Positions 1 through 64,000 of a stretch of DNA of 64,000 bases are shown piece after piece. Source of the DNA: Acidobacteriota bacterium. GTDB taxonomy: Bacteria > Acidobacteriota > Terriglobia > UBA7540. Numbering within the stretch: position 1 is the stretch's first letter; the number at the start of each line of letters is the position of its first letter. The position numbers and the translations under genes were made by a program. Where the stretch lies: contig SCRD01000017.1 in the NCBI GenBank assembly GCA_004298155.1, forward strand, positions 186,001 through 250,000. Direction: 5' to 3'. The notes beneath the pieces are model-generated. The model made no database searches. It was given only the letters and a program-made list of their open reading frames with translations, and was not told where the DNA came from.

Positions 1-202
1 CATGTGTGATGGAGGAATGGTCTACCATGCGTATTACCGGCGAACCGCTGAAGAAACTGGCTTCACTGAGCAAATTATAAGAAAGCCGGATGCCGTGCAC
101 GCAATAGGAATTCTTACCGCGCAACGGATCCTCAAAGCCCGCACCTTAGCGGACGCGGGAGTCACATCGGAACAGTCAACCCGGCAAAAGGTTCGTGAAT
201 AA
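1..202 (+). other. Window edge, possible 3' end of an upstream gene
   Basis: Two plus-strand frames are open from the edge. One runs to a TAA at 200-202 (66 codons visible). The other runs to a TAA at 78-80 and would end in a short basic tail, ..LKKLASLSKL. Neither part matches a family I recognise, and the gene body lies outside the window, so I cannot say which frame is coding. Only the position just upstream of the Gfo/Idh/MocA pair is informative. Confidence 0.2.
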
Positions 203-298
203 AAGTCTTTCCCTCTGCGCCGGTTTCTGTCAAACTTGCCCGTTATCTAAGTTGTGTCGGCGCGCTTTTTAGAATTTCGCGAGGAGGGCAGGTGTTCT

Positions 299-1666
299 AT
301 GTCTAGAGATTCAATCACACGTCGTGATTTCATGCGAGTGGGAGCGGGAGCGGCCGCAGCCGGTTCGGCTGCCAAGGTGATGTTGCTGGAACCGGCGCGC
401 GCGATGGCGTCGCCCCGGCCCATACCGCCCTCGGACAGGCTTCGGTTTGCTTCTATAGGAACAGGAGTGCGGGGATGCGAGGATTTATCAACCGCGCTCC
501 GTGCACCCGGAGTGGAAATGGTGGCCGTCTCTGACCTCTATGACGGGCGATTGATCGCTGCCCAGGAGCACGCCGGTAAGAAGTTGGACACCACCAAAGA
601 CTACCGCAGAATCCTGGACCGCAAGGACATTGATTTTGTGATTGTGGCCACCATGGACCACTGGCACTCAAAGATCGTCGAAGACGCCTGTGCTGCCGGC
701 AAGGACGTTTATTGTGAAAAGCCGATGACGCACAAAGTTCCGGAAGGCTTCCGGATCATTGAGGCAGCCCAGAAATACGGACGAATGGTGCAGGTAGGCA
801 GCCAGCGGCGGAGCAACGTGGTTTTTGCCAAGGGGCGGGAGATCGTTGAGAGTGGGGCGCTGGGGCAGATAACCGCCGTGGAGGGCTGGATCGACCGCAA
901 TGATCCGAGCGGCGCCTGGGTCTATCCGATTCCGCCGGACGCCAACGAGCGGACCATTGACTGGGAGCGATTCCTTGGCGACGCCCCCAGGCGGTCCTTC
1001 GACGCCAAGAGGTTTTTCCGCTGGCGCGGATACTCAGATTATGGCGAAGGCTTGCCCGGTGATTTGTATGTCCACATCCTGACCGGGATTTACACCGTGA
1101 TGGGGTTCGAGGCGCCGCCTCAAAGGGCCGCTGCCGGCGGCGGTCTTTATCACTATAAAGACGGCCGCGACGAGCCCGACATGATCTGGACGCTTTATAC
1201 GTTTCCGGGAACGACTGTTTCCGTCCGTTGCAACCTGAATAATGATTCGCAGGGTGGAGACACACGAATTTATGGCACCAAGGGTACGCTGATGTTTAAC
1301 GGTGAAGAATCGGTGACTTTTGTCCCTCAGGATACGCGTCCTCAGCCGGAAAGGTATTCCGTTGATGGATGGCCGAAAAAGATGCGCGAGGAGTACTGGG
1401 CGCACTGGAAAGAGGAGCATCCCGCGCCGCCGTTGAATTCGTTGACTGCTGTTGAACAATCGCAGACCTTCCGCGTGCCTGATGGTTACGATGAGGACCT
1501 GGTACACATGGAGAATTTCCTCAACGCAGTCAGGACGCGAAAGCCCAACGATGAGGGACCCGTCTTCGGCAACTGGACAGCCATTTCGTGCCACATGGCG
1601 AACCATTCCTATTTCAACAAGGCTGAGGCTATCTGGGACGAGAAGGCCAAAACGATCCGGACGTAG
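299..1666 (+). CDS. Gfo/Idh/MocA family oxidoreductase, Tat-exported (copy 1)
   Basis: 455 aa. The family catalyses NAD(P)-dependent oxidation or reduction of sugars and cyclitols. The N-terminus has a Tat signal (SRDSITRRDFMRVGAG), then a Rossmann start with a GTGVRG glycine motif and the EKPMTH signature of the family. The rest is the alpha/beta C-terminal domain. I chose the ATG at 299 because GAGGAGG lies at 281-287; the GTG at 254 has no such site and would put 15 residues before the signal. The next gene is a paralogue with the same architecture, so the pair probably acts on related substrates in the periplasm. The substrate is not determinable. Confidence 0.9.
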   Translation: MSRDSITRRDFMRVGAGAAAAGSAAKVMLLEPARAMASPRPIPPSDRLRFASIGTGVRGCEDLSTALRAPGVEMVAVSDLYDGRLIAAQEHAGKKLDTTKDYRRILDRKDIDFVIVATMDHWHSKIVEDACAAGKDVYCEKPMTHKVPEGFRIIEAAQKYGRMVQVGSQRRSNVVFAKGREIVESGALGQITAVEGWIDRNDPSGAWVYPIPPDANERTIDWERFLGDAPRRSFDAKRFFRWRGYSDYGEGLPGDLYVHILTGIYTVMGFEAPPQRAAAGGGLYHYKDGRDEPDMIWTLYTFPGTTVSVRCNLNNDSQGGDTRIYGTKGTLMFNGEESVTFVPQDTRPQPERYSVDGWPKKMREEYWAHWKEEHPAPPLNSLTAVEQSQTFRVPDGYDEDLVHMENFLNAVRTRKPNDEGPVFGNWTAISCHMANHSYFNKAEAIWDEKAKTIRT

Positions 1667-1809
1667 GACGGAAGGTCAAGAGTCAGTGCGGCCATGCCCG
1701 GGCCGTGGGCTGACTGTGCTGTGACCGCTTAATCCGGTTTCGCTGCCGGTCTTCCGGCACGCAGACAGATCATCACAATCTGGATTACACAAAGGGGAGG
1801 TGCCTCGAC

Positions 1810-3183
1810 ATGGGGAACGATGGGATATCGCGGCGCGATTTTATGCGGAGAACTTCCACTGCGGCCGGCGCGGCGCTGGTCGGAAAGTCTGTTCTGCTCG
1901 AAGCCGAAAATCTTGCCGCATCGCCCACGCCTGTGCCGCCCAGCGACACGGTGCGTTTCGGCATGGTCGGCATCGGCATGCAGGGCTCGGGCTTGCTGGG
2001 AACTTCCATCAGGCTTCCCGGCGTTGAATGCGTGGCGGCCTGCGATCTATACGACGGACGGCACACTCTTGCTAATTCGATCATCCGAAGGGAAACCGGC
2101 AAGACGGTTTTTGCGACCCGGCATTACAAGGAGTTGCTGGATAACAAGGACATTGACTGCATCGTTGCGGCGGTTCCCGACCATTGGCACGAGCGCATCA
2201 TCGTGGATGCCTGCAACGCGGGGAAGGACATTTATTGCGAAAAGCCTATGACGCACGAAGTCAAAGAAGGCTATTCAATCATCGAGGCGGCCACCAGCCA
2301 CAATCGCATCGTGCAGATCGGCAGCCAGCGGCGCAGCTCCATTATCTATGCCAAAGCCAAGGAACTCATCGACTCAGGGGCCATTGGCGATGTCCGTCTG
2401 GTTGAAGACACGAGCGGCAGAAACACGCCATGCGGCGCGTGGGTGTATCCGCCGCCGCCGGACCTTTCCCCCGGGAATCTGGATTGGGAAACCTGGCAGG
2501 GCTCGGCCTCCAGGCATCCCTTTTCCCCCATCCGCTTCGCCCGGTGGCGGGCATTTCGAGAGTACGGAGAGGGCATTCCCGGAGACCTTTACGTGCACCT
2601 GCTCACGGGAATCCACTACATCATGAGCGTGACGGCTCCTCCCGATCGCGCCTACTCCACTGGCGGCCTTTTTCAATGGAAGGACGATGGGCGCGACTAC
2701 CCTGACCAGATGTCGACGATTTATGAATACCCCAGCTTCCGTTGCATGATCCGCGTGACGCTGGATAATGAAGAAGATGAGGTCGTCCGTGTCCTGGGCA
2801 CCCGCGGAACCATTGAAATTCAGGGACGCGGACTTACTGTGTCATCACAGGACGGGAAGGACCATTCTCCGTGCTACTACGCCTCCAGCTACCCTCCCGA
2901 GTTGCATGCCGAATATGTGAAAGAGTGGGAAGCCCAGCATAGAACAGCGCCAGGGACGGCCCAGCCGATTGAGGGCACCAGCTTCCATACGCCTCCTGGC
3001 TACAATGAAGATGCCCGGCACCTTTGGAATTTCTTCCAGTCGGTCAAGACGCGGCGGCCGTCGGTGGAAGATCCGGTTTTCGGTAACAATACCGCGATCG
3101 GATGCCACCTGGCGAATTACTCCTACTTCCATAAAACATTGGCGGTGTGGGACACAGCTGCCAGGACGATCAAAGGATCGTGA
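1810..3183 (+). CDS. Gfo/Idh/MocA family oxidoreductase, Tat-exported (copy 2)
   Basis: 457 aa, paralogue of the preceding gene with a shared plan: Tat signal SRRDFMRRTSTAAGAALVG, linker with TPVPPSDTVRF, GIGMQGSG nucleotide-binding turn, EKPMTHEVKEGYSI signature, and a C-terminal domain ending with a PVFGNNTAIGCHLANYSYF segment also found in copy 1. A GGGGAGG ribosome binding site ends 7-8 bases before the ATG. The 143 bp between the copies holds no gene, so they may be co-transcribed. Tat export fits a family that can fold with its nicotinamide cofactor before export. The reaction (perhaps ketoglycoside formation) is an inference. Confidence 0.9.
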   Translation: MGNDGISRRDFMRRTSTAAGAALVGKSVLLEAENLAASPTPVPPSDTVRFGMVGIGMQGSGLLGTSIRLPGVECVAACDLYDGRHTLANSIIRRETGKTVFATRHYKELLDNKDIDCIVAAVPDHWHERIIVDACNAGKDIYCEKPMTHEVKEGYSIIEAATSHNRIVQIGSQRRSSIIYAKAKELIDSGAIGDVRLVEDTSGRNTPCGAWVYPPPPDLSPGNLDWETWQGSASRHPFSPIRFARWRAFREYGEGIPGDLYVHLLTGIHYIMSVTAPPDRAYSTGGLFQWKDDGRDYPDQMSTIYEYPSFRCMIRVTLDNEEDEVVRVLGTRGTIEIQGRGLTVSSQDGKDHSPCYYASSYPPELHAEYVKEWEAQHRTAPGTAQPIEGTSFHTPPGYNEDARHLWNFFQSVKTRRPSVEDPVFGNNTAIGCHLANYSYFHKTLAVWDTAARTIKGS

Positions 3184-3374
3184 GCAGCTCATATCGACGC
3201 GGTATGGGCAGGTTCTTTTTCCAGCGGCATGCCTGCGGGCGACCTTCGCATCATGGGCGCATAAGCCCGGCGACGCATTGACGAAGCCTGGTCAGTCGAT
3301 ATTTCCGTGTCGAGGTGGAGCAAAACCTCCCCCCGGAAATCACGCTTTTACCATGGGCTCTACGAGTTGGAAAG

Positions 3375-3956
3375 ATGCCCCAGGAACCTATAATCCGGCA
3401 ACTGCTGGCAGGCATCGCGCAGCACGAAGAGTCGGCGTTGGCTGACCTTTACGACCTGGCTTCGCCTGGTCTCTATGGGCTGATCACTGAAATTATCTCT
3501 GACCGCGAGGCCGCGCTGGAGATCCTTAAGGATGTTTTCGCTCGCCTGTGGCGGGACGCAAAGCGGATCCAGGCGGCCGGAGGTAGTGTGAGGGTCTGGC
3601 TTGCCCTGGAGGCCCGCGCCAGAGCTGTTGACTGGCAGCGCTCGCAAGCAGGCTTGCGAACCACGGCCCATTCCCGCCTGCAGTCACTGACGAAGCTGAA
3701 TTCCTGGATGCCCCGGCCTTTTGACATTGAGCAGGTTGAAAAACGGCGGCATCTTCTGGAGAAGCTGGTTCGCCGCCTTCCCAGACCTCAAAGCGAGCTG
3801 CTGACTCTTGCGATTGTGAAGGGATTTACTGAAACAGAGATCGCCAGGCAGGTCGAGCAGCCTCCGGGTCGGATTGAGCACGAGTTGCGGGCCGGACTGC
3901 GCTTTTTGCGGCACCGTCTGCGTGCTGTGATGGGAACATGGAATGCCAATATCTAG
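3375..3956 (+). CDS. ECF-type RNA polymerase sigma factor
   Basis: 193 aa from the ATG at 3375; an in-frame GTG at 3315 would add 20 residues of unlikely sequence. Region 2 is visible as ALADLYDLASPGLYGLI followed by DREAALEILKDVFARLWRD, and region 4 as a helix-turn-helix around GFTETEIARQVEQPPGRIEH. The two domains are joined by a linker typical of ECF factors. The 3' end overlaps the next gene by 19 bp, and that gene encodes an anti-sigma-like zinc-finger protein, so the two are translationally coupled and probably a sigma/anti-sigma pair of the SigK/RskA kind. Targets are unknown. Confidence 0.8.
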   Translation: MPQEPIIRQLLAGIAQHEESALADLYDLASPGLYGLITEIISDREAALEILKDVFARLWRDAKRIQAAGGSVRVWLALEARARAVDWQRSQAGLRTTAHSRLQSLTKLNSWMPRPFDIEQVEKRRHLLEKLVRRLPRPQSELLTLAIVKGFTETEIARQVEQPPGRIEHELRAGLRFLRHRLRAVMGTWNANI

Positions 3957-4165
3957 ATGACGTTTATGAGCTGTTCCTGCTGGGATTGCTAAAGCCGAAG
4001 GAGGCAGCGGCGGTGAAGGAGCACGTCGAGCGTGGCTGTCCGTATTGCCTGGACCATCTCCGGGAGGCCGCTCAGTCCGTCTACTTCCTCCTCTCCGGCT
4101 CAAAAAGCCATAAGCCTCCGCAGCAGGCAAAGTCCGAGATTCTGCGCAGCCTGCACCATGAATGA
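3938..4165 (+). CDS. Short anti-sigma factor, zinc-finger domain only
   Basis: 75 aa. It begins MECQYLDDVYELFLLGLL and continues to a putative zinc site formed by Cys3, His29, Cys34 and Cys37 (EHVERGCPYC), which is the pattern of RskA/ChrR-type anti-sigma N-terminal domains. The usual membrane segment and extracytoplasmic C-terminal sensor are absent; the protein stops after about 35 further polar residues. It overlaps the sigma gene, so it is most likely its soluble partner. Whether it ever was longer is unclear, since no matching sequence is seen in the following 178 bp. Confidence 0.65.
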   Translation: MECQYLDDVYELFLLGLLKPKEAAAVKEHVERGCPYCLDHLREAAQSVYFLLSGSKSHKPPQQAKSEILRSLHHE

Positions 4166-4227
4166 GGTGGACTTCTGCTCCGCCCATGAATGCCATGGGA
4201 AAATCAGATCAGCAGGTGGGCGAAGGC

Positions 4228-4240
4228 GGGGACAGTCCCC
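4228..4240. repeat. Short perfect palindrome GGGGAC-A-GTCCCC
   Basis: Six-base arms around a single A, in the non-coding stretch between the anti-sigma gene and the permease. It has no T tract, so it is not a classical terminator. It could be a REP-like dispersed element or a protein site; only one copy was noticed in this window. Confidence 0.35.
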
Positions 4241-4343
4241 AACTTGAAAATTCCTGAGCAAGCCCCCGTGGCCCTCCAAGATCTGCGGAAGGAATCACAA
4301 ATAGTGAACTGGCGGCCGAATTCAGACGGCTGCAGGGCGAACA

Positions 4344-5723
4344 ATGTCAGAACCGGGGCACAAAGCGGGCCTGAGGCGCGACCTCGGATTCCTCCAGGCC
4401 ACCTCTCTTGCAATTACGGACATGGTGGGCATTGGCCCGTTCATCACCATTCCGCTTTTTCTGGCGACGATGGGCGGCCCGCAGGCCATGCTGGGATGGA
4501 TGGTCGGGGCGGGACTGGCTTTCTGCGACGGCTTGGTATGGGCTGAACTGGGTGCCGCCATGCCCAGAGCCGGAGGAAGTTACCACTATTTGCGCGAAGC
4601 GTTCGGCCCTTCTGGAGCAGGCCGCTGGCTCTCCTTCCTTGTCGTCTGGCAAATCATGTTTTCCGCGCCGCTTTCGGTTGCAAGCGGCAGCATCGGTTTT
4701 GCCAACTATTTTCATTACCTTGCTCCGGGAATGACGCCATGGGAAGTCCGCATCTTTGCATCCACCATTCCCCTGTTTTTAATCATCCTGCTCTACCGGC
4801 GGATCCGCGTGGTCGGAAACCTTTCCGTGGTGATGCTGGGCGGCGTGCTGGTCGGGTGTTTCTGGGTCATCCTCTCCGGGCTGCCCCATCTGAGCGCATC
4901 GCGCATTTTTGATTTTCCGCCCGGCGCCTTCCACTTGAACGTGCTTTTCTGGGCGGGCCTTGGCCACGCCACGCTCTACGCGCTTTACGACTATTTCGGC
5001 TACTACAATGTCTGTTACCTGGCTGAGGAGATTCGCGAGCCGGGGCGCATTATCCCATTGGCCATACTATTTTCCATTGCGGTTGTAGCCATCCTTTATA
5101 TTCTGATGAACACCTCGATTCTCAGCGTGATTCCGTGGCGCGAGGCGCAGCACAGCCACTTTATCGCTTCCGAATATATCCAGAAGCTCCAGGGCCGTTT
5201 TGCAGGCCAGTTGATGACCCTGCTGATGCTCTGGATTGCCTTCGCATCCGCTTTCTCGTTGTTGCTGGGCTATTCGCGCATTCCTTATGCCGCCGCGGCC
5301 GATGGAAACTTCTTCAAGATATTTGCCGGGCTGCATCCCAAGTACGATATCCCGCATGTGTCGCTGGTGACGCTGGGAGTGATTGCCTCGGGCTTCAGCC
5401 TGCTGCGGCTGCCGGAAGTGATTGTCAGCCTGGTGGCCACGCGCGTGCTTCTGCAGTATTTGCCGCAGGCGGTCGGCTTTTTTATCCTGCGCTTCAAGCG
5501 GCCGGATATGGAGCGCCCATTTAAGATGTGGCTCTATCCCATCCCGGGCGTTATTTCTCTGTTTGGATGGCTTTATATCCTCTCAACTTCAGCGCAGGGA
5601 GCGTTGCTGTTCGCCCTGGTGGTGTTTGTGCTTGGGACTGCAGCTTATCTGTTCCGCGCTCGTACCAAGGGTGAATGGCCGTTTCTTAAGGCAGGCAGCA
5701 TGAAGAGTGCAGGAGGATTGTGA
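4344..5723 (+). CDS. APC superfamily amino acid/polyamine permease
   Basis: 459 aa integral inner-membrane protein with about 12 hydrophobic segments. The N-terminus has the APC signature: a cytoplasmic start, then LGFLQATSLAITDMVGIGPF, where the conserved G-x-G break of helix 1 is visible as VGIGPF. Helix 2-3 (AELGAAMPRAGGSYHYLREA) also matches the family, as does the E-rich loop YLAEEIREPGRIIP before helix 6. The ATG at 4344 has only a weak upstream site (GGGCG). It is probably proton- or gradient-coupled uptake of an amino acid; the substrate cannot be read from the sequence. Confidence 0.88.
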   Translation: MSEPGHKAGLRRDLGFLQATSLAITDMVGIGPFITIPLFLATMGGPQAMLGWMVGAGLAFCDGLVWAELGAAMPRAGGSYHYLREAFGPSGAGRWLSFLVVWQIMFSAPLSVASGSIGFANYFHYLAPGMTPWEVRIFASTIPLFLIILLYRRIRVVGNLSVVMLGGVLVGCFWVILSGLPHLSASRIFDFPPGAFHLNVLFWAGLGHATLYALYDYFGYYNVCYLAEEIREPGRIIPLAILFSIAVVAILYILMNTSILSVIPWREAQHSHFIASEYIQKLQGRFAGQLMTLLMLWIAFASAFSLLLGYSRIPYAAAADGNFFKIFAGLHPKYDIPHVSLVTLGVIASGFSLLRLPEVIVSLVATRVLLQYLPQAVGFFILRFKRPDMERPFKMWLYPIPGVISLFGWLYILSTSAQGALLFALVVFVLGTAAYLFRARTKGEWPFLKAGSMKSAGGL

Positions 5724-5742
5724 CGAAAGGTAGCTTTTGCAG

Positions 5743-6531
5743 TTACGACTCGCCTCGCCGTGCCACTACAAACATGCCTTCGTTGTGGGTAAACTCGATG
5801 TCATCACCTTGGATCTGTGGTGAAAAACCCGCCTTATCGCCTGACGCGGATTTCTCAATTAGTCTGCGGGCCTCCACGTATCGCTTGTCCCTCGGCTGAT
5901 GGCCCGCGCGCAGCATCCATTGGTTGAACGAACGCCGGTGGCGCCTGAAGGATTGGGATAGTATCTCGAGGCCGAAGTCATCAAACATCCTTAAGAAGGT
6001 GGTCAATCTCAGCGACCGCGTGTGTGAGGGATCTCGAACCACTTCAATCCGGTTGTGCAGTTCGAACTTTTCGTCGCTTTCGGGTCCCAGTGTGTCATCT
6101 ACAAACAGGCGGCCGTCCCGCTTTGTTACTCGCAGCATCTCCTGCAGAACAAGTTCGGGCTTGGGAATGTGGTGGAAGGCGTACTGGCAGCTCACCAGGT
6201 CGAAGGTGGCCTCGGCATAGGGAATCGCCTCCCCTTCTGCGCAAATAAAAGCCGCGTTATCGGCCTGCTTTTCAGCCTGGAACTGGCGAGAGTGGCGCAG
6301 CATCTCAGGTGTCAGGTCCATTCCGAATGCATACCGAAGCCCAGGCGCTACAGCCACAACTAGACCGCCTGGCCCGCAGGCCACATCAAGGAACAGCATT
6401 TCGGGCTGCGGCTTTAGAAAACGCACTTTTTCGGCGATTGCTTCGGGTGAATCGCGTACTGCAAACTTTGAGAAAGCTTCTGCTGTGTTTGTAAATTGCT
6501 TCTGAACCGTTGCTTGATGTTTCTTTGACAT
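5743..6531 (-). CDS. Class I SAM-dependent methyltransferase (UbiE-like)
   Basis: 262 aa. Motif I for S-adenosylmethionine binding is FLDVACGPGGLVVAVAP near residues 47-63, followed by an acidic post-I residue in GMDLTPEML, then FDLVSCQYAFHHIP as motif II/III. This matches the Methyltransf_11/UbiE family of small-molecule methylases. The C-terminal half (after ESDEKFELHN) is less conserved and would set substrate choice. It is a single gene, convergent with the permease upstream on the opposite strand (stop codons 19 bp apart). Not necessarily a quinone methylase. Confidence 0.85.
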   Translation of the reverse strand: MSKKHQATVQKQFTNTAEAFSKFAVRDSPEAIAEKVRFLKPQPEMLFLDVACGPGGLVVAVAPGLRYAFGMDLTPEMLRHSRQFQAEKQADNAAFICAEGEAIPYAEATFDLVSCQYAFHHIPKPELVLQEMLRVTKRDGRLFVDDTLGPESDEKFELHNRIEVVRDPSHTRSLRLTTFLRMFDDFGLEILSQSFRRHRRSFNQWMLRAGHQPRDKRYVEARRLIEKSASGDKAGFSPQIQGDDIEFTHNEGMFVVARRGES

Positions 6532-6749
6532 AGTCTTTCTTCAGATCCCCCGATGATCTCTATTCCTTTTCTGAATGTAATAGAATGCCCTTTCTTTGGG
6601 AAGTACTAACGCGAATCGCTGATGAAAACAGCAAATTATTCGCCTCGGATCGGAGGGCGTGAAGGCTTCATTTGAATTTAACGGTTTCTTTTTCCTGCCC
6701 GAAAATGTAATCCTTGAAACAGATTACATTTGGCAGAGGGAGGCTTCAA

Positions 6750-7673
6750 ATGCCACTTGGAAGTGAGGAGTTGAAATCGGCGCTGCAGGGAATTGTCGGG
6801 TTTGGAGTGACGCCGTTCCGTGAAAACCTGAGTGTTGACTTCGACGCCTTGCGGCAGAATGCGGCATACCTGGCGGAACACTGCGAGGTGGTGGTCCCTC
6901 TGGCAGGCAATGGCGAAATCTATGCGCTGTCGCCAGAGGAGCATAAGGCGATCGGCCGGGCAGCAGTGGAAGAGGTTAACGGCCGGAAGCCGGTACTGGT
7001 GGGCGTGGGATTCACCGTGCCCATTGCTCGCGACCTGGTGCAAGCAGCGGAAGCTTACGGCGCCGACGGAGTTCTGGTGCTTCCTCCATACTTTACGCAC
7101 GCCAATGATGACGGCTTGTTTGAATACTATCGTTCCGTTGCACAGGCGACGAAGCTGGGAGTGATTCTGTTCCAGACGCACTCGACAAATTTCAGTCCGT
7201 CGCTGCTGCGCCGCCTGGCGGAGGTTCCGAACATTGTCGGCATGAAGGACGAGCACGGTGATATGGACCAGTTCGTCCGCCAGTGGGGAGCTGTTGGAGA
7301 CCGGATGGCATTACTTTGCGGCGTTGGAGAAATTCTGGCTCCCAGCTATTTCGCCTTGGGCGTCAAAGCTTTTACAAGCGGGATCGTTAACTTTATGCCC
7401 TCGACCTGCCGGAAGATTCTGGCGCACCTTCGCGCGGGAGAGTTGGAGACCGCCGCGCGTGTAGTTGATCAGGAGACGATGCCCGTTTATGATCTGCGCG
7501 TCAAAAGGCCCGGTTACAGGACTCTGGTCATCAAGGAAGCCATGAATCTTTGTGGGCTGAACGCAGGGCGCGTCCGGCCGCCGCTGGCGCCGCTTCCCGA
7601 AGAAGACCGTCAGGAGTTGCGGTCCGTCCTTTTGAGCCTGGGGCTGTTGAAGGGCGAGGCCGCACGCAAGTGA
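6750..7673 (+). CDS. DapA/KdgD-superfamily lyase or dehydratase
   Basis: 307 aa TIM barrel of the dihydrodipicolinate synthase superfamily, closest in style to 5-dehydro-4-deoxyglucarate dehydratase. The Schiff-base lysine is Lys166 in VGMKDEHGD. The loop that usually carries the catalytic Tyr (YN-x-x motif) reads ILFQTHSTNF here, with Phe141 in the Tyr position, so chemistry or substrate may differ. The ATG at 6750 follows GAGGGAGG at 6736-6743; an in-frame TTG at 6714 is less likely. Neighbours (GalT, GH20, an enolase-type dehydratase further on) suggest a sugar-acid role. Confidence 0.78.
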   Translation: MPLGSEELKSALQGIVGFGVTPFRENLSVDFDALRQNAAYLAEHCEVVVPLAGNGEIYALSPEEHKAIGRAAVEEVNGRKPVLVGVGFTVPIARDLVQAAEAYGADGVLVLPPYFTHANDDGLFEYYRSVAQATKLGVILFQTHSTNFSPSLLRRLAEVPNIVGMKDEHGDMDQFVRQWGAVGDRMALLCGVGEILAPSYFALGVKAFTSGIVNFMPSTCRKILAHLRAGELETAARVVDQETMPVYDLRVKRPGYRTLVIKEAMNLCGLNAGRVRPPLAPLPEEDRQELRSVLLSLGLLKGEAARK

Positions 7674-7797
7674 TTGGCGATCCATTGGCCAAAAACGAAT
7701 CGACCGCCGGAAACCCATTTCTGGTCCCGCTGAAAAGACGTCAGCTTTCCCTGCGGCACGAGCACATTGTGCTCTGGATGCTCGTGAGCCGAATACG

Positions 7798-8520
7798 ATG
7801 TGGTCTGGCATGAGCGAAATCGGTGAGCCTTGTTGCGTGCTGATCCCTGCTGGTTATTTCCAGATGGGGTGTGCTACGGGCCGTGACGATGAGCAACCGG
7901 TCCATCGAGTGTGGATCGATGCATTTGAAATGGCGGTTTTCCAGGTACGAAACCGCGATTGGGCGGTGTTCATGGAAGCCGCCGGCCATCCCGCGCCTCC
8001 CGAAGGGCAGAATCCGGCCTTCAACCACATTGACCAACCGGTCGTGGCGGTAAACTGGGCCGAAGCCAACCAATACTGCCGTTGGCTGGGCCGATTGAGT
8101 GGCCGGCAATATCGCCTGCCGACGGAGGCAGAATGGGAGAGAGCTGCGAAAGGCGGGAGAGAAGACGCCCTGTACCCATGGGGCGACGAACAACCCGAAG
8201 CGAATGATGAATACATTCGCCGCTGGAAGCGGAAGGTTTCTGGACCGCTGCCGGTGGGCCAGGGCACGCCCAACCCATTCGGCCTTTATGATATGGGCGA
8301 AAACGTCCATGAGTGGTGTGCCGACTGGTACTCAAGTGAATACTATACCCGCTCGCCATCGCAAAACCCCGAGGGTCCGCCATCCGGCGAGCGGCGCGCG
8401 TCGCGTGGGGGCGCCTGGCGGCACCACATTAAGGCGAGCCGTTGCGCTGCACGGTCCAGCATTCCACCAGATTTTCGGTACACAGATTACGGGTTTCGTG
8501 TGGTTCGCAACATCTCATAA
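7798..8520 (+). CDS. SUMF1/formylglycine-generating-enzyme-like protein
   Basis: 240 aa (236 if the ATG at 7810 is used; neither has a clear ribosome site). The SUMF1 fold is visible through FQMG at the start, PVVAVNWAEANQYC, RLPTEAEWERAAKGG, LYPWGDE, GLYDMGENVHEWCADWY, and the terminal RRASRGGAWRHHIKASRC then YGFRVVRN. The double-Cys arrangement of true sulfatase-activating enzymes is not seen after the RGG motif, so a formylglycine role is doubtful. It starts 125 bp after the lyase and ends 26 bp before galT. Confidence 0.8.
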   Translation: MWSGMSEIGEPCCVLIPAGYFQMGCATGRDDEQPVHRVWIDAFEMAVFQVRNRDWAVFMEAAGHPAPPEGQNPAFNHIDQPVVAVNWAEANQYCRWLGRLSGRQYRLPTEAEWERAAKGGREDALYPWGDEQPEANDEYIRRWKRKVSGPLPVGQGTPNPFGLYDMGENVHEWCADWYSSEYYTRSPSQNPEGPPSGERRASRGGAWRHHIKASRCAARSSIPPDFRYTDYGFRVVRNIS

Positions 8521-8546
8521 GCCCGACTTAGGAAAGGAGGTCTCTC

Positions 8547-9581
8547 ATGTCTGAGTTACGCCACAACGTTCTAACCCGAGAGTGGGTCATCATTGCCTCC
8601 GAGCGCGCCAAACGGCCACATGAATTTGCGAGGAAGGATGAGAGGAGAAGGAGTAACCCTCCATATGTTGCGTCATGTCCGTTTTGTCCCGGCAATGAGC
8701 AGATGACGCCTCCTGCAACGTTGGTAATTCCTGACAATGGATCCTGGCGGGTCCGAGTCATGCCCAACAAGTTCGCCGCCCTTTCCTACGATGGCGAGCG
8801 GCGGCGGTCGTCTGAAGGGATTCGGCGGACCGTTACCGGAGTTGGTATCCACGAGGTGATCGTCGAGTCCCCAGACCACAGTAAATCAACGGGACTGTTG
8901 GAAGATTCCCAGGTTGAAACGCTCATCGACGCTTACCTCAATCGTTTCAATTTTGCATCACAGGACCCACGTGTCGACCAAGTCACCATCTTCAAGAACC
9001 ACGGCCTTGCGGCCGGAACTTCGATTGAGCATCCGCATTCGCAGATCATTGGATGTCCAGTAATCACGTCACAAATTCGCGACCGGATGATCAACGCTCT
9101 GCACCACTTTGATGAGTACGGTGAGTGCATATTTTGCCGCGTACTCGAACTCGAGCTGCGGGAAGGGACGCGCATCGTTATGGAGACCGAGCACTTTGTG
9201 GCGTTCGTTCAGTTTGCTGCTCTAACTCCTTTTTCGATGCTGATTATGCCTCGCCGGCACATGTCCTGCTTTTCGGAAATCAGCGACGCGGAGGCGGGAG
9301 ACCTTGCCAGGATCCTTCGAAGGACGCTGGCCAAGCTGTACCACGGTCTCCTGGATCCAGACTTTAATTACACAATCCGCACTGCTCCCAGGGAAGCTTG
9401 CGGTGTGAAGTATTTTCACTGGTATCTCAGCATCATCCCGCGGCTGACCAAGGTGGCGGGTTTCGAGCTTGGTTCTGGCATGTTTATTAACATTTCCCTC
9501 CCGGAAGAGGACGCATCCTTTTTGAGGGGAGTGGTTGCCGGCCAGTCTGGGACAACTAAAGAGAGAAACGGCGGAATTTAA
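8547..9581 (+). CDS. galT: Galactose-1-phosphate uridylyltransferase family
   Basis: 344 aa. The enzyme exchanges UDP-glucose and galactose-1-phosphate in the Leloir pathway. The HIT-like active site reads TSIEHPHSQIIG; the nucleotidyl-accepting His is the second His of HPH. Zinc-type Cys pairs are seen in SCPFCPGNE and ECIFCRV. The start MSELRHNVLTREWVIIA is typical of the family. A strong AAAGGAGG lies at 8533-8540. The HPHSQ form (rather than HPHGQ) occurs in a bacterial subgroup, so some other sugar-1-phosphate or ADP-glucose phosphorylase activity is possible. It follows the SUMF1-like gene closely. Confidence 0.85.
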   Translation: MSELRHNVLTREWVIIASERAKRPHEFARKDERRRSNPPYVASCPFCPGNEQMTPPATLVIPDNGSWRVRVMPNKFAALSYDGERRRSSEGIRRTVTGVGIHEVIVESPDHSKSTGLLEDSQVETLIDAYLNRFNFASQDPRVDQVTIFKNHGLAAGTSIEHPHSQIIGCPVITSQIRDRMINALHHFDEYGECIFCRVLELELREGTRIVMETEHFVAFVQFAALTPFSMLIMPRRHMSCFSEISDAEAGDLARILRRTLAKLYHGLLDPDFNYTIRTAPREACGVKYFHWYLSIIPRLTKVAGFELGSGMFINISLPEEDASFLRGVVAGQSGTTKERNGGI

Positions 9582-9663
9582 AGGATCTGTGTTCGAAGGT
9601 TTGCTTCAACTACTTTGAAGGCAACGCAAACACCCCCTTGCGGGGAATGGGAGACAAATCTGC

Positions 9664-12078
9664 ATGTCAAATAAACTGGATCGACGTTCATTCCTGGGTC
9701 GGACGACACGGTCACTGCTGGCGGCTTCAATTTTTCCGGTCACCAGCCAGGCCGACCGCAGCCAGTTTGGGGGCGTATTGCCGGATGCACAACTTGGAGG
9801 CGGAGCTTCGGTTGGCCTTTCGGACCCGCTGGGTATATTTCCCGGCCCGCATGAGATGGTCGAATCAAAAGGCCATTTTTTCCTGAACGAGGGGAGCACG
9901 ATCATCATTCCCGCCGCAGCTTCAGAAAATGACCAACGCTTGGCGCATTCTCTGGTTGAGGGGCTGAGCGATCACCACGGAGTCCAACCTCAGGTCCGGC
10001 GTGAAAATTCGCTGCCTAAAGACAACCCATTTGTCTTGATGGGATCGATCAACAATCCACTTGTGCATGAGTTTTGCCAAAAGCATCGGCCGGACGTTAC
10101 CGCTACCAATCCCGGTCCTGAAGGGTATTTCCTCCACGTTACCGACCATTCAATCGTGGTCGCCGGATCTGACGATCGCGGAGCTTTCTATGGACTGCAG
10201 TCACTCCGGCAATTGATCTGGAAGCGCGAGGGTCAGCTTCGGGTCAAATGTACGCAGGTTCGGGACTGGCCTGACAAGCCGTTTCGAGGAATTTACGTTT
10301 ACTTGCCCGGCCGGGACAATATCCCCATGTTCAAGCGGTTTGTTCGCGACTTTATGGCTCCGTACAAATTCAACACGATCATTGTCGAGATGAACGCCTG
10401 CATGCGTTTCGATAGCCACCCGGAACTGAATGAAGGCTGGGTGGAGTTTACTCGCGACACCAACTACAGCCGCCGCAATTACCCCCCAGGCCCTTTGCAC
10501 GACAGGGAACAGAATTCTTCCCATCAGGATTGCGGCGACGGGGGTTTCCTTGAAAAAGATGAAGTGGCCGGACTGGTTGCATGGTGCCGGCAACATCATA
10601 TTGAAGTCATTCCCGCTATCCCTTCACTGACTCACGCTTTCTATCTGTTGACCAGGCATAAGGAGCTTTCGGAAGTCCCTGGCGAGAAATGGCCGGATAC
10701 GTACTGCGCGTCGAACCCGAAAAGTTACAAGCTGCTGTTTGAGGTGATGGATGAATTCCTGGAAGTGATAAAACCCGGGATGGTCCACGCCGGCCATGAC
10801 GAATGGTTCGCTCCTTATGGCCTGTGCCCCTGCTGCAAGTCGAAAAATCCTGGAGAGGTTTTTGGCAACGACCTCATCAAGGTTCATGAGTACCTGGCAA
10901 ACAAAGACATCAAAATGGCAATCTGGGGCGATTACCTGTTGGAGAGCGTGCGAGGCAAAGGATTGCGCAAGCACGTTACTCACGACGGATGGGTTTACTA
11001 CTCGCCCGGCGCAATGACCGCGCGGCAGGTAGAGGAACTGGTACCCAAGGACATCCTGATCTTCAACTGGTTCTGGTCGGAGAGGGAGAAGGGCAGAAGT
11101 AACGAAGCGCAATTGGATGATTTCGGATTTCGCCAGATTTATGGAAACATGCAGCCGGACATTCAGGAGTACCCTGAGCGCATCAAGCGTTCGACGATTG
11201 TCGGCGGCGCTCCATCAGCCTGGGAAGCGACCAACGAATTCAACTTCGGGAAAGATCTGATGTATAGCTTCCTTGGGTGCAGCAATCTTCTCTGGTCAAC
11301 GGGCGTTATGGAACCTGCCCAACTTTCTTCCATCGTCCAGGCCTCCATCCCGCGTTTGAGGCGGGACCTCAGCGGAGAAACACTTCCCAGCGAGGCAGGC
11401 GATGTCGAGGTCATTCCCATTGATATCGCCGCTTCTTTCAACATGCCTCTCCGGCAATCTATCTTCACAATTGACCTTAGCGGCATGCGGACCGGAAGAG
11501 TAACAACGAGAAACCGGGTATTTGACCTGACGTCACCCGGCGCCGAAGGCGACAAAACAATTGTGATGGTTGGCACAGAAGGCGAAACGCCGAATCCACT
11601 GCCACGCGAAGTTCAGGGCATCCGAATTGGAGAAGATGCCACCAGCCTGCTCTTCCTGCACGCCTGCGCTCGACCCGCCACGAATAAAGAAGCCTACCGC
11701 CTGATCTGGGACATGCGTGACTCGGCGGACCTTTTGGGATGGTACGAAGTAGTCTACGACGATGGACTTCCGGAGCTGATTCCCATCCGTTACGGAGTCA
11801 ATATTCTGGAATGGAACTGGCGTCGCCGTCCTCGCCGGGGAGCCTACTGCTACGGGGCTGATGAAGTTGCTTGCGGCCGAGACGGTAAAGATCCAATAAG
11901 TCTTTTCGCCTTCGAATGGCAGAGCCCGCGCCTGGGGCAGGTGATCCGAGAAGTCAATCTGAAGGGATCCAAAGGATTTCGAGGCGCAGTCCAGGGATTT
12001 GAAAACGCTTTTGGAAAAGTAATAACCGAAAACGCTGTGATGCTGAAAGCGATTAGTTCTGTGAAAAAACGCGGCTGA
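9664..12078 (+). CDS. GH20-like exo-hexosaminidase, Tat signal
   Basis: 804 aa. A Tat-type leader (KLDRRSFLGRTTRSLLAASIF) precedes an N-terminal GH20b-like alpha/beta domain (residues about 60-200) and then a TIM barrel. The start of the barrel is DWPDKPFRGIYVYLPGR, and the catalytic Asp-Glu pair of family 20 is Asp379-Glu380 in VHAGHDEWFAPYG. A CPCC motif follows it. The C-terminal 250 residues are probably a beta-sandwich. Family 20 enzymes remove terminal GlcNAc/GalNAc using the substrate acetamido group. It is 82 bp after galT. Substrate assignment is an inference because several barrel motifs are divergent. Confidence 0.78.
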   Translation: MSNKLDRRSFLGRTTRSLLAASIFPVTSQADRSQFGGVLPDAQLGGGASVGLSDPLGIFPGPHEMVESKGHFFLNEGSTIIIPAAASENDQRLAHSLVEGLSDHHGVQPQVRRENSLPKDNPFVLMGSINNPLVHEFCQKHRPDVTATNPGPEGYFLHVTDHSIVVAGSDDRGAFYGLQSLRQLIWKREGQLRVKCTQVRDWPDKPFRGIYVYLPGRDNIPMFKRFVRDFMAPYKFNTIIVEMNACMRFDSHPELNEGWVEFTRDTNYSRRNYPPGPLHDREQNSSHQDCGDGGFLEKDEVAGLVAWCRQHHIEVIPAIPSLTHAFYLLTRHKELSEVPGEKWPDTYCASNPKSYKLLFEVMDEFLEVIKPGMVHAGHDEWFAPYGLCPCCKSKNPGEVFGNDLIKVHEYLANKDIKMAIWGDYLLESVRGKGLRKHVTHDGWVYYSPGAMTARQVEELVPKDILIFNWFWSEREKGRSNEAQLDDFGFRQIYGNMQPDIQEYPERIKRSTIVGGAPSAWEATNEFNFGKDLMYSFLGCSNLLWSTGVMEPAQLSSIVQASIPRLRRDLSGETLPSEAGDVEVIPIDIAASFNMPLRQSIFTIDLSGMRTGRVTTRNRVFDLTSPGAEGDKTIVMVGTEGETPNPLPREVQGIRIGEDATSLLFLHACARPATNKEAYRLIWDMRDSADLLGWYEVVYDDGLPELIPIRYGVNILEWNWRRRPRRGAYCYGADEVACGRDGKDPISLFAFEWQSPRLGQVIREVNLKGSKGFRGAVQGFENAFGKVITENAVMLKAISSVKKRG

Positions 12079-12213
12079 TGCCTGGTGATTTTTTCTGTAC
12101 GGCATGTCAACTTACGCCAGTGGCTTGTCAGGATTGTGCGACGGTATATGCAGATTAAGATTGCGGCCGCTGGCCTTTGCTGCCGTACTTTCCAACCGGA
12201 CAGAAGTGGCGAA

Positions 12214-12222
12214 TGCTATAAT
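12214..12222 (+). promoter_or_regulatory. Extended -10 promoter of phoB, leaderless mRNA predicted
   Basis: TGCTATAAT is a perfect extended -10 (TG-N-TATAAT, hexamer 12217-12222). The GTG that best starts phoB is at 12229, seven bases downstream of the hexamer, which is where transcription should begin. No strong -35 is seen. No ribosome binding site precedes the GTG, in agreement with a leaderless transcript. Confidence 0.55.
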
Positions 12223-12228
12223 CCCACC

Positions 12229-12942
12229 GTGCGTCAGCGAATTGCCCTCATCGAAGACGAAAAGGATATTGTCGACCTGGTCCGTTATAACTTTCGGAAG
12301 GAAGGATTTGACATCGAAAGCTTCTCGAGCGGCAGGGACGGACTGGAATACATCCGCAAGAATTCCGTTGACCTGGTCCTCCTGGACATTATGCTGCCCG
12401 ATCTTGACGGCACGGAGATATGCAAGCGCGTGCGGGCGGATGAGCGCCTGAAAGGGCTGCCCATTATTTTCCTGACGGCCAAGGGCGAAGAAATTGACCG
12501 CGTCGTTGGACTGGAACTTGGCGCCGACGATTATGTCGTGAAGCCTTTCAGCCCGCGGGAATTGGTTGCCCGCGCAAAGGCCGTATTGCGCCGTCAGGAG
12601 GCCGCGCTCGGCAAGGCAGAAGTCATTGAGTTACCAGGGTTGCGTCTCGACTCACGGACTCGCGAAGTGACGGTTCGCGGCCGTCCCATTCAGTTAAGCG
12701 CGCTCGAATTCAAATTGCTCCATTTCCTGGCTTCTCAGCCCCGGCGGGTCTTCACCCGCGAGCAGCTGCTTGATAACGTCTGGGGCAGGGACAGGTTTGT
12801 AACTCCCCGCACCGTGGATGTTCACATTCGGCGTCTTCGAGAGAAGATCGAAAAACACGAAGGGTCGCCCCAGTACGTTCAGACCGTGCGGGGCTCCGGA
12901 TACCGATTCTTTCCTGGTGATACCGAATCTCAAGAGGATTGA
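12229..12942 (+). CDS. phoB: Phosphate regulon response regulator PhoB-like
   Basis: 237 aa from GTG 12229, the normal OmpR/PhoB length; longer in-frame starts add 48 residues of non-family sequence. The receiver has the acidic pair Glu9-Asp10, phosphoacceptor Asp53 in LVLLDIMLPDLDG, the Thr of IIFLTAKG, and the Lys of DDYVVKPFSP. The C-terminal winged helix shows the OmpR pattern SALEFKLLHFLASQP and the wing RTVDVHIRRLREKIE. phoR follows after 30 bp. The linked pst genes and PHO boxes make a phosphate role likely. The protein should bind the 11-bp repeats described at 16469, 17289 and 19222. Confidence 0.88.
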   Translation: MRQRIALIEDEKDIVDLVRYNFRKEGFDIESFSSGRDGLEYIRKNSVDLVLLDIMLPDLDGTEICKRVRADERLKGLPIIFLTAKGEEIDRVVGLELGADDYVVKPFSPRELVARAKAVLRRQEAALGKAEVIELPGLRLDSRTREVTVRGRPIQLSALEFKLLHFLASQPRRVFTREQLLDNVWGRDRFVTPRTVDVHIRRLREKIEKHEGSPQYVQTVRGSGYRFFPGDTESQED

Positions 12943-12972
12943 GATTGCGGCTGGCCCGTACCACTGACGCGT

Positions 12973-14751
12973 ATGGCTTTGACCAGCCCAATATTTCGCA
13001 AGTTACTGATCGGCGCGTTCCTTCTGATCGCAGGAACACTGCTGGGCGTGAACGCTTATCTCACCCGGTTTACCATCCGGCTTCAAACTGAGAACATCCA
13101 TCGCCGCTTGTCGGCGGAAGCGGAGATCCTCTCAGGTGAAGCGGCAACGGTTCCACCGGCGAAGCTGGAAAACTGGTCGCATCAATCCCAGGCCCGTGCG
13201 CTTGCACGTGTGGCGGTCATCGATCCTCATGGGACCGTGCTTGCTGATTCGCAAGAACCTTCGGGCGTGTCTACCAGCCGCGCCGACCTCGCTGAGGTCC
13301 AGAAAGCCCTCCAGGGGACAAGTGGGTTTTCGGTACGCCCCGACCCGGACGTTGATCAAGATCTCTATTACCTGGCAATACCTTTTCGTTACCTAGAGAA
13401 ACCAGGGTATGTGTTGCAATTGGCAGTTCCCCTGACGGATGTCAAGTCAGCAACCGGAGCTTTGCATCATGAAATCTGGGTCGCCTCGCTGGTGGCCCTG
13501 ATTCTTGCGTTGGGTATTGCCTACTTCTTCTCTCAGTCTTTTACTCATCGAGTTAACTCCCTCAAGGTATTCGCTGAGAACCTGGACAAAATGCCGCCCG
13601 CAGGACGATCGCTGGTGTATGGGAACGACGAACTGGGTGGCCTGGCGCGCTCGCTCGACCGGACAGGATCCCGGCTGCGTGAGCTGGTTGACCGTCTTAG
13701 CCTGGAATCTGCGCGACGTGAGAGCATCCTGGCAAGCATGGTGGAAGGCGTGGTAGCCGTGGATAGGGAGCTCAGGATCACATTCTGCAACGGTTCATTC
13801 CGCAGCATGGTTGGGAGGTCTGACTTTATTCCGGAGAACCAGCCTCTGCTGGATGTTTTGCGCGATCCCGAATTACTCCGCATGTTTACGCACGTGCTGG
13901 ATTCCCGCCAGCGCATGAAGCAGCGGGTCCGGCTTGCAGGGGCAGAAGGGCATTCGTTTGAAATCCAAGTGACACCGCTCGCAGGGACAAGTCGAGGCGG
14001 AGCCATCGCGATTTTCTACGACATCACCGACTTGGAGCGGTTGGAGCGTGTCCGGAAGGACTTTGTCGCCAACGTTTCCCACGAACTGCGCACACCCCTG
14101 ACGGCCATCAGCGGTTACGCCGAGACCTTGCTGGAAGGGGCGCTCGAAGACGACGAAAACAACCGGAAATTTGTTGAGATCATCAAGTCCCATGCCACCC
14201 GGCTCAGCAATATCGCCTCAGATCTGCTGGCGCTGTCGGAGCTTGAATCGGAAAAGCCCCCCGCTGAATCGAAAGTGATTTCCGTGCGCGCAGCTGTTGA
14301 TACCGCTCTAAAGATGATTGAGCCGGCAGCCCAAGGCCGCAAGGTCGCCATAATCCGTGGTGAGCTGGACGAAGCCGACGTGCTTGCAGAAAGAGGACGC
14401 CTGGAACAAGCCTTGGTGAACCTGCTCGACAACGCTGTCAAATTCAACCGCTCCGGGGGTGAAGTTCGAGTGGAGATCAGGAGAGATACCAGTAACCATG
14501 TTCGCATCGTAGTGGCAGATACCGGCATTGGCATTCCTTCCACAGACCTGTCGAGGGTCTTCGAACGGTTCTATCGGGTTGATAAAGCGCGATCGCGTGA
14601 AATGGGCGGGACGGGCCTGGGACTTTCCATTGTCAAGCACGCCATTGAACGAATGAACGGCACGGTCAGCGTAGAAAGCCAGATGGGCAAAGGATCGATT
14701 TTCACCATTTTTCTGCCTGTCTGGTCCCACGAATCACAGGAACCCGCATAA
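12973..14751 (+). CDS. phoR: Phosphate sensor histidine kinase PhoR-like
   Basis: 592 aa. Order of parts: membrane helix near residues 10-30, an extracytoplasmic region of about 130 residues, second helix (VASLVALILALGIAYFF), HAMP-like segment, PAS domain (EGVVAVDRELRITFCNGSF), HisKA with phospho-accepting His370 in NVSHELRTPLTAISGYAET, and HATPase with N box LVNLLDNAVKFN, G1 DTGIGI and G2 GGTGLGLSIVKH. A large periplasmic domain is seen in PhoR of many non-enteric bacteria. It lies 30 bp after phoB, so it is co-transcribed. It phosphorylates PhoB and probably acts with PstSCAB and PhoU encoded downstream. Confidence 0.88.
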   Translation: MALTSPIFRKLLIGAFLLIAGTLLGVNAYLTRFTIRLQTENIHRRLSAEAEILSGEAATVPPAKLENWSHQSQARALARVAVIDPHGTVLADSQEPSGVSTSRADLAEVQKALQGTSGFSVRPDPDVDQDLYYLAIPFRYLEKPGYVLQLAVPLTDVKSATGALHHEIWVASLVALILALGIAYFFSQSFTHRVNSLKVFAENLDKMPPAGRSLVYGNDELGGLARSLDRTGSRLRELVDRLSLESARRESILASMVEGVVAVDRELRITFCNGSFRSMVGRSDFIPENQPLLDVLRDPELLRMFTHVLDSRQRMKQRVRLAGAEGHSFEIQVTPLAGTSRGGAIAIFYDITDLERLERVRKDFVANVSHELRTPLTAISGYAETLLEGALEDDENNRKFVEIIKSHATRLSNIASDLLALSELESEKPPAESKVISVRAAVDTALKMIEPAAQGRKVAIIRGELDEADVLAERGRLEQALVNLLDNAVKFNRSGGEVRVEIRRDTSNHVRIVVADTGIGIPSTDLSRVFERFYRVDKARSREMGGTGLGLSIVKHAIERMNGTVSVESQMGKGSIFTIFLPVWSHESQEPA

Positions 14752-14939
14752 TGCTAACCAGTCCTTCAGCTCAGGATTCGAGCGGACATACGGAGTTTTG
14801 CCCTACGCGCTTGCAATTTTCTATGCAAAGGGATAAGTTCGCTTTCTCCGACACCGCCAGCATGGTAGCGGAGCTTACGGAGATGCCTGCCCGGCCCGTA
14901 AGGCACCCGCGGTGGAACAGATTGGCTTTGGGAGATTGA

Positions 14940-16214
14940 ATGATGAAACGCCGAACTTTTCTTCGAACAGCAGGACTGGGGAGCGCGGCTGCGGTGGCCG
15001 CGGGAGGAAGTGCCGGCCCAATTCCCGGGGGGGAACCTCCGGCGAGTGCTTCATCCTCATCGTTGCCAGCAAAAAGGTCAGGAATGAAGATCACGCGCAT
15101 TCGTTTTTACCACAATCCTCAATCGCCGCCGGCGTTTAATCAGAGTTTCCATGCAGTGACGGTGGAGACTGACCAGGGGATCACGGGGGTTGGCGAAGGC
15201 GGGTCGCCCGATGCCATCAAACAGTGCGCGGCCATGCTCATCGGCGAAGACCCAGCGCGCATTGAGCACCTCTGGCAGATGATGTTTCGTGGTTATTTCT
15301 ATCCTGCCGGCCGCGAAAAGCTGGACGCCATAGGCGCAATTGACCTGGCCCTCTGGGACATCAAGGGCAAGGCGCTGGGTGTTCCAGTCTACGAGCTACT
15401 CGGTGGGCTTTCGCGCGAGCACGTGGAGTGCTACTCAACTGGTTTTCCCCAACACGGAACGTTAAAAGAAACTGCTCGTGCCTGCGTGGAAGCCGGTTTC
15501 CGCGCCTTCCGTTACGCCACCGCCGACCCGCCAGACGGCCAACCGTTTAACTCTCACCAGGCTGTCCGCAAGACCTACCAGGACTGCGTCGAGATCCGTG
15601 ACGGCGTGGGTCCTGATGGTGACTGGGCGCTTGATTATCACACGCGGCTGGATTTCCCGGATGCGGTGCGGCTCTCTACGTTAATCGAACCGTTGGAGCC
15701 ATATTTTGCGGAGGACCTGGTCCGCTCGGAAGATCCTGGTGTCTATCGCGATTTGCGCGCGCACGTGAAGGTGCCCATCGCGGTAGGCGAGCAATTCGGA
15801 AGCAAGTGGGACGCCCGGTGGCTTATTGAAAACCAGTTGATCGATTACGCGCGAGTGACGCTGCCCAACGTCGGCGGCATCACCGAATATATGAAAATTG
15901 CCGCGCTATGCGATACGCACTATGTCGGGCTCATTCCCCACTTTACGGGCCCGGTTTCAGAAGCTGCGTTGGTCCACTGCTGCGGAGTTTTCCCCGGACC
16001 TGTGATGATGGAGATGCTGGGAAATGGCGTCCACACGTACGACCACCTTCCGCAATTCTATGAGTTTCGAAATGGCAAGCTGTGGCCCAACCGCCGGCCC
16101 GGACTTGGAGTAGAACTCGACACGAAGCCGCTCCAAATGGCGGCCGAGATCACGGAGAGGGCGCGTCCTATTCCTATGTTCCGCCGCCCTGACGGATCAA
16201 TTACAAACTGGTGA
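14940..16214 (+). CDS. Enolase-superfamily sugar acid dehydratase (galactonate-dehydratase-like), Tat signal
   Basis: 424 aa. A Tat signal (MMKRRTFLRTAGLGSAAAVA) is followed by the MR/MLE capping domain and barrel. Likely metal ligands are the Asp of LDYHTRLD, the Glu of YFAEDLVRSED and the Glu of AVGEQFGSKW; the D-x-H and the later His of LIPHFTGP match the galactonate/mannonate dehydratase groups. It would remove water from an aldonic acid to give a 2-keto-3-deoxy acid. An enzyme of this family with an export signal is unusual. It sits between phoR and the Pho-boxed receiver gene without an obvious own PHO box, so its link to phosphate may be incidental. Confidence 0.82.
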   Translation: MMKRRTFLRTAGLGSAAAVAAGGSAGPIPGGEPPASASSSSLPAKRSGMKITRIRFYHNPQSPPAFNQSFHAVTVETDQGITGVGEGGSPDAIKQCAAMLIGEDPARIEHLWQMMFRGYFYPAGREKLDAIGAIDLALWDIKGKALGVPVYELLGGLSREHVECYSTGFPQHGTLKETARACVEAGFRAFRYATADPPDGQPFNSHQAVRKTYQDCVEIRDGVGPDGDWALDYHTRLDFPDAVRLSTLIEPLEPYFAEDLVRSEDPGVYRDLRAHVKVPIAVGEQFGSKWDARWLIENQLIDYARVTLPNVGGITEYMKIAALCDTHYVGLIPHFTGPVSEAALVHCCGVFPGPVMMEMLGNGVHTYDHLPQFYEFRNGKLWPNRRPGLGVELDTKPLQMAAEITERARPIPMFRRPDGSITNW

Positions 16215-16255
16215 TAAGCACGGGGAATCCGCCAGAATATGGAATCCTGCCTCAG

Positions 16256-16269
16256 AGGCTGATCAGCCT
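16256..16269. repeat. 14-bp perfect palindrome after the dehydratase gene
   Basis: AGGCTGATCAGCCT has no loop, so it is more like a dimeric protein site or cruciform than a terminator; no T tract follows. It lies in the 360-bp stretch before the receiver gene, which otherwise holds only the PHO box. Confidence 0.35.
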
Positions 16270-16468
16270 GGGATTAGCGCATCGAAGGTCCCGTTGCTGC
16301 CTGCCAGGAAGTACGCATGGAGACGCATCTTCCATCGTTTTTGCCGCGCCAATCCCGTCCTTGGACCCCTTTTGGAAATCCTCAAGCTTCAGCGGCTTTC
16401 AATTCTGAGTCCCTGCACGCCTGACGCTTTTGTTTTGGTTCCAGCCTGACTGCGATGCCGGCCGGTAA

Positions 16469-16507
16469 TGTAACCGCACATTCATTAATTTGTCATCAAG
16501 GCTTAAC
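16469..16507 (+). promoter_or_regulatory. PHO box, four hexamers at 11-bp spacing
   Basis: Hexamers start at 16469 (TGTAAC), 16480 (ATTCAT, weak), 16491 (TGTCAT) and 16502 (CTTAAC), that is at exact 11-base steps on one face of the helix. TGTCAT and TGTAAC match the half-site of the PhoB recognition sequence. The site lies 67 bp before the receiver-protein ATG and so should place that gene in the Pho regulon. Confidence 0.6.
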
Positions 16508-16574
16508 AGTTATCCCTCATGCTGAGAGAGTGAAAATAGAAATAACTCTTGAAGATGAAAAGGGCAGGTTGGTT

Positions 16575-17018
16575 ATGAAGCCTAAAATCACCGCGTTATT
16601 GGTTCACCACCGAAACGAGCGCTTCTACATTTTGGAGCTGGTTCTCGAGGCGCTTTCCATCAGGGTTATCCGGGCGAGGAGCACACAGGAGGCGGAGAAA
16701 CAACTCTGTGAGAAGCCGTGCCCGCAACTCGTGCTGAGTGACACTGTGCTACCTGATGGCAACTGGATGGACGTGCTGGATGTTGCCGCCAAAGCCATTG
16801 AGCCGGTCAACGTCATCATTGTCTCCGCGATGCCGGACACCAGACTCTACTTGGACACGATGGATCACGGGGCCTTTGACTTTATGACCGACTCTTTCAC
16901 GGTCCCGCAGATTGTTCACATTTTGAAGTGCGCGCTCGACGATATCAGCCGTCGCCGGGGCTCCGGCCTGCGTGTCGCCGCGATTATCCACGAAGAACCA
17001 CGGCGGCTCGCTGTGTAG
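16575..17018 (+). CDS. Stand-alone atypical receiver-domain protein
   Basis: 147 aa from ATG 16575; a GTG at 16530 is an alternative. The fold reads as CheY-like: ITALLVHHRNERFYILELVL, then QLVLSDTVLPDGNW with Asp56 in the phosphoacceptor place, IIVSAMP with Ser84 as the T/S switch, and GAFDFMTDSFTVPQIV. The acidic pair that binds magnesium is replaced by His11-His12, and the conserved Lys of KPF is Asp106. No output domain follows. It is therefore a pseudo-receiver or a protein-interaction module. A PHO box precedes it and a strong terminator follows, so it is a monocistronic Pho gene. The partner is unknown. Confidence 0.72.
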   Translation: MKPKITALLVHHRNERFYILELVLEALSIRVIRARSTQEAEKQLCEKPCPQLVLSDTVLPDGNWMDVLDVAAKAIEPVNVIIVSAMPDTRLYLDTMDHGAFDFMTDSFTVPQIVHILKCALDDISRRRGSGLRVAAIIHEEPRRLAV

Positions 17019-17086
17019 GGTTTCCGGCGTGGCAGTCCAACTGACATTAGACGGGTGTTCCACAAGGCGCAAAGCTCCTTCTCCTC

Positions 17087-17123
17087 GCAGGACCGGAAGA
17101 TGATTACCGGTCCTGCACTTTTT
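17087..17123 (+). terminator. Rho-independent terminator of the receiver gene
   Basis: A perfect 10-bp stem GCAGGACCGG / CCGGTCCTGC encloses a 10-base loop and is followed by ACTTTTT. It lies 69 bp past the stop of the receiver gene and isolates it from the porin gene. A further small stem CAGCC-GTG-GGCTG follows at 17124-17136. Confidence 0.85.
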
Positions 17124-17288
17124 CAGCCGTGGGCTGAAGAACATGAGGCTTTTGCAGGTCAAAAAGCCGATGGAGCTGCCTCTCGCGAAAATTCGCGTCA
17201 TTTTCATCAGAGACTGCTTCATCCAGGGCAAGACACACGGAATCCCTATTGAGAAGTGAACCAACCCTCCAGCCTAAGCGGGGCTGAT

Positions 17289-17327
17289 TGTCACCGAAAT
17301 GTAACGGAACTGTAATTTCGTGTTCAC
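17289..17327 (+). promoter_or_regulatory. PHO box of the porin gene
   Basis: Hexamers TGTCAC (17289), TGTAAC (17300) and TGTAAT (17311) are spaced by 11 bases, with a weaker GTTCAC at 17322 in phase. This is the clearest match to the PhoB half-site in the window apart from that of pstS. It lies about 105-140 bp upstream of the porin start; a -10 would fall near 17338-17345 (AATACTAT). Confidence 0.7.
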
Positions 17328-17431
17328 TTTGCCGCAATACTATTTGGGCGGATCATCCATTAACAACAAATATTCAATTTTCCTCGACCTCGATCCATAT
17401 GAGAGTACCGAAAACCAGATAAGGAGTAGAC

Positions 17432-19126
17432 ATGTATCGAAAAGTGACCAAGTTGTGGCTGCGTGTGAGTGTTCCCCTCCTCGCGGCCTGCCTGTCCGGC
17501 GCGGTTATCACACAAGCAGCTGAAAAACCCGCCCAACCTGGAGATGTCTCTGAGGTTCCCGCGAAACGCATTAAGCATGGCCAACATGCGAAATCGAAAG
17601 AGCGGGGCCACATGGTTGTGAAGGCAGGTCAGAAAGAGCAGGCTGGCTCGGCGGATGAGATCGCCCAATTGAAGAAGCAGCTTGTGCTCCAGCAGGAACA
17701 GATTACACAGCTTCTGCAGGCAATGAATAAGTTGCAGGAGCAGGTTGCAGCCACAGCCAATCCCTCAAAAGACATTTCGATTCCTCAATCCTCGGGCAAT
17801 GCCGTGGCCTCGGCAACCCACGCTGCTCCGCAATTCCCGTCAGCCGGGGAGGTGGCGAGCCTGAGCCCGGTAATTCCCGGCGACTCAGTTGCAGTTGAGA
17901 GCGGATCGGCCTCTAAGCTGGCTTCACGCATTCTTCCATCTGCCTCGAACGCCCCGCAGCCTGTGCCGGCTCAAGCAGAGAAGCATGAAAAGCTGGGGCC
18001 CATCGCCACGCAGGATATCAAGCTCGGCACTACTTTCTACGGCTCATTCTCGCACTACGGCGATACTGGCTACGCCCCGGCGTTTCAAGACTCGCCCACG
18101 ACACAGCTGGGACCGGGAAACAGTGGGCTCAACACCTTCGAGGTGAACCGGGCCTACATCAACTTTTACTACACACCGAACGAGCACGTGACCTTGCGCA
18201 TTACGCCCGACATCTATCGTCAAAGCGATAACAGTTATGCATTCCGGCTGAAGTATGCATACGTTGACTTCCAAAAGATCTTTGGCAAAGGCGCCTTCAA
18301 GGATGACAAGATCACCTTCGGTCAGACGACGGAACCTCTTGTTGACTGGGAAGAGGCACTCAGCGGCTACCGATACACATATCTCGTGCCGTGGAACTAC
18401 CTGAGCTTGAGCTCTACCTACTCCGGTGCCAGGCTCCGCGGCCCAATCGAATTCAATGGAAAGGAGTATTTGGACTACGATTTAGGAGTCTTCAATACTG
18501 CCAGCTTCCACTCGCTCGAAACGAACGACAAAAAGCAAGTCATGGGCCGGCTGACCGTCTACCCGTTCGGCACAACCGTGGACCGCACGGGCCTGGGATT
18601 CACTGCCTTTGAAGACTACGGCTACAACACAAAGCTTCCCTCACAGGTAAGCACGCCCCTCAACCGGTTATCGCTGCTGGCGCACTATCAGAGCCACGAC
18701 AAGGCCTACCAGATCGCCTTCGAGTATCAGCTCGGGCGCAACGCGACAAGCACGGGCAACATGTTCTCCGGCGTCGGGCCGGCGGCAGGGAGCCTCTTCA
18801 GCACCCTGGCGGGAACCGCCCTCGCTGGAACTCACACGCGGCAGCAAGGCTTTAACGTCTTCGGCCACGCGCGCCTGGGCCACTCGCCATTCTCACTTTG
18901 GGGCTTCTATCAGAACTTCCAGCCGAACACGAACTTCCAGCCGTCTTCGGTCGGCCTGACGGACAACCCGCTGGATTTCCGGCGCACCGTTGGTGGCATC
19001 GCCTACAAAGTCACTGATCACTTCGACGTTGCATTCGGCGACCAAAACTTCCACTGGGTCCATCCCCAAGGGCGGACAGGCCCGGACACGAACGGGATTG
19101 TTGTCTGGACGCAGTTCAATTACTAG
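17432..19126 (+). CDS. OprP/OprO-like phosphate porin with periplasmic coiled coil
   Basis: 564 aa outer-membrane protein. The signal peptide ends around ACLSGAVITQAAE. Residues about 75-110 form a coiled coil (DEIAQLKKQLVLQQEQITQLL), then a low-complexity Ala/Ser/Pro linker to about 185, then a beta-barrel rich in alternating aromatic strands (FEVNRAYINFYYTPNEHVTLRI). The chain ends WTQFNY, with the terminal aromatic residue expected for insertion by the BAM machinery. The barrel resembles phosphate-selective porins O and P. A PHO box upstream and pstS downstream (168 bp) agree with phosphate uptake across the outer membrane. The coiled coil may trimerise or anchor the protein to peptidoglycan. 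Confidence 0.78.
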   Translation: MYRKVTKLWLRVSVPLLAACLSGAVITQAAEKPAQPGDVSEVPAKRIKHGQHAKSKERGHMVVKAGQKEQAGSADEIAQLKKQLVLQQEQITQLLQAMNKLQEQVAATANPSKDISIPQSSGNAVASATHAAPQFPSAGEVASLSPVIPGDSVAVESGSASKLASRILPSASNAPQPVPAQAEKHEKLGPIATQDIKLGTTFYGSFSHYGDTGYAPAFQDSPTTQLGPGNSGLNTFEVNRAYINFYYTPNEHVTLRITPDIYRQSDNSYAFRLKYAYVDFQKIFGKGAFKDDKITFGQTTEPLVDWEEALSGYRYTYLVPWNYLSLSSTYSGARLRGPIEFNGKEYLDYDLGVFNTASFHSLETNDKKQVMGRLTVYPFGTTVDRTGLGFTAFEDYGYNTKLPSQVSTPLNRLSLLAHYQSHDKAYQIAFEYQLGRNATSTGNMFSGVGPAAGSLFSTLAGTALAGTHTRQQGFNVFGHARLGHSPFSLWGFYQNFQPNTNFQPSSVGLTDNPLDFRRTVGGIAYKVTDHFDVAFGDQNFHWVHPQGRTGPDTNGIVVWTQFNY

Positions 19127-19221
19127 AACTTGGGGCGGACAACTTCAAGTCGTCCCGGGGATGCTCTCAGCTGGACACGCTCGTACCGGAGAGGCGGTAC
19201 TATGCAGTTCAGCCATATCGC

Positions 19222-19260
19222 CTTAACAAACTTGTAACGCATCCTTAACATTCCTGTAAC
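19222..19260 (+). promoter_or_regulatory. PHO box of pstS, four perfect half-sites
   Basis: CTTAAC (19222), TGTAAC (19233), CTTAAC (19244) and TGTAAC (19255) alternate at exact 11-base spacing. The array ends 34 bp before the pstS ATG. This gives the consensus for the local PhoB half-site and supports the two weaker arrays upstream. Confidence 0.82.
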
Positions 19261-19294
19261 AATTGACAATCAATCTCAATGAAAGGGACAGATA

Positions 19295-20356
19295 ATGAAA
19301 ATCAGACTCAGAGGTACAATCGCAGCCTTGGTTGTGACGCTGGCACTGGTGGGATTGTTCGCAGCTTGCAGCCAGCAGGAATCAGGTTCCGGCTCCGCGT
19401 CCGGCGCCATTACTTTGAATGCCGCGGGCGCTACATTTCCTTATCCGATATACTCCAAATGGTTTAGCGAATACCAAAAGATTCATCCAAATATCGCCAT
19501 CAACTACCAGTCCATTGGTTCAGGGGGCGGTATCCGGCAACTCCATGCAGGCACGGTTGATTTCGGGGCCTCGGATATGCCGCTCAAAGATGACATGCTC
19601 AAGCAACTTAATCTGCAGATTGTGCAGTTCCCCACGGTGCTTGGAGCGGTTGTGCCTAGCTATAACATCCCTGGCGTTGAAGTACCACTGAAGTTTACAG
19701 CGGCATCCCTGGCGGGCATTTATCTTGGCAAGATCACCAAGTGGAACGCGCCGGAAATTCGAAAGAACAATCCCGGAGTGGAGCTTCCTGCCAAGGACAT
19801 CACTGTAGTCCACCGATCCGATGGCAGCGGCACCACCTTTGTGTGGACTGATTACCTTTCGAAAGTCAGCCCGGAGTGGAAGTCGAAAGTGGGCAGCAAC
19901 ACCTCTGTTCAGTGGCCAGTGGGCCTGGGCGGCAAAGGCAATGAAGGTGTGGCTGGCGTCGTCAAGCAGACGCCTTATTCCATTGGTTATGTGGAGCTGA
20001 TCTATGCGCTCCAAAACAAGATGTCCTATGGCCTGGTCCAGAATTCCTCAGGGAATTTCGTCAAGGCCAGCCTGGAAACCGCCAAGGAAGCAGCCGCCGA
20101 CGCTGCGGGTGAAATGCAGAATGACGTCCGAGTCTCGATCACCGATCCGCCGGGCAAGGATGCTTATCCGATCTGCAGCTTCACCTATTTGCTGATCCCA
20201 GTACACATTGCGGACGCAGCCAAACGGGACGCGATCAAGGACTTCCTGCATTGGATGCTGACTGACGGCCAGGGCATGGTGGAAAGCCTTGATTACGGCC
20301 AGTTGCCTGATCTAGTGAAGCAGATCAATACAGAGCACATTTCGCAAATCAGTTGA
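19295..20356 (+). CDS. pstS: Phosphate ABC transporter, substrate-binding lipoprotein PstS
   Basis: 353 aa. A lipoprotein signal is seen (ALVVTLALVGLFAAC, lipobox FAAC with Cys at about residue 28). The mature protein starts with the PstS hallmark LNAAGATFPYPIYSKWF, then NYQSIGSGGGIRQ and DFGASDMPL, and HRSDGSGTTFVWTDYL, all phosphate-contacting loops. It binds periplasmic phosphate and delivers it to PstC/PstA. AAAGGG at 19281 is the ribosome site. The PHO box directly upstream shows phosphate control. pstC starts 489 bp later, which is a wider gap than usual. Confidence 0.95.
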   Translation: MKIRLRGTIAALVVTLALVGLFAACSQQESGSGSASGAITLNAAGATFPYPIYSKWFSEYQKIHPNIAINYQSIGSGGGIRQLHAGTVDFGASDMPLKDDMLKQLNLQIVQFPTVLGAVVPSYNIPGVEVPLKFTAASLAGIYLGKITKWNAPEIRKNNPGVELPAKDITVVHRSDGSGTTFVWTDYLSKVSPEWKSKVGSNTSVQWPVGLGGKGNEGVAGVVKQTPYSIGYVELIYALQNKMSYGLVQNSSGNFVKASLETAKEAAADAAGEMQNDVRVSITDPPGKDAYPICSFTYLLIPVHIADAAKRDAIKDFLHWMLTDGQGMVESLDYGQLPDLVKQINTEHISQIS

Positions 20357-20845
20357 TCAACTACCGGTTTGTCAGGAAATACATGATCTGCCCGGCGGAT
20401 CCGGAATGCCGGCAGCGGCGAGGAATCACGCGCTGAAATCAAAACCATTGCGACCTTCCATGCCTACGCTTCCATTACTGGTCTGGAAGGGCAAGTGGTC
20501 GCCGTTATTCGGAAATCTGCCGGTTGCAGATCAGCATTCGTCCCGTTGGGTTTTCATGTGTGGGAACCTTGAGCAGGGATAGCGCGCTGTGGACTTATCG
20601 GCTGTATGCCGTTTATCATTGTGGTTCAAGAATTCCTGGCGTGTAGGCGGCCGTCCGGCCTGGTTTGCGGCGAGGTAGCGTGCATTTTCTTCAAAGCCAC
20701 CCTGCCCGGGTGATAGGCTGCAGGGAGGCGCTATCAGTACCCGCCGGAATTGCCGTCCACTTCGATGACGATCCGCAGGAGGTTACTCAACTCCTCCAGG
20801 CTGCTCTGAGCATGAAAACAGGCAAGAGTTCCCGAGTCTGCGAGT
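20357..20845. other. 489-bp gap between pstS and pstC, no gene recognised
   Basis: No promoter match, PHO box, T-tailed hairpin or tRNA is apparent. A 68-codon frame at 20665-20871 overlaps the pstC start and has no recognisable family. The region may hold an mRNA-processing site or stem that lets pstS be made in excess over the transporter, but nothing in the sequence proves it. Confidence 0.4.
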
Positions 20846-21847
20846 ATGGCAACGACATCTGCTCCCGATGAAACCCCAATCCCTTCCCGGTACAGAACGC
20901 CCAAGCGCGGTTTAAGCTCCTTCCTTCAGCGCCTTCGCAGCGGAGATGAGATAGCCCATCTGATCACACTGGCCTTTGCGGCGAGCATTGTTCTGATCAC
21001 GCTCCTGCTGGTTTACCAATTGTGGACCCATTCGGTGCTACCGCGGCAGCGTTTCGGATGGCGCTTTCTGGTGACGAGTACTTGGGACCCCGTTTTTGAG
21101 AATTTCGGGGCTCTGCCGTTTATCTTCGGAACGCTGGTTACGTCAGTAGTAAGTCTGCTGCTAGCCTTGCCCCTGGGAGTCGGCGCAGCGATTTTTCTTG
21201 CAGAGCTTGCCCCACCACGAATTTCGCATGCGCTGGCGTTCGTGGTGGAACTTCTGGCCGCCGTGCCCAGCGTGATCCTTGGGTTGCTGGGCATCTTTTT
21301 GTTGGTGCCGTTTCTCCGGACAGAAGTCCAACCCTTCCTTAAAGCCGCGTTTGGCTTTCTGCCCTTCTTCCAGGGCCAGATGTACGGAATCGGGATGCTT
21401 GCCGCGAGTGTGATCCTGACCATCATGATCATTCCGTTTATCATTTCGATCTCGAGGGAAGTTTTGCTGGCTGTGCCTGTTGACCAGCGCGAGGCAGCCC
21501 TGGCTTTAGGGGCAACCCGCTGGGAGGCGACCTGGAAAGTGGTTGTGCCCTACGCGAAGACGGGAATCTATGGATCAATTTTCCTGGCGCTGGCCCGGGC
21601 CCTGGGCGAAACAATGGCTGTGACCATGGTGATTGGAAACGATCCAAGAATCAGCGCTTCTCTGTTTGCGCCCGGCTATACCATTGCGGCCGTCATTGCC
21701 AACGAGTTTACGGAAGCAACGGGAAATCTTTATCTCCAGTCCCTGATTGAACTCGGACTGGTGCTTTTCCTCGTGACAATCATTATCAATGCCCTGGCAC
21801 GCGTGCTGATTGTGGTGACCACAAGACAAGGGACCGCACACCCATGA
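20846..21847 (+). CDS. pstC: Phosphate ABC transporter permease PstC
   Basis: 333 aa inner-membrane permease. After a basic cytoplasmic tail of about 45 residues there are six to seven hydrophobic helices. Family landmarks are FGALPFIFGTLVTSVVSLLL, LPLGVGAAIFLAELAP, and the EAA loop that contacts PstB (DQREAALALGATRWEATWKV). It ends with a 4-base ATGA overlap with pstA, so translation is coupled. It forms the channel with PstA. Confidence 0.93.
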   Translation: MATTSAPDETPIPSRYRTPKRGLSSFLQRLRSGDEIAHLITLAFAASIVLITLLLVYQLWTHSVLPRQRFGWRFLVTSTWDPVFENFGALPFIFGTLVTSVVSLLLALPLGVGAAIFLAELAPPRISHALAFVVELLAAVPSVILGLLGIFLLVPFLRTEVQPFLKAAFGFLPFFQGQMYGIGMLAASVILTIMIIPFIISISREVLLAVPVDQREAALALGATRWEATWKVVVPYAKTGIYGSIFLALARALGETMAVTMVIGNDPRISASLFAPGYTIAAVIANEFTEATGNLYLQSLIELGLVLFLVTIIINALARVLIVVTTRQGTAHP

Positions 21848-22695
21848 ACCGCCTTCTTGCGTGGAGAAAATTCGTCAACGCCTTCATGCTTACGCTGACT
21901 GGCCTGTGTGCCCTGCTGTCGGTTTCCGTTCTGCTGATTGTTCTGGCGTATCTTGGTTGGAACGGATGGCAATATTTAACCTGGACTTTTCTCACCCACC
22001 TGCCTGCGCCAGTTGGCGAAACAGGCGGCGGGATGGCGAACGCCATTGTCGGCAGCGGGAAACTGCTCTTGATCGCGGCTGTAACGGGCATTCCCACTGG
22101 GTTACTGGGCGGAATTTACCTGGCCGAGTTCGGCGGCAAGACTTTTGCGTTTCTGGTTCGATATACGGCGGACCTTTTGAACGGCGTTCCTTCTATAGTG
22201 ATGGGTATTTTCGCATACACAGTAGTCGTCCTGCCGATGCGCCACTTTTCCGCGCTTGCCGGCGGTTTGGCTTTGGGAGTCATGCTGATTCCTATCGTGT
22301 TGCGCAGCACGGAGGATTTCCTGAGAGCCGTCCCCAATCCGCTGCGCGAAGGCGCGCTGGCGCTAGGCGCGAGCAAATGGAAGGCCATCGCCACAGTTGT
22401 GGTTCCTGCGTCGATTCGTGCCATTGCCACTGGCGCCCTGCTGGGACTGGCCCGCGTGGCAGGAGAGACCGCACCACTGCTGTTTACGAGTTTCAATAAC
22501 CAGTTTTGGAGCAAAGGGCTGAACCAGCCCACAGCGTCGCTTCCCGTCATGATATACGAATACGCCATCTCGCCCTATACCGACTGGCACCGCCAGGCGT
22601 GGGCGGCCGGCTTCATCTTGCTCATGCTGGTGCTTATTGCTAACATTGGGGCACGGCTGATTTTGTCCCGAAAGGGCCCAGCCCTGCGCGGATAA
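21844..22695 (+). CDS. pstA: Phosphate ABC transporter permease PstA
   Basis: 283 aa with six membrane helices. Landmarks are [45 protein letters not shown], and the EAA loop [18 protein letters not shown], which docks on PstB. It overlaps pstC by four bases and ends four bases before pstB. Length is normal for the family. Confidence 0.93.
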
Positions 22696-22699
22696 TGCT

Positions 22700-23536
22700 A
22701 TGGGAAACGTGACGGACCCGGAGGTGATCATCGGAGTGCCGGGATACGAACGGCCGCTTGAGGACTCTGAGAAAGAGGCCCGTGAATCCGTGCCGAAGAT
22801 TTCCGTCAACCTGTTGAATTTCTATTACGGCCCACGGCAGGTTCTTTTTGACGTCAGCCTCCAGATAATTGAGGGAAAGATTACGGCCCTCATCGGGCCA
22901 TCCGGCTGCGGGAAGTCAACCTTTCTGCGGACCCTCAACCGAATGTACGAAACGGTCCGTGGCACCCGCGCCGTTGGTGAGATCCTGCTCGACGGCCAGA
23001 ACATTTTTGATATGGACGTCGTCAGTCTCAGGCGGCGCGTCGGCATGGTGTTTCAGAAGTCAAACCCGTTCCCCAAGTCAATTTTTGAGAATGTTGCCTA
23101 TGGTCTAAGGGTGAACGGAACGGTTCGCCGGTCGCAAGTTACCGAAGTTGTAGAGAAAAGCCTGAGGCGTGCCGCCCTGTGGGACGAAGTGAAAGACCAT
23201 CTCCACAAGTCTGCTTACGCGCTCTCGGGCGGACAGCAACAACGGCTGTGCATTGCGCGCGCCCTGGCAATCGACCCGGAGGTTCTGCTGTTGGATGAGC
23301 CGTGCTCGGCACTCGATCCCATCGCGACTGCAAAGATTGAGGACTTGCTGTTCGCTCTCATGGGGAGCTGCACGATTGTAATTGTTACGCACAACATGCA
23401 GCAGGCCGCACGGGTGGCGGATCAGACGGGGTTCTTTCTGCTAGGCAGGCTCATCGAGTTTAACAAGACAGAAGTCATTTTCAAGAATCCTGCGCAGAAA
23501 GAGACTGAAGATTACATTACCGGCCGGTTCGGCTAA
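22700..23536 (+). CDS. pstB: Phosphate ABC transporter ATP-binding protein PstB
   Basis: 278 aa. Walker A is GPSGCGKST, the Q loop [13 protein letters not shown] (a PstB-specific pattern), signature LSGGQQQR, Walker [15 protein letters not shown], and switch His in IVTHNMQQA. About 30 residues precede the ABC core ([16 protein letters not shown]). ATP hydrolysis drives phosphate import through PstCA. The gene is packed between pstA and phoU. Confidence 0.95.
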
Positions 23537-23554
23537 CGGAGGGGGAGCGGCCCA

Positions 23555-24217
23555 TTGCGCCATTTTGAAATTCAACTCGACGAATTGCGGAAGAAGCTGC
23601 TTGAGATGAGCGGTCTGGTTGAGTCGTCCATCTACCGCAGTGTTCTCGCCCTGGTGGAAAAGGACGAAGAACAGATCCGGCAGGTTATGGAAAATGAAGT
23701 TCGCGTTAATCGGATGCAAATCGAGATTGATGATCTGGCCACCGGACTGCTGGCGTTGCAGCAGCCCATGGCCACCGACCTGCGCTTTATTACCTCCTCG
23801 ATCAAGATCAACAGCGACCTCGAACGGATGGGCGATCATGCCGTCAATATCGCCGAGCGCGCAAGTTCGCTAATGCATGAACCGACTATCAAGCCATTAA
23901 TCGATTTGCCTCAGATGGCCAATCTGGTGCAGTCCATGCTGCGTGAGAGCCTCGATGCTTTTATCAAGAGGGATGCGAGCCTGGCGCGCGCTGTGCTGAA
24001 GTCCGACGACGCGGTTGACCAGATTCGGGACACGGTTTACGACGAGCTTGTGCACTACATGGAGGCGGAACCCTCTGCCATCCGCGGATGTATCCACCTG
24101 ATGTTTGTTGCCCGCAACCTCGAGCGCATTGCCGACCACGCTACCAACATTGCTGAAGACGTCGTGTTCCTGGTCGAGGGCGCCGACGTTCGCCACCATG
24201 CCGAAGCTTTTAAGTAG
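23555..24217 (+). CDS. phoU: Phosphate signalling protein PhoU
   Basis: 220 aa all-helical protein with the two PhoU repeats. Each has the metal-binding type motif: DLRFITSSIKINSDLERMGDH in the first and FVARNLERIADHATNIAEDV in the second. It starts at TTG 23555, eight bases after GGAGGGGGA (23538-23546). PhoU links the Pst transporter to PhoR and represses the regulon when phosphate is plentiful. It is last in the pst operon. Confidence 0.92.
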   Translation: MRHFEIQLDELRKKLLEMSGLVESSIYRSVLALVEKDEEQIRQVMENEVRVNRMQIEIDDLATGLLALQQPMATDLRFITSSIKINSDLERMGDHAVNIAERASSLMHEPTIKPLIDLPQMANLVQSMLRESLDAFIKRDASLARAVLKSDDAVDQIRDTVYDELVHYMEAEPSAIRGCIHLMFVARNLERIADHATNIAEDVVFLVEGADVRHHAEAFK

Positions 24218-24362
24218 TCGCCCCTAATTTCAGTGTGGATGAGTGGTTCAGTCCGGTCCCCAACAACCCAAATCCATGGTCGGGCCAGGTCTGACTTCCT
24301 CCCGCTGGGCAGCTTTACAGCGAATCCGCAAAATTCTTTACTGCATACTGGCCCTAGAGTGA

Positions 24363-24368
24363 TATACT
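24363..24368 (+). promoter_or_regulatory. Putative -10 of the cold shock gene
   Basis: TATACT at 24363-24368 is a good -10. A possible -35 (TTTACT, 24337-24342) is 20 bases away, longer than the ideal. It would give a transcript with a 5' leader of about 140 bases, the size expected for a cold shock mRNA. The 145 bp before it (from phoU) holds nothing else recognised. Confidence 0.4.
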
Positions 24369-24416
24369 AGAAATGCTTGATCAGTTTTTGTGACCGAATA
24401 CCATTGAACCTTAGAG

Positions 24417-24455
24417 GCCACGGGATCTCTGATTTCGTGGCGTTTCTTGTTTTTG
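24417..24455 (+). promoter_or_regulatory. Structured 5' leader of csp mRNA
   Basis: GCCACG (24417-24422) pairs perfectly with CGTGGC (24436-24441) around a 13-base loop, and GTTTCTTGTTTTT follows at once. This stem plus pyrimidine-rich tail sits in the long leader of the cold shock gene, about 65 bases upstream of its start. It could act as a temperature-sensitive or attenuator-like element. Confidence 0.5.
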
Positions 24456-24517
24456 GAGAGTGGTTGCGAGAGTTGAACAAGTTAATCTGAATGCAACAAA
24501 GGAACAGTAGAACACTT

Positions 24518-24724
24518 ATGAACAAAGAACAAGGAACGGTCAAATGGTTCAATGACTCGAAGGGTTACGGATTCATCCAGCGCACGACGGGTGATGATGT
24601 TTTTGTGCATCATTCCGCCATCCAGGCTGAAGGATTCAAGTCGCTCCATGAAGGCGACGCCGTGGAATTCATGGTCACCAAGGGCCCCAAGGGGCTCCAG
24701 GCGGAAAACGTAACAAAACTCTAA
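24518..24724 (+). CDS. csp: Cold shock protein (CspA family)
   Basis: 68 aa single OB-fold nucleic-acid chaperone. RNP1 is KGYGFIQ and RNP2 is DVFVHHSAI, with the leading [12 protein letters not shown] start at ATG 24518 ([11 protein letters not shown]), preceded by AAAGGAAC; an upstream in-frame ATG at 24491 would add nine residues. It melts RNA secondary structure at low temperature. The gene stands alone after phoU. Confidence 0.93.
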
Positions 24725-24742
24725 GACGAGCCTTCGCTTCAG

Positions 24743-24775
24743 GCCCGCGTCCGGCCTGCTCGCCGAGACGCGGGC
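24743..24775 (+). terminator. Hairpin after csp
   Basis: GCCCGCGTC / GACGCGGGC form a perfect 9-bp stem with a 15-base loop, starting 18 bp after the csp stop. An A run, not a T run, follows, so it may be a stabilising 3' stem or a terminator without U tract. Confidence 0.4.
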
Positions 24776-24798
24776 AAAAATCTTCCCGAGACTGCAAA

Positions 24799-25098
24799 AT
24801 GTCCATTCAAATTCAATATCTTGGATTCCAGCTAAGGACGAGCGGACGGGATTACTCCTATCGTGTTGTCAACCCCAAAGAAGGGGACCGTGAATTTGTC
24901 CTAAGTATTCCCAACCGTGCTTTTTCAGAGCACCACTTCCCATATCAGGACGCCGCAGCATTCTGCTATCAGAAATTGCAAAGGGCGCTTGACGAGGAAA
25001 GCCCTGGGCAACCATTCCCCCACCGCTCTGTTCTATCTGATCAGGAACTCGACGAATACATGGTGCTCCGCCGCCCCGCAAAAAGGCGAACCTGGTAG
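24799..25098 (+). CDS. Hypothetical protein, 99 aa
   Basis: No family recognised. The chain starts MSIQIQYLGFQLRTSGRDYSY and has a mixed beta-then-alpha look, with an Asp/Glu-rich helix (YQKLQRALDEES) and a basic end (RRPAKRRTW). There is no signal peptide or membrane segment. It lies 74 bp after csp, beyond the hairpin, so it may share read-through transcription with the cold shock gene; a clear own ribosome site is missing. Confidence 0.55.
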   Translation: MSIQIQYLGFQLRTSGRDYSYRVVNPKEGDREFVLSIPNRAFSEHHFPYQDAAAFCYQKLQRALDEESPGQPFPHRSVLSDQELDEYMVLRRPAKRRTW

Positions 25099-25257
25099 CC
25101 TCCGGCACCGTCAGAATCCCCCCACTTGCTCGGTTTCAGTTTTAGAGAAAGGTCTGATCATTTCCAAACTGCACCTCTGCACTGTTCTGGCAGGCTATGT
25201 GTCGCAGCAGCCTCCAGCGATTCTATATAGCCAACCCAAATGCCAGGATGTCTTGCT

Positions 25258-25297
25258 AAGGCGGTCTTCCCGACTGGTGAAGGAGCGCCGCCTTTTT
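25258..25297 (+). terminator. Rho-independent terminator upstream of hsp20
   Basis: AAGGCGG (25258-25264) pairs with CCGCCTT (25288-25294), and CTTC/GAAG inside the loop pairs too. TTTTT follows the stem. It closes the csp-hypothetical unit 160 bp after the last stop. The remaining 175 bp up to hsp20 includes an inverted repeat AGTGAG-TGCG-CTCACT around 25325-25340 that could be a regulatory site. Confidence 0.65.
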
Positions 25298-25473
25298 AGA
25301 TAGTGACATCTATCACGGCGAAGAGTGAGTGCGCTCACTGAAAAATCACGCATTGCGGAATATCGTAAAGGTAAAAGTAGGCGCTCGCGGGGAGAGGACT
25401 AGCGTGCGTCAATGGCCGCTTGATTGCGAGAAACCCTCCAGCGACGCTGAATTGGCTGGAAAGGAGCAAAACC

Positions 25474-25998
25474 ATGGCGGGCATGCATTTAGCTGTAAGG
25501 TCCGAGGAGCATCCTGCTCCCTTCAAGGTCACTGAGTTCGACAATATCTTCCAATGCATGCAGGAAATGCACGAAATGATATCGCACCGTGCATTCGAAT
25601 TGTTCGAAGAAGGAGGAAGGATTTTCGGTCGTGATCTCAGTGACTGGTTTAAGGCAGAGTCCGAGTTGCTGCATCCGGTCAACGTCAGCATAGACGAGAC
25701 CGAAGAGGGCCTCAGGGTGGAGGCAGAAGTTCCAGGATTTAAAGCGAAGGAATTGGAGGCCAGCGTGGAGCCCCATCGCCTGACCATCACGGGCAAGCGT
25801 GAAATCGAGAAGGAAGAGAAGAAGGGAAAGACCATCTATTCCGAACGTAATGCAGAAAGGATTCTGCGGATTATCAATTTGCCGGCGGAAGTGAACACGG
25901 AAACAGTTAGTGCCACACTGAAGGATGGAGTGCTGGTATTCATGTTATCAAAGGCTGCACCGGCAAAGAAGATTGCTATCGAGGGAAAAGCAGCGTGA
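25474..25998 (+). CDS. Hsp20/alpha-crystallin small heat shock protein
   Basis: 174 aa. The alpha-crystallin domain occupies residues about 68-165: VNVSIDETEEGLRVEAEVPGF, the loop that follows with EPHRLTITGKRE, and ATLKDGVLVFMLSKA containing the GVL motif. The N-terminal arm of about 65 residues sets oligomerisation. Start ATG 25474 (MAGMHLAV) follows AAAGGAG. It holds unfolded proteins without ATP. It is the first gene after the terminator at 25258. Confidence 0.9.
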   Translation: MAGMHLAVRSEEHPAPFKVTEFDNIFQCMQEMHEMISHRAFELFEEGGRIFGRDLSDWFKAESELLHPVNVSIDETEEGLRVEAEVPGFKAKELEASVEPHRLTITGKREIEKEEKKGKTIYSERNAERILRIINLPAEVNTETVSATLKDGVLVFMLSKAAPAKKIAIEGKAA

Positions 25999-26195
25999 AA
26001 AACTTTTGCCTATGGTTGGCGGGAAGGGAGCGTGATGTCAGCGGCGAATGCCATCGAAATCCCCGCTGGAGACGTCACAACCGCGCAGCAACAGAGGGTG
26101 CGGTCGCCAGACGCAGGGAAGATGGCTGCCCCGCTCCCTTCCCGTCGGCGGGAGAGATGACAGAGAAACAATAATCACAGAGCGAGGAGGCCGAG

Positions 26196-26363
26196 ATGAA
26201 AGGCAAGCCAACATGGAAGCCCGTCGGCCTTTCTGCAAACAAATGGCAACAGCCGGGGCCCCGGCGGCATCCGGTCCGGTTATTATCGCCGAAGCGGCAG
26301 GCTCCAGGACCGTTCGAGAGATACTTCGGATTCGGGAAGGCTCCCTCGAAACAGAAATCCTGA
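26196..26363 (+). CDS. Candidate small basic protein, 55 aa
   Basis: An ATG at 26196 follows GAGGAGG (26182-26189) at good spacing and opens a frame of 55 codons ending at TGA 26361. The product is basic and rich in Pro, Arg and Lys (MKGKPTWKPVGLSANKWQQP at the start, PKRQAPGPFERYFGFGKAP later). No family is recognised. It fills most of the 409-bp gap between hsp20 and the YbaK-like gene, so it may be real and co-transcribed; chance cannot be excluded. Confidence 0.35.
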   Translation: MKGKPTWKPVGLSANKWQQPGPRRHPVRLLSPKRQAPGPFERYFGFGKAPSKQKS

Positions 26364-26407
26364 GGGCCTCGTGTGAAAGGCCCTTATCACAAGGGAAGGA
26401 GGATGCG

Positions 26408-26890
26408 ATGTCAATGTCTCAACGATTGCAGGAGTTCCTTGATTCAAAAAACATTCGATTTGAATTGCTTCCTCACTATCCGGCGTTCCCCGCCCAGAAG
26501 ACAGCGCAATCGCTGCATGTTTCTGGCAAGCATTTTGCCAAATCGGTCATTCTCCATGCAGACGGGCGCCTGGTGATGGCGGTTCTCCCCGCATCACACC
26601 GGCTGAATCTCCATGACCTCAGGCAGGAACTCGAGGTGCGGCACCTCGAAATGGCGCCGGAGAACGAGGTCGAAAGAATCTGCGAGGATTGTGAACTGGG
26701 AGCGTTCCCACCGTTCGGGCACTTCTATGGCATGGAAACCTGGGTGGATCGCGCACTCACCAATTCGGAGGAAATTGTATTCAACGCCGGTACGCACACC
26801 GAGGCAATCCGCATGAGGTACGCCGATTACGTCAAGATCGAAAACCCTAGAATGGCAAGCTTTGCAGACCCGGAATCGATGGCAGCGTAG
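26408..26890 (+). CDS. YbaK/aminoacyl-tRNA deacylase family protein
   Basis: 160 aa from ATG 26408 after GGAAGGAGG; longer in-frame starts cross the small ORF and lack family sequence. YbaK-domain features are FAKSVILHADGRLVMAVLPASHRLN, where Lys is the conserved catalytic-site lysine, and CELGAFPPFGHFYGMETWVD, matching the GxxxPFG pattern. Such proteins hydrolyse mischarged tRNA (Cys-tRNA-Pro, Ala-tRNA-Pro). Its place after hsp20 suggests a stress-linked proofreading role. Confidence 0.82.
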   Translation: MSMSQRLQEFLDSKNIRFELLPHYPAFPAQKTAQSLHVSGKHFAKSVILHADGRLVMAVLPASHRLNLHDLRQELEVRHLEMAPENEVERICEDCELGAFPPFGHFYGMETWVDRALTNSEEIVFNAGTHTEAIRMRYADYVKIENPRMASFADPESMAA

Positions 26891-26998
26891 CGGCTGTGGG
26901 TTGGAGCATCTTATTCAAAAGACTGCCCAGGGCCGGTTTTTTTCGCGATAAAAGACTCCGTCGGCCCTCATGACTAAACTATTAACCCAGATACAATA

Positions 26999-27024
26999 AA
27001 AGGCGGCACCGCGCCGCCTTTCTT
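26999..27024. terminator. Strong terminator hairpin
   Basis: AAAGGCGGC / GCCGCCTTT is a perfect 9-bp stem with loop ACCGC; TTTCTT follows on the plus strand and the complementary A side lets it serve the minus-strand MFS gene too. It is 109 bp past the YbaK-like stop and 243 bp from the end of the MFS gene. The rest of the 376-bp gap holds nothing recognised. Confidence 0.82.
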
Positions 27025-27266
27025 GACATTCTCGATTTTTAATCGGAGACCTGTCGCCGAGCCTCAGGAGAGTTCCCCATTGTTAGGGAGCCGCTCACCC
27101 AATGCTGCTGGGTGACTTTGGCATTCTCTCCACCCTGCTCGCTACGGCCCACATCCCGGCCGCCCTGCCGTCAGGTTCGACAGGCCTCCGGAGCCTGCCA
27201 AACTGCTAGAACTGCCTTCATCAAATTAGATGCCCGCCGCGCCGAAGAGGTTAACCACAATTATTC

Positions 27267-28565
27267 TCATTTTTCATCGCCGGCAAAGGAAATGGGTTCT
27301 CTGACAAGAAAGAGATGCCCGATGCCAGCAAGCAGCCCGATGCCGGAAGCGACCAGCAGCGCTGACTGGAAGGATGATGTTGCCTGCACCATGTAACCAG
27401 TAGCCACAGGAGCTAATGTACCGCCCAGATACCCGCCAAAATTCTGGATGGAGCCGAGAGACGCCGCGTAGTTCTTCGGCGCGGCAACTGTGGCCATTGC
27501 CCAGGCGGCCGTGCTGCTGCCGTTGAGCATAAAAAGAGATATCGAAATACAGACAACCGCGAAAATGCTGCTTGAACTGTACGCTGCCAACACCGTACAC
27601 AGGACCACCCCGAACATCGCGGCGATTACCGGAATTTTACAGCTGTTGATCGCAGAAAACCCGCGCCTGGAAAGGACATCGCACACGCGGCCCACGGCCA
27701 GGCTGCCGACGACTCCACAAGTGAAGGGAATGGCGGCCACCCACCCGGTCCTGGCGATGCTGAGGTGCCATTGGATTTCGAGATATTGGGGCAGCCATGC
27801 GAAATAGAGCCAATTCATGTAAACAATGCCAAAAAAACCACACAACATCCCCCATGTCGTGCCGAACCCAAATAGCTTTCCCCAGTCGCGAAACTCCATG
27901 GGCCGCATCTCACGCTCCGCGCTGGAAAGATATTCCAACTCGGCATCCGTCAGGCGCAACTGTTTGGGGTCACGGTGCACGGCGTAGAAAGCTAACCCTA
28001 TAAGCAGGCCGGCGATACCCATCGTGATGAACATCCAGCGCCAGCCGAGACGAAGCATGAGTATGGTTAGAAGCGGAACGGCAATGGCTGTCCCCAGGCT
28101 GCTCGCACAATTCCAGATGCCGGTGGCCAGACCCCGATCGCGCTGGGCGAACCAGTCGGTAACAATACGGGCACAACTTGGAAACTGCGGTGATTCGCCA
28201 ACCCCCAGCAAACCGCGCACAGCCAAAAACTGCCGGAAGCTGGAGACCAGCCCTCCCAGCATCTGGGCAAATGACCATAGGACGAGTCCTGTGGAAAGTA
28301 CCAGGCGTGCGCCAAAACGGTCCACCACTGCCCCGGCAGGCAGCTGACAAAAGGCATAAACCAGAAGAAATGCCGAGAGCAGAACGCCGCTGTGAGCAAT
28401 GGAAATGCCCAGATCCTGCCGGATGAGTGGCAGGCCAACGGCCAGGCTGGCCCGGTCAACATAATTGATGACGCCGCTGAAAAGAAGAAGAATCAGCGCT
28501 GTTTTCTGAATGCGCCGAATGCGGCTTGAGGGAGCAGAGAGCACCGAATTGCCGATGTCGCGCAT
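27267..28565 (-). CDS. MFS transporter, anion:cation symporter (ACS) type
   Basis: 432 aa with 12 membrane helices. Helix 1 has FSGVINYVDRASLAVGLPLI, the ACS mark, and the loop 2-3 motif reads GAVVDRFGARLVLSTG. Helix 4-5 carries RGLLGVGESPQFP. This group includes GudP, GarP and DgoT, carriers of glucarate and galactonate, which agrees with the KdgD-like and galactonate-dehydratase-like enzymes elsewhere in the window, though they are 11-20 kb away. A TATAAT (rc of 28595-28600) stands 30 bp before the start. Confidence 0.87.
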   Translation of the reverse strand: MRDIGNSVLSAPSSRIRRIQKTALILLLFSGVINYVDRASLAVGLPLIRQDLGISIAHSGVLLSAFLLVYAFCQLPAGAVVDRFGARLVLSTGLVLWSFAQMLGGLVSSFRQFLAVRGLLGVGESPQFPSCARIVTDWFAQRDRGLATGIWNCASSLGTAIAVPLLTILMLRLGWRWMFITMGIAGLLIGLAFYAVHRDPKQLRLTDAELEYLSSAEREMRPMEFRDWGKLFGFGTTWGMLCGFFGIVYMNWLYFAWLPQYLEIQWHLSIARTGWVAAIPFTCGVVGSLAVGRVCDVLSRRGFSAINSCKIPVIAAMFGVVLCTVLAAYSSSSIFAVVCISISLFMLNGSSTAAWAMATVAAPKNYAASLGSIQNFGGYLGGTLAPVATGYMVQATSSFQSALLVASGIGLLAGIGHLFLVREPISFAGDEK

Positions 28566-28594
28566 TAATCCTCGTTTTTGGCCAATGTCGATGG

Positions 28595-28600
28595 ATTATA
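28595..28600 (-). promoter_or_regulatory. Putative -10 of the MFS gene
   Basis: On the minus strand TATAAT is perfect, giving a short leader of about 25 bases and the GAGG site before the ATG at 28565. No good -35 at normal spacing was found, so an activator may be needed. A TTTACATTGTTCAC segment just upstream could be an operator. Confidence 0.35.
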
Positions 28601-28844
28601 TCGTGAACAATGTAAACAGTATGAGGCCTTATCCCGCATGAGGCAATGCATGCTGTCGAATTCGAGACAGCCTGCTCAGAGGTATTCATTAAGATATCGA
28701 GCCTGGCCTGACAAATAGGAACTGCTGAATAGAGTGCTGCCGCCGAGTTCTACGATGTCTGTCCTGGGCCGCTGGGCTGATATAGTTAAAGAGAGCGCAA
28801 ACGAACTCCTGCGCCGGGAGCGGCGGCGCGCCTGGGCTTGGACC

Positions 28845-30794
28845 ATGATTCAACTTTCTTCAGGCAAGAAACAATTCGGCCACAAAGTACTGTTTGAAGG
28901 CCTCGACTGGCTTTTGACCCCGGGCGACCGCGTCGGACTGGTGGGCGGGAATGGCACCGGCAAGTCAACCTTACTGAAGGTGCTGGCTGGACTTGAGACT
29001 CTTGACGATGGAACACTCTCCGCCGCCAAAGGCATTACTCGAGGGTACCTTCCCCAGGACGGCCTTGCGCTCGGCGGCTGCAGCCTCCTCGAAGAGTGCC
29101 TTTCAGTGTTTGGAGACCTGCTCGCAATGGAAAGGGAGATTGAGGGACTCACTCATCGGATGGCGGACCTTGACCCGGCGGGTGAGGAGTACGAGCGAGT
29201 GGCCGAGCGTTACCACGCACTCGAGACGGAGTTCCAGCATCGCGATGGGTATTCACTGGAAGCGCAAGCGGGCATTGTCCTTAATGGGCTGGGATTCTCG
29301 CGGGAGGATCAGGCGCGTCCCACGCAGGAGTTTTCAGGCGGCTGGCAGATGCGCATCGCGCTGGCTAAACTCCTGCTGACCAAACCTAATCTACTGCTGC
29401 TGGATGAGCCCACCAATCACCTCGATCTGCAAGCTCGCAACTGGCTTGAACAGTACCTTGAAAGTTATCCGCACGCCTTTGTCCTCGTGTCGCACGATCG
29501 CTATTTTCTTGACGTGACGGTCAACAAGATTGTTGAAATCTGGAACCGGCGTGCCTGGTTTTACACGGGTAACTACGACCGTTATCTCACGCAGAAAGAA
29601 GAACGCAAAGCGCAGCTTGAGGCGGCTTACAGGAACCAGCAGGACCGCATCCACCATCTGGAGGTGTTCATCAATCGCTTCCGTTACCAGGCAACGAAGG
29701 CGCGGCAGGTGCAAAGCCGGATCAAAGAGCTGGAGAAGATCGAAAGGATCGAGCTGCCGCCCGAGGAGAAAACCATTCACTTCTCGTTCCCGCAGCCGCC
29801 GCCAAGCGGACGCCTGGTCGCTGAGTTTCAGAGGGTCGCCAAGAGCTACGGCGAGAAGCAAGTGTTCGCGGGCGTAGACTTTGCCATCAATCGGGGCGAT
29901 CGCGTGGCTCTGGTAGGGGCAAACGGCGCCGGGAAATCCACTTTGATCAAGCTGCTGGCCGGTGTCGAACACGTGACGGCAGGGAAAACACATCTGGGCC
30001 ATAACGTGGAAGCGGATTACTTCGCACAGGACCAGTACAATACGCTCGACCCGGAAGCCCGCCTGATCGACGACATTGAGAATGCGGCGCCGGCAGTGCT
30101 TAGCGGCCAGACCCAACTGCGCACACTGCTGGGAAGTTTTCTGTTTTCTGAGGATGAAGTTTTCAAGCGCATCGGTGTGCTTTCCGGCGGGGAGCGCAAT
30201 CGTTACGCACTTGCGCGCATGCTGCTACGTCCCGCGAATTTTCTGCTGCTCGATGAGCCCACCAATCACCTGGACCTGCGCGCCAAAGACGTGCTGCTGG
30301 AAGCGCTGCGAAAATACACTGGCACCGTGGTGTTCGTTTCACACGACCGCTACTTTATCGACAAACTGGCCACGCGAGTCTTCGAAATCGGTGGCGGAGA
30401 AGTCCACGACTACCCTGGCAACTACGAGGACTACTTGTGGCAGAAAAATGGACGATCACCACGCCCGGAGGAATGGGAGATGGAAACACCGGCTGTTGCA
30501 CCCGCCAATGCCAACGGTAATGAGAGCGAGGAAGGGCCGGACGTGCCGGCAAAAAAACTCAATCCGATCCTGGTTCGCCAGATGGAAAATCGCGGAGAGG
30601 AGCTCGAAGAGGCTATCGCACGCGCGGAAGCGGAAATTGCCTCCTGCGAGCTCGATCTTGCAAGCTTCAGAAGCACCGAGGAATCGATTCGCCTCTCGAA
30701 GAGAATTGACGAGCTGCGCCACGGCATTGTTGAGATGATGCACGAGTGGGAAAAGATTGAGATGTCCCTCGATGGATCCACAGGGCGGAGTTGA
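28845..30794 (+). CDS. ABC-F family ATPase (ribosome-associated)
   Basis: 649 aa from ATG 28845; a longer in-frame start would add 37 residues rich in Arg. Two ABC modules: first Walker A GGNGTGKST, signature FSGGWQMR, Walker B LLLLDEPTNHLDL; second GANGAGKST, LSGGERNR, LLLDEPTNHLDL. A linker rich in charged residues (RYQATKARQVQSRIKELEK) is the P-site tRNA interaction motif of ABC-F proteins. The C-terminus has an acidic linker and coiled coil. No membrane part, so it is not a transporter; it acts on the ribosome like Uup/EttA. It ends convergently next to sdhB. Confidence 0.9.
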   Translation: MIQLSSGKKQFGHKVLFEGLDWLLTPGDRVGLVGGNGTGKSTLLKVLAGLETLDDGTLSAAKGITRGYLPQDGLALGGCSLLEECLSVFGDLLAMEREIEGLTHRMADLDPAGEEYERVAERYHALETEFQHRDGYSLEAQAGIVLNGLGFSREDQARPTQEFSGGWQMRIALAKLLLTKPNLLLLDEPTNHLDLQARNWLEQYLESYPHAFVLVSHDRYFLDVTVNKIVEIWNRRAWFYTGNYDRYLTQKEERKAQLEAAYRNQQDRIHHLEVFINRFRYQATKARQVQSRIKELEKIERIELPPEEKTIHFSFPQPPPSGRLVAEFQRVAKSYGEKQVFAGVDFAINRGDRVALVGANGAGKSTLIKLLAGVEHVTAGKTHLGHNVEADYFAQDQYNTLDPEARLIDDIENAAPAVLSGQTQLRTLLGSFLFSEDEVFKRIGVLSGGERNRYALARMLLRPANFLLLDEPTNHLDLRAKDVLLEALRKYTGTVVFVSHDRYFIDKLATRVFEIGGGEVHDYPGNYEDYLWQKNGRSPRPEEWEMETPAVAPANANGNESEEGPDVPAKKLNPILVRQMENRGEELEEAIARAEAEIASCELDLASFRSTEESIRLSKRIDELRHGIVEMMHEWEKIEMSLDGSTGRS

Positions 30795-30808
30795 AACGGG
30801 GAACCGGA

Positions 30809-31579
30809 TTACTGATTGCTTAAGGCACGCCGGTTTTTTCTGCCAAGAAACAGATTGAACGCTTTTCTCAGGAAATCGAAGTAGCGGTCAACCACTCTCT
30901 CTTTAAGCGGAATGATGGCGTTGTCGGTAATGCGAATTTCCTCAGGGCAGACCTTGGTACAGCATTTCGTAATATTGCAGAATCCAATGCCTTCAGCGTT
31001 TTTCAGATCTTCAACCCGGTCTTCGACATCCATAGGGTGCATATCGAGCGAAGCGATATAGACGAAGAACCGCGGGCCGACGAACTGTTGATGCAGGCGA
31101 TGCTCGCGCAGTACGTGGCACACGTCCTGGCAGAGGAAGCACTCGATACACTTGTGAAATTCCTGGATGCGGTCAACGTCCTCCTGGATCATTCGCCAGG
31201 TGCCATCAGGAAAGTCCGGCTTGCGCGGCCTGAAGGGTTTGATCTTTTTCTTGACCTCATAATTCCAGGAGACGTCTGTGACGAGGTCCTTGACCAAAGT
31301 GAAAGTCCGCATGGGCTGGATGGTGATGGGCGCCTCCAACGGCAATTGGCTCAGGCGCGTCATGCACATCAGCTTCGGCATTCCATTGATTTCCGCCGAG
31401 CACGAACCGCATCTCCCAACTTTGCAATTCCAGCGCACCGCCAGATCCTGCGCCTGGTTTGCCTGGATTTCGTGAACGGCGTCGAGAACCACCATTCCCT
31501 GCGTTATCTCTGTTGTGTAGTCTCGGAACTCTCCACCGTTCGAATCGCCGCGCCAAATCCTGAAGGTTGCCTTGGCCAT
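30809..31579 (-). CDS. sdhB: Succinate dehydrogenase iron-sulfur subunit
   Basis: 256 aa. The N-terminal ferredoxin fold carries the [2Fe-2S] ligands in NCKVGRCGSCSAEIN and the later Cys of KLMC. The C-terminal part has CIECFLCQDVC and CNITKCCTKVC for the [4Fe-4S] and [3Fe-4S] centres. It passes electrons from SdhA to the membrane quinone site. Its ATG overlaps the sdhA stop as TAATG, so translation is coupled. Confidence 0.93.
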   Translation of the reverse strand: MAKATFRIWRGDSNGGEFRDYTTEITQGMVVLDAVHEIQANQAQDLAVRWNCKVGRCGSCSAEINGMPKLMCMTRLSQLPLEAPITIQPMRTFTLVKDLVTDVSWNYEVKKKIKPFRPRKPDFPDGTWRMIQEDVDRIQEFHKCIECFLCQDVCHVLREHRLHQQFVGPRFFVYIASLDMHPMDVEDRVEDLKNAEGIGFCNITKCCTKVCPEEIRITDNAIIPLKERVVDRYFDFLRKAFNLFLGRKNRRALSNQ

Positions 31580-33390
31580 TATTTTATCTCCTCAATAATC
31601 TGCTTGAGTTCCGCCGGCATCTCCGGGAGGGGCCGGCGCGAGATTTGCATTTTCCCGTCAGGCCCCAGGCAAATTATAAGGTTGGACTTTCCGGTTGAAT
31701 CATCACGTCCCGGATAATCGTCACGGAAATGCGCCCCCCGGCTCTCTTTCCGCTCGATTGCCGCTCGGGTGATGGCCTCGGACATCAGTAGAAGGTTCGA
31801 GAGGTCCAGCGTCGTGTGCCAGCCGGGATTGTATTCCCGATTTCCCAGGACCCCCGCCCGGCGCGCTCTCCCTTCCAGTTGTTCGATCACTTCAAGCGCC
31901 CGATGCATTTCTTCTTCGCGCCGCACGATTCCAACGAGGTCTTGCATGGCCTCCTGCAAATCGCGCTGGATGAGGAAAGGGCTCTCTCCTGAAGATCGGT
32001 CAAAGGGTTCGAGGGCCCGCCGCGCTGCCGCCTCCACCTCGTCAGGATTTACCTGGCCTGCCTGATGTGCCAGGGCAAAGGCTGCGGCGTGGGCTCCTGC
32101 CCGCTTGCCGAAAACCAGCAGATCTGAAAGCGAATTGCCGCCCAGGCGGTTCGCCCCGTGCAGCCCGGCGGCGCATTCGCCGGCGGCGAAGAGTCCCGGC
32201 ACGCTCGACATTTGAGTTTCCGGGTTGACCCGCACGCCGCCCATCATATAGTGCGTTGTGGGGCCCACCTCCATGGGTTCCTTTGTAATGTCGATATCCG
32301 CCAGTTGTTTGAACTGGTGATACATGCTGGGGAGCTTTCTCTTGATGTGTTCCGCCGAATGCAGCATCTTTTCCCTGATCCATGCGATATCCAGGAACAC
32401 TCCCCCGTGCGGACTTCCACGCCCTTCGCGAACTTCCCGCACAATGGCCCGCGCCACGTGGTCGCGGGTAAGAAGCTCCGGGGGGCGGCGCGCTGACCTG
32501 TCACCCTGGGTATACCGCCAGCCCTCCTCGGGGTTATCTGCAGTTTGACTTTTGTAAAGAGGAGGGATGTCATCAAACATGAACCGCCGGCCCTCCTTGT
32601 TTTTTAGAATGCCTCCTTCACCGCGAACTCCTTCCGTCACCAGGATGCCGCGTACGCTGGGCGGCCACACCATCCCAGTGGGGTGGAACTGCACAAATTC
32701 CATGTCTTTGAGTTCCGCGCCGGCTCGATAGGCAAGCGCTAAGCCGTCCGCCGTGTACTCCCAACTGTTGCTGGTAATCTTATAAGCGCGGCCGATCCCG
32801 CCCGTTGCCAGGACAACCGCCTTGGCCCGGTAGAGTTGGAAGCGTCCCCGCTCGCGGTCGTAGCCGAAGGCCCCAACAACGCGGTCACCGTCTTTCAGCA
32901 GCGTGATGATGACGCGCTCCATGTGTACGTCGATTCCCTGGTGAACCCCGTGGTCCTGCAGGGTGCGAATCATCTCGAGACCGGTGCGGTCCCCCACGTG
33001 CGCCAGCCGCGGATATTTGTGGCCCCCGAAGTTACGCTGAAGGATCTTGCCCTGTGCAGTCCGGTCGAACACCGCTCCCCACGCCTCAAGCTCGCGGACG
33101 CAGTCCGGCGCTTCCTGGGCATGGATCTGGGCCATTCGAGGGTCATTCAGGTACTGGCCGCCGCGCATCGTGTCCGCAAAGTGGACCTTCCAATTGTCGC
33201 GCTCGTCCACATTGGCGAGCGCCGCCGCAATCCCCCCTTCTGCCATCACCGTATGGGCCTTGCCGAGCAGACTCTTGGTGACAATACCTACTGACACGCC
33301 CGCGGCCGAGGCAGCAATTGCGGCGCGAAGCCCCGCTCCTCCCGCGCCGATCACCAGAACATCGTGCTCGTAAATCTGGTATTCCGGCAT
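31579..33390 (-). CDS. sdhA: Succinate dehydrogenase flavoprotein subunit
   Basis: 603 aa from ATG 33390, which has GGAGGA just upstream and overlaps the sdhC stop as TAATG; upstream in-frame codons belong to sdhC sequence. FAD binding: VLVIGAGGAGLRAAIAA. His46 in KAHTVMAEGG is the covalent-FAD position. Active-site segments FVQFHPTGMV and the Arg-rich TEGVRGEGGIL are present, as are HYMMGGVRVN and ECAAGLHGANRLGGNSL. It oxidises succinate to fumarate in the citric acid cycle and respiratory complex II. Confidence 0.93.
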   Translation of the reverse strand: MPEYQIYEHDVLVIGAGGAGLRAAIAASAAGVSVGIVTKSLLGKAHTVMAEGGIAAALANVDERDNWKVHFADTMRGGQYLNDPRMAQIHAQEAPDCVRELEAWGAVFDRTAQGKILQRNFGGHKYPRLAHVGDRTGLEMIRTLQDHGVHQGIDVHMERVIITLLKDGDRVVGAFGYDRERGRFQLYRAKAVVLATGGIGRAYKITSNSWEYTADGLALAYRAGAELKDMEFVQFHPTGMVWPPSVRGILVTEGVRGEGGILKNKEGRRFMFDDIPPLYKSQTADNPEEGWRYTQGDRSARRPPELLTRDHVARAIVREVREGRGSPHGGVFLDIAWIREKMLHSAEHIKRKLPSMYHQFKQLADIDITKEPMEVGPTTHYMMGGVRVNPETQMSSVPGLFAAGECAAGLHGANRLGGNSLSDLLVFGKRAGAHAAAFALAHQAGQVNPDEVEAAARRALEPFDRSSGESPFLIQRDLQEAMQDLVGIVRREEEMHRALEVIEQLEGRARRAGVLGNREYNPGWHTTLDLSNLLLMSEAITRAAIERKESRGAHFRDDYPGRDDSTGKSNLIICLGPDGKMQISRRPLPEMPAELKQIIEEIK

Positions 33391-34169
33391 TAAAAGATCC
33401 TCCAGTCCGGCCATATTCCCATCGAGCACATTCTTACGTAGAAATCCGCAAAGGCCACCCAGAACAGACTGAGCCACGCATATCTCATGTGGCAGGTGTT
33501 CAACGCGCTGACGCAGTTATAGACTTTCTTCCGGGCTGGCGACAAGGCATCCATCAGGCCGCCCGTGAGATGCCGAAGCGAATGACATCCCAGGGTATAG
33601 GACGCCAGCAGGAATACGTTAATGACAAGCACAAGGCTTCCTACGCGAACACCGAAGTGCCCGTCGAACCAAAAACCCCTCCAGGCGTCGGTGGCGAGGA
33701 TGACGAGGAAGGGCAGCGCGATGTAAAGGAAGTAACGGTGAAAATTCTGCAGAACCAGAGGCAGGGAACGCTCACCACGGTAGCATTTGCGCGGCTCGCC
33801 CACGGTGCAGGAGGGCGGGTCCGCCCAGAAGGCCTTGTAATAGGCCCCTCGGTAGTAATAGCAGGTAAGGCGAAATCCACCCGGCGCCCACAGGATTAGA
33901 ATCGCTGGAGAAAACGGAAGCCAGCCTGGGTACCATGAAGGCTTGGCGCCGAACCATGCGTGTACAGGATCGCCAAACAACTCAGGTGAGTAAAAAGGCG
34001 AGAGGTAGGGACCAAAGCGGTAGTGGGTTCCCTGGAGAGCAGCCCATGTGGCATAAACCACAAAAGCAGAGAGACCCAGGAAAACCATCAACGGTTGTAC
34101 CCACCACAAATCCCTTCGGACCGTCTGGCCAAACCCTGCCCTGGTAATGGGCATGTTGATATTCGCCAT
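33390..34169 (-). CDS. sdhC: Succinate dehydrogenase membrane anchor (cytochrome b type)
   Basis: 259 aa with five hydrophobic segments (for example QPLMVFLGLSAFVVYATW, RYFLYIALPFLVILAT, VGSLVLVINVFLLASYTLG). His residues in NFHRYF, CHSLRH and TCHMRY are candidate haem ligands. The single five-helix subunit fits type-B complex II with two haems rather than separate sdhC and sdhD; no sdhD follows. GGAGGT precedes the ATG. The order is sdhC-sdhA-sdhB in one operon. Confidence 0.82.
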   Translation of the reverse strand: MANINMPITRAGFGQTVRRDLWWVQPLMVFLGLSAFVVYATWAALQGTHYRFGPYLSPFYSPELFGDPVHAWFGAKPSWYPGWLPFSPAILILWAPGGFRLTCYYYRGAYYKAFWADPPSCTVGEPRKCYRGERSLPLVLQNFHRYFLYIALPFLVILATDAWRGFWFDGHFGVRVGSLVLVINVFLLASYTLGCHSLRHLTGGLMDALSPARKKVYNCVSALNTCHMRYAWLSLFWVAFADFYVRMCSMGIWPDWRIF

Positions 34170-34516
34170 CTCGAGACCTCCGACAAATTGTGGTGTTCTC
34201 TTGCGCCCGTTCCTGCAAATGTCTTCAGAAGATTAGCGCAACTGCCGCCACAAAGGAAGATGGACTTTTAGGCCGCTGGTTTCCCGGCAGCTTTGCAGTC
34301 GAAAACAGGAAGCGTTTCCTCCTGGAAATTTCAGCGTCAGATGGCCCTCCTTCAGCAGCCGGAAAAGACAGAAAACTACCGGCAGGGGCCCGCCAAAGCC
34401 GGGGCGGGATTAACGCCAACGGGGACTCAGCCCCGAAGAGATATAAGGGGTTGAAATTCTAAAGTTACGGCGTTACCATCCTCTGGGCTTCCAAAAAGAA
34501 TTTAAGGTGGTGCGCC
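34170..34516. other. 347-bp intergenic stretch, nothing recognised
   Basis: It separates the divergent sdhC and the small gene at 34517 and so must hold both promoters. I see no convincing -35/-10 pair, repeat or structured RNA. The last 15 bases before 34517 contain TAAGGTGGTG, the ribosome site of the next gene. Confidence 0.4.
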
Positions 34517-34873
34517 ATGCTCCGAGTAGTCCATGTTTTTGACGTCAAGCCTGGAGTGCAGGAAGCATCATTCATCGAGTGGTTAGACGCCCGGCTGGAC
34601 GAAGTAACCAAGCGCTATGGATGCCTGGATCGCAAGACCTGGGTGTTCATTGACGGCATGCAGGGCAACTATGTCCAGGGCAGACCCGAGCGCCGCCCGA
34701 AATATTTGAACGAGGCTTTCTGGCCCTCACAGCAACATGCTGACAACTTCCGGAAGTGGTTGATGTCTGACGATGGCAAGGAGTTCAGACAAAGATGGTT
34801 CGATTCCGTCCAGAACCACACGGTGCTTCGCTACGTTAATGGCGACGTGCCGCGCCCCGTTACTGACGATTAA
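34517..34873 (+). CDS. Hypothetical protein, possible dimeric alpha/beta-barrel
   Basis: 118 aa, soluble, no signal peptide. The start MLRVVHVFDVKPGVQEASFI and the later strand NHTVLRYVNGDV, with an intervening helix-rich part (FWPSQQHADNFRKWLMSDDG), suggest the ferredoxin-like fold of ABM/NIPSNAP-type proteins, but the match is by style only. AAGGTGGTG precedes the ATG. No functional partner is evident. Confidence 0.6.
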   Translation: MLRVVHVFDVKPGVQEASFIEWLDARLDEVTKRYGCLDRKTWVFIDGMQGNYVQGRPERRPKYLNEAFWPSQQHADNFRKWLMSDDGKEFRQRWFDSVQNHTVLRYVNGDVPRPVTDD

Positions 34874-34958
34874 AGAGCCGACCACCCCGCTCCGGCAGTC
34901 CACCCTTACCGCCGAATCGCCCACGCCGGACGCCGGCACTGTGCGATGTTGAGTACCC

Positions 34959-35966
34959 TTATTGTTCCATAGCGAAGTTTACGTCGATCTCGGTTTCAAC
35001 TTCCACAGGCTGGCCGTTCAGCAGGGTCGGCCGATATCGCCATCGTTCGACGGCCTCAAGCGCCGCTTTCACCAGGAGCGGGTGACCGCTCAGGACCTTC
35101 AGGTCCTTAATCGTGCCGTCCGTTGCAATCAGGGCTTCCAGCCGCACGGTGCCCTGGATGCGCGCCGTTTTGGCAAGCTGAGGGTACTCTGGTTTCGGAC
35201 CATAGATCAGGTTAGCTGCTTCGACCACGCCGCCCCGCAGTATGCGTTTGACTGTTTGAGGGTGTGGTGGACTCGGCGGTGGCGGCGTCGTCATGCCAAT
35301 CAAGCTGCCGATCATCCCGTCCGATTGGCCGCTCGGCACGCCAGGTATGCTTCCCACCACTCCGATGCCGTTGGAAGGCGCAGCAGGTTGATGTTTGGAT
35401 CGTGCAATGGTTTTCGGAATCACGGGCGGCTCCTTCTCCAGGCCCTGTACGCTGATTCTTTGAACAACCACGCGGCGAGCAGCGGCGCGGGGCGGCGCTG
35501 GCGGGACGGGAATCGTTACCAGACCCAGCGACGCCTTCGGCAGTGTCTCCGAGTGGACCAGCGGAATGATCACCATCACGCCGATCACCATCGCCTCGAT
35601 CATGTAAGCGATCGGCAGACTCGCGCGCTTCCAGTTGCTGGTTTTGGCCGCGCTGTAAACCAGGTAAGCGATGAAACCAGCGACATTCAACAGGAACGTC
35701 AGTGCCATCCAAGGCCAACTGCGCAGCCCCAAATGCCGCGAGTCCGCATAAACATACGCCAGCATCAACGCGGAAAAGAAAGAACCCGCCGCAACAATCA
35801 ATGACTGCGTCGCCAGCACTTTTGTTTGCGGCATCTCCGCAAGCGGCAGCCCGAACCAGGCCAGGCAAAAACCTGACACGGCTGCAGCCACTGCAATCAG
35901 CCAGTGCCGGCCATGCAACACCGGTTCCCGCGCCGACGAAGAATCGAGCAGAGTGTCACTGAGCAT
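34959..35966 (-). CDS. TonB-family energy transducer with four N-terminal helices
   Basis: 335 aa. Four hydrophobic helices occupy about residues 22-145 (WLIAVAAAVSGFCLAWF, ALTFLLNVAGFIAYLVYSA, YMIEAMVIGVMVIIPL among them). A Pro-rich periplasmic linker follows (PPPPSPPHPQ), then the TonB C-terminal domain from about 245: PEYPQLAKTARIQGTVRLEA, DGTIKDLKVLSGHPLLVKAA, WRYRPTLLNGQPVE. Standard TonB has one helix; the multi-helix head is common among Acidobacteriota. It couples the proton gradient to outer-membrane receptors. No ExbB/ExbD genes are adjacent. Confidence 0.82.
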   Translation of the reverse strand: MLSDTLLDSSSAREPVLHGRHWLIAVAAAVSGFCLAWFGLPLAEMPQTKVLATQSLIVAAGSFFSALMLAYVYADSRHLGLRSWPWMALTFLLNVAGFIAYLVYSAAKTSNWKRASLPIAYMIEAMVIGVMVIIPLVHSETLPKASLGLVTIPVPPAPPRAAARRVVVQRISVQGLEKEPPVIPKTIARSKHQPAAPSNGIGVVGSIPGVPSGQSDGMIGSLIGMTTPPPPSPPHPQTVKRILRGGVVEAANLIYGPKPEYPQLAKTARIQGTVRLEALIATDGTIKDLKVLSGHPLLVKAALEAVERWRYRPTLLNGQPVEVETEIDVNFAMEQ

Positions 35967-36573
35967 TTTCCACCTCCCTCACCGCGGGTCGAAGATAAAA
36001 TGCAGTGCCAGCATCGTATGCGATCAACGGGCACGGTGCGTGCGGTCAAACGCGGATTCACGAGAGCGTTCCTGTTCACTCCTTCGCATACAGGGCATAA
36101 CTCTCCCCATGCGTACCGTCCACGATCTCCGTATAACGCCCATCCCGCCGGGGTTACCGGCAGTGAAACGGCGCTCTATTTAGCTCCCGGTCGATCTTCG
36201 GTTCGCGAAAAGGGCCTTATCGCTTTTGCGCTTTCTTCTTTCTGCACATATAGACACCATGGGCCCGCATGAAGTTCCAGAAATCTTCTCTCCGGCCCCG
36301 CAGCAGGTAATGAGCAGCTCAGTCTTTACCGCCATTCTGAGCGCAGCGAAGAATCCCTGCATTACTAGTGCCGAGTGTGGGCGTACCAGGCCGTCTGGTG
36401 AGGGACAACTTAAGCCTCTGAGTGATTGGGTGATTTGCGATTGCGGGATTGAAGGACAAGTTTTTGTGGTGGCTGCTTTACGCCGCCATGCGATCGCAGC
36501 CGTGGGGGATAAACTCGCCGCGATCGCTCTGCCATGAGTGCCGTCAAGCCCGCCACGGAATGCGGCTGCGACC
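35967..36573. other. 607-bp intergenic stretch
   Basis: No gene, tRNA or T-tailed terminator was recognised. It contains two GCGATCGC palindromes 30 bp apart (36490-36497 and 36520-36527) and a GAGCGCAGCGAAG-type motif near 36338-36350 like dispersed intergenic sequences of some genomes. It lies between a minus-strand TonB gene and the 3' end of the surface-protein gene, so it should hold the TonB promoter (close to 35967) and a terminator, neither of which I could point out. Confidence 0.4.
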
Positions 36574-38313
36574 CTACTTCACAACCAGCGTGAGCGTGGT
36601 CGAATGGCTTAGGTTGCCAGAGGTTCCATTGACAATCATGCCGTAATTGCCCGGCGGGGTGCCGGGCGAGCTTGGAGCCGCGCTAGAGCCTCCGCCTCCG
36701 CACGATGCCCATAACGTGACGGCAAGCAGGATGGAGCCCAGCGCGACAGCACGATTCGGACCCACGCGGGCAAGCGTTCCGAGGGAAACGTGACGCCATG
36801 GCTGGCCCAATGGTGCTCGAAGCTCCAACCACCAGGCGAACAGGTTCAATGCCACTAGCGCCAGCGTAACCCACCATACCCTGGGTGGTGTGGTAGGAGG
36901 AAACGGTTCGGGCGGCATGGCCGTCGAGCGCGCCATTGTCGTTACGGTTACTGTCACGTTCTGGGGGCCTGAGCCACTCAGTGTCACGGACGAGGGGGAC
37001 ACCGAACACGTCGCTTCCAACGGCGCACCCGGGCAACTTAGCGTCACAGATTGATTGAACGCACCTAGCGGGGCGACGGCAATTGTAAAGGTGGCTGAAC
37101 CTCCCGCCGTCACCGTCACACTTGAGGGTGTCCCTGGCGCTGGACCCATTGTGAAATCCGGCGGGCTGGCGCTCCCGCTCAAGTTGACGCTTTGTGGACT
37201 GCCGCTCACGTCGTCCGCGATGTCCAGGGTGGCGCTCCGCGTTCCAGATGCCGAGGGCGCAAAGGTGACGTTGATGGTGCAGCCGAAGCCGACTCCCAGT
37301 TGCGCGCCCACCGAACACTCAGTACCTGGGGCCAGAACAAAGTCCGCCGCATTTGTGCCCGTGATCGTGATGCCGGAAAAGTTGATGGGCACGGTTCCGG
37401 TGTTCCAGACCGTCACCGGCTGAGCGGGGCTTGTCTGCCCTACGTATATCTGAGTATTAAAATTCAAGCTTGAAGTGGAGAGTTTGAGCAGCTTCCCTTC
37501 CGCCGTGCCAATCAAGTTTACATCTTGCCTCGTCGGGCCGAGTATATTCGCATCAACATTAACGGCCCCGCTCACAGAACCTGTTACCGTTGGAGTGAAG
37601 CTGACGGTAACGGCGCAACTTTTGCCGGCGTCCAGACTGCCTCCGCAATTATTGGTTTCTGCAAAGTTCGGATCAGGTGTGATGGCGCCATCCAGCGAGA
37701 CGGAAAGTTTCATGGTTGCGCCGCCGGAATTGGTGACGGTCACGGTCTGCGGTGAGCTGGTTGTGCCCACGGTCTGCATGGGGAACGACAAACTAGCTGG
37801 AGTAATCTGAAGGGCGGGACCCTGGACCACCACCAGCGTCCCCGTGGCCTGCCTGCTAATGGTGCCGTCGGTAGCGTTCACTGTGAAGGTATAAGTTCCC
37901 GCCGGAACGCTCGATGACGTCTCAATCGTGAGGCTGGTTATCGCCCCATAGCCTGTGAGCGTGATCTGTGAATCGCCAAGGAGGCAGGAAGCGCCCACCG
38001 GCAGGCCCATGCACTGCAGTTGGACGGTGGTTGAGTACCCTTCAACCGAACCAAGATTAAGCAGATAATCGGGGGTCGTCTGGCCGCCGGCCACAGTGTA
38101 GGAGGTAAAAGCCAGGTACATCGTGAACCCTTCTAAGCGGGTCGCCTGGGTGCCATAGGCCGTTTCGGTTTCCGTCCCAAGCTGGGCCTGGACAGAGAAA
38201 ACGTGGCTGGGATTGAATGCCGCGCCAATCTGAAACGGAACTTGCTGGCTCACCGATCCCGCGGGAATCGTAATGCTGGTCGGGATGGTAATGGCCGGGT
38301 CGCTAGTAGACAA
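36574..38313 (-). pseudogene. 3' part of frameshifted surface protein: Ig-like and choice-of-anchor-D domains
   Basis: 579 codons. Two choice-of-anchor-D (ASH-like) domains are seen, each with LSFPMQTVGTTSSPQTVTV or NFNTQIYVGQ and the CTINVTFAPSASGTRSATL pattern, then an Ig-like stretch, a membrane helix (VWWVTLALVALNLFAWWLEL) and an end with WASCGGGGSS and YGMIVNGTSG, typical of acidobacterial exported proteins. The frame has only a TTG at its 5' end and no ribosome site. Upstream of it the same frame reads INLAVPSSSSTTVSLSTSD, the natural continuation, so this is the tail of the gene at 38303-41128. Confidence 0.7.
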
Positions 38314-41128
38314 ACTGACGGTGGTTGAGCTTGAAGAAGGAACAGCCAGGTTGATCTGTAACGCTGCCGCTGGAACCGATTACCGGGTCCGAGACAAGGC
38401 GAATCTGCATTGCAGGGCCCGGCATGGCGGGAATCACATGATAGGATGAAGTAGCCTGGTCAAGTTCAACCAAATCCGCGCGGCCGTCCCCAGTGACGTC
38501 TGCGGCTATCTGCGGAGGCCTCGGAGTGGTTATCTCAAACACCGTATAGGTGGGAGTAAAAGTCCCGTCGCCATTTCCTGCCAGAATTTGAAAATAGGAA
38601 TTATTCTCATGATTGGAGCCATAGTTGGCTGGGACCTGGAAAACGGCAATATCCAGGTTGCCATCACCGTTGAAGTCGGCGAGGAATGGCCCGTTAACGT
38701 CAATGTTGCCGATGTCGATTCGCCCGGAGTAGGGCTCGTAGATGTTGCTCAGCCTGAATGACCCATCGGCCTGGCATAAATAGATGGCGAACTGGAGTCG
38801 AGCTCCTTCAGCCACCGTCGTGAGTGGTTCCTCCAGTTCGACGATGTCCGGACGTCCGTCGTGGTTCAGGTCGGCAACGGTGATGGGGCCGACGTTTGTT
38901 AAAACCACCTTCGGCAGCGCGAAAGTGCCGTCGCCGTTCCCAAGGAATTCATAGACATCATGGCCCACAGTTCCTGCGAGCTCGCTGGTCTCCGAGTCCA
39001 GTATGTCTGGTTTTCCATCGGCATTGAAATCTCCCACGTAAACCCGGGCGGGGTACATGCCCGAATTGACGTCGAACCGGGTCTGGTATCCTGGTGTGAA
39101 TCCACCCTCGCCATTGCCAAGGAAGACCGTCAGCTCTGAGGAGTTGCTATTGGCTGCCGATCCTGGTACCGAGCTCAAGACAACAAAATCAAGCTTCCCG
39201 TCGGCGTTGAAGTCCCCGACAGCCACCTTTCCATTTGCACCAGGAGGCAATGTCACGGTGGCTGGACCGAATTTCCCGCCCCCGTCGTTTGGAGCGAACG
39301 AAAGATAAGACCCACCGGTAGCGAAATCGGCGCCCGCAACTAGTAAGTCTGGCAGTAGCGGACTGCGGAAACCCGCTATGGCCGTGTCATTAACGCTGTC
39401 GGACATGGTCCCGAGCACGTCGGAATGCATCACTTGGCTGAAGATTCCGTTTCCCTGATTGAGCAGCACCCCCAGGTTATCGCAGGTGCCGCAGCTATCA
39501 CCCGGGCTCGTTCCCTCCAGGAGCGAAAGGTCCGGCCTGCCGTCGCCATTCACGTCTTTTGCAACTGGCAGGGTAAGCGGCGCGTTGACAACGCCCGTCG
39601 AAACTCCATTGACGTAATAACCGATGTACGCTCCCTGCGGCGGGCCAAATCCGCCCTTGCCGTCATTCGCATACACGGACACCGAATCGGTGTCCTGGTT
39701 GGCGGTGATGATGTCTGGAAAACCGTCTCCCTTCAAGTCCGCAACGGCCAGCGAATACATTCCAGGCTCGCCGCGGTAGATCGTTGGCGGACCGAAGCCA
39801 CCATGGCCGTCGCCCGGAAGTACGCTGACCAGGTGACCGGACTGCCAACCGTATTCCAATTCGGGGGCCAGGAAAATTCCCGAGGCCACAATGTCCAGGT
39901 TGCCGTCACCGTTCACATCAGCAAGCCCAATGCCATAGCCGATTTCCCCAATGCCATACGCCGTAGCCCTGCTGAAGGTCCCGCCGCAATTGCCTAGCAA
40001 GACGTCAGCTAGGTCCCAGGTATCCAGCACCACCAGGTCCGCACAGCCATCACGGTTGAGGTCACCCATGGCAAGATTGATGGGCAGACGGTCCCCCGTG
40101 GGCGAGCTTCCAAACGGCCCGCCAACTGACTGTGGTGGGCTGAAAGTCCCATTGCCCTTATTGAGGTATATCCAGACGTCTGGCAAGCTGCCAGTATCAT
40201 TCGCGACGATATCCGGAAGCTTATCGCCGTTCAGGTCGGCAGCAGCCAACTCCTGAATTGTGGAATACACTCCCAATGGAGGGCCTTCAGTTGTGATCGG
40301 CGACCCGAAGGTCCCGTCCCCGTTCCCCTGTAGGAAGGCCAGGGCGCCGGTGTGCTGGTTCCCATTCATGCCGGCGACGATGTCCAGATGGCCATCGCCA
40401 TTAAAATCCTGAACCGCCAGGCTGAGCGGCGGCGCGGGCAGGGGAAACCGAGCCTCAGCGCTAAACCCTCCATGCCCATTACCCATCAGCACACCTATGG
40501 TGCTGCCGTCCGGCTCGGCCACAATCAAATCCAGTGTGCCACTTCCGCGAAGGTCCGCTGCCACCACCTCGACCGGACTGGCTGCCAGCGGAATAATCGT
40601 CGGAAGCTGCGACGTCCCGTCTCCATTGCCCAGATAGAGCCACAGGTTGCCGTCGCCGCCATTCGCCACCACCCAATCCCGGCGCCCGTCACCGTTAAAG
40701 TCGCCAGTAGCGACGCTGTCCGGTATGAACCCCGCCGGCAGGGTGGGCCGGAAGAGAAATCCGGGCAGAGTGGAGGGCGACGTCAGAGAGGTCGCGGAAC
40801 TAGGGGTTCCTTGAGTGCGGGCCGGTATGCTGCCGGAGGAAGTGTTTTGCACGGGTATGGCCAGCCCGTGGCGGCGGCGTGCAAAGCGTCGGAGATAGGC
40901 TGCTCCGGCGCGCTGGCCGTAGTTCCATCCCAGAAAACGGGTGGGAATTTGAGCCGCGCCGTTGGTTTGGGAACCTGAATGCGTCGACGGCTCCGCGCCT
41001 TTTGAACGGAATCGCCTGAGAACGTATTGGGCGCGGCCGGTGCGAGGCAGGCAAAAGGCCGAGGCGACCAGGCAACCCGCAGCCAGCCATCGGAATCGAG
41101 GAGGAACGAAGCGTTTGCGGGATTCCAA
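38303..41128 (-). CDS. FG-GAP/VCBS repeat surface protein (5' part of a frameshifted gene)
   Basis: 941 codons to a premature TAG. A signal peptide (LAAGCLVASAFCLPRTGRAQ) precedes about 13 FG-GAP repeats with the Ca-binding signature D-x-N-G-D-G-x-x-D (GDFNGDGRRDWVVANGG, QDFNGDGHLDIVAG, ADVNGDGNLDIVAS and others), forming one or two beta-propellers. The start is a TTG at 41128 with GGAGAG upstream. Near 38356 an extra base shifts the frame; without it the protein would run on into the next entry for about 1517 aa in all. The predicted role is adhesion or surface binding; no substrate is known. Confidence 0.8.
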   Translation of the reverse strand: MESRKRFVPPRFRWLAAGCLVASAFCLPRTGRAQYVLRRFRSKGAEPSTHSGSQTNGAAQIPTRFLGWNYGQRAGAAYLRRFARRRHGLAIPVQNTSSGSIPARTQGTPSSATSLTSPSTLPGFLFRPTLPAGFIPDSVATGDFNGDGRRDWVVANGGDGNLWLYLGNGDGTSQLPTIIPLAASPVEVVAADLRGSGTLDLIVAEPDGSTIGVLMGNGHGGFSAEARFPLPAPPLSLAVQDFNGDGHLDIVAGMNGNQHTGALAFLQGNGDGTFGSPITTEGPPLGVYSTIQELAAADLNGDKLPDIVANDTGSLPDVWIYLNKGNGTFSPPQSVGGPFGSSPTGDRLPINLAMGDLNRDGCADLVVLDTWDLADVLLGNCGGTFSRATAYGIGEIGYGIGLADVNGDGNLDIVASGIFLAPELEYGWQSGHLVSVLPGDGHGGFGPPTIYRGEPGMYSLAVADLKGDGFPDIITANQDTDSVSVYANDGKGGFGPPQGAYIGYYVNGVSTGVVNAPLTLPVAKDVNGDGRPDLSLLEGTSPGDSCGTCDNLGVLLNQGNGIFSQVMHSDVLGTMSDSVNDTAIAGFRSPLLPDLLVAGADFATGGSYLSFAPNDGGGKFGPATVTLPPGANGKVAVGDFNADGKLDFVVLSSVPGSAANSNSSELTVFLGNGEGGFTPGYQTRFDVNSGMYPARVYVGDFNADGKPDILDSETSELAGTVGHDVYEFLGNGDGTFALPKVVLTNVGPITVADLNHDGRPDIVELEEPLTTVAEGARLQFAIYLCQADGSFRLSNIYEPYSGRIDIGNIDVNGPFLADFNGDGNLDIAVFQVPANYGSNHENNSYFQILAGNGDGTFTPTYTVFEITTPRPPQIAADVTGDGRADLVELDQATSSYHVIPAMPGPAMQIRLVSDPVIGSSGSVTDQPGCSFFKLNHRQFVY

Positions 41129-41327
41129 AGTTCTCTCCAGAGCGATGGCTAGCTAAATAAGAGAACTATACATATCCCTGTCTTCGCTGCAAGTCAAGCG
41201 GTTTGAACAGGGCTGAACAGGGCACGTTCCGCCGTTATATTGATTGATCTGCGCACGGCTCGTCTAAAAGGGAGGCAGAATCCTGCTCTGACACGATCAG
41301 GGCATACGGATAGCTTCAGGATTTCAG

Positions 41328-41348
41328 GCGGCGATCAAAGATCGCCGC
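41328..41348. repeat. Perfect 9-bp hairpin GCGGCGATC-AAA-GATCGCCGC
   Basis: Arms are perfect with a 3-base loop and no T tract on either side. It lies 72 bp beyond the stop of the minus-strand radical SAM gene, in a 291-bp gap otherwise empty apart from the FG-GAP gene promoter region. It may be a transcription barrier or a REP-like element. Confidence 0.5.
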
Positions 41349-41419
41349 TCCGGACAAACTGCCAGTGGGGGACACCACCGCTACAGCCCACACCCCATAT
41401 GCCCTCTACTGCATGCCGT

Positions 41420-42550
41420 CTATGCGAAGGCGAGGGCGTATTGGCGATGCAGGGGAGCGATGGCGCTTTCTTCGCGTCTGCCGTCGAGGCCGTATCGGGC
41501 GCGCAATTCGGTAACAAGTGTAGAGATGCTGTCCTTGTATTCCGCCGGGAGATATGCGGAGTGCCTGTAGAGCTTGCGATAGCGCCTGACGAGATCCGGG
41601 CGTTGCTTCTCCAGAAACGGCATGAACTGCGCCATGGCGCTGGGCATGAGGAAGAGCACCATGCCGAGCAGGAACTGCGCGCCGTGCTCTGAGGCCGCTC
41701 GGGCAAGGTGCTCAAGCTGCGTGGGTGAATCCGTGAGGCCGGGGATGATGGGCGCGGCGTTCACGCCTGTTCGGATACCCGCGGAGACGAGATGGCGCAC
41801 TGCTTCCAGGCGCATGATGGGCGGCGGCGCTTTTGGCTCCATCAGGCGGGCGAGGCCTGAATCCACGGTGGTGACTGTAATATGGACGTTCAGCCGGTGC
41901 CGGCGCGCAAGAGGTACGAGCAGATCAATATCCCGCAGAATCAGCGTGCTCTTGGTGGTGATGGAAAAATCGAGATCTTCGAATTCGCCGAGCACCTTGA
42001 GCATGCCGCGCGTAACTTCAAATTGCTTCTCCGCCGGCTGGTAAGGGTCCGTAGCGGTGCCGAGCGCGATGGGCAGGCCGCCATCGCGGGCACGGCGGAG
42101 TTCGGCGCGCAGGAGCTCGGGCGATCCCAGCTTGGCGAAAATCTTGCGTTCAAACTCAAGGCCGTCATGCAACTCCATGAATTCGTGCGTGTAGCGCGCG
42201 TAACAATACTTGCAACCGAATTCGCAGCCGCGATAGGGATTGAGCGTCCAGGCGAAGGGCATGCGGCCGCTCGATTCACGGTTGAGGGCCGAGCGGGCCG
42301 GCAAAGAAAAGTACTCGACGCCCGTCCGTTCGCGCACGCGGGGGCTCGATTGCGCCAGGCGAGCAATGCCGACCAGCTTGGCCGGTTCGGGTACCCGATT
42401 ACATGAAGACGCATGAAGGGAACCTGGCGATTCGCGGGCCACGAAGGGCGAAGACGCTGTGGTATTTGCGTGAGGGCCGGTTTGCGCACCCGGGTCGACG
42501 CGAACTGGCGATACGAAATTGAAACCAGGCGTGGGAAGCAGGTTTTCCAT
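41420..42550 (-). CDS. Radical SAM protein, PA0069/Rv2578c family
   Basis: 376 aa. The iron-sulfur motif is CEFGCKYCYARYTHEF (C-x3-C-x2-C), preceded by NPYRGCEFGC. Other family marks are ALGTATDPYQPAEKQ, FSITTKSTLILRDIDLL and NVHITVTTVD. It resembles spore photoproduct lyase-like SPL proteins but the product is unknown. A weak GAGG site is two bases from the ATG. The gene is monocistronic and its first 75 residues are poorly conserved, so the start may lie further in, such as the GTG or Met near ERTGVEYF. Confidence 0.8.
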   Translation of the reverse strand: MENLLPTPGFNFVSPVRVDPGAQTGPHANTTASSPFVARESPGSLHASSCNRVPEPAKLVGIARLAQSSPRVRERTGVEYFSLPARSALNRESSGRMPFAWTLNPYRGCEFGCKYCYARYTHEFMELHDGLEFERKIFAKLGSPELLRAELRRARDGGLPIALGTATDPYQPAEKQFEVTRGMLKVLGEFEDLDFSITTKSTLILRDIDLLVPLARRHRLNVHITVTTVDSGLARLMEPKAPPPIMRLEAVRHLVSAGIRTGVNAAPIIPGLTDSPTQLEHLARAASEHGAQFLLGMVLFLMPSAMAQFMPFLEKQRPDLVRRYRKLYRHSAYLPAEYKDSISTLVTELRARYGLDGRREESAIAPLHRQYALAFA

Positions 42551-42696
42551 AGCCTCAACTTCTCAACGAAAGTTGAAACTATCTTCGCTTTTTATTCGCC
42601 ATTTGTCAAGAGCTGGAAAAATCATTCTTGAAAGCCAGGAAGCCTGGAATTCCTTATATGTTATCAATAGCTTACGCTTGGCTAAAAGAATGGATG

Positions 42697-45672
42697 TCAA
42701 TCGGAACCGATCATTCGGCGGTAAGCGTAGCGGACTTCCTGCTGGGCTTCCTTCAGTTTTTCGGCAAGTGTTCCAAAATGTGACACAAGTCCCCAGTGTC
42801 GTGCCAGGTTCTCGACGGCCTCGCGGTGTCCAACATGCGCCGGTAGTCCTTCGGCTGCTTTGCCCGTCACAAGCCGGACTGCATGATCGACGCTACGCAA
42901 GAACGCCGCCCCGCGGCGAAGCGACATCGCGTCTGCGTTGCTCAGCGCTCCTGCCGAACGAAGCGCTTCAATCTGGGTCGCCATGTTGGCGCCGTGTGGC
43001 ACCAGAACCCGATGCCGCATTCGAAGGCAGGAGACAGCAAAGTCCACATCGTAGTAGCCGCCTGGGGCGGTCTTGGTATTGTCGGGCGGCACGTGCTTTT
43101 CCTTTTCCAGCCTGCGCCGCATCCTCTGCAACTCACCTTCAAGGTCAGGGAAGCTATGGAAGCGGTCCATCACCTCTGTCACAATGTCGTCAGCCAATTT
43201 GCGAGCCAGGCCTTCGTTTCCGGCCAGCGGACATGCCTTCAAATACGTCAACGCTTCCCAGACCTGTGCGGATTCCCTGATATAGTCGAGGAGCGATGTA
43301 TGCGTGGGGACGAGTTCACCTTCCTGCCCGCGTGGCCGCAGGCGCGTGTCTACCACAAACAGCGTGCCGTCACGCGTGTAGCTAGAAATCACTTCGATGA
43401 CCTTTTCGGCAAGGCGCATGCAGCGGGCAACTTCCTCCCGCGAGGTGCTTGCGGGCGCCACGAACATCAGGTCAGCATCAGAAGCCAGGTCGAATTCGCT
43501 CAGTCCCAGGCGGCCCAGGCCCAAAATCACAAACGGCGACTGCCTCATTCGGAGGGATGCGCCATCTTCCGCGGCTTCTAACGCCTGATACCCGATCGAT
43601 AACGCGCTGGCCACTGACCTGCCTGCAAGCTCGGTCCATCGTTCCAGGCGGGAATAAATGTCGCCCAGTTCCACCAGGTCAGCAGAGCCCAGTTCCAGCA
43701 CGGTCGCGCGGAAGTTCCGCCGAAGCAGCGCCATCTTTTCACGAACGTCGAATGTCCCTTCCGCCACCCAGGCAAAAGGCTCCATGGTGATGGCCCTTTC
43801 AATTCCCATGACTATTTCCGGCTGGCTCTCTACCGCCGGACGCGCGACTTCACGCGAGTCGAGTGCGGAGATATCCTCCGGGTGATGGACCAGCAGGCCG
43901 GTCAGGTAATCGCTTGAGGCACCGATTCGGATCGCCTGTTCCACGCAAGCCGGCTGCTGTCGCGCGTACGCGAACCCCTCAGGATGTGCCAGCAGTGCGC
44001 CAAACAATCGCGCAACATTTTTGCGAGTGCGTTCCGGAAGGTTGGCATTCTGCATCAGCTCCGAAAGCTCAGGCGCCTGAGCGGTAAGGTATTCCAGCAA
44101 TGATTGATAAGAGTGTGGAGCGTGGTCACCAACGGGCGCAATCAACGGCGTCAGCGCATATGCCGTTCCCGGAATGGGAGTTGTGTCCGGCCGTACAATG
44201 CGCTGATGGATTTCTGTTACCGTCGCGAAGACCTCCTGGATCTTTCGCAGCAGCTTTTTACCCGGCGATGTGCTGCTCTCGATTCCCGTCCGGCGGGCCA
44301 GGCGATCTATTGCATCGGCCTCGGTGGGCAGGCGATGGGTCTGGAGCCCCAGTTCAAACTGGACGCGGTGCTCCACTTTTCTCAGGAATTCATAGGCGCT
44401 GACCAGGGCCGCGTAATCGCGATCGGTGATCCATCCCTTGTCATTCAGCTTGCGCAGGGCAAGCAGGGTACCTCCCGATCTCACCCAGCGGTCTTCGCCG
44501 CCATGCAGCCGCTGAAGGCACTGAGTGAGGAATTCAATATCTCGAATGCCGCCCCGGTGCAGTTTGACATCGATGGAGTTGCTGCGGCTTTGGTCCAGCT
44601 TACGCGAAATTCTCTCGCGCGACCGCAGCACAGCTTCCACGGCGGCAAAGTCGGCCGGCGAACCGTAAATGAAAGGCTCCACTCCGCGCAGGAACTCGCG
44701 CGTCACGCGTACATGCCCAACCGAGTGTCTCGCCTTGATCAGCATCTGCAGTTCCCACTCACGCGCCCGCCTGGCGTAATATTCGAGCGCCGATTTCAGG
44801 CTGATCGCCAGATCTCCCATTTCGCCCTCGGGACGCAGCCGCAGATCCACACGAAACACCTGGCCCTGCGGCGTGGACTGCGTAATAGTGCGCGTGATGG
44901 CATTCGCCAGGCGCACAAAATATTCCTTGTTGCTGATGATGGAATCCGGCTCGCTGCCGCCTGCGGTTTCACCGTCTCTTTCGTAAAGGAAGAGCAGGTC
45001 GATGTCCGAACTGTAATTGAGCTCGTTGCCGCCCAGTTTGCCGAGCGAGACGATGCTGAAGCCGCTGCGCACAATGCGGCCCTGAGCGTCGCGATACTGT
45101 GGCAGTCCGTAGCGCTTTTCCAGTTCCTGATCACAGAAGATCAGCGCGTTCCACAGCATGACATCAGCCAGCATGGAAAGTTCCAGCGTGGTTTCGCCCA
45201 GCGTGGAAAGCCTCAGAACGTCTTTCAGCACGATGCGAAGATAGTTTCGCCGCTTGAAGCGCGCCAATTGCGCGGAAAGCCATACATCCGGATGCGTGGT
45301 GGAAAAACGCGCGTAGTCCTGCATCAGTTCTTCCCGCGATTTCAGCTTGGTGAATTTTCGGTCGCGCGCAAACTGCGCCGGCAGGGAAGGATCGGCAAAA
45401 AAGCTTTCGGCCAGAAACGTGCTATAACCGAAAATGGCCACCAGGTAGGTGAGTGCGGTGGGATGCTGGGACAGGTCCGCCAGAACTTCAGCCGGGGCGC
45501 CCAGCACATAGCGCTCCAGAAGATTCAGTGCCCCGTCCGGATCGGGTGAATGCGCCAGCAGCGACGCTACGGGAGCTGCCAGTTCGGACGCCAGCCGCCC
45601 TGCCAGCCGTTCCGCGTTGCTCTCGGCTTTTGATGGATCCTGAAATACAATCCCCGCAAACTCAGGACGCAT
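42697..45672 (-). CDS. glnE: Glutamine synthetase adenylyltransferase/adenylyl-removing enzyme
   Basis: 991 aa, full length for GlnE. Two nucleotidyltransferase domains are seen: the N-terminal removase domain with SLGKLGGNELNYSSDIDLLFL, and the C-terminal adenylylase domain with GLGRLGLSEFDLASDADLMF, each followed by a helical GlnE-type helper domain (FRVDLRLRPEGEMGDL; VDTRLRPRGQEGEL). It adds AMP to a Tyr of GlnA or removes it in response to PII and glutamine. The matching glnA is 13 kb away with the target Tyr present. No ribosome site is obvious before ATG 45672. Confidence 0.95.
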   Translation of the reverse strand: MRPEFAGIVFQDPSKAESNAERLAGRLASELAAPVASLLAHSPDPDGALNLLERYVLGAPAEVLADLSQHPTALTYLVAIFGYSTFLAESFFADPSLPAQFARDRKFTKLKSREELMQDYARFSTTHPDVWLSAQLARFKRRNYLRIVLKDVLRLSTLGETTLELSMLADVMLWNALIFCDQELEKRYGLPQYRDAQGRIVRSGFSIVSLGKLGGNELNYSSDIDLLFLYERDGETAGGSEPDSIISNKEYFVRLANAITRTITQSTPQGQVFRVDLRLRPEGEMGDLAISLKSALEYYARRAREWELQMLIKARHSVGHVRVTREFLRGVEPFIYGSPADFAAVEAVLRSRERISRKLDQSRSNSIDVKLHRGGIRDIEFLTQCLQRLHGGEDRWVRSGGTLLALRKLNDKGWITDRDYAALVSAYEFLRKVEHRVQFELGLQTHRLPTEADAIDRLARRTGIESSTSPGKKLLRKIQEVFATVTEIHQRIVRPDTTPIPGTAYALTPLIAPVGDHAPHSYQSLLEYLTAQAPELSELMQNANLPERTRKNVARLFGALLAHPEGFAYARQQPACVEQAIRIGASSDYLTGLLVHHPEDISALDSREVARPAVESQPEIVMGIERAITMEPFAWVAEGTFDVREKMALLRRNFRATVLELGSADLVELGDIYSRLERWTELAGRSVASALSIGYQALEAAEDGASLRMRQSPFVILGLGRLGLSEFDLASDADLMFVAPASTSREEVARCMRLAEKVIEVISSYTRDGTLFVVDTRLRPRGQEGELVPTHTSLLDYIRESAQVWEALTYLKACPLAGNEGLARKLADDIVTEVMDRFHSFPDLEGELQRMRRRLEKEKHVPPDNTKTAPGGYYDVDFAVSCLRMRHRVLVPHGANMATQIEALRSAGALSNADAMSLRRGAAFLRSVDHAVRLVTGKAAEGLPAHVGHREAVENLARHWGLVSHFGTLAEKLKEAQQEVRYAYRRMIGSD

Positions 45673-45756
45673 GACTTGTGATTATACCAGCCCTCGCGGG
45701 TCTCGCAGGACCCCACCTGTCGTGCCAGATGCTGAGGCCCCCTGGGTAAAAGAGGG

Positions 45757-45786
45757 TTGTAAACAAACTATTTCTTCATTATAGTT
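45757..45786 (+). promoter_or_regulatory. padR promoter with overlapping operator
   Basis: TTGTAA (45757-45762) and TATAGT (45780-45785) are 17 bases apart, a good sigma-70 promoter. The predicted start near 45792 is at the padR ATG (45793), so the mRNA is leaderless or almost so. AACTAT (45766-45771) and ATAGTT (45781-45786) form an inverted repeat across the spacer and -10, as expected for a PadR dimer repressing itself. Confidence 0.62.
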
Positions 45787-45792
45787 GAGTAA

Positions 45793-46128
45793 ATGGCGGC
45801 GCGGTCCCAACTCGGGGAGTTTGAATTGATCGTCCTGCTGGCCTTGCTCCGCACTGGCGAGGATGCCTACGGGGTCCCCATCGCAAGAGTGATCGAAGAG
45901 ATCACGGAGCGCGAGGTCGGGATTGGAAGCGTCTACGCCGCGCTGGAACGCCTGCAACAGAAGGGCATGGTCACGTCGAGCGTCGGAAATCCGACGCCTG
46001 AGCGCGGCGGCAGGGCAAAACGATATTTCCGCGTGACCAGGGCGGGCTTGCAACAGGCCCGAAAGACGCGCAAAGCCCTCGTAGCCTTGTGGCAAGGGCT
46101 TCCGCAGCTGGAGGGAGGCAAGGCATGA
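45793..46128 (+). CDS. PadR family transcriptional regulator
   Basis: 111 aa winged-helix protein. The start is MAARSQLGEFELIVLLALLRTGEDAYGV, then the helix-turn-helix with VGIGSVYAALERLQQKGMV and the wing GNPTPERGGRAKRYFRVT. It ends with an ATGA overlap with the next gene. In Acidobacteriota, PadR genes of this kind often precede genes with the ADOP prefix domain and repress them. No ribosome site precedes its ATG. Confidence 0.88.
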   Translation: MAARSQLGEFELIVLLALLRTGEDAYGVPIARVIEEITEREVGIGSVYAALERLQQKGMVTSSVGNPTPERGGRAKRYFRVTRAGLQQARKTRKALVALWQGLPQLEGGKA

Positions 46129-46270
46129 CAAAATCCAAGCCACCCGCGCTGGCAGCCTGGATGCTGGAACACATGCAATGGGGCGGCAGAAATGAAGCTC
46201 TCGCCGGAGATCTGCTCGAGGAATTCCAGCGTCGGCGCTCCGCCTCCTGGTATTGGCGGCAGGTTATGGG
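46120..46270 (+). repeat. Direct repeat, copy 1 (151 bp)
   Basis: About 95 percent identical to 46830-46980 (seven mismatches counted by eye, five synonymous). It spans the ribosome site and first 48 codons of the gene at 46125 and ends abruptly at the end of the prefix domain. Confidence 0.9.
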
Positions 46271-46823
46271 GGCACTCGTGGCAAGCGTAGCCGGAGAATT
46301 GCGCCAACACTGGAAGTTGTTGGGCCTGGAGGCCGTGCTGGTTCTTGTGTGGACCTATTACTCACTTCTATTCCTGCGGTTCACCCAGGAGCGGTTCTGG
46401 GCCCTGGCGTTTGAGCCCCATGGGAGATCTCTTTACTGGGTTCTGGTGCGCTGCAGCGGAATAGTGGCGTTAGTCTTACCTCTCACTGTTTACCTGGCTG
46501 TCAAAAGATTCACTAATTTTCTGCCTGCGCTTTGCGGGCTTTGCGCCGGCATCGTCGTGTGCTGGGGGCTGGGCTTGCTGAGTTTGGCGTTGATATTACC
46601 AGGCGGAAGCAACATGGTGTTCCGTTGGCCGGTTATTCTGTATAGCCTCCTTCCCGTACAAGCTGCCGGCATCCTGCCCCTTGCCGTATCGCTTCCGTGG
46701 TGGCGGTTGCCTCTTGCTCTTTTGCTCCAGTCCGTCCCCCTCTTGTTTGCCATTTGGACGGCTCAGTTATGGGCAAAGCGACGTCACTCCACAAGCCTTC
46801 AGACCAATGGCGAAATTGGATAA
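46125..46823 (+). CDS. Membrane protein with ADOP-type permease prefix domain (copy A)
   Basis: 232 aa from ATG 46125, which overlaps the padR stop (ATGA) and follows GAGGGAGGCAAGG. Residues 1-50 (KPPALAAWMLEHMQWG, LAGDLLEEFQRRRSASWYW) match the cytoplasmic prefix domain usually fused to ADOP FtsX-like permeases. Here it is fused to about five membrane helices and nothing else: the MacB-like periplasmic domain and FtsX permease are absent. A paralogue follows with an almost identical prefix. Function unknown; the PadR promoter probably drives both. Confidence 0.72.
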   Translation: MTKSKPPALAAWMLEHMQWGGRNEALAGDLLEEFQRRRSASWYWRQVMGALVASVAGELRQHWKLLGLEAVLVLVWTYYSLLFLRFTQERFWALAFEPHGRSLYWVLVRCSGIVALVLPLTVYLAVKRFTNFLPALCGLCAGIVVCWGLGLLSLALILPGGSNMVFRWPVILYSLLPVQAAGILPLAVSLPWWRLPLALLLQSVPLLFAIWTAQLWAKRRHSTSLQTNGEIG

Positions 46824-46829
46824 GGGGGT

Positions 46830-46980
46830 AAGGCATGACAAAATCCAAGCCACCCGCGCTGGCAGCCTGGATGCTGGAACACATGCAATGGGGAGGCAAA
46901 AATGAAGCCCTTGCCGGAGATCTGCTCGAGGAATTCCAGCGTCGACGCTCCGCCTCCTGGTATTGGCGGCAGGTGATAGG
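46830..46980 (+). repeat. Direct repeat, copy 2 (151 bp)
   Basis: Second copy of the repeat at 46120-46270, offset by exactly 710 bp. It carries the start of the gene at 46835; similarity ends where the membrane part of that gene begins. Confidence 0.9.
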
Positions 46981-47503
46981 CGCAATCTTCGCCAGCCTCT
47001 CAAACGAAGTGCGCGCCGACTGGACGATGGTGTGGACCGTCCTTTTCACCGTCGTCTGGGCTTACAGCCTTTATGCAATTCCCGTCCTCGCCTGGCCTGT
47101 GCCCATGACCATTTTGTTCCGGCTGGATCATTATCTCGTCGCTCATGGATACTATGGCACGCCCGTTTTTCACATCATCGGGTATGGATTCCGTTACGTC
47201 ATGCCTTTTCTGTTCCATGTTGCGGCGCCACTCGGTATCTTTTTGGCTGGTGCGGGGAACCTGAACCTCCGGGCATTTACGCACGGTCTGTGCGCCGCGG
47301 TCGTGGCAACATTGTGTTTAAGGGTCATTCCCTTCCAGCCTGTTCTGGATTATCTTTCCATGCACGGATTGGCGATGTATTGGACCCAACTCTGGAAATG
47401 GTATGAGGTCATGGTCATGTACCAGTTTATTCCTCTGATCGTCGCCATCTGGGCAGCCAGGTCCCGGAGGAAGATTGCTCAGCCGCGCATCGTCGCCAGC
47501 TAG
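46835..47503 (+). CDS. Membrane protein with ADOP-type permease prefix domain (copy B)
   Basis: 222 aa. The first 48 residues are nearly the same as copy A (changes R to K and M to I only), but the five or so membrane helices that follow (VLFTVVWAYSLYAIPVLAWPV and so on) are clearly different. A GGGGGTAAGG site precedes the ATG, 11 bp after copy A ends. The shared prefix and divergent body suggest two partners that dock on the same cytoplasmic element or regulator. The tail is basic (RSRRKIAQP). Confidence 0.7.
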   Translation: MTKSKPPALAAWMLEHMQWGGKNEALAGDLLEEFQRRRSASWYWRQVIGAIFASLSNEVRADWTMVWTVLFTVVWAYSLYAIPVLAWPVPMTILFRLDHYLVAHGYYGTPVFHIIGYGFRYVMPFLFHVAAPLGIFLAGAGNLNLRAFTHGLCAAVVATLCLRVIPFQPVLDYLSMHGLAMYWTQLWKWYEVMVMYQFIPLIVAIWAARSRRKIAQPRIVAS

Positions 47504-47536
47504 CAGGGTGCGCGCGAACGCGCAGGCTTCGCCGGT

Positions 47537-48133
47537 ATGCCGGCGGAGGAAATTCCGCGTAAAGAGATCGGAGCAGGAACGGTGAGGAAAGGTCAGATCA
47601 TTCTGCTGGCAGTGGCAGCCTTGGTGGCCGTTACCTGCCTTTACCTCCTGAATCGTTATTGGATTGCACCTGCTGCTGTGCAGCACGATACTTCGTCCGC
47701 AAGCCGCCTATCAGCTCCCGACTTTACCGTAACCGACTTTTCAGGGAACAAGGTCAGCCTCTCTGACCTGCGAGGCAGAGTTGTCCTGCTCGACTTCTGG
47801 GCCACGTGGTGCGGACCCTGCAGGATGGAAATTCCCAGCTTCGTACAGTTCGCAGATCGTTACAAGGACCAGGGATTCAGCGCGCTGGGCATTGTCACCC
47901 ATGACAGCCCGCGAAATGTTCCCGATTTCTACAGGCAGTTTCGCATGAACTATTCCGTGGCCATGGGCAGTGAGCAACTTGAGGGCCTTTACGGAGTCTA
48001 CGGCTTGCCCACCACGCTCCTGATCGGTCGTGACGGCCGTATTTATAACAAGGTGGTTGGGGCCGTAGATCCTGCTTATTTAGAGCGCGAGATTCAAAAG
48101 CTGCTTTCCGAAAACGCCGTTGCTGAAAGGTAA
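47537..48133 (+). CDS. TlpA/ResA-like membrane-anchored thioredoxin
   Basis: 198 aa, or 183 aa from the GTG at 47582. A single N-terminal membrane helix (IILLAVAALVAVTCLYLL) holds a periplasmic thioredoxin domain. The redox centre is WATWCGPCRMEIP, the cis-Pro loop GLPTTLLIG. This resembles ResA/TlpA reductases that keep apocytochrome Cys residues reduced. It follows the prefix-domain genes by 33 bp and could share their transcript. No cytochrome gene is adjacent to confirm the role. Confidence 0.82.
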   Translation: MPAEEIPRKEIGAGTVRKGQIILLAVAALVAVTCLYLLNRYWIAPAAVQHDTSSASRLSAPDFTVTDFSGNKVSLSDLRGRVVLLDFWATWCGPCRMEIPSFVQFADRYKDQGFSALGIVTHDSPRNVPDFYRQFRMNYSVAMGSEQLEGLYGVYGLPTTLLIGRDGRIYNKVVGAVDPAYLEREIQKLLSENAVAER

Positions 48134-48268
48134 AGCAGGCTGCGGCGGCTAACCAAACCCTCGACACCAGGGAAGATTTTATGGCGGCACTGTTTCTTCA
48201 AAGCCGCTGCTGACCTCACCCGACCTCTCTATTATTTTGCTTCGTGTTAGGATGGGTCGAGACGCGCC

Positions 48269-48544
48269 ATGCCGCCTGACGACGAACCCGTTCGTATTCC
48301 CATCACAGACGTTTTTGATCTGCACTCGGTACAGCCGAAGGAAGTGGAAGCAGTTATCGAGGCCTATCTGGAAGAAGCCCGCAGCCTGGGGCTAAAAAAT
48401 CTCCGCATCATTCATGGTCGTGGAATCGGAGTACAGCGCCGGATTGTGCGCGCCGTGCTGGCCCGGACGCCATTTGTCGGGTCCTACAACGACGCTCCCC
48501 CGGAGGCAGGGGGATGGGGCGCCACAATTGTTTCTTTGCGTTAG
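48269..48544 (+). CDS. Small Smr-domain protein
   Basis: 91 aa consisting of just the Smr domain: DLHSVQPKEVEAVIEAYL with the D-L-H motif and LRIIHGRGIGVQRRIVR with the HG[KR]G-type loop. The start is ATG 48269, with no strong ribosome site. Stand-alone Smr proteins cut RNA or DNA endonucleolytically, for instance to rescue colliding ribosomes. Its role here is inferred only. Confidence 0.8.
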   Translation: MPPDDEPVRIPITDVFDLHSVQPKEVEAVIEAYLEEARSLGLKNLRIIHGRGIGVQRRIVRAVLARTPFVGSYNDAPPEAGGWGATIVSLR

Positions 48545-48744
48545 CGTGGCCGCGTTCTTACGGTCCTGCCAATTGCCAGCCTGTTCCCGCGCCTGAAACA
48601 CTTCGCGAACCTTTCAATCCGTCATCAGTATCAAATAGTTCTTCGAGGCTGTCGATTTTTCCACGGGACGAGCGTCGTACTAGCGGAGAATGAGACGGCT
48701 GGGGCGAACCTGTTCGAAAAGTTTCAAGTGAGGAGGAAATGACC

Positions 48745-49080
48745 ATGCAATATCTGCTGTTGATTTATGAGAATGAGAAACGCTTCGCCAAGGGCTATCC
48801 TGAGGCTGAACTTGCTGAATACAAGACTTTTGGCAAGGAATTCGCAACCGCGATCAAAGGTGGAAATGCACTTCAGCCGACCCACACTGCGGCGACTGTC
48901 CGAATACGCAATGGCCAGACGGTGACCACTGACGGTCCGTTCGCGGAGACCAAGGAACAACTCGGCGGGTTTTACCTGGTGGAAGCGCGAGACCGTGAGG
49001 ATGCTGCTGCCATGGCCGCAAAGATTCCCGGGGCACGGTTTGGTTCCATTGAAGTGCGCCCAATCATGAAGTTCTCATAA
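48745..49080 (+). CDS. DGPF/YCII-family protein, first copy
   Basis: 111 aa from ATG 48745, where AGGAGG is at proper distance; the ATG at 48739 is too close to it. The family mark [14 protein letters not shown] is present, and MQYLLLIYENEKRF starts the ferredoxin-like fold. YCII/DGPF proteins often accompany ECF42 sigma factors, which follow here at 49562. It may act as a ligand-binding or enzyme-like partner; no catalytic data can be read. Confidence 0.85.
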   Translation: MQYLLLIYENEKRFAKGYPEAELAEYKTFGKEFATAIKGGNALQPTHTAATVRIRNGQTVTTDGPFAETKEQLGGFYLVEARDREDAAAMAAKIPGARFGSIEVRPIMKFS

Positions 49081-49161
49081 TCGTGACTTCGGGTGCTCTG
49101 CAATCTCATTGACGCTCTGGCACGAGCGAATTGGTCAAAATTAAAATCCCAAGGAGGATAA

Positions 49162-49533
49162 ATGCGATACATGCTGCTGATTTACAACAACGAACTCGCC
49201 AGGGAACGCCTTACGCCACAGGAAAAGGCCGAATCGGAATCCCATGCCATCAGTTATATCGAGGAGGCAACGCAGCGCGGGGTCTTCCGGGCTGCCGACC
49301 CTCTCGCGCCGACCGGTACCGCAACCACGGTGCGAACACAGGATGGCAAAGTGGTGATTACGGATGGTCCTTTTGCCGAAACCAAGGAACAACTTGCCGG
49401 GTATTTTATCCTGGACTGCAAAGACCTTGACGAAGCGCTCGAGTGGGCGGCAAAGATCCCGATGACCTGTGGTGGGGGCTCAGGTTGCGTGGAAGTGCGG
49501 CCCCTCCGTGAACTGGCTCCACAAGCAGGTTAG
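49162..49533 (+). CDS. DGPF/YCII-family protein, second copy
   Basis: 123 aa, paralogue of the previous gene ([11 protein letters not shown] start, [17 protein letters not shown] core). AAGGAGG precedes the ATG. A short insert CGGGSGC near the end is absent in the first copy. It stops 28 bp before the sigma gene. Two DGPF proteins beside one ECF42 sigma suggest they form a heterodimer or answer to two signals. Confidence 0.85.
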
Positions 49534-49561
49534 TGCCGAAAGCCGGCAAGGCAGCGTGGCT

Positions 49562-50818
49562 ATGGATGATTTCCGAGGTATTGTCGAGAGGGTCTTCCGC
49601 CAGGAGTCGGGGCGAATCATCGCCAGCCTCATCCGGATCTCGGGTTCGTTCGACCTGGCGGAAGAGGCAATGCAGGACGCTTTCACTGCGGCCCTTGCGC
49701 GCTGGCCCACCGTGGGCGTTCCCGAAAATCCCGCAGCCTGGATCACCACCGCTGCCCATCGCAGGCTGATTGATTATGCCCGGCGCGCGCGAACGCGGCG
49801 CGAAAAGGAAGAAGAGGTCCTGCGCGAGGCAGAGCGCGACATCGCTAGTGATCCGGACCCCGGCGAAATGAGCTTTCCCGATGACCGCCTACGGCTGATT
49901 TTTACCTGTTGCCACCCCGCGCTCAACCCAGAGGCCCAGGTGGCGTTGACCCTGCGCACGCTTGGCGGACTAACGACCCAGGAAATCGCCCGCGCTTTCC
50001 TTCTGCCCGAACCGACGCTGGCGCAACGGCTGGTCCGTGCCAAACGCAAAATTCAGGACGCGCGGATTCCCTACGAAGTGCCGCCTGAACATCTGTTGCC
50101 CGAACGCCTTGCTTCCGTCCGTGCGGTCATCTACCTGATTTTTAACGAGGGTTACACGGCCACATCCGGCGATAGCCTCATCCGGAGGGAACTGTGCGCG
50201 GAAGCGGTCCGGCTGGCGCGGACGCTTTGCGGCTTGATGCCACAGGACGCGGAAAACGCGGGCCTTCTGGCCCTGATGCTGCTCCATGATTCCAGGCGTG
50301 AAGCAAGAGTCAGCCCGGAAGGTGAATTGGTGCCGCTTGAAGAACAGGACCGGTCACTCTGGGACGCGGGGCGGATTCGGGAAGGTTTGGAGAAAACAGA
50401 AGCCGCCCTGCGTCTCGGGAGGATTGGACCCTACCAATTGCAGGCAGCCATCGCGGCCGTCCATGCCCAGGCGCTGACTCCTCAACAAACTGACTGGCGG
50501 CAAATCGCCGCCCTTTACCGGGAACTTGAACGCCTTAGCCCGTCGCCTGTTGTGGCACTGAACCGCGCCGTCGCGGTGGCAATGAGCGAAGGGCTCGAAA
50601 CCGGCATGCGGCAGATTGATGAACTGGGCGCCGGCGGCGAACTCAAGGACTATTACCTCTTCCACGCCGCACGAGCGGACCTGCTGCGCCGCATGGGGCG
50701 CCAAAAGGAAGCCGCTGAGGCCTATCACCGCACTCTTGCCCTCACCGCGAATGCTGTCGAGCGCCGGTATCTTCGCCGTCGTCTTCGAGAGCTGGGCGAG
50801 GCTTCGCGGGGCGTGTAA
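49562..50818 (+). CDS. ECF42-type sigma factor with C-terminal helical domain
   Basis: 418 aa from ATG 49562. Region 2: [21 protein letters not shown] and [20 protein letters not shown]; region 4: [36 protein letters not shown]. The 230-residue C-terminal part ([21 protein letters not shown] onward) is the long TPR-like extension that marks ECF42. In this group regulation is by the extension, not by an anti-sigma factor, and target promoters usually lie before the DGPF genes. None is visible with certainty upstream of 48745. Confidence 0.87.
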
Positions 50819-50917
50819 CTGCGCTCGGGGCTTTTCCCGGATTCTGTGAAAAGCAGATCCGTCTCCCGCTTCAGCGGGATCAGGATGACATTTTCGGAAT
50901 CCTTTATGACTGAGGGC

Positions 50918-51499
50918 TTATATAAACAGGCTGGTACGCGATCTCAGCGAGTCCGCAAGGAAGCTTGCCACGCCGCCATGCTCAAGCCCCGGGACAAGCT
51001 CGGAGTCCTTGATGCCCATCACGTCGCGCGACATTTCGCAGGCGATCGCGCGCACACCCAGCTCTCGGGCCAGCGAGATCATGTCTTCCAGAGAGCTGAC
51101 GTTTTTGTCCTTCATCATTGCCCGAAGCATTTTGGCGCCCACGCCGAAGTAATTCATTTTGGAAACCGGAAGCTCGAGGCTCGATGCCGGAGACATCATA
51201 GCCATGGCTTTCTGGAAGAACGTCTTGCCGGAAAGCTCCGAACTTTTTTTCAGAGCGCTGAGGCCCCAGAAAGTGAAAAACATGCTCACCTCCTGGCCCA
51301 TGGCTGCGGCGCCCGTGGCGATCACAAACGCTGCCAGCACACGGTCAAGGTCGCCTGAGAAGACGACAATCGCCACCCGGTCTTCCGGCGCGCGCTCCTC
51401 CAGAGCTTCCAGCCGCCGCGCCAATTCCTGCACCTTCTCTTCGAGCGCCTGCACGCGGGATTTGTCCTCGCCCGCTCTAGTATCAATGATGGTCCCCAT
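50918..51499 (-). CDS. DsrE/DsrF/DrsH-like protein with N-terminal coiled coil
   Basis: 193 aa. Residues 1-40 form a coiled coil (QALEEKVQELARRLEALEER), followed by the DsrE-like fold (AIVVFSGDLDRVLAAFVIAT, GQEVSMFFTFWGL) and IACEMSRDVMGIKDSELV near the C-terminus, where Cys is the candidate sulfur carrier. It begins 12 bp after tusA, in the same operon as the rhodanese-MBL gene. Such proteins relay persulfide sulfur. GAGGGGGTG is the ribosome site. Confidence 0.8.
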   Translation of the reverse strand: MGTIIDTRAGEDKSRVQALEEKVQELARRLEALEERAPEDRVAIVVFSGDLDRVLAAFVIATGAAAMGQEVSMFFTFWGLSALKKSSELSGKTFFQKAMAMMSPASSLELPVSKMNYFGVGAKMLRAMMKDKNVSSLEDMISLARELGVRAIACEMSRDVMGIKDSELVPGLEHGGVASFLADSLRSRTSLFI

Positions 51500-51511
51500 C
51501 GGCGCACCCCC

Positions 51512-51763
51512 TCAACCGATTCGCTTGACGTAATGGACGTACACGTTTGCGCCGTCCACGGATTCCTCTTCCTGCCCCAGCAGCTCCACGTTCTTGGCGA
51601 TTTTGGCCCAGCCCTGGAAGTCCGCAACAGAGCCTCGGTCCGTGGCCAGCACTTTCAGCACCTGCCCAGCTTCCATTTTTCCCGCTTCTTTTCGCGCGTT
51701 AACCAGAGGCATGGGGCAGTTCATGCCGCGAGCATCCAACACCTTGTCGAATGGCTGGCTCAT
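51512..51763 (-). CDS. TusA-family sulfur carrier
   Basis: 83 aa from ATG 51763, whose A-TGA overlaps the stop of the upstream gene. The persulfide Cys16 is in DARGMNCPMPLVNARKEAGKM, the family mark CPxP. The small two-layer fold carries sulfur between rhodanese and DsrE-type acceptors. It lies between the rhodanese-MBL gene and the DsrE-like gene. Confidence 0.86.
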   Translation of the reverse strand: MSQPFDKVLDARGMNCPMPLVNARKEAGKMEAGQVLKVLATDRGSVADFQGWAKIAKNVELLGQEEESVDGANVYVHYVKRIG

Positions 51764-52986
51764 TCTGTTTCTCCCTTGCAAATTCCGGCAGCAGCAAGCC
51801 CGCAGACATTCTTGCCCAGCTCGAGCTGGGAAGCTTCATCCTCCGAGGGTGCAAGCAATCCGGCATTCACCCTCTTGATGTCAACATACTCAGGAAGGAA
51901 CGGAGGAAGATGCTCCAGCAGATAGCGAACGAATCGCTCCTCGCTTTCCTGCTCCAGCAACTGCAGCCCGGGATTGCTCTGCTTTAACTCATCGAGCGGC
52001 GCCGCGAACAGCCCGGAATCATTCTGCTCCGCCAGGCTGCTGAAGTGTCCCGGCAGCACGATGATCTTTCCCGGCAGCGCGGCCAGTTTCCGCAGCGACC
52101 GGCCATGCAGCGGAGCCCATGCGTCTGCCTTGCCGCCTAGATCAGGCCGCGAAATGGAGCTGATGCAGATAGTGTCGCCGGTGAAGACGTAGCGGTCGCC
52201 AATCCGTAAAGCCACCAGGCCCAGCGTGTGCCCAGGGACGTGCATCGCCTGCAGTTCCACCTGGCCCACTTTGAAAATCTGTCCGTCGCGGATGGCGTCG
52301 TAAGGAATTGTGGCCGGAAGGACGTCCATGGGATGAATGGCGTCATAAGGGTGCAGGTGATAGGAAGCACCGCTTTCGGCGGCCAGCGCCGTGCCTCCGC
52401 TGATGTGATCCGCGTGGCCGTGTGTATCCACCACGCATTCAATTTTGAAGCCCTTCTCCCGGGCTAACTCCAGATAAGGATGGATGTGCCGCAGCGGATC
52501 GATCACTAGCGCTTTGCCGTCGCTGGCCACCACATAGCTGAGGCAGCCGCGCGCGGGCCGCCAAACCTGGTAAATGGCAAGCTCTGGCGTCTCCACCACA
52601 ACTCCCGTGGAATAATGCCGGCCCCAGGCCTTCATCCCACCCTTCAGGTGAGCGCCCGAATAGCCCAGCCGCTCCAGCCCTTGCCGGACGTATTCGGAGG
52701 TGTCGCCTTTGGCGCACACGCTCAGCACCGGCAGGTCGCGAGGAATTAGGCCGTCGAAATGCTGCTCGACGCACGCCACCACGGAATCCACCATTTCGTC
52801 CTGGCCGCCCAGTTCCAGCATCTCAAAGTATGGAACGTTCAAGGCAGGCAGCGGCTCGCGCCCTTCCAGGCGAAACCTCTCAAACTCGTCGCGATTGCGC
52901 ACGTCGAGCACAAAGAACTTCTCGCGGCGCTCGAGCGACGACAGGAGACACTCTGCCGTCCAGACCGGCTCAATAGAGATTGTCAT
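51760..52986 (-). CDS. Rhodanese / metallo-beta-lactamase fusion (persulfide dioxygenase-like)
   Basis: 408 aa. A rhodanese domain comes first (FVLDVRNRDEFERF; active Cys91 in VCAKGDTS, with a 6-residue loop), then a MBL domain from about 140 with the metal motif His189-x-His191-x-Asp193-His194 (DTHGHADH), HVPGHTLG and FTGDTICISS. This order is rhodanese before hydrolase, the reverse of many fusions. The partner genes tusA and DsrE-like indicate sulfane-sulfur handling, probably glutathione or protein persulfide oxidation. A 4-base ATGA overlap couples it to tusA. Confidence 0.83.
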   Translation of the reverse strand: MTISIEPVWTAECLLSSLERREKFFVLDVRNRDEFERFRLEGREPLPALNVPYFEMLELGGQDEMVDSVVACVEQHFDGLIPRDLPVLSVCAKGDTSEYVRQGLERLGYSGAHLKGGMKAWGRHYSTGVVVETPELAIYQVWRPARGCLSYVVASDGKALVIDPLRHIHPYLELAREKGFKIECVVDTHGHADHISGGTALAAESGASYHLHPYDAIHPMDVLPATIPYDAIRDGQIFKVGQVELQAMHVPGHTLGLVALRIGDRYVFTGDTICISSISRPDLGGKADAWAPLHGRSLRKLAALPGKIIVLPGHFSSLAEQNDSGLFAAPLDELKQSNPGLQLLEQESEERFVRYLLEHLPPFLPEYVDIKRVNAGLLAPSEDEASQLELGKNVCGLAAAGICKGETE

Positions 52987-53176
52987 GGTATGCCCGCCTG
53001 TGGGAGATTATAGCAGGGCGCGAGACGCCCTGAAACAAACCTGGGATATCACCTGCATCTTCGGAAAGGCGGGCCCCGGGCTACGGCGTGCCGCTGACCT
53101 GCTGCTGATAGACACGCGTAGTCCACGGTCATGAACTGCGGAAGCGCGGAATCGTCCGGCGCCGGCCTGTGGCCCT

Positions 53177-53923
53177 TTACCGCCGGCTTTGGAACTTGGA
53201 GAGCAGGCGCAGGATTTCGAGGTAGAGCCAGACCAGCGTGATCATCAGCGCAAAGGCGCCGAACCATTCCATGTATTTCGGAGCGCCACCCGCCGCCCCG
53301 CGTTCGATAGCATCAAAGTCGAGCACCAGATTCAGCGCCGCGATGCCCACCACTACCAGAGAGAACAGGATGCCGATAGGGCCATTGCCGAAAAGCCCTG
53401 GAATCTGCACGCCGAAAAAACCCAGCACGAGAGAAGCAACGTACAAAAGGACGATACCGCCGGTTGCGGCCACCACTCCCACCTTGAATTTCTCTGTGGC
53501 GCGGATAAGGCCCGATTTATAAGCCAGCAGCATGCAGGCAAGCACGCCAAACGTGAGCCCAACAGCCTGCAGTACAATGCCCCGGTATTGGCTCGCAAAC
53601 ACGGCAGAGACCCCGCCGAGCACCAACCCTTCCAGCAGCGCATACAGCGGAGCGGTGATGGGCGCCCAGGCCTGCCTGAAGACCGTGACCAGCGCTACAA
53701 CGAGCCCGGCGATGGCCCCCACGAGTACGTACGGGACGACGGTTGAGGCATCGCCCGAGGTATAAAACATCCGCCACACCCAGGCGGAGGACGCAAAAGC
53801 CAGCAACAGCAGGAAGCCGGTCTTGTTCACGGTCCCCTGGATGGTCATGCCTTCGCCGAGTTCGACGGTCCGGGCGTATCCGCTGAACGTGCGCGGCTTC
53901 AAAACTGGATTTCTGGTTTCCAT
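53177..53923 (-). CDS. Bax inhibitor-1/YccA family membrane protein
   Basis: 248 aa with seven hydrophobic helices after a 30-residue polar head that contains the ETRNPVLKPRTF start common in bacterial YccA-like proteins. Helix sequences include LLLLAFASSAWVWRMFY, and the end LVWLYLEILRLLSKFQSRR. AAGGGGAAG precedes the ATG. YccA of E. coli inhibits FtsH; the role in this organism is not known. The gene stands alone. Confidence 0.85.
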   Translation of the reverse strand: METRNPVLKPRTFSGYARTVELGEGMTIQGTVNKTGFLLLLAFASSAWVWRMFYTSGDASTVVPYVLVGAIAGLVVALVTVFRQAWAPITAPLYALLEGLVLGGVSAVFASQYRGIVLQAVGLTFGVLACMLLAYKSGLIRATEKFKVGVVAATGGIVLLYVASLVLGFFGVQIPGLFGNGPIGILFSLVVVGIAALNLVLDFDAIERGAAGGAPKYMEWFGAFALMITLVWLYLEILRLLSKFQSRR

Positions 53924-54114
53924 GGCTGACTTCCCCTTTTTTCAGATTGCTTGTTCAGGTTAACACGCGGCCCGGGAAAAAGTAAGGCGGGGCCGAAAAC
54001 CCCATGGCGGGGCCAGGAGCGCCAGGCGGGTGTTTGCGCTGCGTTAAATTCCTCACACTTCCCGTTCTTGCGGTGATGGCCCGTGATATGATGCGGTCAA
54101 TTGGAGGTGAGCCA

Positions 54115-54999
54115 ATGGCTAACTTTTCCCGACGTGATTTCCTGAAATCCGGACTGGCGGCAACGGCGCTGGCGGGCGCCGGTTGTGTGGGGTTGAAGGC
54201 GGCACGCCAAACAGCGACGGACATGGTGACGCTCGGCAATTCCGGCGTAAAAGTAACGCGCCTTGCTTTTGGTACAGGCACCTTCAGCGGGCGAGTGCAG
54301 CGGGACCTGGGGCAGGAGGATTTTACACGGCTCGTCCGCTACGCTTACGACCGCGGCATCCGCTTTTTTGAGACCGCCGAGTCTTACGGCGACATGCACA
54401 GGATGCTTGGCATTGCGCTCAAGGGCATTCCGCGCGACAGCTATCAGTTGATGTCCAAGGTGACCACGAGCCCCGGCGTCGACCCAATGGAGAAGATCGA
54501 TGAGCTTCGCACCCTTGCCAGCACGGAGTATTTCGACATCATGCTGCTCCACTACCAGCACTTCGCCACCTGGCCCACGGACAGCCTCCGCTGGCAGGAT
54601 GGCATTTCAGAAGCGCAGCAGAAGAAGATCGTGCTGGGACGCGGCGCTTCAGTCCACGGCCTGCCGGCGCTGCGCCAGGTGCCGGGCGAAAACTGGCTCC
54701 AGCTGGCGATGATCCGCATGAACCATAAAGGCGCGCACATGGACGCCGAAAACTACGCCACCAGCGGATTGGGCAACGTGCCGGAGGTCGTGAAGCACGT
54801 GGAAGAGTCCCGTAAAAAAGGCATGGGCGTCATCAGCATGAAGCTTGTGGGCGAGGGCCAGTTCACCAATCGCGAGGACCGCCAGAAAGCCATGAAGTTC
54901 GCCTTCCGCCACGCTCATGTCGATTCCGTCACCGTCGGCTACAAGAGCAAACAGGAAGTCGACGAAGCTATCGAAAACGTGAATATGGCGCTCGCATAA
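54115..54999 (+). CDS. Aldo/keto reductase family, Tat signal
   Basis: 294 aa from ATG 54115 after GGAGGTG; an in-frame start at 54004 is ignored as it lacks a ribosome site. A Tat signal (FSRRDFLKSGLAATALAGAG) precedes an AKR barrel. Catalytic residues: Tyr91 in FFETAESYGD, Lys115 in LMSKVTT, His146 in IMLLHYQHF; the usual Asp (position 86) is Glu here. The barrel is short at the C-terminal side. The substrate and cofactor are not determinable. It is one of several Tat-signal oxidoreductases in the window. Confidence 0.78.
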   Translation: MANFSRRDFLKSGLAATALAGAGCVGLKAARQTATDMVTLGNSGVKVTRLAFGTGTFSGRVQRDLGQEDFTRLVRYAYDRGIRFFETAESYGDMHRMLGIALKGIPRDSYQLMSKVTTSPGVDPMEKIDELRTLASTEYFDIMLLHYQHFATWPTDSLRWQDGISEAQQKKIVLGRGASVHGLPALRQVPGENWLQLAMIRMNHKGAHMDAENYATSGLGNVPEVVKHVEESRKKGMGVISMKLVGEGQFTNREDRQKAMKFAFRHAHVDSVTVGYKSKQEVDEAIENVNMALA

Positions 55000-55212
55000 C
55001 GGCAGTCAGCCGCGGCAACATGTGCTGGCGGGGAGAGAGTTTGGTGGCGCAAATCGCTGTGTCTGCGGTTTGCGGGCTCTGCGCTGATGTGGGAGTTAAG
55101 AAACCGCGGACCCCAGAACCGGGGGACCGCGCTACTCGCTCAGGACGTTGTGGGCCAATTGGATTTGAATGCCCTGCGCGACGTGTCATTAAACCTGAAG
55201 GAGATCATTTCT

Positions 55213-55704
55213 ATGGCAATCATCACAGAAGATATGCGCAAGGTCATTCAGCGCGCCATGTTGTCGTACGTGGCGACGGTTTGTGCGGACGGTTCACCCA
55301 ATCTGTCACCCAAGGGGTCCCTCATGGTCTACGACGACGACCACCTCATTTTCATGAACCAGGCTTCGCCCGGCACCATAGCGAACCTGCGTCGCGACCC
55401 GCGTCTCGAGATCAATTCCATCGATGTCTTTCGGCGCCGCGGCTACCGCTTCAAGGGCAAGGGGCGAATCATGCCGCCCGGTGATCCGGCCTATGAATGG
55501 CTGAAGCAGAAGTTGATTGACCTGAACGGCCCGCAGTATCCAGCCCATGAAGCGGTGCTTATCGATATTGAGAAAGTCCTGCCGGTGTTCTCGCCCGTCT
55601 ACGAGTGGGGCCACGCTTCAGAAGACGATCTGGCCCCCACCTACGCGGCGCGCTACGTGAAAGCTGCCGGGCTGACTTTGGACGACCTGGTAGCCTGGAA
55701 GTGA
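55213..55704 (+). CDS. Pyridoxamine 5'-phosphate oxidase-fold flavin protein
   Basis: 163 aa from ATG 55213 after AAGGAGAT. The split-barrel fold shows YVATVCADGSPNLSPKGSLM, HLIFMNQASPGTIANLRRDP and GYRFKGKGRIMP, the pattern of small FMN-binding PNPOx-like proteins. It is soluble. Role could be reduction of flavin or F420-linked substrates. It is followed 26 bp later by the quinone reductase gene. Confidence 0.8.
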   Translation: MAIITEDMRKVIQRAMLSYVATVCADGSPNLSPKGSLMVYDDDHLIFMNQASPGTIANLRRDPRLEINSIDVFRRRGYRFKGKGRIMPPGDPAYEWLKQKLIDLNGPQYPAHEAVLIDIEKVLPVFSPVYEWGHASEDDLAPTYAARYVKAAGLTLDDLVAWK

Positions 55705-55730
55705 GGGCTGCCATGATGATTTCATAAACG

Positions 55731-56705
55731 ATGCGTGCCGCATTTATTCGCGAAACGGGTGGCGTCGACAAAATTGAAGTGGGAGAGTTGCCGGTTCCGC
55801 GTCCAGGCCCGACCGATGTGCTGGTTCGTATGGAAGCGAGCGACGTCAATCATGTCGACCTGCTTGTACGGTCAGGGGCCTATAGCACTTACACACCGTT
55901 CCCTTTCGTCATCGGTCGCGACCTTGTGGGAACGGTCGTCGAGGCGGGCCCTGGCGTAGCATCCTTCAAGAAAGGCGATCGGGTCTGGTGCAACAGTCTG
56001 GGGCACGATGGTCGCCAGGGCGCATTCGCCGAATATGCCGTGGTTGCCACGGATCGCCTGTACACGCTGCCCGCCGAAGCGGAGTGGAAAGAGGCCGTGT
56101 CTGTGCTGCACACGGCAGCGACGGCGCATATCGGCCTCGTGCGTGAAGCCAGACTGCAGGCTGGCGAAACCATCTTTGTCGAGGGCGCGGGCGGTGGCGT
56201 GGGTAGCGCTGTCGTCCAGTTGGCGCGCGCCATGGGCGCCCGTATCATCGCAACGGAAAGGCCGGAGGATGACGCCTGGGTCAAAGGTTGCGGCGCAGAG
56301 GCCGTGTTTGACTATCATCTGGAGGACCTCTACGCACAGGTGCGCAACGCCGCCCCCGATGGCATCGATGTGTGGTGGGACAATAGCGGCCGTCATCACT
56401 TCGCGGGCTGTTTGCCCATCATGCGGGCGAAAGGCAGGGTCATCATCACGTCCGGCATGGCCGGCGCTAGCGCTGAGCTGCCTGTGAGAGCGATGTACAC
56501 CAAAGATGTGACTCTGCACGGTTTTGCCATCAGCCATGCTTCCACCTTCGATCTGGCGCAAGCCGCACGCACCATCAATCGCCTCTTGGCCTCCGGAAGG
56601 CTGCAAGCCAGAGTAGGCGCTTCCTTTCACTTGTCCGAAGCGGCCAGAGCCCACGCGGCCATGGCCTCAGGTAGCGTGCGGGGTCGTATCGTGGTGGTAC
56701 CCTGA
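55731..56705 (+). CDS. MDR-family NADPH:quinone reductase/alcohol dehydrogenase
   Basis: 324 aa. The GroES-like domain is seen at the start (MRAAFIRETGGVDKIEVGEL, VNHVDLLVRSGAY) and the Rossmann part shows FVEGAGGGVGSAVVQLARAMG, the AxxGxxGxxG type NADPH site. Zinc-binding Cys residues are absent, so it is likely a zinc-independent quinone or enone reductase. It is 26 bp after the flavin-protein gene and may share its transcript. Confidence 0.85.
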   Translation: MRAAFIRETGGVDKIEVGELPVPRPGPTDVLVRMEASDVNHVDLLVRSGAYSTYTPFPFVIGRDLVGTVVEAGPGVASFKKGDRVWCNSLGHDGRQGAFAEYAVVATDRLYTLPAEAEWKEAVSVLHTAATAHIGLVREARLQAGETIFVEGAGGGVGSAVVQLARAMGARIIATERPEDDAWVKGCGAEAVFDYHLEDLYAQVRNAAPDGIDVWWDNSGRHHFAGCLPIMRAKGRVIITSGMAGASAELPVRAMYTKDVTLHGFAISHASTFDLAQAARTINRLLASGRLQARVGASFHLSEAARAHAAMASGSVRGRIVVVP

Positions 56706-56914
56706 ACGCCTGTGTGATAAGAGCCTACGAGATCTTGCTTGCGGCCGAAGCGGACATCGACAGCATCCGGTGATGTCCTGAGTAGTGACGCAGTTTGATT
56801 TGTGGAACTGGCATCCCTGCCCGTGCTCGGGTCGGAAGACACGGCCAGGTGGCGGTCCCCAAATTGGAACCAAACTGAGTCTCGACCGTGTCCTGAATGA
56901 GTTGCTGCCTAGTT

Positions 56915-57802
56915 TCAGAGGCGGACGGTTTTGAGGCAATGGAGGTCTTTGACAATCTGGTCGTGGGCCTGGTCGCTTTCGTCCTCCACGTAGAACCGCC
57001 TGACGCCCACACGTTCAGCTTCCGCCAGGATGGCGGGCATATCCATGCGGCCGGTGCCGAGCGCAACGTCCCAACTGACCGGTTCGTCGCCCGTGTAGTT
57101 GTGAGTGGGCGGACCCTTCTTCATGTCTTTCAAGTGCATCAACCGCCAGCGGTTCGGATACTTCTTGAGATAGGCGACGGGGTCGTGTCCGGGATCAACC
57201 ACCCAGAAGATGTCCATCTCAAAGCTCACGTCCTCGGGATTGGTTTCCTTCACCATCATGTCGAAAAGCGGCTGCCCCTGGTAAGGCTGGAATTCGTAGC
57301 CATGCGTGTGGTGGGCAAAGTGCAGACCTTCGGCGCGGAGCTTTTTGCCCCATTCGTTATAGAGCCTGGCGGTTTCGCGGCAAAGTTCGATGGTGAAAGG
57401 TCCTTGGTGTGTAATCCACGAGTTCACCACGTGGGTGGCGCCCAGCGCATGGGCGTTCTCGGTAACAGTGCGGAGTTCCATCTTGAACTGGTCGTAATCA
57501 GCCATCATGCTGGTGCAAGGCAGGCCGGTTTCATCCAGCAGCGAGCGGTACTCTTTGGCCGAGAGGCCGGCAAGGTCAGGCGCCTCGATCTCCGTGTACC
57601 CAACCTTCCTTGCGTAGGCCATGGCTGCCTTCACGGAGGCGGAATCGCCGGTCTTGATCTGGTGGCGAAGGCTGTAGAGTTCCAGGCCGAACGGCCCCTG
57701 AAAGGGACGCCCCTGCTGCGCGGCCAGGCTCTCCTTTATGGGAGCAGCCGCTCCTGCCAGTCCCGCTCCAATCACACTCAGAAACTGCCGGCGCGATTTC
57801 AT
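56915..57802 (-). CDS. Sugar phosphate isomerase/epimerase-like (AP endonuclease 2 fold), Tat-like signal
   Basis: 295 aa from ATG 57802, after GGGGAGGT; an upstream in-frame start is discarded. An N-terminal export signal (MKSRRQFLSVIGAGLAGAA) is present. The TIM barrel shows ELYSLRHQIKTGD, EIEAPDLAGL, and metal-site residues Glu in FEMDIFWVVD, His in LMHLKDMK and Glu in YVEDESDQ. Such proteins with export signals belong to sugar oxidation pathways that also use Gfo/Idh/MocA enzymes. Its partner may be the Gfo pair at the start of the window. Confidence 0.82.
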   Translation of the reverse strand: MKSRRQFLSVIGAGLAGAAAPIKESLAAQQGRPFQGPFGLELYSLRHQIKTGDSASVKAAMAYARKVGYTEIEAPDLAGLSAKEYRSLLDETGLPCTSMMADYDQFKMELRTVTENAHALGATHVVNSWITHQGPFTIELCRETARLYNEWGKKLRAEGLHFAHHTHGYEFQPYQGQPLFDMMVKETNPEDVSFEMDIFWVVDPGHDPVAYLKKYPNRWRLMHLKDMKKGPPTHNYTGDEPVSWDVALGTGRMDMPAILAEAERVGVRRFYVEDESDQAHDQIVKDLHCLKTVRL

Positions 57803-57963
57803 GTCCACGACCTCCCCTGGTTTTCTGGCGATCTCATAATGATGACGGGTCGACAAAACTGCACGCTGAAGGAAGGAACATTATACGTCCGCAGCCGCCG
57901 GGCCGCGCTGTAGATTATCATCCGGCAGGAGACAATTCAGTTGCCTGGTGGAGGTGCGGCCTT

Positions 57964-58176
57964 CTAGCGAACGCCCACCGTGCGGTGTCCGCCTCTCAGC
58001 AGCCGGGCAGGAAACATGATGATGGCGGCCAGCAGCGCGAGGACGCCGCCCACGGCAATTCCAAAAATCCGGAATGGCAACAACAACAGCCACACGAATG
58101 GATAGAGCACCAGCGCCAGCAACGCCAGCGGCCAGCAAAGAATCAGCAGAATGCACCAGAGCAGAAATTTGACCAT
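57964..58176 (-). CDS. Small two-helix membrane protein, 70 aa
   Basis: A start at ATG 58176 follows GAGGATC. Two long hydrophobic helices (LLWCILLILCWPLALLALVL and GIAVGGVLALLAAIIMFPA) are separated by a short aromatic loop. The chain ends RLLRGGHRTVGVR, with Arg on the cytoplasmic side. No family was recognised. It stands alone in the 668 bp between the epimerase and glnA. Confidence 0.55.
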   Translation of the reverse strand: MVKFLLWCILLILCWPLALLALVLYPFVWLLLLPFRIFGIAVGGVLALLAAIIMFPARLLRGGHRTVGVR

Positions 58177-58470
58177 GGAGTAGAGATCCTCTATCTCTAT
58201 AACCATTCTTACGCGCAAAAGCCGGAAAAGTTCCCCCAGATTTTGCCCCTGGGGGAAATTCCATATCGTCAGTTCACGGCTTGTGAGGGCCGGTCGCGGA
58301 AGGGGTCTTCAGGGCAGTTCAGGCTTCCGGAACAGCCATGCCGGGAAGGCACAGGCCGGCGGTGGAGCTATCGACGGGAAGCTGTTCAACGAACCGAAGG
58401 TTGTGGTGTCATGAAAAAAGCGCGGGCTTCGTTTCAAAGCCCGCGCCTGCCAGATGGGATCAGGAGTTGG

Positions 58471-59880
58471 CTAGATGTCGTAATACAGCGCGAACTCGTA
58501 AGGGTGGGGCCGCATGTTGACGGCCTGGACTTCGTTCTTCATCTTGTAGTCGATCCAGGTCTCGATGATTTCCTCGCTGAAGACGTCTCCCTTGAGCAGA
58601 AAGTCGTGGTCCTTCTCGAGCGCTCCCAGGGCTTCATCGAGCGAGCCTGGGAGAGACGGAACCCTTTTGAGCTCCTCGGGACCAAGATCATAGATGTCCT
58701 TATCGAGCGGCTCTCCGGGATCCAGCTTGTTCTCGATGCCGTCAATGCCTGCCATCAGCATGGCAGCAAAGGCGAGGTACGGGTTGCAGGATGGATCCGG
58801 CGGCCTGAACTCGACGCGCTTTGCCTTCGGGCTTGGCGAGTACATCGGGATGCGGCAGGCCGCGCTGCGGTTCCTGCGGGAATAGGCCAGATTGACCGGA
58901 GCTTCAAAGCCCGGAACAAGCCGCTTGTACGAATTGGTTGTGGGAGCCATCAGGGCCGCAAGAGCCGGCGCATGGTGGAGAAGGCCGCCGATGTACCACA
59001 GGGCCATCTGGCTGAGCCCGGCGTAAAGGTCGCCGGCGAATAGTGGTTTGCCGCCTTTCCACAAGCTCTGGTGCGTGTGCATGCCGGACCCGTTGTCCGC
59101 GAAAAGGGGCTTGGGCATGAAGGTCACAGTCTTCCCATACTGGCGGGCCACGTTCCGAATAATGTATTTGTATACCATCATTGCGTCGGCTGACTTCAGC
59201 AGGGAATCAAACTTCTGGTCGATTTCGCTCTGGCCGCCGGTGGCAACCTCATGATGATGGCACTCGATGGTGAGCCCGACCTTTTCCATGGCGAGCGTCA
59301 TCTCGGTGCGCAGATCCTGGTAGTGGTCCGTGGGCGGAACGGGGAAGTAGCCTTCCTTGTACCGCGGGCGGTAACCGAGGTTGTCCCTCTCACGCCCGGA
59401 ATTCCAGCGGCCCTCCTCGGCATCGATAAAGTAATAGCCGTGCTGCTGCGCCTGGTCAAAGCGTACGTTGTCGAAAATGAAGAATTCGGCTTCGGCGCCG
59501 AAGTAAGCCGTGTCCGCAATGCCGGTGAATGCAAGATAGGCTTCGGCTTTCTTCGCTATGTGGCGGGGATCCTTCAGGTAGTGTTGCTTGGTGACAGGAT
59601 CGGTGGTATCACCTATCAAGACCAGTGTGGGAACATCAGTGAAAGGGTCGAGCATGGCAGTTGCCGGATCTGGTATCAGCAACATGTCGCTCTCGTGGAT
59701 GGACGCCCAGCCTCGGATGCTGGAGCCGTCCATACCGAACCCTTCTTCAAAAGAGGATTCCTCCAATTGGTGTAACGGAAAAGAAATGTGATGCCACAAC
59801 CCGGGAAGGTCGGTAAAACGCACATCGACCACTTTCACGTTGTTGCTTTTGGCAAACTCAAGAACTTCCTTCGGTTTCAT
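58471..59880 (-). CDS. glnA: Type I glutamine synthetase
   Basis: 469 aa from ATG 59880 after GGAGGTTTG; an in-frame start 12 residues earlier lacks such a site. Active-site segments: [36 protein letters not shown], and the flap near [20 protein letters not shown]. Tyr397 in [12 protein letters not shown] is the adenylylation site, at the same number as in E. coli, which agrees with glnE in the window. It makes glutamine from glutamate, ammonia and ATP in a dodecamer. Confidence 0.95.
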
Positions 59881-60109
59881 CAAACCTCCATGTACAGAAA
59901 TTGTGCTTTTCTCCAAGCCCAGCAGGCAATGTTAAATTCGAATGAGAGCGAGTCAACATACCGTGCCTCAAGTCGTTAGTCAAGTCCTTGATTTAGAATG
60001 ATTATTTACCATCATGATAAACAAAACTTCTAGTTTAGCGGGGGTCTGTGTTAAGAATGAGGCTGACCGTCAACACGTTCATACTGAGGGTGTTAGAGGA
60101 GGAGTTTCG

Positions 60110-61513
60110 ATGCGCCGCGTTACGATGTTTTTGATGATTTGTCTCACAGGCGTAGCCGCTCCAACTGTTGCCCAGACTAGGAATATAGTCGTTCGCCCGA
60201 AGGAAATTTACTCCGTTTTTGTCAATCCGGGAAAGGGCATCCAGACTTTTCAGCGCTTCAATGGCCAGCCTCTCAATCAGGGCCTCAAATGGTCGGAGGC
60301 CGGCCCAACGTCGCGTTTGGAAACGGCAGCAGCGCCTCCTGACTTTCCCGGGAGCTCAATTGCTTATTGCCGCTGGTTCTGGTCTGCCATCGAGCCTGAG
60401 CGTGGTCAGTTTCAGTGGCGCATCATCGACTTGGCTCTCGCGCAAGCAAGACAACATCATCAGCGCCTGGCAATTCGAATCATGCCCTATGACGAGGGCC
60501 ACCCTCTTCCCGAGTGGTATCGGAATTCCGGGGCGCGCCGCGCAAACAAGCCCGCCGGCAAAGATGGCAGCACCTGGCAGCCGGACTTCAGTGACCCTCT
60601 CTATCTCAAGTACTGGGGTGATCTGGTCACGGCGGCAGGAAAGCGTTACGACGGCAGTCCCGACCTCGACACGGTTGACGTTTCGTCCATCGGATACTGG
60701 GGTGAAGGCTGGAGCCCTTACATGCCCGCGTTCCGCTATCAGCAGGCACTTATCGATATCTGGTTGAACGCTTTCAAACGGACGCCCCTGCTGATGAACT
60801 TCGACCAGCAGCAGGCGCTGACCTATGCTACAGGGCATGGAACGGGATGGCGGCTGGACTGCTGGGGAGATATGCGCACTCATTCCGATGACCCATACTT
60901 CCCTGCAGAAATGCTTGACGTTTATCCCATGCAGATTGTTCGCGCCGGAATCCAGAATGTTTGGGAGAGGAGCCCGGTTTCCCTTGAAAGTTGCTGGGTG
61001 CCCGATTACTGGAAAAAGGAAGGCTGGGATCCTGACTACATTCTTGCGCAGGCGCTCCGCTGGCACGTCTCTTCTGTAAATATCAAGTCGTCCGCCATAC
61101 CGCAGGAGTGGAAACAGAAGTTCGATGAATTCCAGAAGAAGATGGGTTACCGCTTTGTTCTTCGCCGGCTGGAATATCGGCAGACCGTGGCTCCTGGTTC
61201 CATGGCCATGATTCACATGTGGTGGCTCAATGCCGGCGTTGCTCCTATTTATCGCAAATACACGCTGGCTATACAGCTTCAAGACGATTCCGGACGAGCG
61301 ACCATCAGCCTGCCGGTTGATATTCGAAAGTGGCTTCCGGGTGATTCAGTTTATGATGGGACCTTTTCTGTCCCGTCGAGGTTGAGGTCTGGAAGTTACC
61401 GCCTGCGCGTGGGTATGCTGGACCCTCTTACCGGTCAGCCGGCCATCCAGTTGGCCATCGAGGGACGCCAGCCTGATGGCTGGTATGACCTGGGAAGCAT
61501 CATGGTCCAATGA
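60110..61513 (+). CDS. DUF4832-type exported protein, glycosidase-like
   Basis: 467 aa from ATG 60110 after AGAGGAGGAG. A signal peptide (VTMFLMICLTGVAAPTVAQ) precedes a TIM-barrel-like region (SIAYCRWFWSAIEPERGQFQW, VDVSSIGYWGEGWSPYMPAF) that looks like GH42/GH5-type barrels; Glu in WGEGW is a candidate acid. The last 130 residues form the beta-sandwich DUF4832 (MIHMWWLNAGVAPIYRKYTL). Likely an exported polysaccharide-related protein. It is followed after 70 bp by the esterase gene. Confidence 0.72.
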   Translation: MRRVTMFLMICLTGVAAPTVAQTRNIVVRPKEIYSVFVNPGKGIQTFQRFNGQPLNQGLKWSEAGPTSRLETAAAPPDFPGSSIAYCRWFWSAIEPERGQFQWRIIDLALAQARQHHQRLAIRIMPYDEGHPLPEWYRNSGARRANKPAGKDGSTWQPDFSDPLYLKYWGDLVTAAGKRYDGSPDLDTVDVSSIGYWGEGWSPYMPAFRYQQALIDIWLNAFKRTPLLMNFDQQQALTYATGHGTGWRLDCWGDMRTHSDDPYFPAEMLDVYPMQIVRAGIQNVWERSPVSLESCWVPDYWKKEGWDPDYILAQALRWHVSSVNIKSSAIPQEWKQKFDEFQKKMGYRFVLRRLEYRQTVAPGSMAMIHMWWLNAGVAPIYRKYTLAIQLQDDSGRATISLPVDIRKWLPGDSVYDGTFSVPSRLRSGSYRLRVGMLDPLTGQPAIQLAIEGRQPDGWYDLGSIMVQ

Positions 61514-61583
61514 CCGGGCCGGGAAGAACATACGCCACGGCAATCGACAAAGTCAGGTAAAAAGAAGTAACGAGGAAAAAGAT

Positions 61584-63590
61584 ATGCATAGAATATGCGC
61601 CCTCCTGTTCAGCGTCCTTTTTTTTGCAGTGACGGCCTGCGGGCAGGAAGTTGCAGAGCAGGTCAGCGCCATCGCCGGCAACCCCATCCAGTCGCATGAA
61701 GATGTCATCAGCCAGTTGCGTGAGTACCTGATGGCACGGGCGCCGGAACTTCCCAAACCCGTGAGTGCCCAGGCCTGGTCAGCGCGTGCCGAAGAGATTC
61801 GGAAACACCTGCTGAACGACGTGATCTTCCATGGCTGGCCTGAAGAGTGGGTGGACGCGCCTCCCAGGTTTGAACAGGTGGGCACGATTGAAACCGGCAA
61901 GGGCTACAGGATCGTCAAGCTGCGCTACGAGGTAGTTCCGGGATTCTGGTCGGCAGCGCTTCTCTACGAACCCACCGACCTCCACGGCAAGGTTCCGGCG
62001 ATTTTGAACGTGAACGGGCACGTCGGGCCACAGGGCAAGGCGGTGGAATGGAAACAGAAGCGCTGCATCAACTATGCCCTCAGAGGCATGCTGGCCCTCA
62101 ACATCGAATACGTCAACATGGGCGAACTCTTCCGTCCGGAAAATGACCATGGTTATCTTGGCCATCTTGACCTGGTGGGCACGAGCGGCGTGGGCTTGTT
62201 TTATCTGGTCATGCGAAAAGCGCTGGACTACCTTTACCAGGACCCGCAGGTTGACCGGGAGCGCATTGGAATGACAGGGCTTTCAGGCGGTGGCTGGCAG
62301 AGCATCGTGCTGGGATCCCTTGATAAGCGCGTCAGCGTGGACATTCCCGTCGCAGGCTACTGCGCCTTTGCCAACCAGCTTGCCCGTATCGCCGACATGG
62401 GCGACAACGAGCAGGATGCCACCAACTTTTTTGATGGACAGGATTATGTTTTCCTCACCGCGATGCGGGCTCCCAGGCCGACCTTGCTGATCAATAACGC
62501 GGAAGACAGTTGCTGCTTTCGCGCCCCGCTGGTCAAGCCCTACATCTACGATCAGGTAAAACCTTACTTTGCGTTGTACGGTGCGCAAGAAGACTTTCAG
62601 TTCCACCAAAACACCGATCCCGGCTATCACAACTACAAACTTGATAATCGGCAGCAGTCTTACCGATTCTTTGACAAGTATTTTCATCTTTCCGCAAGCG
62701 ACAAGGAGATACCCGTCGATTCGCAGATCAGAACCTATCAGCAGCTCCTGGTGGGACTGCCTGCGAATAATCAGACCATTCTTGGCTTGGCAACGGAACT
62801 TGCGGGCAGGACCAGGCGGGACCCTATTCCAGCGCCAGGCAGCAGGGAGGAGTGGGCCCGGGCTGAACGGGAAAAACTGAAACGGGTGGTTCGCTACAAG
62901 CCCGTGACGATGAAGCATGTCTGGGCTGTGGCCAATACGTTCAATCGTGGATTGGCGTCCATTTCCTACCGTTTCGAACTCAGCAACGGCCTCAGCGCCA
63001 CAGGAGTGTGGTTCAAGGAAACGGACACGCCCGAAGGCGCTCCTGTTGACATCGTTCTGGATGACAAGGGCAGGAAGGGCGCGGCCGGCAAAGTGTGGAA
63101 TCGCGGGGAGGAAGTGGCTTATCTGTTGGACAGGGGGGACCAGGTCGTCCTGGTCAATCTGCTGTTTACCGGCGACGACTCCCCGGCGCTGGAATCACCG
63201 CCCTATGTCCCGTCGCTGTTTGCGAGCGCTGTTGCGGCGGTGGGCGACCGCCCGTTGGGCCTGGAGTCGGGAGAGCTTATCGCGGTGGCCCGCTGGGCAC
63301 AGCAGAAATTAAATCCGCGTCCGGTTCACGTGGAACTGACAGGCATCCGCACCCAGATGGCCGCGCTCATTTCCGCAGCCATCGAGCCCGATTTGTTCTC
63401 CAGCATTACTGTCCATCGGGCCATGAGGAGCCTGGATTACCTTCTGCAACGCCCTGTTGAATTTGACGACGCCCCCGACCTTTTCTGTCTCGATCTTTAT
63501 AAGGACTTTGACGTCGACCGTCTGGTCGCGGTCGCAGGGCCCACAAAAGTCACGCTGGAGGGTTCGGTTGAAAATGGGCCCTCGAAATGA
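61584..63590 (+). CDS. Exported alpha/beta-hydrolase, acetyl-xylan-esterase-like
   Basis: 668 aa from ATG 61584 after CGAGGAAAA. A signal peptide (ICALLFSVLFFAVTACG; also a possible lipobox) comes first. The catalytic nucleophile is Ser in GMTGLSGGGWQSIV; the hydrolase core runs from PAILNVNGHVGPQGKAVEW to HNYKLDNRQQSYRFFDKYF, which gives a candidate His. A second part of about 200 residues (from GVWFKETDTPEGAPVDIVLD) looks like a degenerate copy of the fold. It is probably a polysaccharide deacetylase or esterase paired with the DUF4832 gene upstream. Confidence 0.75.
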   Translation: MHRICALLFSVLFFAVTACGQEVAEQVSAIAGNPIQSHEDVISQLREYLMARAPELPKPVSAQAWSARAEEIRKHLLNDVIFHGWPEEWVDAPPRFEQVGTIETGKGYRIVKLRYEVVPGFWSAALLYEPTDLHGKVPAILNVNGHVGPQGKAVEWKQKRCINYALRGMLALNIEYVNMGELFRPENDHGYLGHLDLVGTSGVGLFYLVMRKALDYLYQDPQVDRERIGMTGLSGGGWQSIVLGSLDKRVSVDIPVAGYCAFANQLARIADMGDNEQDATNFFDGQDYVFLTAMRAPRPTLLINNAEDSCCFRAPLVKPYIYDQVKPYFALYGAQEDFQFHQNTDPGYHNYKLDNRQQSYRFFDKYFHLSASDKEIPVDSQIRTYQQLLVGLPANNQTILGLATELAGRTRRDPIPAPGSREEWARAEREKLKRVVRYKPVTMKHVWAVANTFNRGLASISYRFELSNGLSATGVWFKETDTPEGAPVDIVLDDKGRKGAAGKVWNRGEEVAYLLDRGDQVVLVNLLFTGDDSPALESPPYVPSLFASAVAAVGDRPLGLESGELIAVARWAQQKLNPRPVHVELTGIRTQMAALISAAIEPDLFSSITVHRAMRSLDYLLQRPVEFDDAPDLFCLDLYKDFDVDRLVAVAGPTKVTLEGSVENGPSK

Positions 63591-63902
63591 GGTGTGCCGA
63601 CCAGGTTGAGGTTCCTTTACGAAAGATTCGAGCGGACCGAACCTTCTCGAATGTGGCTTTATGCATTAACATAGAAGGGTGGAGTTGCAACAGTATTTCA
63701 CCCCTCACGGGACGGTCCTTCGGCAGTCCATACCTGCCTGAGAATTGAACGGTCTGTGGCTCGAGGTCGCTGCTCCAGTAAGCTTGTCAGCTTTCTACCC
63801 CGTCGCATGATGCGGTGGGTGTTCCCTGGCCGCTGGCACGGGGCGCGGCTGTGACGTATGAAGGTCCGTAAAATCCAGGCCGGAAATTTGAGTCTGTAAA
63901 TC
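63591..63902. other. 312-bp intergenic stretch before typA
   Basis: It must hold the typA promoter and the end of the esterase transcript, but I found no clear -35/-10 pair, T-tailed hairpin or tRNA. Confidence 0.35.
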
Positions 63903-64000
63903 ATGAACGAATCGATTCGCAACATCGCCATCATCGCCCATGTCGATCATGGCAAGACCACGCTTGTCGACGGGATGCTCCGGCAGAGCGGAATTTTCAA
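63903..64000 (+). CDS. typA: TypA/BipA ribosome-associated GTPase (partial, window edge)
   Basis: The first 32 residues are visible: [20 protein letters not shown], with G1 motif AHVDHGKT, then [12 protein letters not shown]. TypA has [18 protein letters not shown], distinct from LepA (SIIAHIDHGKST), so I assign TypA. The product is a translational GTPase needed under stress and cold. The gene continues past the window. Confidence 0.85.

Follow-up and report, generated by a model that had tools for sequence, protein, structure and literature searches.

A stand-alone pseudo-receiver with its own PHO box in an acidobacterial phosphate island is probably a feedback part of phosphate sensing

The window, a stretch of 64,000 nucleotides (G000:C17:186001-250000) from a 5.2-Mb genome assembly of an Acidobacteriota bacterium, carries a phosphate island. 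A preliminary description made from the sequence had placed a small receiver-like gene in the middle of this island. Indeed, phoB and phoR lie on one side of the gene, and a porin gene, pstS, pstCAB and phoU on the other. The features are as follows.

12085..12942, plus strand: PhoB response regulator, with acidic pair, Asp, Thr and Lys intact; the real start is probably near 12229
12973..14751, plus strand: PhoR/PnpS-type sensor kinase with PAS, HisKA and HATPase domains
14940-16214: enolase-superfamily (galactonate-dehydratase-like) gene, between phoR and the pseudo-receiver gene
16469..16507, plus strand: PHO box of the pseudo-receiver gene, four half-sites in 11-bp steps, 106 to 68 bases before the start codon
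16575..17018, plus strand: stand-alone pseudo-receiver, 147 aa, with H11-H12 for the acidic pair, D56, W64 for Gly, S84, F103, and D106 for Lys
17087..17123, plus strand: intrinsic terminator with a perfect 10-bp stem, a 10-nt loop and a T-rich tail
17289..17316, plus strand: perfect PHO box of the porin gene
17432..19126, plus strand: presumed porin-like outer-membrane protein, with no Pfam match
19233..19260, plus strand: PHO box of pstS
19295..20356, plus strand: PstS
20846..23536, plus strand: PstC, PstA and PstB, named from gene order and sequence rather than from a profile search, and conserved in related pst loci
23555..24217, plus strand: PhoU

The enolase-superfamily gene separates phoR from the pseudo-receiver gene in the window's genus and was not seen there in other genera. 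At two related loci (L099 and L100, in G002:C142 and G014:C24), pstB and phoU are 78-93% identical to those of the window, but the identity is only about 40% for the pstS, pstC and pstA beside them; part of the pst operon has likely been replaced there.

The 147-residue protein has a single profile match, to Pfam Response_reg (PF00072; 33.8 bits against a cut-off of 30.2), so that no output (DNA-binding) domain is found by Pfam, and no NCBIfam model scored above its own cut-off. AlphaFold gave a confident (beta-alpha)5 fold (pLDDT 89.7, pTM 0.82), in which the last helix is long, residues 110-137, with an uncertain end, and no ordered domain follows residue 137. By profile match and fold, the protein belongs to the PF00072 receiver superfamily. 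The nearest solved structures returned by Foldseek were receivers, many of the OmpR/PhoB group, PhoB included (PDB 1zes, also 2jb9; TM-score 0.7-0.9). The likeness to the PhoB receiver is one of fold; the pseudo-receiver differs in having no output domain, acidic pair or Lys, and in carrying Trp for Gly at Asp+8. The 2jb9 structure is a constitutively active PhoB, D10A/D53E, whose acidic loss and Asp-to-Glu change recall those orthologues of the pseudo-receiver that have Glu56.

The residues first read from the sequence (H11-H12, D56, S84 and D106), the open reading frame and its coordinates proved correct, and F103 was also identified. The start at 16575 is backed by the orthologue alignment, in which M1 is invariant (11/11). 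An in-frame ATG at 16455, the beginning of a long ORF, was rejected as the start on account of this alignment and of its position upstream of the PHO box. Three marks of a phosphorylatable receiver are missing: the acidic pair, the Lys, and a phosphoacceptor Asp conserved across orthologues. As a receiver by profile that lacks the phosphotransfer residues, the protein fits the definition of a pseudo-receiver (PsR; PMC12632262). It falls outside the subset of aspartate-less receivers (ALR), since D56 is present, though replaced in some orthologues.

We surveyed the active site in 92 members of the family, 17 of them phosphate-linked and 75 others. Homologues with a full acidic pair had been named at the outset as evidence against a special role for the protein; none of the 92 has one, and the pair-bearing proteins nearby are ordinary receivers outside the family only. 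The beta-5 Lys is also absent from all 92, with Pro mostly in its place. His occupies the first acidic position in 50/92, and position 56 is Asp in 56 members, Glu in 22 and another residue in the rest. Trp stands at Asp+8 in 89/92, where PhoB and neighbouring ordinary receivers have Gly. The window protein does have the His11-His12 pair to which attention had been drawn, but the pair is not conserved: only the closest orthologue shares it, and elsewhere these positions are non-acidic or mixed. The 17 directly linked orthologues have Asp (11), Glu (5) or Asn (1) at position 56. When two islands on cut contigs are counted as well, Asp56 is kept in 11/19, with Glu or Asn in the other 8, and Ser84 is kept in 10/19. 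The early judgement that magnesium-dependent phosphorylation is unlikely gains further support from the replacement of Asp56 in these orthologues, besides the family-wide loss of the acidic pair and Lys. Because of those replacements, Asp phosphorylation, as judged from the residues, cannot be a mechanism common to the phosphate-linked group.

The PHO box ascribed to the gene was also borne out. It reads TGTAAC-N5-ATTCAT-N5-TGTCAT-N5-CTTAAC, and its best three half-sites score 16/18, a score that none of 100 shuffles equalled. The 5.2-Mb genome has two matches to the pattern TGTMAY-N5-NTTMAY-N5-TGTMAY, one before the pseudo-receiver gene and one before pstS, and a reversed-pattern control gave no match in the whole genome. 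The island holds one more site, the perfect box of the porin gene. The box of the pseudo-receiver gene is kept as an aligned block in G001, G002 and G014, at equal distance in the latter two. Using a weight matrix trained on the pstS and porin boxes only, we found a box before the pseudo-receiver gene at an empirical p of ≤0.011 in 9/18 islands, all in the forward direction; the remaining islands had a weaker score or no box within 400 bases. There was no convincing PHO box among 15 paralogues tested outside phosphate islands.

The perfect terminator was recovered as well. It is formed by GCAGGACCGG, a 10-nt loop and CCGGTCCTGC, followed by ACTTTTT. The hairpin (17087-17116) was found by direct folding, at -21 kcal/mol (z -5.3); its loop lies beyond a scan restricted to loops of 3-8. 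The terminator of the sister species G002, GCAGGGCCGG...CCGGCCCTGC-ATTTTT, is kept through a compensatory A-U to G-C change. Since the gene has both its own PHO box and its own terminator, it is predicted to be a one-gene unit of the Pho regulon.

We searched for homologues in 61 and then 250 genomes; the named relatives are draft MAGs. Among the 250 genomes, the family is concentrated in the window's taxonomic family, many members of which have several copies per genome; the class as a whole also contains weaker relatives. Outside Acidobacteriota, a scan of named genomes turned up no close relative, and its other matches, for the most part about 25-40% identical over a portion of the domain, reflect general receiver similarity. 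These stand-alone pseudo-receivers form a family without a name in one acidobacterial family. A copy lies inside a phosphate island in 17 genomes. Two more, G034 and G062, have cut contigs that share the island's flanking genes, bringing the total to 19 genomes of nine genera. The link with phosphate genes, whose lack elsewhere would have counted against a role in phosphate signalling, is therefore conserved. Where an island copy has phoR and/or pstS on its contig, it has the same orientation as they do. In several genera the gene is directly downstream of phoR, and in most related islands a porin homologue adjoins it; in genus g3 it lies by the porin gene and pstS and not by phoR. In a tree, the phosphate-linked copies fall into a few well-supported groups. 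Strict monophyly of these genes is absent from the best tree and is not rejected (p 0.12), and neither is one phosphate-locus clade that includes two dispersed duplicates (AU p 0.41).

Six visible islands have no pseudo-receiver gene (G001, G003, G007, G012, G015 and G025). G001, which belongs to the same genus as the window, is a natural deletion: about 60 bases of the gene start are left, the start codon is broken, and a deletion of about 700 bases joins the PHO box of the pseudo-receiver to the porin gene (L081:7757-8261). The copy in G006 has an internal stop. Between G000 and G002, dN is 0.065 and dS is 1.5, a dN/dS of about 0.04. The gene is under purifying selection; it is also dispensable, because it is lost in its sister genome G001 and missing from other islands.

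Outside the islands, the neighbours of the family are mostly not PhoR-like kinases, and PhoR- or PhoB-like genes are rare. The view that family members are anti-kinases, each beside its own kinase, is unsupported for this reason. Based on Pfam tallies and similarity, on which all neighbour classes rest, 123 flanking proteins include 11 sigma-54 activators with PAS/GAF sensors, 11 Crp-type regulators and 7 proteins with sigma-70 domains; about 15 full-length sigma-54 activator domains exist in the whole window genome. In about a dozen genomes, on diverse branches of the tree, a sigma-54 activator, a pseudo-receiver and a Crp-type regulator follow one another in this order on the same strand. 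Judging by these tallies, by the recurrent order and by a fusion to a Crp-type helix-turn-helix, the family keeps company with transcription regulators. The PAS/GAF sigma-54 activator, pseudo-receiver and Crp order is found at L101:6613-10927 (G000:C28), L104, L237, L256, L115, L117, L248, L028, L257 and other loci; near such a locus in the genome of the window there is a cytochrome bd subunit gene. The fusion, at L267:2368-3402 on the minus strand (G002:C82), is one open frame of 344 aa. At L103:6600-9807 (G000:C1), L105 and L120, a paralogue has an RpoD-like sigma factor gene on one side and, on the other, a stand-alone receiver with the acidic pair and Lys; this arrangement was found in all three genomes of the genus.

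What does the phosphate-linked copy do? Because it keeps its place in at least nine related genera and has a phosphate-starvation box in its promoter, we reasoned that the pseudo-receiver is probably a feedback part of phosphate sensing, so far unrecognised. More specifically, the PhoB-induced protein may feed back on PhoR-PhoB through protein contact, most likely by braking PhoR, a reading to which we give a probability of about 0.4. Upon phosphate starvation, PhoB would turn on the gene from its PHO-boxed promoter as a one-gene transcript. Since the catalytic residues are lost across the family, the protein would act without Asp phosphorylation, and its amount would be the signal. It would dock on the PhoR transmitter and damp kinase activity, as FixT does on FixL and Osp on CckA. 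As it accumulates and damps PhoR, the kinase would be restrained again while the starvation response builds. We infer both PhoR as the target and the feedback role; the place in the island, the PHO box, the dead phosphosite, selection, the receiver fold and the precedent of FixT and Osp suggest them.

FixT and Osp are single-domain receivers without an acidic pair that are induced by their own pathway and act on its kinase, lowering autophosphorylation (PMC7078487, PMC9430884). The pseudo-receiver shares the single domain and the missing pair, and its strong PHO box suggests that it may likewise be controlled by the regulator of its own pathway. FixT of Sinorhizobium meliloti and Caulobacter crescentus is induced by its own system's regulator (PMC7078487), and the S. 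meliloti gene adjoins its two-component genes: on pSymA, where the record has no annotation, the ORF that we took as fixT by its position and its similarity to FixJ is directly beside fixJ. The similarity amounts to 24% identity over 67 aa, alpha-1 included (E 5e-5). We found no homology of the pseudo-receiver to FixT, with nothing from BLASTP and an hhalign probability of 1.5%. Furthermore, the S. meliloti protein differs from the pseudo-receiver in having kept the Lys (TKPF) and in its detectable relationship to FixJ. C. crescentus FixT, unlike the pseudo-receiver, binds an Fe-S cluster through a 4-Cys motif (PMC7078487). Anti-kinase action has been shown for FixT; for the pseudo-receiver it is what we propose. 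Osp of Rhodobacter sphaeroides retains the Asp but neither the acidic pair nor the Lys of beta-5, and is presumably monocistronic (PMC9430884). It is activated by CtrA, the regulator it restrains, and a non-phosphorylatable Osp mutant works (PMC9430884). However, Osp belongs to the alphaproteobacterial CckA-ChpT-CtrA system, and the likeness drawn here is one of description.

Several observations speak against a brake on PhoR. We looked for mimicry of PhoB at alpha-1, the kinase-docking helix, and at the alpha4-beta5-alpha5 dimer surface, and found none; there is no sign of it because identity to PhoB is 10-12% in alpha-1 versus 17-18% over the whole domain. This lack of likeness at the docking helix, together with the lack of FixT homology and the paralogues beside transcription factors, speaks against a simple copy of FixT. 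The g3 copy away from phoR and the islands without the gene, G001 among them, also count against the brake. The protein may instead partner a transcription factor, PhoB or another DNA-bound regulator, as a detached, non-phosphorylated receiver-like subunit that changes the output of Pho promoters. We regard this as a serious rival, if a tentative one, because paralogues lie beside sigma-54 activators and Crp regulators and one is naturally fused to a Crp helix-turn-helix. The recurrent gene order in about a dozen genomes favours it, as do the sigma-70 neighbours and the share of flanks taken by sigma-54 activators and Crp-type proteins (11/123 each), against only about 15 sigma-54 activator domains in the window genome. 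Yet the PhoB dimer surface is not mimicked, no Crp or sigma-54 gene adjoins the phosphate copy, the fusion was seen only once, and the flanking loci, being orthologous in part, are not independent.

The PHO box in itself shows membership of the regulon only, and the protein could be a Pho-regulon output whose target lies elsewhere than in the PhoR-PhoB loop, such as another sensor, Pst/PhoU or cell physiology during starvation. The g3 copy, with the porin gene and pstS and without phoR, would fit such a role, but adjacency to phoR in several genera does not, nor does the lack of any other conserved adjoining partner besides the porin gene and pstS; we hold this unlikely. That the protein is still phosphorylated, with Asp56 taking phosphate through an unusual metal site of His11, His12, Asp56 and Asp106, is very improbable. 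The window protein does keep Asp56 and Ser84, and two His with carboxylates could bind a transition metal. But beyond the window protein the HH pair survives in the closest orthologue alone, residue 106 can be D, E, H, A or P, and in several orthologues Asp56 becomes Glu or Asn and Ser becomes Ala; we rejected the site, which is not conserved across the family. Finally, the gene might be a remnant of paralogue expansion, decaying or selfish, that plays no part in phosphate signalling, which would fit the losses in G001 and other islands and the internal stop in G006. The low dN/dS, the conserved promoter and terminator, and a position kept over nine genera make this hardly credible.

Pseudo-receivers and single-domain feedback inhibitors are already known as kinds. 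CmrT and other pseudo-receiver response regulators are encoded with a normal sensor kinase and regulator and are under their control (PMC12632262), as we propose here, but CmrT, as a response regulator, has an output domain, which the pseudo-receiver lacks. Our literature searches returned no report of such a protein in a Pho system. The family, its copy numbers, its Trp/Pro signature and its member in the Pho regulon were not found in the family libraries or literature searched. A 2025 review calls the activation and inactivation of pseudo-receivers a mystery (PMC12632262). The present case offers a pathway that can be named, a readable promoter, a natural deletion in G001 and a simple assay, Pho output.

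Should the feedback reading be true, a major group of soil bacteria would have a further component, of the receiver type, in PhoR-PhoB, which is among the best known of all two-component systems. A broader idea, which we put forward with considerable doubt, is that non-phosphorylated receivers have multiplied in this acidobacterial family, to several copies per genome, into a whole family that is as yet undescribed, and that they may serve as dedicated partners of different regulators: PhoR-PhoB, a sigma-54 activator together with a Crp-type factor, and a sigma-70 factor. The amount of the partner would be the signal. If so, no receiver-like feedback brake would have been known in phosphate sensing before the Pho copy.
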